From: a virus
Direction: 5' to 3' (one strand)
IMG/VR virus record: IMGVR_UViG_3300002053_000045
Span: 1 to 44,645 of that record
DNA length: 44,645 nt
Position numbers and translations under genes: made by a program. This document shows, in pieces, positions 1 through 44,645 of the stretch. The number at the start of each line of letters is the position of its first letter. Within the stretch, counting starts at the first letter, position 1. Below the pieces are notes generated by a model. The model had not been told where the DNA came from. It was given only the letters and a program-made list of their open reading frames with translations, and did no database searches.

Positions 1-1047
1 GAAGTAAGCTTTGAAACAGAAGAAGTTTTTAAAAAAAGACAAGAATCAGTATCAGAATTAGGAGCAGTAATAAGATTAGCTGGAATGACTAATTTTACTA
101 CACATTCTCCTATTGGTAGAATATTTAATGATTTAGCAAATAAAATAAAAGTAATTAATTACCCTCAATATGTAAATCCTAAATGGGATAACAAAGCTAA
201 AGAAGAAAGACTAAAAGAATACGGAGGAGAAACAATTAACTATAGAATTTTTGTTAAAGGAGAAATAGTTCCTGATGGTATATCAGAATTTGATATGCAA
301 AGAGTTAGACAGTTTTATAGTAAAGACGATATAAAAAGATTCGAAATTAATAAAGACAGTTATCATAATTTTAGAAATTTAATTATTTTAGATAGACCAA
401 AAAATGCAGATCGTATTTTTATATGTGCAGATATCGGAGAAAGTGCAGGAACTGATATTATCATTTTATCAGAAATTAAAGACAAATATAAATATAACTA
501 CAATATTGTACTTTATAATTTGACACATGATGAGCAATTAGAAGTTTTCAAATATATTATAGAAAAATTAAAAGCAAACGTAATAGGTATAGATTGTGGA
601 GATGGAACAGGAAGAGCAATTGCAAGAGAATTAGAATTAATATATTCAAAAGAAAATATTGTTAAATATGCAGGAAGAGAAAAAATAGAAGTTGATTTTG
701 AAAAAGACGATAAAGGAAATGTTATTTTTCAAAAAGGAATGCCAGTATATAAACAAGAATATATGTCAGAATGGTCAGTTACAAGACTAAAACAATTATT
801 TTATGAAGGAAGATGTTTTTTTCCTATAGACTACAAATTTGATAAACAATTAGAAAAAGTAATTTCTATTAGAACAGATACAAGAACTAGATATGAATGT
901 ATTTGTGATAGTGGAGATCATTTATTTTCAGCATGGAGAGTTTTTGCAATAGCACAATGGTTAAAAAAAGATTTTAATCAAACGAAACCTATAGTAAGGA
1001 AAACACCAGGAATTGGTGTTGTAAATTGGGATAAAAAAGGAGTATAA
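1..1047 (+). CDS. terL: Terminase large subunit, C-terminal nuclease part (5' end outside window)
   Basis: The frame is open from base 1 with no stop, so the gene begins upstream; the ATG at 85 is internal. The 348 visible residues match the RNase H-like nuclease half of phage large terminases, which cuts concatemeric DNA during packaging. Three acidic elements stand in the usual order: an ADIGESAGTD strand carrying the first Asp, a VIGIDCGDGTGRA strand with the second, and a late SGDHLFSAWR helix with the third. The ATPase half with Walker motifs would lie before the window. The portal gene follows after one base, the normal packaging-cassette order. Family call is by motif and context; no alignment was run. 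Confidence 0.9.
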   Translation, partial: EVSFETEEVFKKRQESVSELGAVIRLAGMTNFTTHSPIGRIFNDLANKIKVINYPQYVNPKWDNKAKEERLKEYGGETINYRIFVKGEIVPDGISEFDMQRVRQFYSKDDIKRFEINKDSYHNFRNLIILDRPKNADRIFICADIGESAGTDIIILSEIKDKYKYNYNIVLYNLTHDEQLEVFKYIIEKLKANVIGIDCGDGTGRAIARELELIYSKENIVKYAGREKIEVDFEKDDKGNVIFQKGMPVYKQEYMSEWSVTRLKQLFYEGRCFFPIDYKFDKQLEKVISIRTDTRTRYECICDSGDHLFSAWRVFAIAQWLKKDFNQTKPIVRKTPGIGVVNWDKKGV

Positions 1048-1048
1048 T

Positions 1049-2869
1049 ATGGATAATGCCAATATTCTTAATTATTTTTTAAGTGCATTAACAAGAAAAA
1101 TAACAGTTCCAACAGAATATCACGAACAGATTAAAGAAATAAAACGTATGTTGGAAGATGATGTTTCAGGTTTAGTAGATTCTTTAACAGATTTCGCTGT
1201 AGATAGTGCTTCTGTTGATTTTAAAATAGAATCTGATAATGATGATTTTAATAAAATATTACAAGAATGGTTAGATAATATTAACATGGAATTCAATGGA
1301 CAAATTCCATCAGGTATTTCTCCATTAGCTAAAGAATACTTTAAAGAGAGATGGAAATATTCTTCTTTTCCTATTTTAAAAATAGGAGGATGGACAGAAA
1401 TACAAGGAGTTATTGTTCCATCTAAATTATATTTTATTGATGGAGAAAGTGTGCATGCTAAAGATAAAAATTCTAAAGATCAAAAATTAAGAATTCTTAA
1501 TTATGATTATTATATAGGATCAAGTACTGATTATAAATTAGATAATAATGTTATAATTACTAAACCATATGGAAGATGGTTCGATAAATATCCTACTCCT
1601 TATCTTATTAAACGAGGAGTATATCATAACTGGAAAATTATAGAATCAATTAAAAGTAAAGAAACAGAAATACTTGATAGAATTATACCTTATTTATTTT
1701 TAGTCAAAAAAGGAACAGAAAATTTATATATTCAAAAAGATTTCACTTATAATGACGAACAATTAACAAAAGTCCTTGAACAATTCAAAACATTAATGCA
1801 AGAAATTCAAGAATTAAAATTAAATACAAGTAAAACTAGTGTACCTACAAGAGTTACTAATTTTGATGAAGAAATTAAACATTTAATTCCTGATTTATCA
1901 GCAATTTTTAATAAAGATCTTTTTGCAAGTGCAGAAAGAAATATATTAGCAGGTTTAGGATTTATTGATGTAGTTGAGGCAGTTAGTACGAGTAGAAGAG
2001 AAAGCATTTTAAATCCAAAAGCATTTATAGAAGAAGTAAAAACTGGTGTAAAAGATTTTAAACAAATTTTAAAAGAACTAATAAAAATAATTATAGAAAA
2101 AAATAAAGAGGATCACCCTAAGTGGGTTAATTACGAATGGTATATTAGTTCTTCGCCAGTAAGAGCTTTTATGACAGCCGAATTTAAAGATCATATTAGA
2201 CAACTTTATGATAGAGGAAGAGTTTCTTCAAAAACAGCAGTAGAATTAATAGGAGAAGTTGATTTTGAAACAGAAGTATATCGTAGAGAAAAAGAAGACT
2301 TAGAAGGAATACAAGAAACAATGTATCCTCCTATTACTAGAAATCAGGAAGGACAAGGAATAGATTTACCTGGATTTAGTCCAGAATCAGAGATAGATGA
2401 AGAAGAAATTCCTGAAGATAAAAAGGACGAAATAGAAAAACAAGAATATGATGTAGGCAGTTTAGAAGGAGCTCCTTATCAAAACATCAACCAACTACCA
2501 AAACAAGTAAAAGAAAATGTAAGTAAAGATCTACAAAGCGTTTTTCTAAGAGTCTTTAATAATGCTTTAAAACAATATCAAAATGAAACTAGAGCTTTTA
2601 GAGTAGCTTGGTCAGTAATTAGACAAATAGGAAGGAAAAACAAAAAAGGAATTTGGGTTAGAAAAAGAAAAAGAGTAGAAGGAAAATTAGAACCTCTTTC
2701 TCTTAATAAAGCCATTATTGATAAAGCTCTCGAAGAAGAAGAAAAATCAATTATAGACGAAGCTATGAAATTAAAAGATTTAGAACTTAAAGAGAAAGAA
2801 AAAGTTCTAAAAGAAAAGAAAGAAAAATTATTGGATAAATTATTAGGAAATAAAGAAAGTAAGGAATAA
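1049..2869 (+). CDS. Portal protein with C-terminal ChaB-like domain
   Basis: This 606-residue protein sits directly behind the terminase and has portal length and composition, so it should form the dodecameric ring at the capsid vertex through which DNA enters. An N-terminal to central portal-like part (about 1-430) is followed by an acidic linker. Residues about 476-540 then look like a ChaB domain: INQLPKQVKENVSKDLQ, a phenylalanine- and asparagine-rich helix, then RAFRVAWSVIRQ. The last 50 residues are a charged Lys/Glu coiled coil. ChaB-like domains occur in phage and baculovirus proteins, but a fusion to a portal is notable. Portal call rests mainly on position and length; the ChaB call rests on the LPxxV and AWxxI spacing. 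Confidence 0.85.
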   Translation: MDNANILNYFLSALTRKITVPTEYHEQIKEIKRMLEDDVSGLVDSLTDFAVDSASVDFKIESDNDDFNKILQEWLDNINMEFNGQIPSGISPLAKEYFKERWKYSSFPILKIGGWTEIQGVIVPSKLYFIDGESVHAKDKNSKDQKLRILNYDYYIGSSTDYKLDNNVIITKPYGRWFDKYPTPYLIKRGVYHNWKIIESIKSKETEILDRIIPYLFLVKKGTENLYIQKDFTYNDEQLTKVLEQFKTLMQEIQELKLNTSKTSVPTRVTNFDEEIKHLIPDLSAIFNKDLFASAERNILAGLGFIDVVEAVSTSRRESILNPKAFIEEVKTGVKDFKQILKELIKIIIEKNKEDHPKWVNYEWYISSSPVRAFMTAEFKDHIRQLYDRGRVSSKTAVELIGEVDFETEVYRREKEDLEGIQETMYPPITRNQEGQGIDLPGFSPESEIDEEEIPEDKKDEIEKQEYDVGSLEGAPYQNINQLPKQVKENVSKDLQSVFLRVFNNALKQYQNETRAFRVAWSVIRQIGRKNKKGIWVRKRKRVEGKLEPLSLNKAIIDKALEEEEKSIIDEAMKLKDLELKEKEKVLKEKKEKLLDKLLGNKESKE

Positions 2870-2870
2870 T

Positions 2871-3200
2871 ATGGGAAGCTTTAAAAATTTAAAATTCTAT
2901 AAAGATAAAGAATTAACTCAAGAAATAACTGATAATTCTGTTCTTCCTTTAGGAATAGTTTCAGCAGGGGATTCTAAAGAATTTAAATTTTATGTTTATA
3001 ACGATTCAAAAGCAACTTTATTAGATTTGCAATTTATAGTAACTAACGAAGAAGTAGAAATTCTTGAAGCTCCTAAAGAAATGGCTCCTTTATCTGTAGA
3101 TGAATTAGTTATTAAATGGAGTCCTTCGATAGATATTCAAGATGAATTAGATGCCCCTTTCAGAGTTACTGGAAGAGCATTATTTGGAAAGATTGTATAA
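2871..3200 (+). CDS. Small beta-sandwich protein, possible head decoration
   Basis: A 109-residue protein of alternating hydrophobic and polar strands, with no transmembrane segment and no cysteine. The core pattern, KEFKFYVYNDSKATLLDLQF followed by a sandwich edge with proline and a final FRVTGRALFGK strand, resembles an immunoglobulin-like or fibronectin-like fold as in head decoration proteins. It lies one base after the portal gene and overlaps the next gene by one base (TAATG), so the three are translated together. I do not recognise a named family. A role in decorating the capsid or capping the portal is inferred from fold type and place only. Confidence 0.6.
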   Translation: MGSFKNLKFYKDKELTQEITDNSVLPLGIVSAGDSKEFKFYVYNDSKATLLDLQFIVTNEEVEILEAPKEMAPLSVDELVIKWSPSIDIQDELDAPFRVTGRALFGKIV

Positions 3201-5260
3201 TGGGAAAATTAATTGTAGCAAAATCAAATCGTGGAGCACCAGATCCAATAGGATTGCATGATGCCGATGGTAACAAAATTAATCCAGCTACTGTAGAAAA
3301 GTTAGAAGATTTAAAAACAACTTTACAGTCCGTTTTACAGTCTATTTATAATGCAGTAGATGATTTAGAATTAACTACAGAAAATATTAAAATAGAAGCT
3401 GGACAAATAAATTTAAATACTGACGATTTAGAAGAAAAAGTCCAATCTGTTAGAGATCAGCTAGATGTTTTATTATCATCTAGAGCATCAGAAAGTACTT
3501 TACAGTCTCTTCTAAATGCTTTAGGCGAAGAATCAGGAACTAATCTTTTAGATGAAGTTCAAGACATTTTGGCGAAATTAGATGTAGCTTTATCAACAAG
3601 AGCATCCGAATCTACTTTAATAGAAGTTAAAAATTATTTAGATACAGTAGAAACAAAATTACAAACTATCATTGATAAAATAGATGTTAATCTTTCTACA
3701 AGAGCTTCAGAAGCTACTTTGACTGAAATAAAAGAAACTATTGGACAAGAATCTGGAGTTACAGTTTTAACAAAGCTACAAAATATTATAAATCAACTTA
3801 ATGTAGAATTATCTACCAGAGCATCAGAATCAACATTATCAAATATATATGGACAGTTAAATATTTCTTTAACAGAATTGAGAGATGCTATTAAAGGAAC
3901 AAATAATAAAGATTTGTCTACTTTAGAAGAAGATATAGAAAGTATATTAGATACTATTGGACAAGAAAGCGGAATAACTGTTCTAAGTAAATTAAAAGAT
4001 CTCTGGGATAAATTAGTAGAATTATTTAATAATGGAGTAGCTAAAGTTAAACTATGGGATGGAATAAATCAAGCAAACATTACTGCTGATAATAAATTAC
4101 AAACAATATCACATGGAAGAAATAAAATTTCTACTTTAAATTCTACAGTTGATACTTTAGGTATAGGAGAAGAATTTATAGGAGAATGGGAAGAAATATT
4201 AGATTATAGTACAATAAATATTTTAATTTATACTGATGTAGAATCAGCTGAAGACGGTTTTATGATAGAATGGTCTAGTGATGGAATATCTATAGATACT
4301 AATGATACGTTTACTATTGTATCTGGAGGACATAGTTATTCATTTGGAGCAATTAGTCGTTATTTTAGAATATATTATAAAAATAATAGCAGTACTTCAC
4401 AATCTAAATTTAGAATACAAACAATATTGCATCCTTTTAATTATAAAGCTTCTTCACATAGAATAGAAGATATCATTACAGGAGAGAACGATGCCGAATT
4501 AGTAAAAGCAATATTAACAGGAAGTACAGATGGAGTATATAAAAATGTTAAAGTAAGTTCAGATGGAAGATTAGAAGTATCTCTTACTCCTCCTCTTACA
4601 AATACAACAGTTCAAATTTTATTTCATAGACAACATTCGGCTATAAATGCAGGAGAATGGCAAGAGGTATTAGATTATACAATACCAGAAGGTTATGATT
4701 TAAATGTTTTAGCATTTGAAGGACAATCCGAAACAGCAAATGAAAGAATTAGAGCTATTTATAAAAATCCTATAGGAATATTTGATTGTCCTACAAATAC
4801 TTTTACCGATCAAAATAGTTTTATATTACCTAGATATGCAACAAGATTATATGCTTGTGTTACAAGTGAGATAGGTTCAGGAGTTAATGATACTTTTACT
4901 ATTACTTATACCAATAGTAAAGGAATAACAGGAAGAACAGGAACTGTTACATTTACAAAAGGCTCATTAATAGGAACTAGATTAGAAGTTACATTACAAA
5001 CAGGAGATATCGGTTTAATAGATATTACAAATATTACACATTCTGCAACTGGGCAAGCTGGAGCAATTCAATTTTGTGGATATGTAGAATTTTTATATCT
5101 TACTTTAACTTCAGCGAATACTCAATATCAAACAGCTTCTATTCCATTAGGAGGAATAGTTGTATTAGAAGGAGAAACAATATATCTTCAGTATTTATCG
5201 TCTACTAAAACCACATATAATAGAAGATTAAATTTATTAGGAGCATTAGTACCAAAATAA
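3200..5260 (+). CDS. Fibre-like structural protein with ASESTL coiled-coil repeats
   Basis: 686 residues in two halves. The N-terminal third is a helical heptad-rich stalk broken by four copies of a short motif, LSTRASESTL or close variants, each followed by a helix and often by a GQESG turn. The C-terminal two thirds is beta-rich: one domain around IGEWEEILDYSTINILIYT, another around AGEWQEVLDYTIPEGYDLN, the two looking like duplicated jelly-roll units. This is the layout of a trimeric phage fibre or appendage. Its place between portal and prohead protease suggests attachment to the head or neck, not the tail tip. Start ATG overlaps the previous stop by one base. Receptor or structural role is inferred. 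Confidence 0.65.
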   Translation: MGKLIVAKSNRGAPDPIGLHDADGNKINPATVEKLEDLKTTLQSVLQSIYNAVDDLELTTENIKIEAGQINLNTDDLEEKVQSVRDQLDVLLSSRASESTLQSLLNALGEESGTNLLDEVQDILAKLDVALSTRASESTLIEVKNYLDTVETKLQTIIDKIDVNLSTRASEATLTEIKETIGQESGVTVLTKLQNIINQLNVELSTRASESTLSNIYGQLNISLTELRDAIKGTNNKDLSTLEEDIESILDTIGQESGITVLSKLKDLWDKLVELFNNGVAKVKLWDGINQANITADNKLQTISHGRNKISTLNSTVDTLGIGEEFIGEWEEILDYSTINILIYTDVESAEDGFMIEWSSDGISIDTNDTFTIVSGGHSYSFGAISRYFRIYYKNNSSTSQSKFRIQTILHPFNYKASSHRIEDIITGENDAELVKAILTGSTDGVYKNVKVSSDGRLEVSLTPPLTNTTVQILFHRQHSAINAGEWQEVLDYTIPEGYDLNVLAFEGQSETANERIRAIYKNPIGIFDCPTNTFTDQNSFILPRYATRLYACVTSEIGSGVNDTFTITYTNSKGITGRTGTVTFTKGSLIGTRLEVTLQTGDIGLIDITNITHSATGQAGAIQFCGYVEFLYLTLTSANTQYQTASIPLGGIVVLEGETIYLQYLSSTKTTYNRRLNLLGALVPK

Positions 5261-5490
5261 TGAAAGTATCAGATTTATTAATTAGTATAGCAGAAAATTC
5301 AGATTATGTAGCTAATTCTTTATTATTAAAATCATCAGATAATAAAGGATGTAGTTATAAATGGCTGATTAAAGCAGGAGATATTGCTTATCGTAAACAA
5401 ATTTTTATAGCTTTAGATCCTGAAGAATCAGAATTAGAGTTATTAGATAAAACAGTAATTAATTATATAGAGGTAAGTCCAGCAAAATGA
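5260..5490 (+). CDS. Small hypothetical structural-cassette protein
   Basis: A 76-residue soluble protein coupled to both neighbours (TAATG upstream, ATGA downstream). It reads as a compact alpha/beta domain: an N-terminal helix SDLLISIAENSDYVANSL, then a short strand pair and the acidic end ALDPEESELELLDKTVINYI. No membrane segment or known catalytic motif is visible. It is not recognised. Because it is locked between fibre-like and beta-sandwich genes of the head cassette, a small capsid- or fibre-associated part is the most economical guess. Confidence 0.55.
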   Translation: MKVSDLLISIAENSDYVANSLLLKSSDNKGCSYKWLIKAGDIAYRKQIFIALDPEESELELLDKTVINYIEVSPAK

Positions 5491-5972
5491 TAACTATTAT
5501 TTCTTTTTTTACTGATAACGGATATCCAAAATTAGGATTATCTCCTACTATTAATATTAGAAGAGTAGATACTGGATCTTTAGTTATTGAAGGAGTTAGT
5601 ATGTCAGAATTAGGAGACGGTTGGTATAAATATGAATTTGATGGAGACGAAGATTTAGAATACGCTATCAGATGTGATGGAGGAACAGATTTAACTAATG
5701 CAGAAAGATATACTTTTGCAGGTTCTGAAATTAAGAGTCATATAGTAGAACCTAATGAAAGACTAAAGAGAATTTTAGGATTAGTTCATGAAAATTATAG
5801 AATTATAGATCCAATTTATGATAATCATAATAATATGATATCAGGAGTAATAAAAACATATCCTTCTGCTGAAGATGTAGAAAATGACACAAATCCAATA
5901 GCAGAATATTTAGTTACAGCTGAATTCGATCCTAAACGTAGATTAACAGGATATAAAACGAAAAAAATATGA
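5487..5972 (+). CDS. Two-domain virion protein, beta-sandwich plus linker domain
   Basis: 161 residues. The first half (about 1-85) is a beta domain with the pattern SFFTDNGYPKLGLSPTINIR and GDGWYKYEFDGDEDLEYAIR, like the small sandwich domains that phages use to plug fibres into the virion. The second half begins with SHIVEPNERLKRILGLVHEN and continues with a strand-rich module holding YPSAEDVENDTNPIAEYLV; I recognise this second module from other uncharacterised phage structural proteins but have no name for it. ATGA overlaps on both sides show tight translational coupling. A virion component is likely; its exact position on the particle cannot be read from sequence. Confidence 0.6.
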   Translation: MITIISFFTDNGYPKLGLSPTINIRRVDTGSLVIEGVSMSELGDGWYKYEFDGDEDLEYAIRCDGGTDLTNAERYTFAGSEIKSHIVEPNERLKRILGLVHENYRIIDPIYDNHNNMISGVIKTYPSAEDVENDTNPIAEYLVTAEFDPKRRLTGYKTKKI

Positions 5973-6550
5973 GACCATTAGGAAGAACATTAATTACAAA
6001 AGGAATTTCTGGATTTAATAAAGCTATCGCTATAATTACTAGAGGTATATTAGATAAAAGAAAAATAGGAACTACAATCAAAGGATACGCCTTCGATCAG
6101 TTCTTTACAATTAAAGGTATAAAAAGTTTTGAATTAGAATATACTTTTAATTTAATAGGAACTAAAGAATTTAAAGTTGATGTCGAAAGAATTATAAAAG
6201 GAACAGTAGAAGTTCCTTTAGAAGTTGTATGTATATTAAATGCAATTTTAGAAAAGAAACTAGAAGAATTATTTATTTTATATGGAAGTAAAGCGTTTTC
6301 ATTAAATAAAAGTTTTGGATTATTAGGTGTTAAAGAATTAACAGTAGCAGATATTTATAATCTTCTTGGAACTAAAGAAGTAGGGATAGAATTAGAACAA
6401 TCAATTAAAGCTAGTAAACTTTTTAATATAGAAAAAACAAATAGACTAGCTGGAATAAAAGAGATAAATATTAATAATGAAGCCTTAATTAAAGGTCAAA
6501 AGGACTTAACGCCAATTTTAGTTGCGTTAGATTTATTAGGAGGAGAATAA
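5969..6550 (+). CDS. 14-residue tandem-repeat protein
   Basis: Almost the whole 193-residue protein is built from a 14-residue repeat. From residue 46 ten units follow without a single gap to residue 185, for example FNLIGTKEFKVDVE, YNLLGTKEVGIELE and NRLAGIKEININNE; two looser units precede them. The consensus is x-x-L/I-x-G-x-K-E-h-x-h-x-x-E, two short alternating strands per unit with a glycine turn. Such a pattern would suit a beta-solenoid or a filamentous stalk. There are no enzyme motifs. It sits at the end of the fibre-like block in front of the prohead protease and begins with an ATGA overlap. A structural role is inferred; the family is unknown to me. Confidence 0.65.
   Translation: MRPLGRTLITKGISGFNKAIAIITRGILDKRKIGTTIKGYAFDQFFTIKGIKSFELEYTFNLIGTKEFKVDVERIIKGTVEVPLEVVCILNAILEKKLEELFILYGSKAFSLNKSFGLLGVKELTVADIYNLLGTKEVGIELEQSIKASKLFNIEKTNRLAGIKEININNEALIKGQKDLTPILVALDLLGGE
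5987..6523 (+). repeat. Tandem 42-bp coding repeat (14-residue units)
   Basis: Degenerate 42-base repeats encoding the 14-residue units of the repeat protein at 5969-6550. Register is exact for ten units from residue 46 to 185. The DNA has diverged much more than the protein pattern (conserved Gly at unit position 5, Lys at 7, hydrophobic residues at 3, 9 and 11), so this is an old expansion under selection, not a recent slippage tract. Confidence 0.7.
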
Positions 6551-6554
6551 AATT

Positions 6555-8594
6555 ATGCAAACTTTTTTAACTAATTTACAGGCAAGTGATTTTTTGAGTG
6601 ATTTTGCAGAAAGATCAGAAACTCAAATTTTAGAAGAAGGTAAAGAAAAGAAAGAATTAGAAGCTATTTGTGAAGCTAGACATTATAGTATTAAAAATTC
6701 TAGAGATCTAGCAGTTTTTAAAACGATTTATGCTTTTACAGATAAACCAAATGCAAATGGAGCTATTCTTCCTAAACAAGAATTATTGAGAGTTTTGCCT
6801 CAATTAATAGGAAAACCTATTAGTGTTAATCACAATAGAAATCATGTTGTAGGACATTATATTGATTATAGATATAAAGCAAAAGAAAATATGATTATAG
6901 CTTATGGAGTTTTTTATAAAAGTAATTTCGCTGATTTATGGGAAGAAGCTCAAGAACTATTTAAGAAAAATGAATTAGGAACTAGTTTTGAAATTTGGTC
7001 TCCTAATGATAAAAGAATTCATAAAGAAGATGGTTCTTATGAATTACATGAAATGGAGATAGCTGGCGGAGCTTTACTTTTTGGAGAAAAACCAGCTTTT
7101 GATAAAGCAAAAGTTTTAGAAATGGCTAAGAAGAAAGTAGAATTTCCTCAAGAATTAGTTAGAGCTATGGAAGAATATAAGAAATATAAAGATGATGAAT
7201 TAATTAGACCAAAAATCATTATGCAGAAAATAATTACATGCTCTAATTGTAGCGAACAAATTACTTATAATGGTATCGATATAAAAGTTAGATGTCCTAA
7301 ATGTAAAGCAATTCTTAATAGCGAAGGAGTTATGCAGTTTCCTCCTCAAATAAAAGATTTTAATTTATTGTGTCCTTCTTGTAAACTTAATAATTGGCTA
7401 ATTATATCAAGAGAACAAGATAAGTCATTAATTAAGTGCTTAGGATGCTCGAAGCAATTTAATATAGATTTTTCGAAGGCAGAAAAAAACCAGTTAATAG
7501 AAAAAGTTAATTTTTACTATTCAGGAATAGCTATATGTCCTCAATGTAAAAAGAATCATCCAATTGAAGCTATTTCTACTATGAATACGAAAACAATTAA
7601 ATGTAATAAGTGTGGATTAGAATTTACATATGATTTAAATAAATTAAGTAAAACAAAAAAGATAAGTAAAGTAGAAGAGATAAAAAAACAAGAGGTAATA
7701 AATCAAGAAAATACTGTAAAAGTTGCAAAATCTGAAGAAGGAGGACAAATAAAGATGTTTAAAGTTGAACTTAGTAAATTTCATCGATATATTGATGTAG
7801 AAAATTTCGATGAAATAGAAACAGCTAGTATTAATGAAGAGTATGGAGACCTTGAAGAAGCTAAAAGATTAAAATATCAGGAAAGAAAATCTTTATCTGA
7901 TGACATGTTCGCTGTTGTTATCAAGGTAAAAAATAAAAAAACTGGTGAGATTAGAAAAATTAGGAAATATCCTATTAATGATGAAGCTCATGTTAGAAAT
8001 GCTTTAGCGAGATTAGCACAGGCTAAACCTAGAGCTGAATTAAGAAGTTTAGGTATTAGTCCTAAAACAGTCCTAAAGAAAATCTTACAAAGAGCTAAAG
8101 AGCTTAATATGAAGGATTTACTTGAAAGACATAAGGAAAAAGCCGAAAAAGCATCTATAGAAGAGACAAAAGTTGAGAAGATTGAAACTCCAACACCTTT
8201 AGAAAATGCAATTAAACAGATTACAGATCTAAAGAAAGAGCTTGAAACTGAAAAAACAAAAGTAACTTCTATTCAGAAAGACCTAGAAAAAGCTAAGGAA
8301 AATTTAGAAAAAGTTAAAAGCGAAACTGATAAAAAAGTTGAACTTCTAAAAGCAAAAGCTAAAGAAGTTGTTAAAAGAGAAAAAGATTTAGGGGATTTAG
8401 CCAAAGGAATGACTGATGAAGAAATCCTTAATGATGAATTATTTATTAAAGCTAAAGTTAAAAAAGCAAATAGTGAATTAGAACAAAGTGATGTTATTGG
8501 AGATAAATCAACAATAAGAGATAGTTCATATTATAAAGATCTTAGAAAAGAAATTGATTCTTTTGCGTTCGATACAAAAAGAAAAAGAAATTAA
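6555..8594 (+). CDS. Prohead protease fused to zinc ribbons, DUF6582-like and scaffold domains
   Basis: 679 residues. Residues about 35-195 look like a herpesvirus-assemblin-type prohead serine protease: the likely His lies in GKPISVNHNRN, the likely Ser in ELGTSFEIWSP, and EIAGGALLFGEKPAF ends the domain. Three CxxC...CxxC zinc ribbons follow, starting near residues 229, 273 and 328. Residues about 470-525 (RKYPINDEAHVRNALARLAQ then KKILQRAKELNM) resemble the domain called DUF6582. About 540-620 is a long coiled coil with a charged C-terminus typical of an internal scaffold. One polypeptide could thus scaffold the prohead and then cleave itself away. The major capsid gene follows, as expected. 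Fusion order is read directly; domain names are from memory. Confidence 0.8.
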   Translation: MQTFLTNLQASDFLSDFAERSETQILEEGKEKKELEAICEARHYSIKNSRDLAVFKTIYAFTDKPNANGAILPKQELLRVLPQLIGKPISVNHNRNHVVGHYIDYRYKAKENMIIAYGVFYKSNFADLWEEAQELFKKNELGTSFEIWSPNDKRIHKEDGSYELHEMEIAGGALLFGEKPAFDKAKVLEMAKKKVEFPQELVRAMEEYKKYKDDELIRPKIIMQKIITCSNCSEQITYNGIDIKVRCPKCKAILNSEGVMQFPPQIKDFNLLCPSCKLNNWLIISREQDKSLIKCLGCSKQFNIDFSKAEKNQLIEKVNFYYSGIAICPQCKKNHPIEAISTMNTKTIKCNKCGLEFTYDLNKLSKTKKISKVEEIKKQEVINQENTVKVAKSEEGGQIKMFKVELSKFHRYIDVENFDEIETASINEEYGDLEEAKRLKYQERKSLSDDMFAVVIKVKNKKTGEIRKIRKYPINDEAHVRNALARLAQAKPRAELRSLGISPKTVLKKILQRAKELNMKDLLERHKEKAEKASIEETKVEKIETPTPLENAIKQITDLKKELETEKTKVTSIQKDLEKAKENLEKVKSETDKKVELLKAKAKEVVKREKDLGDLAKGMTDEEILNDELFIKAKVKKANSELEQSDVIGDKSTIRDSSYYKDLRKEIDSFAFDTKRKRN

Positions 8595-8696
8595 AAATAA
8601 ATTCATATGCCTTTGACAAAGATAAAAAAAGATAAAAGAGGGCATAAGAAGAAAGGTATTAAGATAAACCATTAAAAAAATTTGGGAGTAAAAACA
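8595..8696 (+). other. Leader region of the major capsid gene
   Basis: One of the few real intergenic stretches on this strand. It holds a TTGACA hexamer at 8613-8618 but no convincing -10 box at 16-18 bases, so I do not call a promoter. A GGGAG ribosome binding site at 8684-8688 lies eight bases before ATG 8697 and selects that start over the upstream TTG at 8682. A 22-codon Lys-rich frame (8607-8675) lacks a ribosome binding site and is not called as a gene. Confidence 0.4.
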
Positions 8697-9650
8697 ATGA
8701 AAGAGAATTTGAATCTTGAAATTGCAAAGTTAATTGGTGAGCCGATTAACACTCAACTTCCTGTGCCTTATGAAATTGAGGCTATCGCTGACTCGTTTAC
8801 TGCGGAAGCAGGAGAACATGTTTGGAGATATAGTGCTATGGATAGCACAGCAGATGTTATTCTTGATGTAGACACTAACGGAGCTATTACGGAGAAAAAA
8901 AGATCTCCTCTTAGCGATGTAGAGCTTACATTTAAAGGATTAAATTCGAAGTTAGAGTATGTTTTGGTAGACGCTGTACTTTCTAGTCCTGATACGCAAG
9001 TGTTAGGTAGAAGGAAAGCTTCTATTACAAGAGGAATGGATAAAAGAGAGTTAAAAATCATTCTTGATGCTATTTTAGCAAAGACAGCAGATTACCTTCC
9101 TGGAGTAAATCCAGAAGAAGTTACACCTGCATCTACTGATGATATTTATGATGTTATTATGGCTATGAAGCATAAGATTGAAGATTACGGTGATCAGTTT
9201 GTTCTTCTTTGTGGATCAACAGCTAAGGAAAAAATTGATACATATGACAAAGAACAAGCTTCCTCTTTAAATTACAATGTTACATTACCAGCAAAGTTAA
9301 AAGAGTTAGGCATCGATGTTGTAAAAGTCTTTGGTAAAGTCGCTGACGATACTGGAGAAACTGAAGATGCGTTAATGGATTCTAAAAAATTGATTCTTGT
9401 TGCTAAGAATTCAAGAATTGCTGAAGGAAAACCGATTAAGTTCGTTAGACGTAGAATTCCTGCGGATGTCGCTACTTTAATGGGAGCAGAAGTGGACGGA
9501 GCTCAAAGAGCTTTATGTGTTTCTAACACACCTGTACCAATTTCTGGTACCAATACATTAGGTTTTGGAGTTTTCGGCTATGAATCAATCATCTTCTGTA
9601 TTACAAATCCGAAAGCAATTTGTATCGCTGATTGTACATCGATTCTTTAA
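8697..9650 (+). CDS. Major capsid protein
   Basis: 317 residues starting at ATG 8697, which has a GGAG site eight bases upstream; the in-frame TTG at 8682 overlaps that site and is unlikely. Position right after protease/scaffold, length, and a mixed alpha/beta layout with an N-arm, a long central helix region (KRELKIILDAILAKTADY) and an E-loop-like strand stretch near the N-terminus fit an HK97-fold coat protein. Codon choice differs from neighbours, with more C- and G-ending codons (GTT/CTT/GCG/TCG) and fewer TTA/ATA, as expected for the most abundant protein. It is followed by a strong hairpin. No separate decoration or scaffold gene is needed given the upstream fusion. Confidence 0.85.
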   Translation: MKENLNLEIAKLIGEPINTQLPVPYEIEAIADSFTAEAGEHVWRYSAMDSTADVILDVDTNGAITEKKRSPLSDVELTFKGLNSKLEYVLVDAVLSSPDTQVLGRRKASITRGMDKRELKIILDAILAKTADYLPGVNPEEVTPASTDDIYDVIMAMKHKIEDYGDQFVLLCGSTAKEKIDTYDKEQASSLNYNVTLPAKLKELGIDVVKVFGKVADDTGETEDALMDSKKLILVAKNSRIAEGKPIKFVRRRIPADVATLMGAEVDGAQRALCVSNTPVPISGTNTLGFGVFGYESIIFCITNPKAICIADCTSIL

Positions 9651-9664
9651 TAGGTGAATAAATT

Positions 9665-9692
9665 CTAGGGAGGGGCGAAAGCCCTTCCCTAG
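9665..9692 (+). terminator. Strong GAAA-loop hairpin after the major capsid gene
   Basis: A 12-base-pair stem with a single G-U pair, CTAGGGAGGGGC / GCCCTTCCCTAG, closed by a GAAA tetraloop. It is the most GC-rich short stretch of the window. The following bases are TTCTTAAAAAAAA, so there is no good U-run on the + transcript. It may terminate only part of transcription or protect the 3' end of capsid mRNA. Confidence 0.7.
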
Positions 9693-9711
9693 TTCTTAAA
9701 AAAAATAGAAT

Positions 9712-10167
9712 ATGATTAATTTTAAAGGAAAATTAACAGAAAAAGAAAAATTAGAAATATCTGAAATACTTAGTGATCTAATAGATCTATATGGCGATTT
9801 TTATATAACAAGAAATAATTTACGTCTTTTTATTAAAGAAAATATTGATTTATTATTTGATTGTTTAAATAAAGGAGATAAAATAGCATATGGAAGAGAA
9901 GGAATAGCTCTTATTACAGGTTATTCTGATAAATCTTCAAGAAAATATGTTAAAATATTAGCTAGAGACGAAGATTCTGCTGATAAGTTATTAAAAATAA
10001 TAAACTGGAATATAGATACTGAACTTTATTGTAAATTAAAGAAAGTGAATCCATTAAGATATGTTTTTTTGAATAATAATTTTATTTTTAGAGGAAATAG
10101 AGGTAAAGAATTATTACTAATGAAAAGAAGTAAAGGAGATAAAAATGTTATCAGAAATAAAGACTAA
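9712..10167 (+). CDS. Hypothetical connector-region protein
   Basis: 151 residues, soluble, alpha/beta. Central strand-turn-helix text includes GREGIALITGYSDKSSRKYV and a C-terminal VNPLRYVFLNNNFIFRGNRG; the layout is reminiscent of a GNAT-like fold, though the acetyl-CoA-binding Q/RxxGxG/A loop is not visible. It starts just behind the capsid hairpin at an ATG without a clear ribosome binding site, and its end overlaps the next gene by 23 bases. Place between capsid and connector genes suggests an accessory morphogenesis factor. Function unknown; the GNAT resemblance is weak. Confidence 0.5.
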   Translation: MINFKGKLTEKEKLEISEILSDLIDLYGDFYITRNNLRLFIKENIDLLFDCLNKGDKIAYGREGIALITGYSDKSSRKYVKILARDEDSADKLLKIINWNIDTELYCKLKKVNPLRYVFLNNNFIFRGNRGKELLLMKRSKGDKNVIRNKD

Positions 10168-10720
10168 AATTAGAGCCTTAACAGAAGATCTAACTAACAC
10201 AAAAACAGATGCTTTTACATATAGTATATCTAATATATTTTCTTTATCAGAAGATAAAGGAATAAGTATCCTTGACGTGCAAATTAATGGAAGTGAATTA
10301 GCTAGCGGACAAAGTTATACATTCGATGCTGATACTGCACAACTTACAGTAGAAGGATTAACAACTAACGATGTAGTTACAGTTAAATTTACTTATTATA
10401 AATATTCTGATAGTGAACTTAATGATTATATTAGATCGGCATTAGTTTGGCTAAGTATTTTTTCTGACAAATGTAAAGATTACGAATTAGAAAACAATAC
10501 TGAAATTGTTCCCACTCCAGATAACAGAACAACTGACTTAATGGCTATAGTAGCATCTTTACTTATTAAACCAGATTATTCTGAATATCGCTTACCTAAT
10601 TTAACAGTCAGATATAATAGAGAAATGTCAAAAGAAAAAAGAATAGAAGAATTAATCAAGAAATTTGATAGAGGCTTAGGAGTAAATGATATTATCGAAT
10701 GGGATAATATTGATTATTAA
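10145..10720 (+). CDS. Head-tail adaptor (connector) protein
   Basis: 191 residues. An N-terminal helix, then a beta insert (about 25-90, SILDVQINGSELASGQSYTF to VTVKFTYY), then helices SDSELNDYIRSALVWLSIF and an all-helical C-terminal half ending in a charged tail. A helical bundle beginning with a short helix and SDSELNDYI is typical of the gp6/gp15-type adaptors that dock under the portal. The beta insert is extra and resembles the small beta element seen again in the tail-tube protein. It begins inside the previous gene with an AAAGGAG site. Adaptor role is inferred from helical pattern and position. Confidence 0.6.
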   Translation: MLSEIKTKIRALTEDLTNTKTDAFTYSISNIFSLSEDKGISILDVQINGSELASGQSYTFDADTAQLTVEGLTTNDVVTVKFTYYKYSDSELNDYIRSALVWLSIFSDKCKDYELENNTEIVPTPDNRTTDLMAIVASLLIKPDYSEYRLPNLTVRYNREMSKEKRIEELIKKFDRGLGVNDIIEWDNIDY

Positions 10721-10734
10721 AAAGGAGAAATAGT

Positions 10735-11085
10735 ATGGAAGCAAATTGTAAAAATTTAGAATTATTTAAAGGAGCAACTAAAACATTAGAAATAATTGTT
10801 ACAGAAAACGGAGTAGCTTTTGATATAACAAATTGGACAATTTATTTTACAGTAAAAAAATATTTAACGGATACAGATGAAAATGCAGAAATTCATAAAG
10901 AAATTTCGGATCATGAAGAAGCAACTAGTGGAAAGACATTAATAAATTTATCAACTGAAGATACTGATATAGAACCTAGAGAATATTATTATACTGTAGA
11001 TTTTAAAGATACAGAAGGAAATGAAGGCGTTATTTTATATGGAAAATTATTAGTAAAAAGAGCTGTAATACAAAATAGAGATTAA
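10735..11085 (+). CDS. Baseplate-upper-protein-like N-terminal domain protein
   Basis: 116 residues forming one beta-sandwich. The pattern LELFKGATKTLEIIVTENG, AFDITNWTIYFTVKK, INLSTEDTDIEPREYYYTVD and a final YGKLLVK strand is the small domain found at the N-terminus of phage baseplate-upper or fibre proteins, where it anchors the fibre. Here it is a free-standing protein encoded immediately before the giant fibre gene. It has its own AAAGGAG site. A likely job is docking the following fibre to the connector or neck. Family resemblance is clear by pattern; the partner is inferred. Confidence 0.65.
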   Translation: MEANCKNLELFKGATKTLEIIVTENGVAFDITNWTIYFTVKKYLTDTDENAEIHKEISDHEEATSGKTLINLSTEDTDIEPREYYYTVDFKDTEGNEGVILYGKLLVKRAVIQNRD

Positions 11086-11099
11086 TCGGAGGAATAATA

Positions 11100-12401
11100 A
11101 TGAGTATATATGATAAAGAAATTATTCATGTTGAATTAAATTTAATTGATATTGTTAGAGGAGGTAAAGATATAGATAGAGATGATATTATTGATAAAGC
11201 AGAACAATTAGATGATGGAACACATCAAGTAACTGCCGAAGAAGCTAGAGATCATATAGACGATAAAGCTAACCCTCATGAAGTAACTAAAGATCAAGTA
11301 GGATTAGGCAATGTACCTAATTTAGATACCACAGATGCTATTTCTAAAGCTCACGAACATGATAATAAATCATTATTAGATAGTTATGATCAAGCTAATG
11401 AAGATATTAAAGAGACTATAGAAGATAGCCATACTCATGATAATAAAGCTCTATTAGATACTTATACACAAACAGAAGAAGATATAGCAGATGCTATATC
11501 TAAAGAGCATGTCCAAAATACAGATACAAAGTTAGATGAAGGAGGAGCCAATGAAATAGATGCTAGTGAAATAGTTAAAGCTGGAAGTATAACAGAAGTT
11601 ATTTATTATATTAATTGTGATACTGGTAGCGATGAAACAGGAGACGGAAGTAGCGAAACCCCTTTTGCTACAGTTCAACATGCAATAGACTTACTTCCTA
11701 AAATATTAAGATATCAAGTACAAATAATATTATCAAATAGTCTTAATTATAATGAAGCTATCAATATTAAAGGATTTTCTTCAGCTACAGATGCAAATGA
11801 CTGTAAATTATTAATTAAAGGTTCTGGCAATCCTGATAATGTATTAATTACTAACGAGAATGATATTTTTACTATTGATAATTGTTTTATTCCAGTTTGG
11901 ATTAGTTATTTATCAATGAGAGTAACAGCAGATGATAAAGCATGCGTTAGTGCTAAATTTAATAGTTTAGTTAGAGTCTATCGTTGTGATTTTGCTGATA
12001 ATGACAATAATAATACTATAGGAGTATCTTCTGATACTAATTCTCATGTTTATGTAGATATGGGTAATAATTATGATTCTAAAAAAGTAGGAAGAGGACT
12101 TTATAGTAGTTCAGGAGGTATTCTTACACATAACAATAGCTCTTTTGGAGATATTTCAAAAGTAGTAAGTAACGGAGGAGTTATCCTTAATACAGGACGT
12201 TACGATCCTGATAGAATCGGTGTTGATCGTTCTTACGAAACACACGCTTCGGATATCCGTAGTGCAGTAGATAATAGTCATACTCATGATAATAAATCAG
12301 AATTAGATTTAGTTAGTGATGGAGATCATGATGTAAGAACTGATAATCCTCATGATGTAACAGTAGATCAATTAGATTTAGCTTCAGGTACAGACCTTTA
12401 A
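11100..12401 (+). CDS. Giant fibre protein, N-terminal part (ends at frame junction)
   Basis: 433 residues, starting after a CGGAGG site. Residues 1-160 are a stalk of NPHxVT and SHTHDNKxxLD repeats typical of trimeric phage fibres (ARDHIDDKANPHEVTKDQVG, DSHTHDNKALLD). Residues about 168-370 form a pectin-lyase-like parallel beta-helix (INCDTGSDETGDGS, then FATVQHAIDLLPKIL). The stalk repeats resume, and the frame stops at TAA 12399-12401 straight after ASGTDL. The protein pattern continues without loss in the +1 frame, so this is very probably the first third of a 1752-residue fibre. Either a short and a long form are made, or the gene is broken. Its location between connector genes suggests a neck or head fibre. 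Confidence 0.75.
   Translation: MSIYDKEIIHVELNLIDIVRGGKDIDRDDIIDKAEQLDDGTHQVTAEEARDHIDDKANPHEVTKDQVGLGNVPNLDTTDAISKAHEHDNKSLLDSYDQANEDIKETIEDSHTHDNKALLDTYTQTEEDIADAISKEHVQNTDTKLDEGGANEIDASEIVKAGSITEVIYYINCDTGSDETGDGSSETPFATVQHAIDLLPKILRYQVQIILSNSLNYNEAINIKGFSSATDANDCKLLIKGSGNPDNVLITNENDIFTIDNCFIPVWISYLSMRVTADDKACVSAKFNSLVRVYRCDFADNDNNNTIGVSSDTNSHVYVDMGNNYDSKKVGRGLYSSSGGILTHNNSSFGDISKVVSNGGVILNTGRYDPDRIGVDRSYETHASDIRSAVDNSHTHDNKSELDLVSDGDHDVRTDNPHDVTVDQLDLASGTDL
11600..12200 (+). repeat. Duplicated beta-helix module, copy 1 (copy 2 at 14670-15270)
   Basis: The same roughly 200-residue module occurs twice in the fibre gene. Shared landmarks in order: YxxNxDTGSD, PFATxQHAxDxLPKILR, SLNYNE, GFSS, then DNVLI, CxFxDN, YDSxKV and GLR/GLYxxxGGI. 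The copies differ at most other positions, so the duplication is old. A third, shorter copy of only the flanking stalk motif (QNTDTKLDEGG) is at 12450-12495. Confidence 0.75.
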
Positions 12402-12402
12402 G
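12396..12402 (+). other. Candidate +1 frameshift site CTT TAA G
   Basis: The zero frame reads GAC CTT TAA; skipping one base gives GAC CTT AAG GGA GGA and joins the fibre's two halves. CTT followed by a stop and one more base is the arrangement of the bacterial prfB site (CTT TGA C), where tRNA-Leu slips onto TTT. An AGGT stretch lies at 12386-12389, further away than the prfB stimulator. No start codon in the new frame follows the nearby GGGAGGAGG, so re-initiation is unlikely. A mutation or assembly indel gives the same picture. Confidence 0.5.
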
Positions 12403-15400
12403 GGAGGAGGATCTTTAAACAAAGCTGATTATGAAGATTCTGTCTCTAAAAAACATACTCAAAATACAGATACTAAACTTGACGAAGGCGGAGATAATGA
12501 AATAGATGTAGAAAATGTAGCTTCTATATCAAAAGCAACTTTTTATTTAAAATCAAGAATTCCCGATCCTAGTACAATTACATTTACAGGATTAGGATTA
12601 AATGATCTTGATGCTTCTAGTGTAGCACTTCCTTGGGGTATAGCAGGCTTTACAGGTGAAGGATTACATACTTTTACTGTAAAAATATCTTCAGTAGCAT
12701 CTGGAGAAGGTGATAAAATAAGATATAAAGTTGACGATGGCGAATGGAGCGAAGAAAAAGAAATAGTAGGATATCAAAATATAGCAACAGGAGGAACTCC
12801 TACTGCTAGTTATGGATTATCTACATATGTAGATAATCCAGTAGATAGAAACTTTGCAAGTTATTGGTATTTTGCTAATTATCAAACAACAGCTCCTTAT
12901 TGGTGGAAATATGATTTAGGAGAAGGTAACGAAAAAATAGTTAAAAGATTAAAGATTAAACAAAGCGGAATTAAAAGAGCTTTAATTCAAGGTTCTAATA
13001 ATGATAGCGATTGGACAACACTTAAAATAATTACACCTGAATATAGTAACTATACATATACAGTATTAGGTAATATATATGATATTAATAATGATATTTC
13101 ATATAGATATTATAGAATATATATGGAAAGTGAAGATGATATATATGAAACTAGAGTACAAATTTATGAATTAGAACTCATGGAACAAATAACAGGTAGC
13201 GGATATATAGAATTAGAAGATGATGTATTTGTAAAATTTAGTGCAGATACAGGACATACTGTAGATGATCAATGGTCTTTTGAAGTAAATGGAATATCTG
13301 ATAATAACGATGGAACTTCAACTTTACCATTTGCTTCTATAAACAAAGCTATGAGTATTATACAAAAAGATTTTAATCCTAAAGGATCTTTACAATTAGA
13401 ACAGGGAATATATGTCGAAAATATAAGCATAACAGATTTCATGGGAGAAGAATTCTTTATTCAAGGTAAATCTAGTAGCAGTCAAAATCCCCCTTATATT
13501 ATAGGAGCAGGATATGCTCCTATTTATCTGTCTAATTCTTTTGGATTAGCACTTAAAAAAATGAATATAATAGGTTTAGAAAATAGCTGTTTATATGCAA
13601 TTAATAATAGTAAATGTAGTTTAGAAGATGTTCATTTTGGCACTATAGCAGATTCTCTTGTTTCAAATATTAAATCTATTTACGTTTATAGCTCCGATAT
13701 TTCTGATAATTTTATAAATATAATATCGGCTTTTAATTTTAATGATGAAACATTAGGAATATATACCCCAAAATATGGAATTTATGCAAGAAACAGTCAA
13801 GTTCACGCTTTAAATGAAGCTTATAGTAATTTAGGTGAAGAAACATATTTAAATTCTAGTACGATTACTATTGGACAAAATAAACTTTTACGAAACATTA
13901 CTAAATTACAAGGAGCTCTAGTAACTAATGATTTTCCTAGTATAGGTTCTTTACTAGCACAAAAGACATTTTTAGAATCTGAAATAGGTACCGATTATTC
14001 AGATATAGAGGTTATATTTGATAATCCTCCTACTATAGTAGCAGGAGAAAAATATACAATTTCTTTTACATCAATTAATAGAGTTTCTTTGAATTATCAA
14101 ATAAGATTTAAAAATCCAGGCGATTATGCTGGAGGAATCGTAACTTATACAAAAATAGATGGAACAGATAGATCTTCCTCTGATTCATTTGATTTTGATT
14201 TTGAAGTATATATAAATGATAGTTTAGATGTCTCAAGTTCAGGAGGAACTTCAAGTTTTTCATTACCGACAAGTTCTGATTATCTACGCAGTCAATCTTT
14301 TACCGCAGTTTCTTCAGGAAATTTAACAAAATTAGTACTTCCTTTGAAAAAAAGAGGAAGTAATGTTGGAGATCTTATAGTAAGAATATATAAAGCTGAA
14401 CAATCTAGAAGCGAGTTAATAGAAGACGGAGAATTAGTAGATGATTTAGCAGTTACTGCAGGTAAAAAAATAGGAAGTAAAACAATAGAAGATATAGAAG
14501 ACGCAGTAGATAAAAAACATACTCAAAATAGCGATACAAAATTAGACGAGGGCGGAGAAAATGAAGTAATAGCTAGTGATATTAAAGATGCAATATCTAA
14601 AGAACATGAACATTCTAATAATGGAGAAAACGAAATAGGAGCTGGAGAAATAGTAAAAGCTTCTCCTACTGGTGCATATGTTAGATATTATGTAAATCCT
14701 GATACAGGTAGTGATGATAATCCAGGTACAGAAGCCGAACCATTTGCTACCATCCAACATGCAGTTGATATATTACCTAAAATATTAAGAAGGACTACAT
14801 ATATTAGATTACAAGATAGTCTTAATTATAATGAAACTGTTTCAGTTTCAGGTTTTTCTTCTAATGAAAATATAACTTTTGCTATTCAAGGTCAAAATGC
14901 AGATAATGTTTTAATAAGCGGATCAAGTGCTATTTTGCTTGCACTTAGAGAAAATCATATGCAAATATCAATTTATGGTATTTCTTTTAAAACTAACCAC
15001 AGTAGCGGAGCATGTATAAGAACTTACGAATCTGATTTATATTGTTATAACTGTAAATTTTCTGATAATGGAGGTACAGGTACAAGCGGAATATATGTAA
15101 CTTCGAATAGTAAAGCCTATGTATTTAATTGTTCAGATTATGATTCTAATAAAGTAAGATACGGTCTTAGGACAGGTTTAGGAGGTATTATAATGCCCTC
15201 TACAACAAGTCCATCATTTGGAGATACTTATAAATATGGATTAATAATAGAAGAAGGTTTACACACCCCTGCTCAAGCAACTAAAGTTTTATATGTAGAT
15301 AAGAATAATACTTCGAATACAGAAATAGGTTCAATTACAGATCCTTTTAAAACAATACAAGGAGCAATTAATCAAATTATAGCAAATGGAGATGACTCCT

Positions 15401-16359
15401 ATTCTGAAGGTTATACAATTAAAATAGGAGCAGGAAGATATATAGAAAATCTTGTATTAGAAAATAACGAATTACAAAATATAACCTTTGAAGGTATAAG
15501 TTATGAGGCTACTAAAATAGTTCCAAGTTCAGGAAATTCTTTACAATCTACATTAAATAATAGTACTTTTCGTTATATATACTTTAAGAATTTATGGTTT
15601 AATACTCCAGTTATTTTACAAGGAAGCACTAATGGAGGAGATTTTGGTCATAGAATTCATTTTCAAAATTGTCTTTTTAGTAATACTGTTACAATGAAAA
15701 ATTTAGTATCTTCTAGTTTTTTTAATTGTAAATTTTCTGATAATGTATTAATAAGTAATGTTGTCGAGGCTGCAATTAGTGGATATAATGGTTATATATA
15801 TGATGGAAATTTAACTCTTGAAACTGACGATACCGCTTATAAACCTAATTATTTTACTTCTGATGGTACAATAATTAATATTAACGCTATAAAAATATAT
15901 ACAGATTTAGCTTGGAGTTTACTTAATGGAGGCAAAGGAATATATGATATTAAAGCATCTTTAATTGGAGGTACTGGAGGAACAATTCCTACTGATGGAA
16001 CAATTAAAGCTAGACATTCTACTTTATTAGGTAATTATACAAATAATGGAACTTTAGAATTATATAATTCGCATATATCAGGAACACTAAGCGGAAATGC
16101 ACCTATATTATATCAACCATCAAGTCAAATAAAAAACGATTCTTCAGTTACAGGAACTACAGTAAAAGACGCTTTAAATAACTGCTATGAAAAAGAGACA
16201 GAACTTAAAATTAAAGTATATATTCAAGATACAGAACCTACATTAACAGCAGATCAATTTATGGCAGTTTGGCATGATACTAGCGTTTCTGGTGATCCAG
16301 ATATTTATTTATTATATCGGAGAGGATCAGGAGATCAAGTAAAGATACAATTTAATTAA
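12400..16359 (+). CDS. Giant fibre protein, C-terminal part in +1 frame
   Basis: This frame is open from 12382 to 16359; counted from the junction it adds 1319 residues. The first ATG, 13123, has no ribosome binding site and cuts a domain, so it is not a true start. In order: a KKHTQNTDTKLDEGG stalk repeat, a beta domain, a discoidin (F5/8 type C)-like carbohydrate-binding domain at about 12790-13190 (YWWKYDLGEGNEK to YRYYRIYMES), a beta-helix from about 13260 to 13900, a beta domain, a second stalk copy, a beta-helix that duplicates the one upstream (14670-15270), a third helix (15290 onward), and a C-terminal tip ending YIQDTEPTLTADQFMAVW. Several glycan-binding domains suggest receptor or surface attachment. 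Confidence 0.75.
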   Translation, partial: KGGGSLNKADYEDSVSKKHTQNTDTKLDEGGDNEIDVENVASISKATFYLKSRIPDPSTITFTGLGLNDLDASSVALPWGIAGFTGEGLHTFTVKISSVASGEGDKIRYKVDDGEWSEEKEIVGYQNIATGGTPTASYGLSTYVDNPVDRNFASYWYFANYQTTAPYWWKYDLGEGNEKIVKRLKIKQSGIKRALIQGSNNDSDWTTLKIITPEYSNYTYTVLGNIYDINNDISYRYYRIYMESEDDIYETRVQIYELELMEQITGSGYIELEDDVFVKFSADTGHTVDDQWSFEVNGISDNNDGTSTLPFASINKAMSIIQKDFNPKGSLQLEQGIYVENISITDFMGEEFFIQGKSSSSQNPPYIIGAGYAPIYLSNSFGLALKKMNIIGLENSCLYAINNSKCSLEDVHFGTIADSLVSNIKSIYVYSSDISDNFINIISAFNFNDETLGIYTPKYGIYARNSQVHALNEAYSNLGEETYLNSSTITIGQNKLLRNITKLQGALVTNDFPSIGSLLAQKTFLESEIGTDYSDIEVIFDNPPTIVAGEKYTISFTSINRVSLNYQIRFKNPGDYAGGIVTYTKIDGTDRSSSDSFDFDFEVYINDSLDVSSSGGTSSFSLPTSSDYLRSQSFTAVSSGNLTKLVLPLKKRGSNVGDLIVRIYKAEQSRSELIEDGELVDDLAVTAGKKIGSKTIEDIEDAVDKKHTQNSDTKLDEGGENEVIASDIKDAISKEHEHSNNGENEIGAGEIVKASPTGAYVRYYVNPDTGSDDNPGTEAEPFATIQHAVDILPKILRRTTYIRLQDSLNYNETVSVSGFSSNENITFAIQGQNADNVLISGSSAILLALRENHMQISIYGISFKTNHSSGACIRTYESDLYCYNCKFSDNGGTGTSGIYVTSNSKAYVFNCSDYDSNKVRYGLRTGLGGIIMPSTTSPSFGDTYKYGLIIEEGLHTPAQATKVLYVDKNNTSNTEIGSITDPFKTIQGAINQIIANGDDSYSEGYTIKIGAGRYIENLVLENNELQNITFEGISYEATKIVPSSGNSLQSTLNNSTFRYIYFKNLWFNTPVILQGSTNGGDFGHRIHFQNCLFSNTVTMKNLVSSSFFNCKFSDNVLISNVVEAAISGYNGYIYDGNLTLETDDTAYKPNYFTSDGTIININAIKIYTDLAWSLLNGGKGIYDIKASLIGGTGGTIPTDGTIKARHSTLLGNYTNNGTLELYNSHISGTLSGNAPILYQPSSQIKNDSSVTGTTVKDALNNCYEKETELKIKVYIQDTEPTLTADQFMAVWHDTSVSGDPDIYLLYRRGSGDQVKIQFN

Positions 16360-16368
16360 GGAGTAATT

Positions 16369-16722
16369 ATGGATAAAATGTTTAAACAATTAGCGAAATC
16401 AATAAGAGTTTATATTGCTAAAGAATCTATAATAGATCCTTTTGAAAAAAATGTTTCTAGGCTTAATTTAAATCCTATTTCAATTAAAGCTATAGTTTCT
16501 ACAGTATCTCCTGAAAAATTAAATTGGAAATTTTATGGAATGAAAGTTCAAGAAGCTAAAGAATTAATTATCAAAAAAAATGATTTAAATTTAATAAGAT
16601 TATCTCATAAAATAGAAATAGATGGAATATATTTTTTATCATATAGAGAAAATGTATCGAATTTTAGTATTTTTTCTTTAGATGATAAATATGTAAGAAT
16701 TACTCTTTGGAGAATAGAATAA
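16369..16722 (+). CDS. Head-completion / stopper-like protein
   Basis: 117 residues with a strong AAGGAG site. An N-terminal helix is followed by a compact strand-rich half: VSTVSPEKLNWKFYGMKVQE, an EIDGIYFLSYRENVSNFSIF segment and an RITLWRIE ending. In this class of phage the slot between adaptor and the gp10-like neck gene is held by the stopper that seals the connector after packaging, and size fits. Sequence alone does not prove the fold. The stop overlaps the next start by one base (TAATG). Confidence 0.5.
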   Translation: MDKMFKQLAKSIRVYIAKESIIDPFEKNVSRLNLNPISIKAIVSTVSPEKLNWKFYGMKVQEAKELIIKKNDLNLIRLSHKIEIDGIYFLSYRENVSNFSIFSLDDKYVRITLWRIE

Positions 16723-17282
16723 TGAAAGATGTTAGAGTCAATATTATACAAAGAGGAAAACCAATAGCTGATATTGAAAGAGATATTACTACTTCTTGGT
16801 TCGAAATGCAAGGAGATATAGCAGAATTAGGAGAAAGAACATCTGAAAAGATGAAAGAAAATATTAGAAATAAAATTAAAAGACCTTATGGTAGCCCAGG
16901 AAGATTAGAAGTAGCTATAAATTCTGATTTATTTGTAAATATGGGAGGACAAGCTCCTTTTGTTGGATTTGGGGTAGGAAATATAGATTTATTAGAACAT
17001 ACTGTACCTTATTATAAAGCTATCAATTATGGTTCTAATCATATACTAAATTTACCAGGAAGCGGAAAAGTTCCTGTAGGATATTTTTCACCTGGTGAGC
17101 CAAAACCTATATCTTTTGGAAGCGGATCAAGATGGGTACCTGATAGTTCTAAAGGAAATTATTCTTTTATTCCCAAACATCCTATTCAACCTATAAATTA
17201 TATAGAGAATACAGAACATTGGTTTGGTGGACAAATATCTAAAATACTAGCAAGACATTCTGCTAGATTAGGGAGAAAATAA
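16722..17282 (+). CDS. HK97 gp10-like neck/tail-joining protein
   Basis: 186 residues from ATG 16722, which overlaps the previous stop and has GGAG nine bases upstream; the in-frame TTG at 16707 is not needed. Its order, size and the KMKENIRNKIKRPYGSPGRL helix followed by a glycine-rich region match the HK97 gp10-like minor structural proteins found between stopper and tail terminator. Residues 65-165 are unusually rich in Gly, Pro and aromatic residues (PYYKAINYGSNHILNLPGSG, HPIQPINYIENTEHWF). Overlaps the next gene by one base. Placement supports a role in joining tail to head. Confidence 0.6.
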   Translation: MKDVRVNIIQRGKPIADIERDITTSWFEMQGDIAELGERTSEKMKENIRNKIKRPYGSPGRLEVAINSDLFVNMGGQAPFVGFGVGNIDLLEHTVPYYKAINYGSNHILNLPGSGKVPVGYFSPGEPKPISFGSGSRWVPDSSKGNYSFIPKHPIQPINYIENTEHWFGGQISKILARHSARLGRK

Positions 17283-17767
17283 TGTATAGAATTAGTAGAA
17301 ATATTGAAGCTTCTATTATACAGTTTTTACAAACTAAATTAGCTGAAGATGGATGGACTAATATAAATGTAGAAAAAACTTTTAAAAGAGTATATTCTAC
17401 AGAAGTAACTGTTCCTGTTATTTGTATAAGAGTAGGCAATACAGAACATGAATTTGTAGAAATAGGAACTAATTCTACTTTAAGAAATCCCTTAATCTTA
17501 ATTGACATTTTTGCTAGTTCTGATGGACAAAGATTAGATTTAAAAGATTATATCGTTAGTATATTAAAACATGGATGTATTTATTATGAATATATTATTG
17601 ACAGTAATGGAGAAATAGAATCTAAAACACAAAATGGAAAAATTAAAGTTATAGGAATTAGCGATACAATTGTGGACTTAAATATAGACAAAGATACTTT
17701 AGATCCTAAAGATAGATATAGACATCTTATATCCTTAAATATAAGTCTTGATAAAGTGGAGTTATAA
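17282..17767 (+). CDS. Tail terminator / completion protein
   Basis: 161 residues, alpha/beta. N-terminal helix RNIEASIIQFLQTKLAEDGW, then strands VTVPVICIRVGNTEHEF, LILIDIFASSDGQRLDLKDY helix-strand, and a C-terminal sheet YRHLISLNISL. This helix-first, ring-forming layout and the position just before the tail tube gene are those of tail terminators (lambda gpU-like or gpZ-like), which cap the growing tube. Assignment is by architecture and synteny; start overlaps the previous stop by one base. Confidence 0.6.
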   Translation: MYRISRNIEASIIQFLQTKLAEDGWTNINVEKTFKRVYSTEVTVPVICIRVGNTEHEFVEIGTNSTLRNPLILIDIFASSDGQRLDLKDYIVSILKHGCIYYEYIIDSNGEIESKTQNGKIKVIGISDTIVDLNIDKDTLDPKDRYRHLISLNISLDKVEL

Positions 17768-17769
17768 TT

Positions 17770-17982
17770 ATGAAATTTTTAAGTGATTGGAAATTTTGGT
17801 TATTCTTAATTACAACAGCAAATATGTTTTTAACAGGATTTGCTTTTCTAATTATGAAATTTAATGATTTAAAACATTTAGATAAAGATATGAAATTTGT
17901 AGGTAAGGAATTAAAAGAAATTAAAGATAAAGTGGGAGATCTATCAGAGAGAGTATCTAAGATAGAAGGAAAATTAGAATAA
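17770..17982 (+). CDS. Small single-span membrane protein with coiled coil
   Basis: 70 residues. Residues 8-30 (WLFLITTANMFLTGFAFLIM, interrupted by FW) form one hydrophobic span; residues 32-70 are a highly charged heptad coiled coil (KELKEIKDKVGDLSERVSKI). The N-in or N-out topology cannot be decided. It lies between tail terminator and tail tube, an unusual place for a membrane protein. Small one-span proteins with a coiled-coil tail include holin-like and spanin-like lysis proteins and membrane-anchored assembly factors. No holin is otherwise visible in the window, so a lysis role is a possibility and no more. Confidence 0.55.
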   Translation: MKFLSDWKFWLFLITTANMFLTGFAFLIMKFNDLKHLDKDMKFVGKELKEIKDKVGDLSERVSKIEGKLE

Positions 17983-18042
17983 TCGACAATCTAATGAAGA
18001 GAGAGTCGATAAAGTAAAAAAAAGTCATAGGAGGACTAAATA
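17983..18042 (+). promoter_or_regulatory. Leader of the tail tube gene with short hairpin and strong ribosome binding site
   Basis: Sixty bases between two genes. ATCGAC (17982-17987) and GTCGAT (18005-18010) can pair around a 17-base loop. AGGAGG lies ten bases before ATG 18043, the best such site on this strand, matching high expression of the tail tube. No promoter boxes are convincing. Confidence 0.4.
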
Positions 18043-19275
18043 ATGAGTGATCTTTTTCATTCACAAAGTAACTTTAAACCTCGTATTATCCCTTTATTAG
18101 GGGATACAGATTGGGCACAGATTGATAGGGCTCAAACATTGGATCCAGATGTAACTCGTACCATAGAAAGAATTCAAGAACTTGGTAGAGAAGGTGTAGT
18201 TGCAAATCTAAAAGATATTCCTACAGTTGGTTGCAGATTAATGCAAAGGGAATATGGTGTAATTGATTTATTTAGATTATTAGCAAACAAAACTTCTGGA
18301 AGTGTTTCATTAGGAGACTTTGATAATACAGCTTTTGATCTTTGTGCTTATCTAACAGATACTAATGATGCTTTTGTCGGCACATTAGTATATCCTAAAC
18401 AGAGATTAGTTGGTTTTTCAATTACAATTGGAGATCCGACAGCTCTAATCGACAGATCGTTTGAGTTTACTGGAGAATCTGCAAAACTTTGGCAAGGCAA
18501 TAACAAATATTTCATTTTCAAAAAGAAAACAGTTGCAAGTGGAGATTTAGGTTCAGGAAATGCAGTTGATATAACAGTATCTGATCCTTCAGCAGTTGAA
18601 AATCCAGATAAAGCTGGAGAGTATATTTTAAGAGTTGTAAGAGTTAGAAGCGGAGAAACAGAAGAATTAACTTCTGATCAATTTTCTTATTCTGCTCCTA
18701 CTCTAACAGTAGATGCTTGTGAAGCTGGAGACGTAATTAAATACTGGTACACCGCATCTTCTTGGGTAGCTTCTCCATCAGCTCCGTTTATTGAAAATGA
18801 TTCAGATTTACCAGCAATTAGAGCGAATAGTGCATCATTATATCTTAAAACAGCATCCTCTAATTATTTGCATAAAGTTCAAAGTGCTACAATTGATGTT
18901 AGATTCGATAGAGAAGATGTTAGAGAAATTGGTAACAAAGAAGTAGTTCTTAGAGGAACAACTAATAAGACTGTTACTATTACTTTAGGTAGATTATTAG
19001 AAAGCGATTTTACATTAGAAGAAGTTCTAAGAGATGTCGCTAGCGGATATGGAGTAATTGATATAGATAAATTTTCAGATGATTTAACATTTATTTGTGC
19101 ATTATATTCAGATTCAGATAAAGGCACATATAAACTTGGATTCAAAGCAACAAAATTAACACCTTCAGCATTTAGACCTGGAACCGCTAACATTGATACG
19201 CATGTTGATTCTGGTGTTACATTAGAAGGCGAAGATTTATTGATTAGCGAAACTTACGAAGATTTAGGAATATAA
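18043..19275 (+). CDS. Major tail tube protein with internal beta insert
   Basis: 410 residues. Two tube-like beta segments (about 35-165 and 255-400) flank an insert (about 165-255) that contains SDQFSYSAPTLTVDACEAGD and VIKYWYTA, a small beta domain of the type phages add to the outside of a tail. The tube parts include RLVGFSITIGDPTALIDRSF and KTVTITLGRLLESDFTLEE. There is no neighbouring sheath gene, so the tail is non-contractile. Codon use resembles the major capsid gene (more C/G-ending codons), and a strong hairpin follows, both marks of a very abundant protein. The two-segment layout suggests a hexamer-of-fused-domains or a single fold with long loops; I cannot tell which. Confidence 0.75.
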   Translation: MSDLFHSQSNFKPRIIPLLGDTDWAQIDRAQTLDPDVTRTIERIQELGREGVVANLKDIPTVGCRLMQREYGVIDLFRLLANKTSGSVSLGDFDNTAFDLCAYLTDTNDAFVGTLVYPKQRLVGFSITIGDPTALIDRSFEFTGESAKLWQGNNKYFIFKKKTVASGDLGSGNAVDITVSDPSAVENPDKAGEYILRVVRVRSGETEELTSDQFSYSAPTLTVDACEAGDVIKYWYTASSWVASPSAPFIENDSDLPAIRANSASLYLKTASSNYLHKVQSATIDVRFDREDVREIGNKEVVLRGTTNKTVTITLGRLLESDFTLEEVLRDVASGYGVIDIDKFSDDLTFICALYSDSDKGTYKLGFKATKLTPSAFRPGTANIDTHVDSGVTLEGEDLLISETYEDLGI

Positions 19276-19283
19276 TATAATGA

Positions 19284-19347
19284 ATGAAAGAGATCTAGCT
19301 TAGAGTATCGATTATTAACTATTCTAGGCTAGATTCTCTTCTTTCAT
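19284..19347 (+). terminator. Long bulged hairpin after the tail tube gene
   Basis: A 64-base inverted repeat. The inner stem is 14 base pairs with two G-U pairs (TCTAGCTTAGAGTA with TATTCTAGGCTAGA), loop TCGATTATTAAC; an outer ATGAAAGA/TCTTTCAT stem continues after a bulge. No U-run follows. It lies in the only sizeable gap of the tail module, so it may attenuate transcription or stabilise tube mRNA, as the hairpin behind the capsid gene may. Confidence 0.65.
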
Positions 19348-19367
19348 AAATTAGGAGTAAGATAAGT

Positions 19368-19610
19368 ATGGAAATGGAAAAATGGATAGAACTTATTAAT
19401 GATATAATTGATAAGGAAGCCTCATCTACAGTAGGAATTATCTGTAAAAGGATAGAAGTCCTTTCTAAAAATAAATCACTTAATCCAGCCTTATTTAAAG
19501 ATTTAACAAAAGAAATAATCTATGAACAATCTAGAGTACTAAAAAAATTAATTAAGTTTTCATTAATACCAAGTGTGAAATTTATTGATAAAAATAGTAA
19601 GGAGGAATAA
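19368..19610 (+). CDS. Small helical tail-module protein
   Basis: 80 residues, wholly helical, no membrane segment: MEMEKWIELINDIIDKEASS, then a middle and a basic C-terminal helix. A second ATG lies two codons in (19374). A TTAGGAG site is upstream. It sits between tail tube and the chaperone-like genes. Not recognised; an assembly accessory factor is plausible from position. Confidence 0.5.
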   Translation: MEMEKWIELINDIIDKEASSTVGIICKRIEVLSKNKSLNPALFKDLTKEIIYEQSRVLKKLIKFSLIPSVKFIDKNSKEE

Positions 19611-19611
19611 A

Positions 19612-20247
19612 ATGGAAGAAAAGAAAAGTAAGGAACAATTAGCTAAAGAAGTAACAGATAAACTTAAAAAAATCGATGAGTTACAAGAAGTAGAAAATTT
19701 AGTTAAAGATAATAAGATAGAATTTGAATGTAAAGGAAAAACTTATAGAGTTAAAAAACCAAATTATAAAGAAAGATTAGAACTTCAGAGATTAAGAAGT
19801 CTTAAAAAACAGGAATTACTCATGGATAAAGCTTATAAGTTTAGACAACAATGGATAGAACAATATAAAGAAAAAGGAATAGATATCGAAAAAATGGATA
19901 AAGATATAGCAGAAATATATCTTCAGATTGATGATATCAAATTACAAATTGGAGGAACAGAATCTATAGAAGTGAAGAAAAAATTATCAAAAGATATTGA
20001 AGATTTAGAATTAACAATAAATAAATTAATAATTAATAAAAAAGATTATTTAGAATTTTCTATAGAAGATATTATAACAGAATTTTCTAATATAGCGATG
20101 GTGGCTATGGTATTAGAAAAAAAAGAAGAAGATAAATGGATTAAAGCATTTAAAGACATAGATGATTTATTAATAAATGCCGATGATTTGTTATTAGTTT
20201 TAGCTAGTAATTATATAGGAGCTTTAATTTTTAACCCTAATTTATAA
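19612..20247 (+). CDS. Tail assembly chaperone-like protein 1
   Basis: 211 residues from ATG 19612, chosen because AAGGAGG lies seven bases upstream; the frame extends further back without a site. Helical throughout, with a small N-terminal strand pair (KIEFECKGKTYRVKKPNYKE) typical of gpG-type tail assembly chaperones, then a long coiled coil and a C-terminal helical domain (EDIITEFSNIAMVAMVLEKK). Position between tail tube and tape measure is diagnostic. Its stop overlaps the next start (TAATG). Unlike lambda G/GT, no slippery frameshift is apparent; the two chaperone parts seem to be separate, coupled genes. Confidence 0.65.
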   Translation: MEEKKSKEQLAKEVTDKLKKIDELQEVENLVKDNKIEFECKGKTYRVKKPNYKERLELQRLRSLKKQELLMDKAYKFRQQWIEQYKEKGIDIEKMDKDIAEIYLQIDDIKLQIGGTESIEVKKKLSKDIEDLELTINKLIINKKDYLEFSIEDIITEFSNIAMVAMVLEKKEEDKWIKAFKDIDDLLINADDLLLVLASNYIGALIFNPNL

Positions 20248-20585
20248 TGAAAAATAATCCATTAAGAGAATTAGCGAGATCTTTTGAATGGCAATCTATA
20301 TATTCTAATATTAAAAATAATATGAATATAAATTTATTTGATAACAATAAAGATCTTTCCAGAATACAAATATTATTTTTAGGATATTTAGAACTTTATT
20401 ATAATCTTTATATAGATTTATATGCAGAAGAAAAATTTATTTCGCAAGAAGTTATAGAAAATGATTTATGGACAGATAGTTATATATTATGGAAAAAAAA
20501 GAATAAAAAAATAGATAAACAAGATAAACCAAAAGTTACTGGAATACCAAAAATAACTTTTACAAAGAAAAATAAGAGGCGATAA
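20247..20585 (+). CDS. Tail assembly chaperone-like protein 2
   Basis: 112 residues. A short N-terminal part, a central helical segment (IQILFLGYLELYYNLYIDLY) and a Lys-rich C-terminal tail. It lies in the -1 frame relative to the preceding gene and abuts it by TAATG, the place of the T part in lambda-like G/GT pairs. A stop at 20238 in its own frame blocks all but a last-codon shift, so translational re-initiation is more likely than frameshifting. Acts, by inference, in keeping tape measure and tube protein soluble during tail assembly. Confidence 0.55.
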   Translation: MKNNPLRELARSFEWQSIYSNIKNNMNINLFDNNKDLSRIQILFLGYLELYYNLYIDLYAEEKFISQEVIENDLWTDSYILWKKKNKKIDKQDKPKVTGIPKITFTKKNKRR

Positions 20586-20587
20586 AA

Positions 20588-22819
20588 ATGGCTAGTAAAG
20601 AATCACTTTATTTAATTAAAATTATAGCAACCCAACAGGGTGTTCAACAAGTTAAACAATCTTTGAAAGAGATAGATGGAATTACTAAAACTTCTACTCA
20701 AAGTCTAAAAACAGCTACAACTAAACAAAATGATTTTGTTAAGGCTTTAAAAAGAGTAGCTATAGTGGTTCCTGTATGGTTTGTATTTAGACAAGCGATG
20801 ATGGCAGTATTTAGAACTTTTTCAGAAGGACTTCAATATTGGGTAGAATTCGATAGAGCTTTACAAAAATCTAAACAAGTAATACATGATTATACAGGTA
20901 CTATGGGCGAAGCGGTAGTTGAATTAACAGAAAGAACAAAAAATCTATCTATAGAAACTGGAGAAAGTATGGCAAAATTACAATCTGCTTTTTATAGATT
21001 TGGTACAGTAGGTTTAAATATTAAAACATCTATGCAAGGAATGGAAACAGCTACAAGACTAGCGACTGTAATGTTTGGCGATGCAGATCAAACAGCTAGA
21101 GTATTAGCTCAAGCATATAGATTATTAGGAGATTCTATTAATAAAACAATTCCAGAATCTAAAAGATTAGAAGTAACAGGGGCACAAATTTATAAATTAT
21201 GGAGAACAAACGCTTTTGAATTAAATGAATTTACTGGAGCTTTACAGCAGTTTTTACCGACAGCTAATGTTTTTAATTTTAATATGGAACAAACTATATC
21301 TTTATTAGCTACTTTAGAAACCGCTGGTTTAAAAGGATCAAGAGCAGGAAGACTTTTAAGAACTTCTATTAATAAATTAGTACAGAATTTAGATCAAGCA
21401 ACGAAAATGTTAGGAATTAAATTTAATCCAGAAGTAGATAATGCCTATTTAGCTTTAATGAAAGTATTAGAAGCTGTTAATCGTTTAAAAAACGAAGGAA
21501 AACCTATTCAAGCTATTGTAGAAACAATGGGAATATTCGGAGGGGTAAGATCGAAAGAGGCTGGAATGGCTTTAATTGCTTTATATGATACTTTACTTAA
21601 AAACCAAAAAGATATTAATACTGAAATACAAGATTATAATAAATTATTAGATGAACAAAAAGAAAAATATGATGAAGTTTTGGCTTCTGTTAGTGGACAG
21701 ATAAAAATAATGAAAAATCTAACAAAAGTTTCTAGCCAAAATTTTGTTCAAGGAGTAGCAGGGGGAAAAGATTTTGCAGAAGCTTTAAAAAATATAAATG
21801 ATTTATTGACAGATTTGGAAAAACACGCTAAAATATTAGGAAGTCTTTTTGCAAGATTATTAGTACCTCATTTTCCTGTCGGTGAATTTTATTTACAATA
21901 TTTCAAAGATCCTGTAGATATTGTAGAAGGATTTAAAAGAGCTTTATCAAAAGAATGGAAAGCTAGAATAGGATTAGGATTTGGATTCGGAAATGTACCT
22001 TTAGGAATTAAATGGGAAAAAATAAAAAAAGAAGATCAAGATAAAATTATAAATGAAGTAGATACTTTTATAGAAGATTTAAATAAAACAGTAGGAGCTA
22101 AATCTATAAAAATAACTCCAAAGTTTATTTTTAGAACTAAAGAAGAAATTAAAGAATTAGAACTTATAATTCGACACGAATTAGATTTATTAAAATTAAG
22201 AGGAGCTTCAGAATCGAAAATTTTAGAAGCAGAAAATATTTTAAAAAGTCAATTAAGATTACAGGAAGACACTTTAAGTCCATTAAAAAGACAATTAGAT
22301 CTAGAAAAAGCGATTACCAGAGAAAAAATAGAACAAAATTCTTATTCAAAAGATGCTATTGAACTTTATAAGATAGCTATGGCTTATGGATCTGGTGTAG
22401 CTGAAGATATAGCAAGAGTTTTAGCTGGTACCTTACGAATAGAAGATCTAGGTAGAATGGCAGGTAGTGTCTTTGCTGAACGATTTCCAGAAAGGGTAGA
22501 ACAATATCAAGCAGGAAGATGGTATCGGGAAGAAGCTCCTAGAAATATGCCAATTCCAGGCGGTATGCCACGAATAAATATAGCTGAAATTATGAGAGAT
22601 ATAGCTAGAATTAGACCAGTAGAAGCCCTTAGAGTTCAAGCTAGACCTGAAATTCCTACAGCTATTCCACCTATAGCTCTTAATCAAAACATAGATCTTG
22701 TAGTAGAATTAGATGGTAAACCTATAGAAGGTAGAACTAGAGTAGTAATTAAGAATGATATTGAAGATCCTAATTCTATTTTATCTAAAGGAATAAACGA
22801 AAAAATAGAAGAATATTAA
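20588..22819 (+). CDS. Tail tape measure protein
   Basis: 743 residues. The N-terminal part has coiled-coil LKEIDGITKTSTQSLKTATT followed by a hydrophobic stretch (VAIVVPVWFVFRQAMMAVF). Residues about 85-300 match the TP901-type core region: IETGESMAKLQSAFYRFGTV, LATVMFGDADQTARVLAQAY, AGLKGSRAGRLLRTSINKLV. A long helical region and a proline-rich C-terminal end follow. It sets tail length and is expelled on infection. At about 0.15 nm per residue the tail would be near 110 nm, an estimate from the family rule, not a measurement. Genes for chaperones before and distal tail after agree. Confidence 0.9.
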   Translation: MASKESLYLIKIIATQQGVQQVKQSLKEIDGITKTSTQSLKTATTKQNDFVKALKRVAIVVPVWFVFRQAMMAVFRTFSEGLQYWVEFDRALQKSKQVIHDYTGTMGEAVVELTERTKNLSIETGESMAKLQSAFYRFGTVGLNIKTSMQGMETATRLATVMFGDADQTARVLAQAYRLLGDSINKTIPESKRLEVTGAQIYKLWRTNAFELNEFTGALQQFLPTANVFNFNMEQTISLLATLETAGLKGSRAGRLLRTSINKLVQNLDQATKMLGIKFNPEVDNAYLALMKVLEAVNRLKNEGKPIQAIVETMGIFGGVRSKEAGMALIALYDTLLKNQKDINTEIQDYNKLLDEQKEKYDEVLASVSGQIKIMKNLTKVSSQNFVQGVAGGKDFAEALKNINDLLTDLEKHAKILGSLFARLLVPHFPVGEFYLQYFKDPVDIVEGFKRALSKEWKARIGLGFGFGNVPLGIKWEKIKKEDQDKIINEVDTFIEDLNKTVGAKSIKITPKFIFRTKEEIKELELIIRHELDLLKLRGASESKILEAENILKSQLRLQEDTLSPLKRQLDLEKAITREKIEQNSYSKDAIELYKIAMAYGSGVAEDIARVLAGTLRIEDLGRMAGSVFAERFPERVEQYQAGRWYREEAPRNMPIPGGMPRINIAEIMRDIARIRPVEALRVQARPEIPTAIPPIALNQNIDLVVELDGKPIEGRTRVVIKNDIEDPNSILSKGINEKIEEY

Positions 22820-22833
22820 TAAAGGAGTAAAGT

Positions 22834-23241
22834 ATGAATGATTTTATACCAAGATTTAAATTATATGATTCTACAGGAAATACATTATTATATACTTTTC
22901 CTATAGTACAAAGAACTAATATACCTCAATCTCCTAAAGATATAGTAGAACATTCTACTGTTAGAGCTAAAGGTAGTATTATTATAGAAGGAGGAGATCA
23001 AGCTTGGGATATAGAAATTGAAGGAATTTTACATGGAGATAGTTACATAGAACTAGCTTCAAAAATAGATGAATTAGAGACTTTAGTTCAAGTAAATATA
23101 CCATATATTTTAAGATTTGATAAATCAGATAGTACATATTGGAATTATAAAGTAAAGAGAATTTTACCTATAGAATATCCTGAAAGTCTTAGAACAAGAA
23201 GACAAGATTATATAATAAGACTTAGAGCTAATTCTTGGTAA
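22834..23241 (+). CDS. Distal tail protein (Dit-like)
   Basis: 135 residues, nearly all beta, starting after AAAGGAG. FKLYDSTGNTLLYTFPIVQR, GSIIIEGGDQAWDIEIEGIL and the closing RRQDYIIRLRANSW form the ring ('belt') domain seen in Dit proteins, which close the tube end and hold the hub. It is shorter than Dit proteins with a galectin-like arm, so only the ring part is present. Order after the tape measure supports the call. No catalytic motif. Confidence 0.65.
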   Translation: MNDFIPRFKLYDSTGNTLLYTFPIVQRTNIPQSPKDIVEHSTVRAKGSIIIEGGDQAWDIEIEGILHGDSYIELASKIDELETLVQVNIPYILRFDKSDSTYWNYKVKRILPIEYPESLRTRRQDYIIRLRANSW

Positions 23242-23254
23242 AGGAGGGGAATTT

Positions 23255-23887
23255 ATGTCAACGGAACTTTCAATTTTTGTGAATTGTGATACAGAAGATC
23301 AGCCATTAAATACTTCTGGAGTAGATTGGCAAGAATTATCTATCGTTAATGATAGATTATTATTCTCTGCTGGATCGACTACTGTAGCAGATGGTGAAAC
23401 TATTCCTTCTGATTCTGCTAAAAATCAGGCAGGTGTTTTAATTAGTGCTACAGAAGATGTAGAAGTAAACAGATGTTTTTTAGAAGATATTAGTTCAGGT
23501 ATTTTAAGAGAAATACATAATTTTGCTGAAAATAAAAGATATGTATTTGCTTTTGATTTTGATGGAGAAACTACTTCGGAACCTGTATTAGAATTATGGG
23601 ACGATGAAGACCTAGATAGTATTGAATTATATAGTTTAGGTAATGGAGTAGCTGATGATAGTTGGTGGAAAGGAGTAGTTACTACAGATGGACTTCCTGG
23701 AGATGATTGGGCAGGATATCCATTAGCTGGAAGTGAAAATAACCATTTTTTGTGGTTAAATAATGAAAATGGAGCATTAACAGGAGCAAAAGTACTTTAT
23801 TGTAATTTGAAGATTATTATTCCAGTTGGAACAACTCAATCAGGATTAGAACAGCCTATAATTAGTATTAAATATACATCAGTATAA
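23255..23887 (+). CDS. Tail-tip beta-sandwich protein
   Basis: 210 residues with an AAAGGAGG site. Acidic and beta-rich with several tryptophans (LPGDDWAGYPLAGSENNHFL, DDSWWKGVV). The single-domain jelly-roll look, and its place between distal tail protein and hub, suggest a carbohydrate-binding or adaptor part of the tail tip. I do not recognise a family. Cysteines at about 10, 73 and 182 are scattered and do not suggest zinc binding. Confidence 0.5.
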   Translation: MSTELSIFVNCDTEDQPLNTSGVDWQELSIVNDRLLFSAGSTTVADGETIPSDSAKNQAGVLISATEDVEVNRCFLEDISSGILREIHNFAENKRYVFAFDFDGETTSEPVLELWDDEDLDSIELYSLGNGVADDSWWKGVVTTDGLPGDDWAGYPLAGSENNHFLWLNNENGALTGAKVLYCNLKIIIPVGTTQSGLEQPIISIKYTSV

Positions 23888-23888
23888 T

Positions 23889-24455
23889 ATGATTAAAAAT
23901 AGATTTACTTTTTCAGAAAATCAAATAACTGCTATTCATAGAGAAGGAGAATATCTTTGGATAGCTTTTTTAGGAACTGGAGGAATTTCTTATTTATATA
24001 AAGTAAGTAAATATAATCCTAATGTTAGATATTTTGATCTAAATATTCAAGCTGATAAAATAACAAAAATAACAGATAATGGAAGTTATATTTATTTATC
24101 TCTAGATGATGATGATTATATAGGAATGAGATTAAGTAAAACTTCCCCTCTTACTTCTTATTTCTATTATACTAAACCAGTAGCTATTACTGAAGAAGCT
24201 ATTTCTTTAGTGGTTGGAGATTATACATTTCTTTTAATACCAGGCTCTATAAGCGGATCAGATGCTAAATTATTAAGATTTAGTAAAACATCTAATTCTT
24301 TGTTAGGAACAATAACTTTAACAGGAATTAACAATGCAAGAGCAATAACTATAGATGATAGTAATAATTTATGGGTAGTAACTTATACAAGTCCTACTAC
24401 TTTAGTAAAGATAGAAGATGGAACTTGGAATGTTACTAGTGAAGATATAACTTAA
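23889..24455 (+). CDS. Beta-propeller-like tail-tip protein
   Basis: 188 residues made of repeating four-strand blades: ITAIHREGEYLWIAFLGTGG, ITKITDNGSYIYLSLDDDD, ISLVVGDYTFLLIPG, and NARAITIDDSNNLWVVTY. That is about four blades, too few for a closed propeller, unless it completes one with another chain. Very similar blade text (NAKALTIN, ELYVACSNGKIAKMN, MITIDDSEEYLSVFI) occurs inside the hub gene downstream, so the two genes are probably related. One base separates it from the previous gene. A tail-tip receptor-facing role is inferred. Confidence 0.5.
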   Translation: MIKNRFTFSENQITAIHREGEYLWIAFLGTGGISYLYKVSKYNPNVRYFDLNIQADKITKITDNGSYIYLSLDDDDYIGMRLSKTSPLTSYFYYTKPVAITEEAISLVVGDYTFLLIPGSISGSDAKLLRFSKTSNSLLGTITLTGINNARAITIDDSNNLWVVTYTSPTTLVKIEDGTWNVTSEDIT

Positions 24456-24477
24456 AAAAAAATATAAAGGAGTAACA

Positions 24478-24927
24478 ATGAAAGAAAAAATTAAAATAAT
24501 AGGAGAATGGGAAGTAGCTTTAGTTAGTAAAAAAACTGGTAAGATTTTAAGTTACGATAAAGGACATAATACGATAGTTAATACTGGTAAAGAAGAACTA
24601 GCTAAATTATTAAATGGAATTTCTTCAACTTATTTTAGAGCTATTGCTATTGGAGAAGGTTCTACTTCTCCTACAGCAGGAGATACAGCTTTAGAAACAG
24701 AAGTTAAAAGAAGTTTAGCTACTTTATCTTATGTATCTGATTATAAAGCTAGATTTACTAAAACTTTTACGTTTGGTTCAGGAGAAACTTATGATATTAC
24801 TGAAGCGGGAGTATTTGATAGTGATACAGAATCAGGTTCTGTAATGTTTGATAGATTTACTTTTAGTGCAAAATCAGTAGATTCAGATGTAGATTTAAAA
24901 GTTACAGTTACTATAACAATAAGTTAA
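24478..24927 (+). CDS. Phage tail-associated domain protein (IGEGSTxPTAxDTALETE family)
   Basis: 149 residues with an AAAGGAG site. The stretch NTGKEELAKLLNGISSTYFR followed by AIAIGEGSTSPTAGDTALET, EVKRSLA and a final beta sheet is a domain I know from many phage baseplate or tail-fibre proteins, usually fused but here free-standing. It is soluble and lacks catalytic motifs. Its presence between propeller and hub genes fits a tail-tip structural part. The family name is not recalled, so the label is descriptive. Confidence 0.6.
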   Translation: MKEKIKIIGEWEVALVSKKTGKILSYDKGHNTIVNTGKEELAKLLNGISSTYFRAIAIGEGSTSPTAGDTALETEVKRSLATLSYVSDYKARFTKTFTFGSGETYDITEAGVFDSDTESGSVMFDRFTFSAKSVDSDVDLKVTVTITIS

Positions 24928-24941
24928 AAATAAGGAAATAA

Positions 24942-27900
24942 ATGGCTAATATTGCACATTGGAAAATGAATGACAATTTGGCTACTACTACAGTATTGGA
25001 TACTATAGGTAGTAACAACGGAACTGCTCAACATAATACAGAAGATATAAGTGTAACAGGAAAAATAAATACAGCTTTAAGTTTTGATTCTAATGATTGG
25101 GTAGATTGTGGAGATACCTCTAATTATGTTTGGACAGATAAATTATCTGTTTTTTGTTGGATTAAAAAAACAGGTCTTTTTAATTTAATTCCAACAATTA
25201 TTGGTAAATGGAAACAAAATAGTAACGATTGTGAATGGATGATTTCAATAACTAGCGATGACGCTATTAATTATAAATTACAAGTTAGATATGGAGACGA
25301 TACAGGGCTATATACAGGACTTTATGAAACTAATACCACAGTTATAACTAAAAATACTTGGCATCATATTGGTTTTACTTTTAATGCTGGCACTTTAAAA
25401 CTTTATGTAGATGGTAATGAAATAGCTTCGACTATGCAATATTCCGAACCTGATAGTACATTATTTAATGGAATAGCTAAATTATATATGGGAATAGCCG
25501 ATCCTGCTGGCGGAGGAGCTGGAACTGTTGCATTTGAAGGAGATATAGATGATGTACGAATTTCTAGTAGTGTTTTTACTCAAGATACTATAGATTTTCT
25601 TTATAATTCTGGAAATGGTACAGAAACTTCATTAGCCGATGAAATTGAATTAGAAGATACAGTAACATTATCTGAAGAAGTTTTATTACAATTAAATCCT
25701 GAAGAACTTAATTTGGAAGATACTATTACTTTATCTGAAGAAATAGAATTAAAAACTACTCCAGAAATAATAAATTTAGAAGACACAATTACATTATATG
25801 ATAAAATAGAAGGAGTAAACAAAGCCTCCTATGCTACTGATATTAAATATCATGATGGTCATCTTTATATTTCAACTGATGAAACTCCAGCTCAAGTAGT
25901 TAAAGTAGAAATAGATTATAATGGATTAGGAGAACAAAGATGGAGAACATATACCTTAGATATAGGACTAAATAATGCTAAAGCTTTAACAATTAATGAA
26001 CTTTTTGGTGAATTATATGTAGCTTGTAGTAACGGTAAGATAGCTAAAATGAATAATTTAGACGATTTAGATTTAGAAAGATCTATAGTCATTATAGAAT
26101 CTAATACTGATAACATGATAACTATAGATGATTCTGAAGAATATTTATCAGTTTTTATAGGAACGGATAGTCTAACAGCAGAATTGTATAAATTAGATTA
26201 TAGCGAAATTACTAAAATTAATACTTATTTTCCGTTCATTAGAGAATTGTCTTATAATATTAATACCTATTTACCTTTTCTTAAAGGAGGATTAGTTAAT
26301 ACCGATTTAAGATTTATTACCAAAAAAGAAAATATTATTAATACTGATTTTAGATTTACTACTGTACCTTATAATAGTGTTAATCATACTCCTACACCAA
26401 GAACTGATTTTAAAGTATATATAAATGGAAATATATTACCTGATAATGATGTTAAATTAGATTCTATTAGAGTTCAGCATTTTGCAGATGAAGAAAGTAA
26501 AGCATATTTTATTTTAAATAGAAAATTTGACCGATTAGATACCAATGAAGAAGAACAATCTTCTCAAATAACTAATCAAAATTCAGTAACTATTTATATA
26601 CGAGATAAATTAATTTTTACAGGAAAAATAAATAGATTAAATCCAATTACTGAAGAAGAACTTGTTAATGTAGAGGCTACATCTTCAGAAACTTGGTCAA
26701 CTAAAAAAGTTACAGTAGATTTGCCAATCCCTAGTATAAATGAACAATTACATTTATATCATGCTCAAATACAGGAAATAGATATTTACAATCCAAATTG
26801 GGATATAGGAATGACAGAAATTACTAATTTAGGCTGTACTCAAGTTCCTTTAGGAGATCCCAATGAAACTAAATATCTTTTGGGAGGAATTCTTGGTACA
26901 AGTTTAGGTGGGAATAAAATTTTAACAGGAACTGGTAATAAATTTACTAGAAGTATGGAAGGATTAAATATAGATATAGTTAGTGGTGAAGGAGCTCATT
27001 TAGGAAATTACAAAATAGTTAAATATATAAATTCAAATACTGTAGAATTAGATAGATGTCCTATTTTAAAATCTCCATCAGGAGCTCAAGGAATATTACT
27101 TTTTGGTGGAAGTATGTCAGGAGGAATAGGATATATTCATGATAATCCTGTAATTTATAGAGGTATTAAAATAAGTTTAGGAACTCAAGAATTTGAAAGA
27201 GTATTTAAAGAAGAAGGAACAGGACATCCTTTAAATATAGGCTTTGCTATCGAAAATCAAGCAGAATTAGCTAATTGGATAGAAACTGGACAATGGCAAC
27301 CAGATCCTAATTATGAATATTTCTGGTATGCAGATATTCAATATATAGGACTTTATAGATTACAAAATCGTATAATGCCACTTGTTAATCCAATAGTTAC
27401 AAATAAATACATAGGAACTAGTTTACAGCCATTAACAAGCGATTTATATAAGATATTAGGATTATGGTATAGAAGACAAAGAGTTTATAATAATTGGGTA
27501 TATCCCGAAGAATTTTATTATGTAGGAACTTATCCATTTAAAGAAATTTCAGCAAGTAAAACTGGTAGATATCAATCTACTCCTCATTTAGAAGATAGAG
27601 AAAATGGACTTTATAATGTAACTGGAGAATATTATAATTATAGAAACTATGCAAGAAATGTAGCTAATTTAGAATATGAAAAATTAAAAAATATAAATGG
27701 AGATATTTTACCTATAACTAATATTGGTTTAAATCTTACAATAGATGGATTTTTATATTATGATATTAGATTATTAAATAGATTAAATATTACAAATACT
27801 ACTGAAACTGGTGTTTATAAAAATAATAACGGATTCCCTGTAAGTGTTAAAGGTATAACTATAAATGCAGATACAATGAAAGTTACATTAGATTGCGATA

Positions 27901-28028
27901 ATACAAAATCTAAATCAGAATTAGAAGATATAGATGATAGATATCCTCAAGAACCTACTCCAAATCCTGGGCATTATACTTTCTTAGATAAAAAATTTGA
28001 TATCACTACACAGAGTTATATAGAATAA
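24942..28028 (+). CDS. Tail hub protein with N-terminal LamG-like lectin domain
   Basis: 1028 residues. Residues about 1-220 are a concanavalin-like LamG jelly-roll (IAHWKMNDNLATTTVLDTIG, WHHIGFTFNAGTLKLYVDGN, GDIDDVRISSSVF). Residues 228-290 hold three 21-residue acidic repeats around NLEDTITLSEEIEL. Propeller-like blades follow (290-420), then four linker repeats such as INTYLPF and INTDFRF, then the hub proper (about 485-1028; TDFKVYINGNILPDNDVKLD onward) which resembles the tail-tip hub that sits under the distal tail ring. The protein thus joins a glycan-binding head to the tail-opening machine. No lysozyme domain is seen. Stop overlaps next start by one base. Confidence 0.7.
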   Translation: MANIAHWKMNDNLATTTVLDTIGSNNGTAQHNTEDISVTGKINTALSFDSNDWVDCGDTSNYVWTDKLSVFCWIKKTGLFNLIPTIIGKWKQNSNDCEWMISITSDDAINYKLQVRYGDDTGLYTGLYETNTTVITKNTWHHIGFTFNAGTLKLYVDGNEIASTMQYSEPDSTLFNGIAKLYMGIADPAGGGAGTVAFEGDIDDVRISSSVFTQDTIDFLYNSGNGTETSLADEIELEDTVTLSEEVLLQLNPEELNLEDTITLSEEIELKTTPEIINLEDTITLYDKIEGVNKASYATDIKYHDGHLYISTDETPAQVVKVEIDYNGLGEQRWRTYTLDIGLNNAKALTINELFGELYVACSNGKIAKMNNLDDLDLERSIVIIESNTDNMITIDDSEEYLSVFIGTDSLTAELYKLDYSEITKINTYFPFIRELSYNINTYLPFLKGGLVNTDLRFITKKENIINTDFRFTTVPYNSVNHTPTPRTDFKVYINGNILPDNDVKLDSIRVQHFADEESKAYFILNRKFDRLDTNEEEQSSQITNQNSVTIYIRDKLIFTGKINRLNPITEEELVNVEATSSETWSTKKVTVDLPIPSINEQLHLYHAQIQEIDIYNPNWDIGMTEITNLGCTQVPLGDPNETKYLLGGILGTSLGGNKILTGTGNKFTRSMEGLNIDIVSGEGAHLGNYKIVKYINSNTVELDRCPILKSPSGAQGILLFGGSMSGGIGYIHDNPVIYRGIKISLGTQEFERVFKEEGTGHPLNIGFAIENQAELANWIETGQWQPDPNYEYFWYADIQYIGLYRLQNRIMPLVNPIVTNKYIGTSLQPLTSDLYKILGLWYRRQRVYNNWVYPEEFYYVGTYPFKEISASKTGRYQSTPHLEDRENGLYNVTGEYYNYRNYARNVANLEYEKLKNINGDILPITNIGLNLTIDGFLYYDIRLLNRLNITNTTETGVYKNNNGFPVSVKGITINADTMKVTLDCDNTKSKSELEDIDDRYPQEPTPNPGHYTFLDKKFDITTQSYIE

Positions 28029-28615
28029 TGAAATACGAAGAATCTAAAAAAAAATTAGATAAAATTTGGGTTAAAGTTAAGAATTCAGAAAATATTATAG
28101 ATAATCTTCAAAAACAAAATATCCAACCACATCATCTTCCATATGCTAAAAGAATATATCAATATGAATTTCCAAGAGATTTATCTGGTAGTGAAAAATT
28201 AGGATTAGGAATATATTATAAAGAATTTACAGAAGAAAATGGAGATAAAGATTCTTGGTATATATGGAAAGAAAACGATTATTTTACTTTACATATAAGA
28301 TTAAGTAATTTTCCAGAAGAATTAATTTCTGCACTTAAACCTAATCTAATTATGAAAGTAGCCCCTAACGCTTCTAAAGATTTTATAGATTATTTAGATA
28401 ATTATGAAGGATGGTTTAATCAATGGTATAGAGTCCAAAAATTAACAGATATTGAATTAACAGAAGATGAAAATAGTGCATATATATTAGAAATAGGATT
28501 TAGAGTTCTTCATAGTTGGAATAATCGAGGATATGGAAATACTCCTATTTTTGGTAATTTATATTTTAAATATATTATTACAGTAAATAATCCTTTAAAA
28601 ATATATGAAACGTAA
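28028..28615 (+). CDS. Tail-tip protein with KxKxxxxW N-terminal tag
   Basis: 195 residues. Begins MKYEESKKKLDKIWVKVKNS, a basic amphipathic tag also found at the start of two neighbours (28605 and 29979). The remainder is beta-rich and aromatic (LGLGIYYKEFTEENGDKDSW, FRVLHSWNNRGYGNTPIFGN). No enzyme motif. Coupled to the hub by TAATG and overlaps the next gene by 11 bases. The shared tag suggests these proteins dock on one common site of the hub; this is inference. Confidence 0.55.
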   Translation: MKYEESKKKLDKIWVKVKNSENIIDNLQKQNIQPHHLPYAKRIYQYEFPRDLSGSEKLGLGIYYKEFTEENGDKDSWYIWKENDYFTLHIRLSNFPEELISALKPNLIMKVAPNASKDFIDYLDNYEGWFNQWYRVQKLTDIELTEDENSAYILEIGFRVLHSWNNRGYGNTPIFGNLYFKYIITVNNPLKIYET

Positions 28616-28892
28616 AGAGACAAAAAGAAAAATAGATAATATTTGGGATATTCATCATAGTAATAACAATAAATTAGAACAGAAACGATCTTCAATAAGA
28701 AGAGAATTAAGATCTGGATGGTTAAAAACTATTTTAGAATTATATCCTAGAATGATAGATTTAGAAGCTGGAGAAATTCATTCAGATAATTTAGATGGAG
28801 AAGGTTACAAAAAATTTGATTCTTATATAGTAGATGATTATCATCAAGATGAACGTGATGATAGAATTAAATTTCATCCTGGTGATGATTAA
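28605..28892 (+). CDS. Small protein sharing the KRKIxxxW tag
   Basis: 95 residues, starting inside the previous gene. Opens MKRKETKRKIDNIWDIHHS, closely matching the tag of the genes at 28028 and 29979, then a short basic helix (SSIRRELRSGWLKTILELYP) and a strongly acidic Asp/His-rich end (DDYHQDERDDRIKFHPGDD). The acidic tail could bind metal or a basic surface. Not recognised beyond the tag; may be the truncated survivor of a duplicated tag gene. Confidence 0.5.
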   Translation: MKRKETKRKIDNIWDIHHSNNNKLEQKRSSIRRELRSGWLKTILELYPRMIDLEAGEIHSDNLDGEGYKKFDSYIVDDYHQDERDDRIKFHPGDD

Positions 28893-28911
28893 GTAAGGAG
28901 ATTTAAAAAGT

Positions 28912-29979
28912 ATGTCCACACCACAATATCCTGCGATTTGTTATTATAAATTTAAAGTTGATTTAGACATAACAGAAAATTTAATTCCTTTTGTTAATAT
29001 CTCTATTTTAACGAAAGCAATAGAAAATCAGGATGTTAGTTTTATATTTCCTAATAGAGATCTTACAGAAAGGGAACGTGAACTTTTTAAAAAAAGATGG
29101 CAACCTTTTTCTCAAGATGAAGCTCCGATATTAACTACAGAAGAAAGAGATGAATTATTAGCAACTTCTGAATTGATAACAGCAGATTACGATAATTTTT
29201 GGTATATATATGGAGATGAGAATTTAATATATGCTGGAGAAGGAGGCTATGTAGGATACGATCCTTATGTTCTAAAATGGCAAGGTAAATATTTTAATCC
29301 TGCTATTTATCCAGGATCTTATGGAGAAGCTTGTTGGGATGAAGATTATGATTATAGATTATATTGGAGTGGTAGTTATTTCGATAGAACATTAAATTTT
29401 CCTTATAAATATTATATAGATACTTCTCCTACACATGATCCTAATGTCCATTTACCTTATGCGACTGTCAAAGTTTATTTAAATACAGGAATGACTAGAT
29501 CTCAAGCCGAAGCTATAAATCCAGATTATGCTTATCAATTAAATAATGAACAAGATTTAGATTTTCCTCATATGGTAAGATCATTAAATTATGTATGGCA
29601 TGAAGATTGTAATATTAATAAATATTGGATTCCTTTAAATGAAGAAAAAACAAAATATAGATTATTTGTGAGCGGAGAAATTTTTAAATATATTTTTACG
29701 CATCAAGAAAATATATATTATGATATTAAAAGATTTAATTATGAAGAATCCGTTGATACTGATATACATCATATTAATAACGAAGGCGAAGAAGACGAAG
29801 AAATTTGGTATTATCATTACCACTATTATAAATTAACTTCTTCTCCTATTAGTGTAGGAACTATAACAAGATATATAAATAATGAAGACGATTTAGAAAA
29901 AGTAGATATTAAATTATTAGTAAGTTATTTAAATCATCAAAATTTTACCAAACAAATTATTTTAAAAAATAGAACATAA
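28912..29979 (+). CDS. Aromatic-rich tail-tip protein
   Basis: 355 residues, beginning after AAGGAG. Exceptionally rich in Tyr, Trp, Asp and Asn (GDENLIYAGEGGYVGYDPYV, EEIWYYHYHYYKLTSS). N-terminal strands (AICYYKFKVDLDITENLIPF) look like a docking domain. No transmembrane segment, no catalytic motif. The bias is typical of carbohydrate-binding tail-tip proteins. It lacks the N-terminal tag of its neighbours, so it may be the partner that the tagged proteins flank. Unknown family. Stop overlaps the next start (TAATG). Confidence 0.5.
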   Translation: MSTPQYPAICYYKFKVDLDITENLIPFVNISILTKAIENQDVSFIFPNRDLTERERELFKKRWQPFSQDEAPILTTEERDELLATSELITADYDNFWYIYGDENLIYAGEGGYVGYDPYVLKWQGKYFNPAIYPGSYGEACWDEDYDYRLYWSGSYFDRTLNFPYKYYIDTSPTHDPNVHLPYATVKVYLNTGMTRSQAEAINPDYAYQLNNEQDLDFPHMVRSLNYVWHEDCNINKYWIPLNEEKTKYRLFVSGEIFKYIFTHQENIYYDIKRFNYEESVDTDIHHINNEGEEDEEIWYYHYHYYKLTSSPISVGTITRYINNEDDLEKVDIKLLVSYLNHQNFTKQIILKNRT

Positions 29980-30530
29980 TGAGAAGAGAAGAGAAAAAAA
30001 GAAAAATTAAATATTTATGGGATAGTTCTGAAAAGACTAAACAAGAAATTATTAAAGAGGTAGAAAAAAGTGAAAGAATTAAAAATAATACTATAGATTT
30101 AAGTCTTGAAAAAATTAATGTAGTTCGTACCTTTTCTACTGATTGGGAAGAAGTTTCTTTACGAGCTCCAGGTCATACTTCTGAAGATTTATATTATCGA
30201 AAACAATGGAGAATTGTTATAGAAAGATTTCCAGAAAAATATATTCCTTATATTAACTGTATTCCTTTATATGAATATCCTGTAGATAACTATTATCCTT
30301 ATGATACCGATCCTGGAGCTTATAGACAAGAACAAAAAGGAAAATTATCCTATCTTTGGGGAGATATTAGTGTTATGTATAAAGTTCAAGATATTCTAAA
30401 CGAACCAGAAATGAAAAGATTGGAATTGATTGCTTATTGTGATTTAGCAGATTGGTCTTATACTCCTAAAGTAGATTATATAAGAATGAAATTATTAATA
30501 CAGTTTTATAATCCTGATGTATTTATTTGA
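29979..30530 (+). CDS. Last tail-tip protein, KRKIxxLW tag
   Basis: 183 residues. Starts MRREEKKRKIKYLWDSSEKT, the third copy of the tag, followed by a helical segment to about residue 45 and a beta-rich, aromatic C-terminal domain (SYLWGDISVMYKVQDI, MKLLIQFYNPDVFI). It ends the plus-strand operon; its last eight bases overlap the end of the convergent minus-strand gene. Similar in plan and length to the 28028 gene, so the pair may be old paralogues. Confidence 0.55.
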   Translation: MRREEKKRKIKYLWDSSEKTKQEIIKEVEKSERIKNNTIDLSLEKINVVRTFSTDWEEVSLRAPGHTSEDLYYRKQWRIVIERFPEKYIPYINCIPLYEYPVDNYYPYDTDPGAYRQEQKGKLSYLWGDISVMYKVQDILNEPEMKRLELIAYCDLADWSYTPKVDYIRMKLLIQFYNPDVFI

Positions 30531-30900
30531 AATATAACATAGACTTCTGATTAAGAAGTCCTTCTTTCCAACCTATAGTCGGCTTGCCTCTCCATTCTTT
30601 ACCAAATTCTTTACCATCATAAAAACATTTCTGTTTTATAAAATTAAAAATAATTCTAATAACATTATTATCTTTCTTTCCCATAATAACAAATTTGGTA
30701 ATTCCACTAAGACCTTTATTTATAAACACTTGCTTTTCATAAAAAAGATTATAAGCTTCGTAATTTTCTAAAACTATAGTTTTTCCACCTATAGAACATT
30801 CTATTTTTTTAATAGCTTTATTAGGCATTAAATTCCATTTGGTTTCTCTTATATTACCTCCTTTAAAAATAGTTTCGTCTTCAAAATATATTATATACAT
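30523..30900 (-). CDS. Small hypothetical protein, last gene of minus operon
   Basis: 125 residues, starting with an AAGGAG site. Opens MYIIYFEDETIFKGGNIRET, a strand pair with a Phe-Glu-Asp turn that recurs in small phage proteins of unknown role, then more strands (KKIECSIGGKTIVLENYEAY) and an IRIIFNFIKQKCFYDGKEFG segment ending in a Gly/Trp-rich tail. No membrane helix. It overlaps the end of the plus-strand operon by eight bases. Function unknown. Confidence 0.55.
   Translation of the reverse strand: MYIIYFEDETIFKGGNIRETKWNLMPNKAIKKIECSIGGKTIVLENYEAYNLFYEKQVFINKGLSGITKFVIMGKKDNNVIRIIFNFIKQKCFYDGKEFGKEWRGKPTIGWKEGLLNQKSMLYFK
30542..30560. terminator. Possible two-way terminator between convergent operons
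   Basis: GACTTCT and AGAAGTC form a seven-base-pair stem around GATTA, 12 bases beyond the last plus-strand stop. CTTCTTTCC follows on the + side. On the - side the sequence is T-rich but mixed. It lies within the C-terminal codons of the opposing gene. Position between two convergent operons is the main argument. Confidence 0.4.
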
Positions 30901-30909
30901 TTTATCTCC

Positions 30910-31680
30910 TTATTTTAAACATAATAATCTTCCTAATTTATTTTTTATATATTCTCTTAATTCTTCTTGATTATAATTAATTTTATCTAACTTATTAAAA
31001 AAACTATCATAATCTATTTTTTCGAAAGTATTTATTTTACTATTCAAGCTTACATTATAAATTTTAACTTTATTTTCATCTTTATATACTCCAAATGTAT
31101 CTTTAGCTCTATTTTTACTACTATACCAACTAATCTTTCCGATACCTCTATGATCAAGTTCTTCTTGATAAAAATGAGTTAAAAATTTACCTTTATCATC
31201 TTTTTTATTATCTAAATTACCAAAATCATATCCTAATAAAAAAATTTCATCTCCTTCATCTAATAAATATATACCTATAGATAAGGCAAATATTCCAACT
31301 AATGATGATCTATATATTCCGTCTTTTAAATCTCTAGAATAATGAGGAACACATTTAAATACTAAAGAATTAGAAGGCTTAGAAAAAATTCTAATATTAT
31401 TACAATTTTCACAACTTTCTTTATTTCTATGTCCTTCACATTTATGACATTCCATTCTTGAATGGTATTTACATAAAATTAAAGGTAATTGATCTAATTC
31501 TTGATGATGTTGGCTATAAAACTGTTTATCTACCCATAATTGAGCTGTAGAAGCATTAAAAAAGTTATAGGAATAGTTTAACCCAAAAGTAAACTTTCCT
31601 TCTAATTTATCCCATAATCCTTTAAAAATACCCTCTTTTATACTAGTTCCTCCTCCTATAATTATTAATTGTTTTTTCAT
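30910..31680 (-). CDS. Rossmann-like DUF115/sialyltransferase-like protein with zinc cluster
   Basis: 256 residues. An N-terminal IIIGGGTSIKEG loop, then GLNYSYNFFNASTAQLWVDK and the later ALSIGIYLLDEGDEIFLLGY segment look like the nucleotide-sugar-binding Rossmann fold shared by DUF115 (motility accessory factor) and some sialyltransferases. Residues 78-93 hold a CxxC-8-CxxC cluster that could bind zinc. It ends the glycan block and is coupled to the gene before it (TAATG). A glycan-processing role is inferred from neighbours and motif; substrate is unknown. Confidence 0.5.
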   Translation of the reverse strand: MKKQLIIIGGGTSIKEGIFKGLWDKLEGKFTFGLNYSYNFFNASTAQLWVDKQFYSQHHQELDQLPLILCKYHSRMECHKCEGHRNKESCENCNNIRIFSKPSNSLVFKCVPHYSRDLKDGIYRSSLVGIFALSIGIYLLDEGDEIFLLGYDFGNLDNKKDDKGKFLTHFYQEELDHRGIGKISWYSSKNRAKDTFGVYKDENKVKIYNVSLNSKINTFEKIDYDSFFNKLDKINYNQEELREYIKNKLGRLLCLK

Positions 31681-32273
31681 TAATATACCACTAAATTATT
31701 ATCATATCTTATAGCTATACATTCCCATTCTTCAGGATGATTTTCGCAGTATAAATCTATAAGTTTTGTATTTAAGTCGTTTATATTTTTAGCTCCAAAA
31801 GTATAATTTAAAGCTCTTCTATACCAATCAGCTACTCTAATTACACATATATCATTATCTTTCATATCAAACCATCTTGCAAAGAATTTAATTCCTGTCA
31901 GCCAACTTATAGCTTTACCTATACATTCTAGAATACCATATCCTTCTCCAATATCTTCTAAAGCTATTCTAGTTAATAAATTTTTATCATATACTGATAA
32001 ATCTAATTTCCTCCATATAACAAAATTCTTTTTATAAATTTTTTCTACAGATCTAATTATAACTTTAGATTGTTGCTCAATAATTTGATTTTCATTAAAT
32101 ACCATCCCTGCATGGTAAAATCTAGGTCTTTCTTTATCTATTCTACCTGTAATTTTCCAGAATAAATGATGCCAAATAGTCGGAGCTGTCATCAAAAATT
32201 TAACAATTTTTGAAGCTGTAGAAAAAGTATCTGTAAAAAATATATCTCCTGTTTTTAATTTTAATTCTTTCAT
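31680..32273 (-). CDS. Permuted NlpC/P60-like (YiiX-type) papain-like enzyme
   Basis: 197 residues. GDIFFTDTFSTASKIV at the start, His 54 in RFYHAGMVFNENQIIEQ, and Cys 143 in DICVIRVADWYRRAL appear in the order of permuted papain-like NlpC/P60 enzymes, in which the His-containing strand precedes the Cys-bearing helix. Such enzymes cut peptide or ester bonds in cell-wall or lipid substrates. No signal peptide is visible. In a phage it could act as a lysis or wall-modifying enzyme, or belong to the glycan block. Confidence in the family is moderate. Confidence 0.5.
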   Translation of the reverse strand: MKELKLKTGDIFFTDTFSTASKIVKFLMTAPTIWHHLFWKITGRIDKERPRFYHAGMVFNENQIIEQQSKVIIRSVEKIYKKNFVIWRKLDLSVYDKNLLTRIALEDIGEGYGILECIGKAISWLTGIKFFARWFDMKDNDICVIRVADWYRRALNYTFGAKNINDLNTKLIDLYCENHPEEWECIAIRYDNNLVVY

Positions 32274-33109
32274 TATCTCTTAAATCTTTTTTTAAAGCCA
32301 GGACTATAAATCCAACTAAATTTAAAACTATACTTAGCTTCTAATATCTTTTTAAATTCATTATACATTCTATTTCTATATTTTAAATATTCTTTTGGTT
32401 TATCTTCAATATATTCTCCTTTTATATAATCAGTATAAAATACTTGATAAGGTTGATAGATATCGGTTCCATATTCTTTAACAAAAGAAACAGAATTATT
32501 TTTTAATCTCCAAAAAAAATCTTCATGTTCTAATAGTTTTAAATTATTATCCCATTTATTGTCTAATAAACATTTTGTTGTAGCTAAGAAAAAGTTTCTG
32601 CATATATCTACTCTCTGAAAAACGATATTTTTAAATTCTATTAATTCTCTTTGAGGAGCTTCAAAATAAAATCCTTTTTCTTTTAATTCTAAATCTCCTT
32701 CCCAACAAATTCTCCTTCTTAAATTAAGTCCTACAATTCCTCGTCTTGGATCTTCTTCTAAAAAGTCTATAACTGTTTGTAAATCATATGGTTGTAAAAA
32801 TTTAATTGAGTCCGCTGTAAGTAAACAATATTTACAATTTAGCTCATTAGCTTTTTCAACTAAAAAATTTCTAGAAGCTGATAATCCATAATCAAAAGGC
32901 AAAATATATCTATAAATATTTTTATTATTAAGACTATTATAATAATCAGTTTTGGTGTCTTTATCTCTTAATCCTTGTTCTCCGATCAATAAAACATAAT
33001 TTTCATTCCAATTATCAAGAATAGACTCGATTGTTTGTTTTTCTAAATTATCTCTTAAAAAGGTAGTATATATTATTGCTATTTTATTCATATTTTTGCC
33101 AATCTTCAC
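32273..33109 (-). CDS. Glycosyltransferase, family-2-like
   Basis: 278 residues from GTG 33109, chosen because AAAGGAAG lies six bases upstream; ATG 33091 (MNKIAIIYTTFLRDN) is a good alternative that starts exactly at the first strand of the fold. A GT-A fold is indicated by IAIIYTTFLRDNLEKQTIES, LPFDYGLSASRNFLVEKANE (the family's SxARN segment), CLLTADSIKF as metal site, and EHEDFFWRLK as acceptor-side acid. It resembles the central domain of the next gene, so the two may act in sequence on one glycan. No membrane anchor. Confidence 0.65.
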   Translation of the reverse strand: MKIGKNMNKIAIIYTTFLRDNLEKQTIESILDNWNENYVLLIGEQGLRDKDTKTDYYNSLNNKNIYRYILPFDYGLSASRNFLVEKANELNCKYCLLTADSIKFLQPYDLQTVIDFLEEDPRRGIVGLNLRRRICWEGDLELKEKGFYFEAPQRELIEFKNIVFQRVDICRNFFLATTKCLLDNKWDNNLKLLEHEDFFWRLKNNSVSFVKEYGTDIYQPYQVFYTDYIKGEYIEDKPKEYLKYRNRMYNEFKKILEAKYSFKFSWIYSPGFKKRFKR

Positions 33110-34958
33110 CGAATTCTTCCTTTAAATATTTTATAACTGGAAAAGGAACTGTTACTTTTCTATTAAATAATTTTAAAGTTTTTATTTTCATTTTAAAATC
33201 TATAGGATATAAATGAATTGTTAATTTTTTAGAAGATGGTTTATTAGTAACTTTAAATCCTTGTTCTTTTAAAAAGTAAATTAATCTATTATAATCAATA
33301 TTATTATTATTAGTAATATGAAAATCATTAGGTTTTAATTTTAGTTCTTTATATCTCACTATATCTAAGCATGTTTCTTTTAATAATATAAAATTTAAAT
33401 TATTATCACATAATTTATTAATAATATTTTCTACAGTTTCATTTTTAATTAAATAAATAATTTTATCTTTATTTATAACTTCTTCTTCTATACTTTTTTC
33501 TTTAATTATTTCATTTTCTGGAGCTTCCTCTTCTATTTCATTAGGTTTAATTTCCTTTTCTAAAAGTCTTTTAGGAATGACTTTACCTTCTGTAGCATAT
33601 ATTTCTTTACCTTTTCCTATAGTAAAATTCATTCTTAAATCCCAATATTCCGAAAATTTTAATGCGTCTTCTTTTCTATTTCTATAGTTTTTATATCTAT
33701 CTGTATCTAAATGAACATGATTTACTTTCATATTAGGAAAATAAACTATATCATATTCAGAATAAAGTTTTAACTTTAAAAATAGATCGCTATGTTCATA
33801 TCTAACTTTAACATTTTCGTTCCATCTTATTTTTTTATTATCGAAAACCTCTCTTCTTGCTATTGCATAATTAAATGTAAGATCGCAATAGTAATACTCT
33901 GCTCTTTTATGTTTATATTCTATAGGATCTGTTAGTTCTAATGGAATATACACTAGAATTCCATGTTCTTTATCATACATTAAAATTCTTTCATAATGAA
34001 GCATTTTTTCATCTTTATAAACAGATCCTCCCACAACGCCAATATTTTTCTTTGATTTTAATAAATCAATAGCTTTATAAATATTATTTTCTTTATCAAA
34101 TACAAAATCGTTATCTCCCCACATTATATAAGGTTCTTCTATTTTTTTGATTAAAAAATTTCTTGCATAACTTAATCCACAATCAAAAGGTATAAAATAA
34201 TATTCAACATTATATTGTTCATAAAAATTAAACATATCTGCCGAAGGATCATCTTGGTCGGCTATATAGATTTTACAATTAGGACAATATGCTTTTAAAG
34301 AAATTATAGTTTTCTTTGTTTCTTCAGGTCTTAAAAGATTAACACATACATAAGCGAAATCATATTTTTTATTATCTAATTTTTCTGGATAGAAACCTGC
34401 GGGATAAAAACCTTTATATGATTTATCTTCATTAGGAGGAGTAGAACTTACAAAATTAGGATCTGGTTTATTCCATCCTTTACCGTAATGAGTTTCCAAA
34501 ATAATTTCGGGATCTTTAGGAACATTAACTTTTCTACCTAAGAAATTTATTTGTTTTAAAGGAAAGAAATTTTCATAAGGAAATACTGCTCTCCATTCGT
34601 GATCCCATTTACCAGTAGAACTTTTTCTATAGCTATAAATATAATATTTATCGTTATCTCTTTCCATTGGAAAAATATCTACTTTATATTTCCAATCACT
34701 TGAAGAAATTGTTATTTCTCTTCTTCTTATAAAATTATATTTATATTTACTAAAAAAAGAAGAACATTCTTTATTAAATATTTTTCTTACCTTCCAATAA
34801 TCATCTTTTAAAATTCCTATATCTGTATCTGAATGATCAGAAGGTAAAAAAGCTTTATCTCTTACCGCCCCTAATAAAGTTCCGCACATTAACCAATAAG
34901 TAATATTATTTTTTTCTAAAATATCTAATACTTTAAAGAAAAATTGTTTATGTGTCAT
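33084..34958 (-). CDS. LicD-type transferase / GT2 / LicD-like three-domain fusion
   Basis: 624 residues. Residues 1-190 are a LicD/fukutin-family domain: CGTLLGAVRDKAFLPSDHSD with TDIG, later YKVDIFP supplying the third acid. Residues about 195-430 are a family-2-like glycosyltransferase (SYARNFLIKKIEEPYIMWGD, then NDF as metal site, and VRYEHSDLFLKLK). After an acidic linker, residues about 500-624 look like a second, degenerate LicD domain (ILLKETCLDIVRYKELKLKP; the KxxVP-x-P end is repeated in both). LicD enzymes transfer phosphocholine or phospho-alditol from CDP donors. The fusion predicts sugar addition and phospho-decoration by one chain. Coupled to the gene before by ATGA. Confidence 0.7.
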   Translation of the reverse strand: MTHKQFFFKVLDILEKNNITYWLMCGTLLGAVRDKAFLPSDHSDTDIGILKDDYWKVRKIFNKECSSFFSKYKYNFIRRREITISSSDWKYKVDIFPMERDNDKYYIYSYRKSSTGKWDHEWRAVFPYENFFPLKQINFLGRKVNVPKDPEIILETHYGKGWNKPDPNFVSSTPPNEDKSYKGFYPAGFYPEKLDNKKYDFAYVCVNLLRPEETKKTIISLKAYCPNCKIYIADQDDPSADMFNFYEQYNVEYYFIPFDCGLSYARNFLIKKIEEPYIMWGDNDFVFDKENNIYKAIDLLKSKKNIGVVGGSVYKDEKMLHYERILMYDKEHGILVYIPLELTDPIEYKHKRAEYYYCDLTFNYAIARREVFDNKKIRWNENVKVRYEHSDLFLKLKLYSEYDIVYFPNMKVNHVHLDTDRYKNYRNRKEDALKFSEYWDLRMNFTIGKGKEIYATEGKVIPKRLLEKEIKPNEIEEEAPENEIIKEKSIEEEVINKDKIIYLIKNETVENIINKLCDNNLNFILLKETCLDIVRYKELKLKPNDFHITNNNNIDYNRLIYFLKEQGFKVTNKPSSKKLTIHLYPIDFKMKIKTLKLFNRKVTVPFPVIKYLKEEFGEDWQKYE

Positions 34959-35380
34959 AATATTATTATATTATAAGTCCTATCTTCTTTTCCTAAATCA
35001 CATTCAATATAAAAAATTTTTTGCCATTTACCTAAATCCAATTTACCATTTATAACAGGAATAACTTCTTGATGATTTAAAAGCATGGCTCTTAAATGAC
35101 TATATCCATTTCTTCTCTCTTCTGGAGGAACATCTCTATGTTCTAAATCATCATGTCTATATAAGCAATTAGAAGAAGCTAATCTTTCCATAAAATCGTG
35201 CATATCTTTTTTAAGTAATGTTTCGTTTTCTAATAATCTAATACAAGCAGTAGTGTGTTTAGAATAAACAATAATTAATCCATTATAATTGGGATCAAAA
35301 CTAGATATTTCTTCTTGAACTTCATCTGTAATATTAATAAATTCTTCTTTTGGAACTATAGTTTTACAAATTCTTTTCAT
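34955..35380 (-). CDS. YjbQ/UPF0047-family protein
   Basis: 141 residues from ATG 35380, which has AAAGGAGT just upstream; the longer in-frame extension lacks a site and overlaps the previous stop. Family marks are clear: GLIIVYSKHTTACIRLLENE, the ERLASSNCLYRHDDLEHRDV region, SHLRAMLLNHQEVIPVINGK and LDLGKWQKIFYIECD. YjbQ proteins are widespread small metal-binding proteins; some have secondary thiamine phosphate synthase activity, and the true role is uncertain. An occurrence in a phage operon next to a reductase and LicD gene is unusual. Confidence 0.8.
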   Translation of the reverse strand: MKRICKTIVPKEEFINITDEVQEEISSFDPNYNGLIIVYSKHTTACIRLLENETLLKKDMHDFMERLASSNCLYRHDDLEHRDVPPEERRNGYSHLRAMLLNHQEVIPVINGKLDLGKWQKIFYIECDLGKEDRTYNIIIL

Positions 35381-35384
35381 ATTT

Positions 35385-36011
35385 TTACTCCTTTGGACAT
35401 TCTCTACTTGGTAAAACAATAAAATTATCTTTTTTAACAATTATATGTGAACCATTTTTAAACTCTTTATTTAATATTCTTAATACAAATTTTGCTATTC
35501 TTTCTGGTGGCATTAAGGTTTTTTTATCTTCTTTTGGAAATAGAGCTTTTCTCATCTTTGTTTTAGTTCTAGAAGGATGTAAACCATAAGAATTAATACC
35601 TTCTTTTGCTAAAGTCTCTGTTAAGCTCATTAGACCAGCTTTACTGGCACAATAAGCTCCCCATTCGGCTCTACCTTCAAATGCTGAAGTAGATCCTATA
35701 TTAATAACTGTAGAAAGCTTCCCAAATCGTAAAGCGTAATTAATACAATAAAAAGCTCCTGTAAGATTTACATTTATATGATTATGCCATTCATAATATC
35801 TAATATCTTTGACTTTATTAGGCTTAATATAACCAGCTACATTTATAAGAATATCTGGCTTTTCTTTTTCCATATATCTATAAACAGTCATTAAATCTGT
35901 AATATCTAATTCTTCTCTTCCAGGATTTCTAACTTTATATCTTTCTTTTTTAAGGAGTTTGGCTATAGCTTTAGCCATTCCGCCATTTCCACCAGTAATT
36001 AAAACTTTCAT
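35385..36011 (-). CDS. Short-chain dehydrogenase/reductase
   Basis: 208 residues from ATG 36011 with AAGGAGG upstream; a longer reading upstream is a shadow of the preceding gene. Nucleotide-binding TGGNGGMA (6-13), NVAG (57-60), Ser 107 in INIGSTSAF and the YxxxK pair Tyr 120/Lys 124 make a complete SDR active site. Short for an SDR, but complete to the end of the fold. In Haemophilus Bcs1, an IspD-like domain and an SDR act together to make CDP-ribitol; both are present here within three genes. Reduction of a ketose or ketose phosphate to an alditol is the inferred reaction. ATGA joins it to the gene before. Confidence 0.75.
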   Translation of the reverse strand: MKVLITGGNGGMAKAIAKLLKKERYKVRNPGREELDITDLMTVYRYMEKEKPDILINVAGYIKPNKVKDIRYYEWHNHINVNLTGAFYCINYALRFGKLSTVINIGSTSAFEGRAEWGAYCASKAGLMSLTETLAKEGINSYGLHPSRTKTKMRKALFPKEDKKTLMPPERIAKFVLRILNKEFKNGSHIIVKKDNFIVLPSRECPKE

Positions 36012-36226
36012 TTCTCCTCCTTTAGCTTCTCTTGTATTTGTAATTGTTTTATATCTTCTGTCGGAAAACAAAAAACATCTATTTTGTTCCTTCTGCACCA
36101 ATCAACAAAAGAATGACAGTCTTTTTCTGAAACAAATCCAGGATGAAATTTAAGAAGATAATGTTTACCTGGTTCTAAACTTAGCAATTCTTTAACAACA
36201 AACTTCTTTCCCCTGCGAGGTTTCAT
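36008..36226 (-). CDS. Small protein beginning MKPRRGKK
   Basis: 72 residues, start preceded by AAGGAGG. Basic N-terminus MKPRRGKKFVVKELLSL, then EPGKHYLLKFHPGFVSEKDC and a WCRRNKIDVFCFPTEDIKQL helix. Short alpha/beta, no membrane helix, Cys at 37, 44 and 53. Begins with the same words as the two microproteins before it. ATGA overlaps on both sides. Function unknown. Confidence 0.6.
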   Translation of the reverse strand: MKPRRGKKFVVKELLSLEPGKHYLLKFHPGFVSEKDCHSFVDWCRRNKIDVFCFPTEDIKQLQIQEKLKEEK

Positions 36227-36312
36227 AGTTCCTCCTTTATTTCACTTAGTCCACCTTTTTGTGGACTATCTGAAACAGCTATATTCTCCAGTATTTTATT
36301 ACGAGGTTTCAT
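36223..36312 (-). CDS. 29-residue microprotein MKPRNK, ATGA-coupled
   Basis: Twenty-nine residues, starting MKPRNKILENIAVSDSPQK. Both ends overlap neighbours by ATGA, which argues for real translation. It lacks a ribosome binding site of its own. Its middle codons contain an eight-base-pair palindromic hairpin, so the segment may instead be a regulatory leader for the gene at 36226 whose strong site follows it. Function unknown. Confidence 0.4.
   Translation of the reverse strand: MKPRNKILENIAVSDSPQKGGLSEIKEEL
36247..36268. promoter_or_regulatory. Perfect inverted repeat TAGTCCAC / GTGGACTA
   Basis: Eight-base-pair perfect stem with six-base loop, about 20 bases before the GGAGG site of the gene at 36226 (minus strand). 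No U-run on either side, so not a usual terminator. It could be a protein-binding operator or an mRNA hairpin that controls that gene's translation. Confidence 0.45.
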
Positions 36313-36437
36313 AATTCTACTACTTTAGTTTTACCGCAAGCAGGACAGCCATATATCCCACACTTTTTAGCTACCCTATCAGGAACGAGTAATAATTTCC
36401 AAGTATGTCTATGCTTTTTCTTCCTACGAAGTTTCAT
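36309..36437 (-). CDS. 42-residue basic microprotein with CxxC zinc half-site
   Basis: Forty-two residues with AAGGAAG upstream: MKLRRKKKHRHTWKLLLV, then KKCGIYGCPACGKTK. Cys 26, 31 and 34 with a nearby His could bind one metal, alone or as a dimer. The basic start would suit nucleic acid. ATGA overlap with both neighbours (stop of the cytidylyltransferase gene, start of the next microgene). Too short for usual gene callers. Function unknown. Confidence 0.6.
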   Translation of the reverse strand: MKLRRKKKHRHTWKLLLVPDRVAKKCGIYGCPACGKTKVVEL

Positions 36438-37102
36438 AACTCTTCCTTTAATAAATATTTAAAAATTTTATAATCCTTTGGGTAAGTTAATTTAAGTCCT
36501 TCCCAAAATGAAATATTTACTGTTTTTATTTTAGTGTTCTTTTTATATGATAATAATACTTGAGTATCATCTGTAGCATTTTCTAATTTAGTAGTTTGGT
36601 GAGCTTTATATAATAAATCAAAATCAAAACATTGTGGCATCAGTAAATCGTACATATAAGTTCTATCATATATATATTCGAATTTTTCTTTTATTCTGCA
36701 AGGAGTATTTATACTTTTACATACAGTAATTACTGCATCATATTTATTTAAATAATTAAAACATCTTGATATTGTTTTTGATTTTAACAAAGGTCTATTT
36801 GCATCTGTAATAATAACTTTACCTTCGTAATTTTGTTCTTTTAAATATTGTAAAGCATTATAAATACTTTCTTGTCGAGTTTTTCCTCCTTCCACTACGA
36901 TAGTATCTTTAATTTTATTTTGTTCTATAATAGAAACTGTAATATCTTTAAACTCTTTAGGAACTACTAATATTTTTTGAGTTCCTTCAAATATTTTTAA
37001 AGTATAAATAAAAAGAGGAATATTATGTATCGGAACAAATTGCTTTGTTAATCCGAATCTCTTTCCACTACCTCCAGCTAATATAATACTTACTTTTTGC
37101 AT
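36434..37102 (-). CDS. IspD/TarI-family cytidylyltransferase
   Basis: 222 residues, the usual length. The family's CTP-binding loop is LAGGSGKRFGLTKQF (Lys 20), followed by VVEGGKTRQESIYNAL, ITDANRPL (100-105; DAARP in IspD), a MPQCF segment, ATDDTQVL (176-183) and GLKLTYPKD with Lys 204. These are the marks of enzymes that join CTP to a sugar-alcohol phosphate. Where IspD has an Asp-Thr pair contacting its acceptor, this protein has Asn-Thr (132-133), so the acceptor probably differs. No isoprenoid genes are near; SDR and LicD genes are. A CDP-alditol (ribitol- or glycerol-like) product is inferred. Confidence 0.75.
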   Translation of the reverse strand: MQKVSIILAGGSGKRFGLTKQFVPIHNIPLFIYTLKIFEGTQKILVVPKEFKDITVSIIEQNKIKDTIVVEGGKTRQESIYNALQYLKEQNYEGKVIITDANRPLLKSKTISRCFNYLNKYDAVITVCKSINTPCRIKEKFEYIYDRTYMYDLLMPQCFDFDLLYKAHQTTKLENATDDTQVLLSYKKNTKIKTVNISFWEGLKLTYPKDYKIFKYLLKEEL

Positions 37103-37479
37103 CTTGGGTTATATGTATGTTTATTTATATCTTCTTTGCAAAATTCTGCTTCTATTTCTATAAATTCTGGAGTCCAAAAATTTCTATGACAAGAAATAGC
37201 TCTATCATCAATTAATAAATCATAATGAGGTTTTTCTATTATTAATTCATCATAAGGAATATCATATTTTTTTAACCATTCTTCTGTAAGTTTTCTTGCA
37301 TTTTTTCCGCTGGCTCCTCTTCTAGTAAATATAGTTATTTTATGTTCTTTCTTTTTTAGTCCTCTAATAAGTTTTATCATGTTTTCTCTAGGTTTAACTT
37401 TAGGTATATCTTCTTGATGATTTCTCCTTATAGAAGTACATATAGTATTATCCATATCAAAAGCTATAGTATATTTCAT
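37090..37479 (-). CDS. HAD-superfamily phosphatase
   Basis: 129 residues, a minimal HAD. Motif I is FDMDNT (7-12), motif II ITIFTRRGAS with Thr 52, motif IV LLIDDRA with Asp 91/92. No cap domain, as in sugar-phosphate phosphatases of capsule and lipopolysaccharide loci. It overlaps the cytidylyltransferase gene by 13 bases. It may remove a phosphate from a sugar-alcohol or a sugar before or after CDP activation. A histidine at 98 and cysteine-rich end (FCKEDINKHTYNPRCKK) could hold a metal. Confidence 0.7.
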   Translation of the reverse strand: MKYTIAFDMDNTICTSIRRNHQEDIPKVKPRENMIKLIRGLKKKEHKITIFTRRGASGKNARKLTEEWLKKYDIPYDELIIEKPHYDLLIDDRAISCHRNFWTPEFIEIEAEFCKEDINKHTYNPRCKK

Positions 37480-37622
37480 TTTATCATACTCCTAAAATAA
37501 ATAATAAAAAATTTTTTAATTTCTTCAAATGTATATCGTTGAGCAAAAATAAAATATAAAGATATTGGTAATATTACTAACACAAAACCTAATGTAAATA
37601 TAATTAATTTTAATAAATTCAT
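37476..37622 (-). CDS. 48-residue membrane microprotein
   Basis: Begins MNLLKLIIFTLGFVLVILPI; residues 4-27 form one hydrophobic span, then a basic amphipathic tail (QRYTFEEIKKFFIIYFRS). ATGA overlaps at both ends (with the methionine aminopeptidase stop and the HAD start). Not recognised; a single-span phage membrane peptide. It might be a small lysis or superinfection-exclusion factor, which is speculation. Confidence 0.6.
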   Translation of the reverse strand: MNLLKLIIFTLGFVLVILPISLYFIFAQRYTFEEIKKFFIIYFRSMIK

Positions 37623-38362
37623 ATTGTTAAAATTTCTCCTTCTTCTTTAGTTACAACTATAGTATGTTCAAAATGAGCTGATAATTTTTTATCTTTTGTT
37701 ACAACTGTCCATCCATCATCTAAAATTTCGATATCTGATTTACCTAATGTAGCCATTGGTTCTAAAGTAAATACCATTCCTTCTTTTAAAATAAGACCTT
37801 CGTCTTTATTCCCATAATTAGGAACTAAAGGAAATTCGTGTAATTCTTTTCCTATTCCATGTCCAGCAAATGTTTTAATTACAGATAATCCGTTATTTTC
37901 TAAATGAGTTTGTATAGCATTAGAAACATTTGATAAATAATTTCCTGGATATATTTCTAATAATCCCATAAAAAGAGATTCTAATGTTGCTTTTACTAAT
38001 TTTTTTATTTTTCTTGATCTTTCTCCTATAATAAAAGTAATAGCTTTATCTGAATAATATCCTTTATATACTATACCTAAATCTAAACTAACTATATCTC
38101 CTTTTTTAATAATCTTATCTTTCTTTGGAAGTCCATGAATAATTTCTTCATTAATAGATACACATAAACAATTAGGATATCCTCTATATCCCTTAAAAGC
38201 TGGCTCGATTTTATATTCCTTAATTAAAGTTTCTGCTAGAATTTCTAAATCATAAGCTGAAGTTCCAGGAATCTTAGCTATAGTTGCTACATTTTCTAAT
38301 ATATCAGATAATATAAAACCAGCTTCTCTTAATATATCTATTTCTTGTTTAGTATAAATCAT
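37619..38362 (-). CDS. map: Type I methionine aminopeptidase
   Basis: 247 residues, the bacterial type I length, with every catalytic residue: His 76 (EEIIHG), metal ligands Asp 94 (SLDLG) and Asp 105, His 168 (GHGIG), His 175 (LHE), Glu 201 (EPM) and Glu 232 (HFEHTI). Spacing equals the E. coli enzyme exactly, offset by three. It removes the initiator methionine. There is no zinc-binding N-terminal extension, so it probably works free in the cytoplasm on phage or host proteins. A phage-borne copy is uncommon and must repay its space. ATGA joins it to both neighbours. Confidence 0.9.
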   Translation of the reverse strand: MIYTKQEIDILREAGFILSDILENVATIAKIPGTSAYDLEILAETLIKEYKIEPAFKGYRGYPNCLCVSINEEIIHGLPKKDKIIKKGDIVSLDLGIVYKGYYSDKAITFIIGERSRKIKKLVKATLESLFMGLLEIYPGNYLSNVSNAIQTHLENNGLSVIKTFAGHGIGKELHEFPLVPNYGNKDEGLILKEGMVFTLEPMATLGKSDIEILDDGWTVVTKDKKLSAHFEHTIVVTKEEGEILTI

Positions 38363-38547
38363 AAAATTTTCTTTGCTGGATAATAAATAGAAAAATGTTC
38401 TGTATTATTAATATCAGAAAAAGTAACTATATAACATAGTTCTCCTTCTACTACTATAGGACATTCTTTTACATCAACTAAAATATTTCTGTCTTTTAAT
38501 TGATCAATAAGATATTTTTTTAATTTAACAGAGATTAATTTACTCAT
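38359..38547 (-). CDS. Small hypothetical protein, 62 residues
   Basis: A compact beta-rich protein: MSKLISVKLKKYLIDQLKDR helix then strands ECPIVVEGELCYIVTFSDIN and a HFSIYYPAKK end. ATGA overlaps with the microprotein before and the aminopeptidase after. No motif recognised; could be a small regulator or inhibitor. Confidence 0.55.
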   Translation of the reverse strand: MSKLISVKLKKYLIDQLKDRNILVDVKECPIVVEGELCYIVTFSDINNTEHFSIYYPAKKIL

Positions 38548-38639
38548 TTTTTATGATATTTATAATCGCACCATTTACATCCATTTTTTGTTATAAATTT
38601 TTTGTTAGGTAATTCTCGTTTGCACTTTTTACATTTCAT
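38544..38639 (-). CDS. 31-residue CxxC-CxxC zinc-knuckle microprotein
   Basis: Thirty-one residues: MKCKKCKRELPNKKF, then NGCKWCDYKYHKK. Two CxxC pairs 15 residues apart, very basic, fit one zinc ribbon. ATGA overlaps tie it to the ACP-like gene before it and to the 62-residue gene after it. It is below the length limit of ordinary gene calls. Probable nucleic-acid- or protein-binding zinc ribbon; function unknown. Confidence 0.65.
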   Translation of the reverse strand: MKCKKCKRELPNKKFITKNGCKWCDYKYHKK

Positions 38640-38878
38640 TTTTGTTCTTCTGGTTGATCTTTTTCTGGATATTTTGTTGTTAAATAATTAAGAATATCCT
38701 TAACTGTATATAAATTTTCTGCATCTTCATCAGGGATATCTACCTTCAATTCATCTTCGATAGTCATAACTATGTCTCTTCCATCAATAGCAGAAGCATT
38801 TAATACAACATCATCTAGTTGGACTATACGATCTAGACTATCTGCTAAAACTTGTAATAATTTAGTCTCCAAACTCAT
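38636..38878 (-). CDS. Acyl-carrier-protein-like protein lacking the phosphopantetheine serine
   Basis: 80 residues with the ACP four-helix pattern. The half IVMTIEDELKVDIPDEDAEN, then LYTVKDILNYL, is nearly ACP consensus. Counting back, the DSL attachment triplet is replaced by Ser-Ala-Ile (29-31), so the modified serine is Ala 30. Ser 29 is one place early. It probably cannot carry an acyl chain by the normal chemistry. It may be a protein-protein decoy or scaffold that binds host ACP partners. It sits in the dense minus operon with ATGA overlaps on both sides. No synthase genes are near. Confidence 0.65.
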   Translation of the reverse strand: MSLETKLLQVLADSLDRIVQLDDVVLNASAIDGRDIVMTIEDELKVDIPDEDAENLYTVKDILNYLTTKYPEKDQPEEQK

Positions 38879-39213
38879 TTTTCCTCCTTTTTTTCTTTAA
38901 CTTCTTCAACTTTAACTTTAGGTTTTGGAGTATAATGTTCAATAATTCGATCTAAATATTCTTCCAAAACATGATCTCCTTTACTTTCTCTTAGCCAAAA
39001 ATTCTTTCTAGCTCTTCGATTAGGTAATATATTTTCATTTAATTCTTTAATAAATTCTCTTAAAATTTGTACTCTTTGCAATGCTACTTTTCTTTGAAAA
39101 TCTGCCTGTTTAGCTTTATCTTGTTGATCCTGTTTCTGAATTTTCATATATTCTCTTCGAAGATACCATTCAGAAAATCGTCTTAATGGATTCAAAGATC
39201 TCTTAACTCCCAT
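38875..39213 (-). CDS. Charged helical protein
   Basis: 112 residues. Arg-rich amphipathic helix at the start (SLNPLRRFSEWYLRREYMKI), a Gln/Lys-rich coiled coil (KIQKQDQQDKAKQADFQRKV) and a Lys/Glu C-terminal tail. No membrane span. The start overlaps the previous gene by 11 bases and the stop overlaps the ACP-like start by ATGA. The amphipathic start could touch membrane or nucleic acid. Function unknown. Confidence 0.5.
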   Translation of the reverse strand: MGVKRSLNPLRRFSEWYLRREYMKIQKQDQQDKAKQADFQRKVALQRVQILREFIKELNENILPNRRARKNFWLRESKGDHVLEEYLDRIIEHYTPKPKVKVEEVKEKKEEK

Positions 39214-39508
39214 TTTTTTTCAGCCTCCTTTTCGCCTTTAATATATTTATATAGTTATTTATAGAAACCAAACTAAATACTACAATAAAAATTATAAGAT
39301 TTAATTCATTATCCATAAAAAATCCTATCACCAAACTAACTAAGACTATTTTTATTAAAATAAGCCTTATATCGTTTTTTAATAACCATCTTCCTATAGG
39401 ATTTATCTCTTTACAGCCATATTTACGGACTCCTATAATAGTTGTAAGATAATCGAAATAATTCATTAATGTAGCTAAAAATTTTAATAATAATAATCTT
39501 TTACTCAT
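39203..39508 (-). CDS. DUF5658-like membrane protein
   Basis: 101 residues with about three hydrophobic segments. The first carries NYFDYLTTIIGVRKYGCKEI then NPIGRWLL, the signature D-x-x-TT and E-x-NP pattern of the DUF5658 family; two further spans follow (ILIKIVLVSLVIGFFM, LIIFIVVFSLVSI). No known activity. Coupled to the SbcC-like gene by ATGA. Confidence 0.6.
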   Translation of the reverse strand: MSKRLLLLKFLATLMNYFDYLTTIIGVRKYGCKEINPIGRWLLKNDIRLILIKIVLVSLVIGFFMDNELNLIIFIVVFSLVSINNYINILKAKRRLKKNGS

Positions 39509-40905
39509 AATTTAATCTCTTTAACTCCTTCTGGAATAGTTTCTAATCTATGAATAATAGCAAATAATTGAAATGGGGTATCTTTAAAAAAATCTAATAC
39601 AAATTTTAAATTAGGATTGTCTAAGCTACTAAATCCTTCATCAGCTATTACTATTCCTGTTTTATTTTTTTCTAATAATAAAGCTAATTTAAATGCTATA
39701 CTTAATATTAATTTTTGTCCAGTACTTAAATCTTTATAATCATATTCTTGTTCATTTTTATATAGTTTAATATCAAAATCTTTATCATATATAAACTTTA
39801 TAGAAAAATTTATTTTACTAATTATTGAATTTATAATTGGTTCTAATACTTTTACCCACTCTGCAATATAATAAGAATAAAAATTATCTAATTCCGTAAT
39901 ACTTTTTTTCATAATTAAAATATCTTTTTCAGTATATTTATAATCTTTCTGCTTAATTCTAGCTTCTAACTTTCTGGATAATTCAGTTAATTTTAAAGAT
40001 CTATTTCTAATTTTTTCTTTAACAATTTTATGTTGTTCTATTATTTCTTGAGTTTCTTTTAAAATTTCTAAATTTTCTTTTAAATTATCATTTAACGTCA
40101 TGGTTTCTTCATTTTTCTCTGTCAATAATTTATTTTTAATATTTTCTTGAAGTAATTGTTTACAAGCATAACATTCTGTAGTTTGTAATAACTGATCTCT
40201 TTGCCATTTAACTGTTTCTTTTCTATTTTCTAATTGTCCTTGTTTATTAATATATCCATTATATTCTCTAAGTAATTCATTAATTTCTCTTTCTATATTA
40301 TAAAAACTGTCTCTTATTTCTGTTAATTTAGATTTAATTAAATTTAATCTTTTTTCTGAAGGATATAAACTATAAATAACAGCTTTATCTTTATTCCAAA
40401 TTTCTCTATCTCTTTTCTTTTTCAATAATCTTTCTCTTATATTATTTAATAAATCTTGATTAAAAGATAATAATGTCTTTTTTAAGGCGGTTTTTCCTTC
40501 TTCTAATATATTAATACCTTTAGAATTGTCTATCATTCTAAATTTTTTGAATTGAGTTACATCTCCAAATATATCATTTAAATAAGATTGAGCTTCTCTA
40601 TTAGTAGTAAATTTTAATTCTTCTTTATCTTTTATAATAGTTACTTTAGTAGGATATTCTCTAGTTATAATATAATCATCTATTTCTACAGTTACCAAAC
40701 AAGTATTAGAATTTGACCATCTTGTTAGTAATTTTTCTAGAGTTTGTTCACTATATCCAAATAAAGCAAATAATAAACTATCTACTGCTAAAGTAGATTT
40801 ACCAGAACCGTTCTCTCCTTGAATTATATTAGTTTTAGAGAATTCAAAGATATGTTCACCTTCAAAATTTTTAAAATTATTTAATTTAATCTTCTTTATT
40901 ATCAT
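39505..40905 (-). CDS. SbcC/Rad50/gp46-like recombination ATPase
   Basis: 466 residues, compact even for phage (T4 gp46 is longer). Walker A GENGSGKS (30-37), a heptad coiled coil broken by the zinc hook CYAC (about 245-248), the ABC signature LSTGQK, and Walker B with IVIADEGFSSLD. This is the SMC-like partner of the SbcD/gp47 nuclease; together they process DNA ends in replication and recombination, and could open double-strand breaks. The hook allows two molecules to join. Paired with the SbcD-like gene through one microprotein. Confidence 0.9.
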   Translation of the reverse strand: MIIKKIKLNNFKNFEGEHIFEFSKTNIIQGENGSGKSTLAVDSLLFALFGYSEQTLEKLLTRWSNSNTCLVTVEIDDYIITREYPTKVTIIKDKEELKFTTNREAQSYLNDIFGDVTQFKKFRMIDNSKGINILEEGKTALKKTLLSFNQDLLNNIRERLLKKKRDREIWNKDKAVIYSLYPSEKRLNLIKSKLTEIRDSFYNIEREINELLREYNGYINKQGQLENRKETVKWQRDQLLQTTECYACKQLLQENIKNKLLTEKNEETMTLNDNLKENLEILKETQEIIEQHKIVKEKIRNRSLKLTELSRKLEARIKQKDYKYTEKDILIMKKSITELDNFYSYYIAEWVKVLEPIINSIISKINFSIKFIYDKDFDIKLYKNEQEYDYKDLSTGQKLILSIAFKLALLLEKNKTGIVIADEGFSSLDNPNLKFVLDFFKDTPFQLFAIIHRLETIPEGVKEIKL

Positions 40906-41029
40906 AATAATTATCTATAATTTTATTTCCTAATTCTTTATCTGGTTTTGGAACATCAATAGGATCTCCTATCTTTTTTATAAATTTAGATACATTAATA
41001 ACTTTTATTTCTCTTATTTTATATTTCAT
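40886..41029 (-). CDS. 47-residue microprotein between SbcD- and SbcC-like genes
   Basis: Starts MKYKIREIKVINVSKFIKKI, continues with GDPIDVPKPDKELGNKII and an acidic end. Linked by ATGA to the SbcD-like stop, and overlaps the SbcC-like start by 20 bases. Its place in the nuclease pair suggests a subunit or modulator of that complex, but no motif supports this. Not recognised. Confidence 0.55.
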   Translation of the reverse strand: MKYKIREIKVINVSKFIKKIGDPIDVPKPDKELGNKIIDNYYDNKED

Positions 41030-41916
41030 AATAATCCTTCTTCTTTAAATTCTGTTTCTAATTCTTCTCTAACTTCTTTATCTTCAATTTTTCTAACCCA
41101 TTCATTCACAATGACTTGTAAATTTTTATTTTCTTTTTTGGCTGTCATTAATTGAGTATTTTTAAAATCTAATTTAACTTTGAATTCATTAAATTTATTT
41201 TTCCATTCAGCAAAATTATTTATACTTTTTTTAAATAATTCAAAATTTGGAAAAACTAATCTTACTTTGTTTTTAGGTAGAATATTATCTAATACTTTAA
41301 TTTGTTTTGGAGAATCTATAATAACTTCTACCATTGGAATTGGAGTTTTTAAAAGATTTAAATATAATTGACCATCTTCAATTATTGCAAATTGTTTAAT
41401 GTCTTTTAATTCATTAAAATGCTGATATAAAATAGAGCCTAGATGATAAATTTTATCTGATATTTTTTGAAAAGTATGCTGATGTCCTAATATCACTAAG
41501 TCATATTTCGCTTCTAAATCAGTAACTGTAAAAGAATGAGAACCGTATTCTAATAAACTTTTGTTAGTCATAAAATGTCCAAAGAAACATTTCAATCCGT
41601 CAATCTCTATTTCATAAGTTATTCCAGGAGTTCTTACTCCGAAATGTTGTAAATAATCTACAACAGAAGCATTATTAAGAAAATCGTGTTTCCCTGTTCC
41701 AGATAATATTGTTACATCTTTATATCTTTTTTTCATTTGATTAATTATTTCAGTTCCAAATTCTAATTCTTTAGGTGTTGGACGATTACTGTCATAAAAA
41801 TCTCCTAGTTGAATAATTCTATCTGCCTTATATTGAAAAATCTCTCCTAATATTCCTTTAAGTTCAGGAATCGATTTTTCTGCAATATGTAGATCGCCTA
41901 TTATGATAATTTTCAT
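41026..41916 (-). CDS. SbcD/Mre11/gp47-like nuclease subunit with GKHD motif
   Basis: 296 residues. Metallophosphoesterase motifs: Asp 8/His 10 (GDLHI), Asp 39 (LGDFYD), GHQH (144-147). The third motif reads GKHD (75-78), not GNHD: the asparagine ligand is lysine. The expected single His of motif IV appears within FGHFM (113-115). A C-terminal helical part follows, short for binding the SbcC coiled coil. It should form the nuclease half of the end-processing complex with the 39505 gene; the Lys at a metal site makes full activity doubtful. Confidence 0.8.
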   Translation of the reverse strand: MKIIIIGDLHIAEKSIPELKGILGEIFQYKADRIIQLGDFYDSNRPTPKELEFGTEIINQMKKRYKDVTILSGTGKHDFLNNASVVDYLQHFGVRTPGITYEIEIDGLKCFFGHFMTNKSLLEYGSHSFTVTDLEAKYDLVILGHQHTFQKISDKIYHLGSILYQHFNELKDIKQFAIIEDGQLYLNLLKTPIPMVEVIIDSPKQIKVLDNILPKNKVRLVFPNFELFKKSINNFAEWKNKFNEFKVKLDFKNTQLMTAKKENKNLQVIVNEWVRKIEDKEVREELETEFKEEGLL

Positions 41917-42080
41917 AAATAAGAATCGGCTTTCTTTTTAGTTTTTTCCATCCATTTTCCTGCATAAACATCCCAAAGAATAGACCAACCTAATGTAATA
42001 CAAGCTAAAGGAAGAGCCCATAGCCAATATTTAAGCCATATAATTGTCCATAATGAATGAGAAATTAGCCATTTTTTCAT
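41913..42080 (-). CDS. 55-residue Trp-rich membrane microprotein
   Basis: Starts MKKWLISHSLWTIIWLKYWL; residues 10-38 contain one or two short hydrophobic spans with nine tryptophans overall, and a basic tail (KWMEKTKKKADSY). ATGA overlaps at both ends. The Trp content points to an interfacial or short-spanning peptide. Not recognised; may be a small membrane regulator or a lysis peptide. Confidence 0.6.
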   Translation of the reverse strand: MKKWLISHSLWTIIWLKYWLWALPLACITLGWSILWDVYAGKWMEKTKKKADSYL

Positions 42081-42841
42081 TTTAATCTCCTTTCTAATAT
42101 TTTAATACATAAACTATTTATTTTATCTATATCTATTTCATTAGGCAAAAAAGAATTTATATAAGCTAATTCAGCTTTTTTAAATAAATCAGTAGCTGTT
42201 TCTTTAACTTTTTCTAATGACCATTCTCCTCTTTTTATAGATAATAATTCATGGCTATCTTTTCTTCTCACATATAATTTACCTTCAACTAAAAATTCTA
42301 TTCCCATTCTTAAAAGTCTAATTAAATGAGAAGCATTTTTAGTATCGTATCCAAATTCTTTTACTAGTTTTTTTCTTTTTTCTCCCATATATCCTTGAAA
42401 AGCTTGATGCGTCATACGATGTAATTGACCATAAGCATATCCTACAAAGCTATGATATACTTGTTTACTAACAAATAAATTTCTATTTTTGATCAATTCT
42501 TTACCTTCTTCTGATAAATAGATATAACAATCTTCTGGTAGCCATAACATAGAAAGTACATTTGGATTTCCTTTAGAAAGTAAATTAATAAATTTTTTAA
42601 CTTCATAGATAACAATATCCCATTCATCTTGCTTGATTTCTTTAGTACCTTTTGATCCAAATTCTTTTAATCCTAAATAATATTCTTTAGAAGGAATTAT
42701 AATGCTCATTATATCTTTATCGTCAATAGAATTAGGATTTTCTTGAGGAACATATAAACCATGAGCTATAGATCCTCTATATCCAATTAAAATAGCCCAT
42801 TCAGATAATTCTTTTAATTGTATTAATTTTTTAGGTAACAT
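42077..42841 (-). CDS. RlaP-like predicted nucleotidyltransferase
   Basis: 254 residues. GYRGSIAHGLYVPQENPNSI with a later DDKDIMSIII gives the nucleotidyltransferase GS and paired-Asp motif, and helical text NVLSMLWLPEDCYIYLSEEG onward matches the RlaP (COG3541) family. RlaP proteins are believed to add a nucleotide to RNA or act on RNA ends, and are frequent in phages. A helical C-terminal half binds the substrate. The gene stands between the Trp-rich microgene and a small gene, in the DNA-metabolism part. Confidence 0.75.
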   Translation of the reverse strand: MLPKKLIQLKELSEWAILIGYRGSIAHGLYVPQENPNSIDDKDIMSIIIPSKEYYLGLKEFGSKGTKEIKQDEWDIVIYEVKKFINLLSKGNPNVLSMLWLPEDCYIYLSEEGKELIKNRNLFVSKQVYHSFVGYAYGQLHRMTHQAFQGYMGEKRKKLVKEFGYDTKNASHLIRLLRMGIEFLVEGKLYVRRKDSHELLSIKRGEWSLEKVKETATDLFKKAELAYINSFLPNEIDIDKINSLCIKILERRLK

Positions 42842-42842
42842 T

Positions 42843-43067
42843 TTATTTTTTTAATTTTTCTATAGGTATTATCCTTAATTTAACTCCTTTTACATATTGA
42901 ATAGGATACTTTAAAGCTTCTTTCTTGCTTATATTATAAATATCAGGATATAGTTTCTTACCGTCTTTTAATCGATAAAGTATCTCTATCTTTGTATTAC
43001 CTTTTAATTTATGTTCAGCTATACCGATACTTCTGGTTTTCCAAATTGGACTTCTAATTTTTATCAT
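42843..43067 (-). CDS. Small basic hypothetical protein
   Basis: 74 residues, basic (MIKIRSPIWKTRSIGIAEHK, IQYVKGVKLRIIPIEKLKK) with a predicted beta-rich core. Stop is one base before the nucleotidyltransferase start; start overlaps the previous stop by ATGA. Looks like a small nucleic-acid-binding fold. Not recognised. Confidence 0.5.
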   Translation of the reverse strand: MIKIRSPIWKTRSIGIAEHKLKGNTKIEILYRLKDGKKLYPDIYNISKKEALKYPIQYVKGVKLRIIPIEKLKK

Positions 43068-43357
43068 TTTATTATTGATAGATCTCCATTTTCAATAATA
43101 TAAAGAGCAAGCAAAGCTATTGGAAAATCAACCAAAAATTCATCTAAATATTCTTCTTTTTGCAATTTATATCTTTCTATAACTTTATTAATTATTTTTA
43201 TATCTAAAATTTCATCGCATGTGTGATCATTAATTGTAGCTAAATATAGATTTGCAAAAGGCGATCCTATACCTGCCATAGGAGCTACAATATTATCTAA
43301 AATATCATAGCCTATTTTTCCGATTAAAAATGTAACGGTTTCAGATATATTATCCAT
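43064..43357 (-). CDS. Helical hypothetical protein
   Basis: 97 residues with an AAGGAG site. Mainly helical; a hydrophobic ILDNIVAPMAGIGSPFANLY region and a final FPIALLALYIIENGDLSII segment could be membrane-associated but are too polar to be certain spans. His, Cys and Asp residues around DHTCDEILDIKI might bind metal. Not recognised. Confidence 0.45.
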   Translation of the reverse strand: MDNISETVTFLIGKIGYDILDNIVAPMAGIGSPFANLYLATINDHTCDEILDIKIINKVIERYKLQKEEYLDEFLVDFPIALLALYIIENGDLSIIK

Positions 43358-43371
43358 TATACTCCTTTAAA

Positions 43372-44493
43372 CTAAATGTTTCTCAAGTCCAATTTATACG
43401 ACCAAGTTTCTGCCCTTTTAGCGTTGCATCCAAAGAAAGATTGTTTTGGAATTGAATAATTCTTAAATTTTCTAAATCCATAATCATCTTTTAATATCCA
43501 ACAGCCATTTTGTTTAACAATTACTTTATCCGAAATTTCTCTTTCTTTTAATTTGTGAAAATGCCCATAGTGAAATACATCAAATCCGCCTACATTAATT
43601 CTAAGATCTTTAATTTGCTTTTCAATGTAACTATCTGTAGTTCCTCTCATAGAGTCTCCATGTTCAATTAAATGTCTCCAATTAAGTATTTTATAAATAT
43701 ATCTACGAGTAGAAGGAACTACTACATTTATTCTTTTACTATTAGCAAATTGTTTTTCCCATGTTTTGTAAATAAAATATTCAAAATTATTTTCTACTGG
43801 TTCGTTATAATGAGTTGGATTTGATCTTCCATGATTGCCTACAACACATACAATCGTAATTTTTTCATAAATTTTAAGTAAATTATTAAAGAATTTTGTA
43901 AAATAATTTACTCCATCCCAAACTTGCAATCCCACACATTTTTCAATTTCAAATGTTTGTTCTGGAAATATTCTATCATTTGTAATTAGATCTCCAAGTA
44001 CGAAAATCACTAATTCTTTTAGTTTATACGAATTACTTAAAATTGAATGAATTTCAAATATACTTCTCTGGAGATTTTCTAATTCATTTTTGAATATATC
44101 CATATTATAGGTAATAACTTTTTTTCCTGCATCGCTGTCAAAAACTTCATTTATCATACCTATATGAACATCTGAAATATCTAAAATAGATATTTCTTCT
44201 CTTTTGCCTTTTGTTTTAATTGGATTAGGTTCTTGTAATTTTATTACTTTATAATTTTCATAAAGTTTTTCTCCTATAAGTCTAGCTAGTTGAGTAACAT
44301 CGTCTCTTTTTAATTGATTTTTAGGTTTTACAAATAGAGAACTTTCAGTATCTGTAATTTTTAAACTATATCTTCTTATTGCATGTTTTATCTGGTCATA
44401 AGATAAACTTAATTTTTTTGCTATTTCAGCATATGTTAATCCTTGATTTAAATAAGCCTGTAACAAAGCTTTTTTATCATCATTCCACTTCAT
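43372..44493 (-). CDS. HTH-metallophosphoesterase fusion
   Basis: 373 residues from ATG 44493, seven bases after GGAGGT; a longer reading frame to 44538 overlaps the previous gene. Residues 1-48 form a helix-turn-helix (LTYAEIAKKLSLSYDQIKHA), and 100-end is a calcineurin-like phosphoesterase: Asp 108/His 110 (DVHIG), Asp 168 (GDL), Asn 220/His 221 (GNHGR), His 278 (IEHGD) and GHFH (310-313). The HTH could bring the phosphodiesterase or nuclease to DNA. Similar fusions occur in phages as putative DNA exonucleases. Starts at TAATG overlap with the previous gene. Confidence 0.8.
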   Translation of the reverse strand: MKWNDDKKALLQAYLNQGLTYAEIAKKLSLSYDQIKHAIRRYSLKITDTESSLFVKPKNQLKRDDVTQLARLIGEKLYENYKVIKLQEPNPIKTKGKREEISILDISDVHIGMINEVFDSDAGKKVITYNMDIFKNELENLQRSIFEIHSILSNSYKLKELVIFVLGDLITNDRIFPEQTFEIEKCVGLQVWDGVNYFTKFFNNLLKIYEKITIVCVVGNHGRSNPTHYNEPVENNFEYFIYKTWEKQFANSKRINVVVPSTRRYIYKILNWRHLIEHGDSMRGTTDSYIEKQIKDLRINVGGFDVFHYGHFHKLKEREISDKVIVKQNGCWILKDDYGFRKFKNYSIPKQSFFGCNAKRAETWSYKLDLRNI

Positions 44494-44645
44494 TATCTTA
44501 CCTCCTTTTCTATAGAAACCTTTAACTTCCAAACACAATTTTCATCTTTAATACCTATTACTATAGCAGGAAGCTTATTTGCATCTAAAGCTTCATCCCA
44601 TATCTTTTTAATCATTTTTGTACTTATTCTGTATCCTTTTTTCTC
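44493..44645 (-). CDS. C-terminal end of an unidentified protein (cut by window)
   Basis: Fifty residues up to a TAA that overlaps the next start (TAATG). Readable text: STKMIKKIWDEALDANKLPA, then IVIGIKDENCVWKLKVSIE. The W-x-K-x-x-x-E-A-L and P-A-x-x-I layout recalls C-terminal ends of phage Holliday-junction-resolvase- or VRR-like nucleases, but the catalytic part lies outside the window. Treat as unknown. Confidence 0.55.
   Translation of the reverse strand, partial: EKKGYRISTKMIKKIWDEALDANKLPAIVIGIKDENCVWKLKVSIEKEVR

What the first reader, a model, noticed from the sequence alone, without database searches (positions are those of the whole stretch)
32273..37479. Possible phage pathway for CDP-activated alditol and phospho-glycan decoration
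Within about 5 kb on one strand lie a HAD phosphatase, an IspD/TarI-like cytidylyltransferase, an SDR, a LicD-GT-LicD fusion and a second glycosyltransferase. IspD-like plus SDR is the composition of Haemophilus Bcs1, which makes CDP-ribitol; LicD/fukutin enzymes use CDP-linked alditol or choline. No isoprenoid or wall gene is near, so these genes most simply form one pathway: ketose phosphate to alditol phosphate to CDP-alditol to glycan. A virus carrying the whole route would be new to me.
Basis: partly seen in the sequence, partly recalled or inferred. Interest (0 to 1): 0.85.

Follow-up and report, generated by a model that had tools for sequence, protein, structure and literature searches.

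The report
Phage-encoded CDP-alditol synthesis and transfer genes
This bacterial virus carries a tightly packed run of genes that most likely makes a CDP-activated sugar alcohol (ribitol or a close relative) and attaches it as a phosphate ester to a glycan, a job so far described for bacterial capsules and cell walls; several unrelated phages turn out to carry the same core.

Summary
The 'second LicD' is not supported. The key evidence is comparative. A relative of this phage (L225) carries IspD and SDR FUSED, overlapping the LicD-GT2 gene: the architecture of Haemophilus Bcs1 (CDP-ribitol synthase). Another phage (L094) has LicD>IspD>SDR>YjbQ, so IspD>SDR>YjbQ recurs. Three more IMG/VR phages pair IspD-SDR with a TagF-like CDP-alditol phosphotransferase, or the start of one. 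Parabacteroides and Proteus loci hold fused IspD-SDR with LicD. A C-terminal SDR signature is shared by IspD-linked SDRs only (0 of 171 others). So the core IspD+SDR+LicD pathway is well supported. The exact alditol, the acceptor and the roles of HAD and YjbQ are not; IspD phylogeny and fold do not separate MEP from ribitol-phosphate enzymes. It is not unique: Yersinia phage YerA41 has a fused IspD-SDR and hypermodified DNA. I found no paper describing phage-encoded CDP-alditol synthesis. New variant of a known kind; interest about 0.6.

The parts
37090..37479 (-). HAD-superfamily phosphatase (129 aa), EcbF/BcbF-like; its end overlaps the IspD gene
   Evidence: TIGR01689 34.7 bits (below cut-off 162); phrog_1238 E 2e-24; DxDxT and IDD motifs in the sequence; role in the pathway inferred from gene overlap only
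36434..37102 (-). IspD/TarI/CRPPA-family cytidylyltransferase (222 aa); Arg15, Lys20, Lys204 and Asp100, Arg103, Thr133, Arg147 kept, TPQ motif is MPQ (Met155)
36011..36438 (-). three tiny overlapping ORFs (43, 29 and about 72 aa), each starting MK[LP]R; the first has a zinc-ribbon-like motif; function unknown
35385..36011 (-). short-chain dehydrogenase/reductase (208 aa) with the signature PxRTxTxMR..LFP.E of IspD-linked SDRs; Asn/Ser/Tyr/Lys residues conserved
34955..35380 (-).
34425..34958 (-). LicD domain (fukutin/FKRP-like phosphotransferase), Asp41/Asp44/Asp46 and Asp94 conserved
33611..34361 (-). GT2 glycosyltransferase domain of the same 624-aa protein (gene 33084-34958); approximate limits
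   Evidence: (B4GALNT1, E 3.9e-10)
33084..33461 (-). C-terminal extension, weakly LicD-like, without DxD; no counterpart in relative L225
32273..33091 (-). second GT2-like glycosyltransferase (272 aa), 47% identical to one in L225
31680..32273 (-). next gene of the run, 197 aa; looks like a permuted NlpC/P60 (YiiX-like) enzyme by eye, no library match
   Evidence: no match; sequence inspection only
30910..31680 (-). sialyltransferase-like protein (256 aa), also present in L225
   Evidence: phrog_4603 E 7e-6
30541..30561 (.). terminator-like inverted repeat where the minus-strand run meets the plus-strand tail genes
   Evidence: 2 found, 1.7 expected by chance, so its position is the only argument

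Best explanation
A tailed phage carries a split Bcs1-type CDP-alditol synthase (SDR reduces a host ketose phosphate such as ribulose 5-phosphate; the IspD-family enzyme joins the alditol phosphate to CMP from CTP) and a LicD-type transferase, fused to a GT2 glycosyltransferase, that moves alditol phosphate from the CDP donor to a glycan built by the neighbouring GT2 enzymes. Most likely the glycan is on the host surface or on the virion. Shown: the gene families, the fusion and gene-order links, conserved catalytic residues. Inferred: substrates (ribitol phosphate likeliest, tetritol or another alditol phosphate possible), the direction of the pathway, the acceptor, and helper roles for HAD (phosphatase) and YjbQ.
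For: Fused IspD-SDR overlapping LicD-GT2 in L225, a relative that shares at least ten further genes with this phage at 23-50% identity. LicD>IspD>SDR>YjbQ in phage L094. Fused or adjacent IspD-SDR with a TagF-like CDP-alditol phosphotransferase in phages L010 and L092 and the start of one in L095. Bacterial loci: Parabacteroides distasonis GT2 - 'bifunctional cytidylyltransferase/SDR' - LicD - GT; Proteus mirabilis fused IspD-SDR with LicD two genes on. Signature PxR[TLC]x[TS]x[ML]R.. in 7 IspD-linked SDRs and in none of 171 other SDR-like ORFs. Window SDR is sister to the L094 SDR, 98/81, and one clade of all nine IspD-linked SDRs is not rejected. No IspF gene in this record or in six others. 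IspD scores below the MEP equivalog cut-off (126.6 vs 181.3). Bcs1 chemistry is experimentally established (PMC10299916).
Against: The IspD tree does not resolve the window protein and its fold ties TarI, CRPPA and IspD, so the substrate rests on context; it also misses the ribitol-5-P model's cut-off (91.1 vs 166). In the window IspD and SDR are separate genes with three small ORFs between. L225's fused IspD has lost some motifs and may be degenerate. HAD is in none of the other loci examined and YjbQ in one. No acceptor, flippase or export gene is seen, and the record is incomplete.
Confidence: 0.7

Rival explanations
1. The same CDP-alditol pathway, but the acceptor is phage DNA: a hypermodified base carries alditol phosphates, as may happen in YerA41.
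For: YerA41 has a fused IspD-SDR, thymidine with a modification of about 1 kDa with 184 m/z steps, and 184.014 is the mass of a tetritol-phosphate residue. In L094 and the window family the cluster sits beside replication or recombination genes.
Against: No base-hydroxylase or DNA-modification gene was recognised in the window; LicD and GT2 enzymes are known for glycans; the DNA was sequenced by ordinary metagenomics; YerA41 lacks LicD; its absolute masses do not fit a simple tetritol-phosphate chain.
Confidence: 0.1
2. The IspD-family enzyme is a MEP cytidylyltransferase that boosts host isoprenoid synthesis; SDR, LicD and GT genes are unrelated neighbours.
For: IspD is the best Pfam and NCBIfam family; top Foldseek hits include IspD; identity to ispF-linked IspDs is as high as to any other (33%).
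Against: Score below the equivalog cut-off; outside a clade of nine IspDs (89/85); Met155 replaces the Thr found in all ten IspD references, as in human CRPPA and two other phages; fusion with SDR and linkage to LicD or TagF-like genes in several phages; no IspF.
Confidence: 0.07
3. The pathway makes another CDP donor (CDP-glycerol, CDP-choline-like or a CDP-sugar) for LicD, the SDR acting on the glycan or the sugar rather than on a ketose phosphate.
For: LicD enzymes use CDP-choline as well as CDP-ribitol (own knowledge); the closest LicD equivalog is a cholinephosphotransferase (61 bits, cut-off 225).
Against: CDP-choline and CDP-glycerol are made by other nucleotidyltransferase families (own knowledge); IspD-SDR fusions fit CDP-alditol synthesis.
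Confidence: 0.08

Closest known systems
Bcs1 of Haemophilus influenzae type b (bifunctional ribulose-5-phosphate reductase / CDP-ribitol synthase)
   Same: IspD-family domain plus SDR, one pathway; the fused architecture occurs in the related phage L225
   Different: In the window the two are separate genes; the Bcs1 sequence itself was not available here, so similarity was tested against 'bifunctional cytidylyltransferase/SDR' proteins of Parabacteroides and Proteus; the partner in Hib is Bcs3 (CroT/CrpP/CriT), not LicD
Parabacteroides distasonis plasmid polysaccharide locus (NZ_OY725790.1, L220)
   Same: IspD-SDR next to LicD and GT2
   Different: Cellular locus with Wzy polymerase, transporter and aminotransferase; fused enzyme; no HAD or YjbQ
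TarI/TarJ of Gram-positive wall teichoic acid synthesis
   Same: IspD-family ribitol-5-P cytidylyltransferase; nearest structures (Z 26.0, tied with IspD 25.4)
   Different: Below the curated cut-off; the TarJ partner is a medium-chain dehydrogenase (own knowledge), here an SDR
Human CRPPA/ISPD with FKTN/FKRP
   Same: IspD fold with MPQ motif; LicD domain matches FKRP at E 4.5e-5 with its catalytic Asp residues
   Different: The phage has an SDR; LicD is fused to a GT2 domain
Yersinia phages YerA41 and GN1
   Same: Phage-encoded IspD-SDR with the same SDR signature
   Different: Fused; with KpsC-like and glycerophosphodiesterase genes, no LicD or YjbQ; hypermodified thymidine (YerA41); described only as possible genes for sugar-modified nucleotides

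Membership tests
Bcs1-type CDP-ribitol synthase | IspD-family cytidylyltransferase domain with catalytic residues | tested here: met
Bcs1-type CDP-ribitol synthase | SDR domain with catalytic Asn/Ser/Tyr/Lys and the signature of IspD-linked SDRs | tested here: met
Bcs1-type CDP-ribitol synthase | both domains in one polypeptide | tested here: not met
   separate genes in the window; fused in relative L225. Filed as 'works like', not as a member.
Bcs1-type CDP-ribitol synthase | ribulose-5-P reduction and CDP-ribitol formation | not testable with these tools
   needs enzyme assay
IspD (MEP cytidylyltransferase) | curated equivalog score | tested here: not met
   TIGR00453 126.6 bits, cut-off 181.3
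IspD (MEP cytidylyltransferase) | linkage to MEP-pathway genes | tested here: not met
   no IspF in this or six other phage records; record incomplete
IspD (MEP cytidylyltransferase) | phylogenetic placement within MEP enzymes | tested here: inconclusive
   unresolved, p-AU 0.316
TarI (D-ribitol-5-phosphate cytidylyltransferase) | curated subfamily score | tested here: not met
   NF001183 91.1 bits, cut-off 166
LicD phosphotransferase | Pfam LicD above gathering score with metal-binding Asp residues | tested here: met
   72.8 bits, cut-off 22.6; Asp41/44/46 and 94 conserved
LicD phosphotransferase, second copy at the C-terminus | LicD match and DxD motif | tested here: not met
   no Pfam match at E<=1; E 0.004 to first domain
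YjbQ/UPF0047 | curated score | tested here: met
   TIGR00149 90.1 bits, cut-off 67.75
EcbF/BcbF capsule phosphatase | curated subfamily score | tested here: not met
   34.7 bits, cut-off 162

The most novel reading that the evidence does not exclude
IspD-SDR modules are a general phage system for alditol-phosphate decoration, coupled to LicD, TagF-like or KpsC-like transferases according to acceptor, with YjbQ as an unrecognised helper enzyme of the LicD version; in YerA41 the module builds a tetritol-phosphate chain on thymidine, so that CDP-alditols would be a new precursor class for hypermodified DNA.
Probability: 0.15. Interest if true: 0.88.

Novelty: new variant of a known kind. Interest (0 to 1): 0.6.

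Why it matters
CDP-alditol chemistry builds teichoic acids, several capsules and the human dystroglycan glycan. Phages are known to recognise such polymers and to re-glycosylate them (prophage TarP, PMC9650247), but I found no report of one that makes the activated alditol itself. If true, phages bring their own alditol-phosphate donor to change a host receptor, the virion or DNA. The module also gives a genetic clue to YjbQ, an old family without a settled role, and a testable idea for the unsolved base of YerA41.

Tried and rejected
INPHARED hits H1-H5 to the window IspD were taken at first as phage homologues; L002-L004 proved to be chromosomal by their neighbours, the Listeria fragment carries a LicD/IspD/epimerase cluster on a 2 kb unverified contig, and Microcystis phage MaAM05 ispD lies among ribosomal genes. 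Single-protein IMG/VR scans with IspD and LicD found nothing; a six-row IspD alignment was too diverse to scan with. The genome-collection scan returned mostly generic SDRs. Samples of 369 genomes of the class of G008, 299 of the phylum of G011 and 296 of the phylum of G009 gave one fused IspD-SDR (L214/L215), beside a gene that looks TagF-like. The LicD-GT2 fusion was not seen in 693 sampled genomes. AlphaFold on LicD-GT2 with two rows failed (pLDDT 37.6) and was not searched. IspD phylogeny and fold search could not decide the substrate. HAD as a conserved member of the module: no match in the other loci. Papers on CDP-ribitol with phage in the title or abstract concern host receptors; the library is open-access only.

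Full report
What is there. The window is a 44,645-base linear IMG/VR record from a tailed phage: tape-measure and tail proteins, a protein with a pectinesterase match and a laminin-G-like protein, SbcC/D-like genes. Plus-strand tail genes meet a minus-strand run at a terminator-like repeat at 30541-30561. The run from HAD (37479) to 30910 is tightly packed: neighbouring genes overlap by up to 13 nt or are separated by at most 4 nt, several with clear ribosome-binding sites. Order: HAD, IspD-family, three tiny ORFs, SDR, YjbQ, LicD-GT2, GT2, a 197-aa protein, a sialyltransferase-like protein.

Does the set form a pathway? Neighbourhood in one genome is weak evidence, so I looked for independent cases. 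With an alignment of the window IspD+SDR, L010 and YerA41 (A2), IMG/VR gave L092, L094, L095 and L010 as matches over both domains. L094 is a phage contig (RecA-like, gp32-like, GroEL) with GT2, GT, LicD, IspD, SDR and YjbQ in a row; its SDR is the window SDR's sister (98/81) and its YjbQ is 38% identical. L092 lies beside an HK97-type capsid gene, L010 among virion genes. L010 carries a PF04464 CDP-glycerol phosphotransferase-family protein; the L092 neighbour matches it and a bacterial relative by profile comparison (probability 94.8%), and L095 has the start of the L092 homologue at the contig end.

The strongest case came from LicD. L225 is part of a 42.8 kb contig with SbcC/D-like, GT2 and about ten further genes homologous to the window, so a distant relative of this phage. 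There IspD and SDR are one 429-434 aa protein whose gene overlaps the LicD-GT2 gene by 4 nt. Fusion in a relative is direct evidence that the two window genes act together, and the overlap ties them to LicD. The fused IspD of L225 has lost some motifs, so it may be under weaker constraint.

Cellular counterparts. A Parabacteroides distasonis plasmid has GT2, 'bifunctional cytidylyltransferase/SDR', LicD and GT in sequence; Proteus mirabilis has a fused IspD-SDR with LicD two genes on; a further genome (G832, phylum of the Flavobacterium G009) has the fusion. Hib Bcs1 with this architecture makes CDP-ribitol from ribulose-5-P (PMC10299916). I did not have the Bcs1 sequence, so 'Bcs1-type' rests on architecture and on these relatives.

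A motif test. In the first three phage proteins a stretch near the SDR C-terminus stood out. The pattern PxR[TLC]x[TS]x[ML]R..[FY]..E is in the window, L094, L010, YerA41 and three bacterial fusions, and in none of 171 other SDR-like ORFs (the eight hits of 179 include one duplicate locus). The pattern was written after seeing most of these sequences, and L092, L095 and L225 carry looser forms, so it is a marker, not proof. The two extra Arg residues could bind the substrate phosphate (inference).

Substrate. Catalytic and substrate residues of the IspD family are kept (residue roles from own knowledge of E. coli IspD); the TPQ motif is MPQ, shared with human CRPPA, L092 and L095, while all ten IspD references and TarI have Thr. 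The tree leaves the window protein unresolved and VIA-align ties TarI 26.0, CRPPA 25.4 and IspD 25.4. So I infer an alditol phosphate from context, ribitol-5-P being the best guess. No IspF is present.

Destination. LicD and GT2 point to a glycan. In L010 and L092 the genes sit among virion genes; in the window, L225, L094 and YerA41 with DNA-metabolism genes. Tail proteins with carbohydrate-active matches fit a phage that deals with host surface glycans. I put host surface or virion glycan first and DNA second. YerA41 makes the second option worth keeping: its thymidine carries an unknown modification with 184 m/z steps and a 104 'spacer' (PMC9023294); tetritol phosphate adds 184.014 and a tetritol 104.047, whereas ribitol phosphate would add 214.024. 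The absolute masses miss a simple model by about 19, so only the step fits.

HAD and YjbQ. HAD overlaps IspD in the window but has no match in the other modules, so its membership is a guess (in Hib a phosphatase domain acts after ribosyl transfer). YjbQ follows SDR in two widely different phages, which is suggestive; its chemistry there is unknown.

Novelty. I found no paper in the open library on phage CDP-alditol synthesis, but YerA41's gene was annotated in 2020 as a MEP cytidylyltransferase and linked to sugar-modified nucleotides (PMC7354516), and Bodo saltans virus has a 456-aa protein annotated IspD, the length of a fusion, its second half not examined. So: known enzymes, in a viral setting that is recurrent and apparently undescribed.

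Noticed in passing
L011:15010-16377 (Yersinia phage YerA41, MW570730.1): The 184 m/z step of the unsolved thymidine modification equals a tetritol-phosphate residue (184.014), and the 104 spacer a tetritol minus water; absolute masses do not fit a simple chain.
   Followed up: partly
window 34955-35380; L094:11189-11620: YjbQ/UPF0047 lies directly after the SDR in two distant phages, a possible clue to the function of this family.
   Followed up: partly
BFVD A0A2H4UTB4 (Bodo saltans virus): A giant virus protein annotated as IspD has 456 aa, the length of bacterial IspD-SDR fusions.
   Followed up: no
L002, L003, L004, L172 (MT835701, MT836784, MT837822, MW495066): Public 'phage' records that look like bacterial chromosome pieces; they inflate searches for phage metabolic genes.
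   Followed up: partly
window 36011-36438: Three tiny overlapping ORFs between IspD and SDR, all starting MK[LP]R; the first has a zinc-ribbon-like motif.
   Followed up: no
window 37619-38362: Phage-encoded type I methionine aminopeptidase (TIGR00500 298 bits) just upstream of the run.
   Followed up: no
window 42077-42841: RlaP-like nucleotidyltransferase (PF10127 65 bits), an RNA-repair family, in a phage.
   Followed up: no
L094:4974-6696: Phage with a GroES-like ORF next to a 426-aa GroEL-family protein.
   Followed up: no
L227:9941-11774: Another phage with LicD and GT2 genes separated by a methyltransferase-like gene, next to terminase, and no IspD in the contig: possibly uses the host's CDP donor.
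   Followed up: partly
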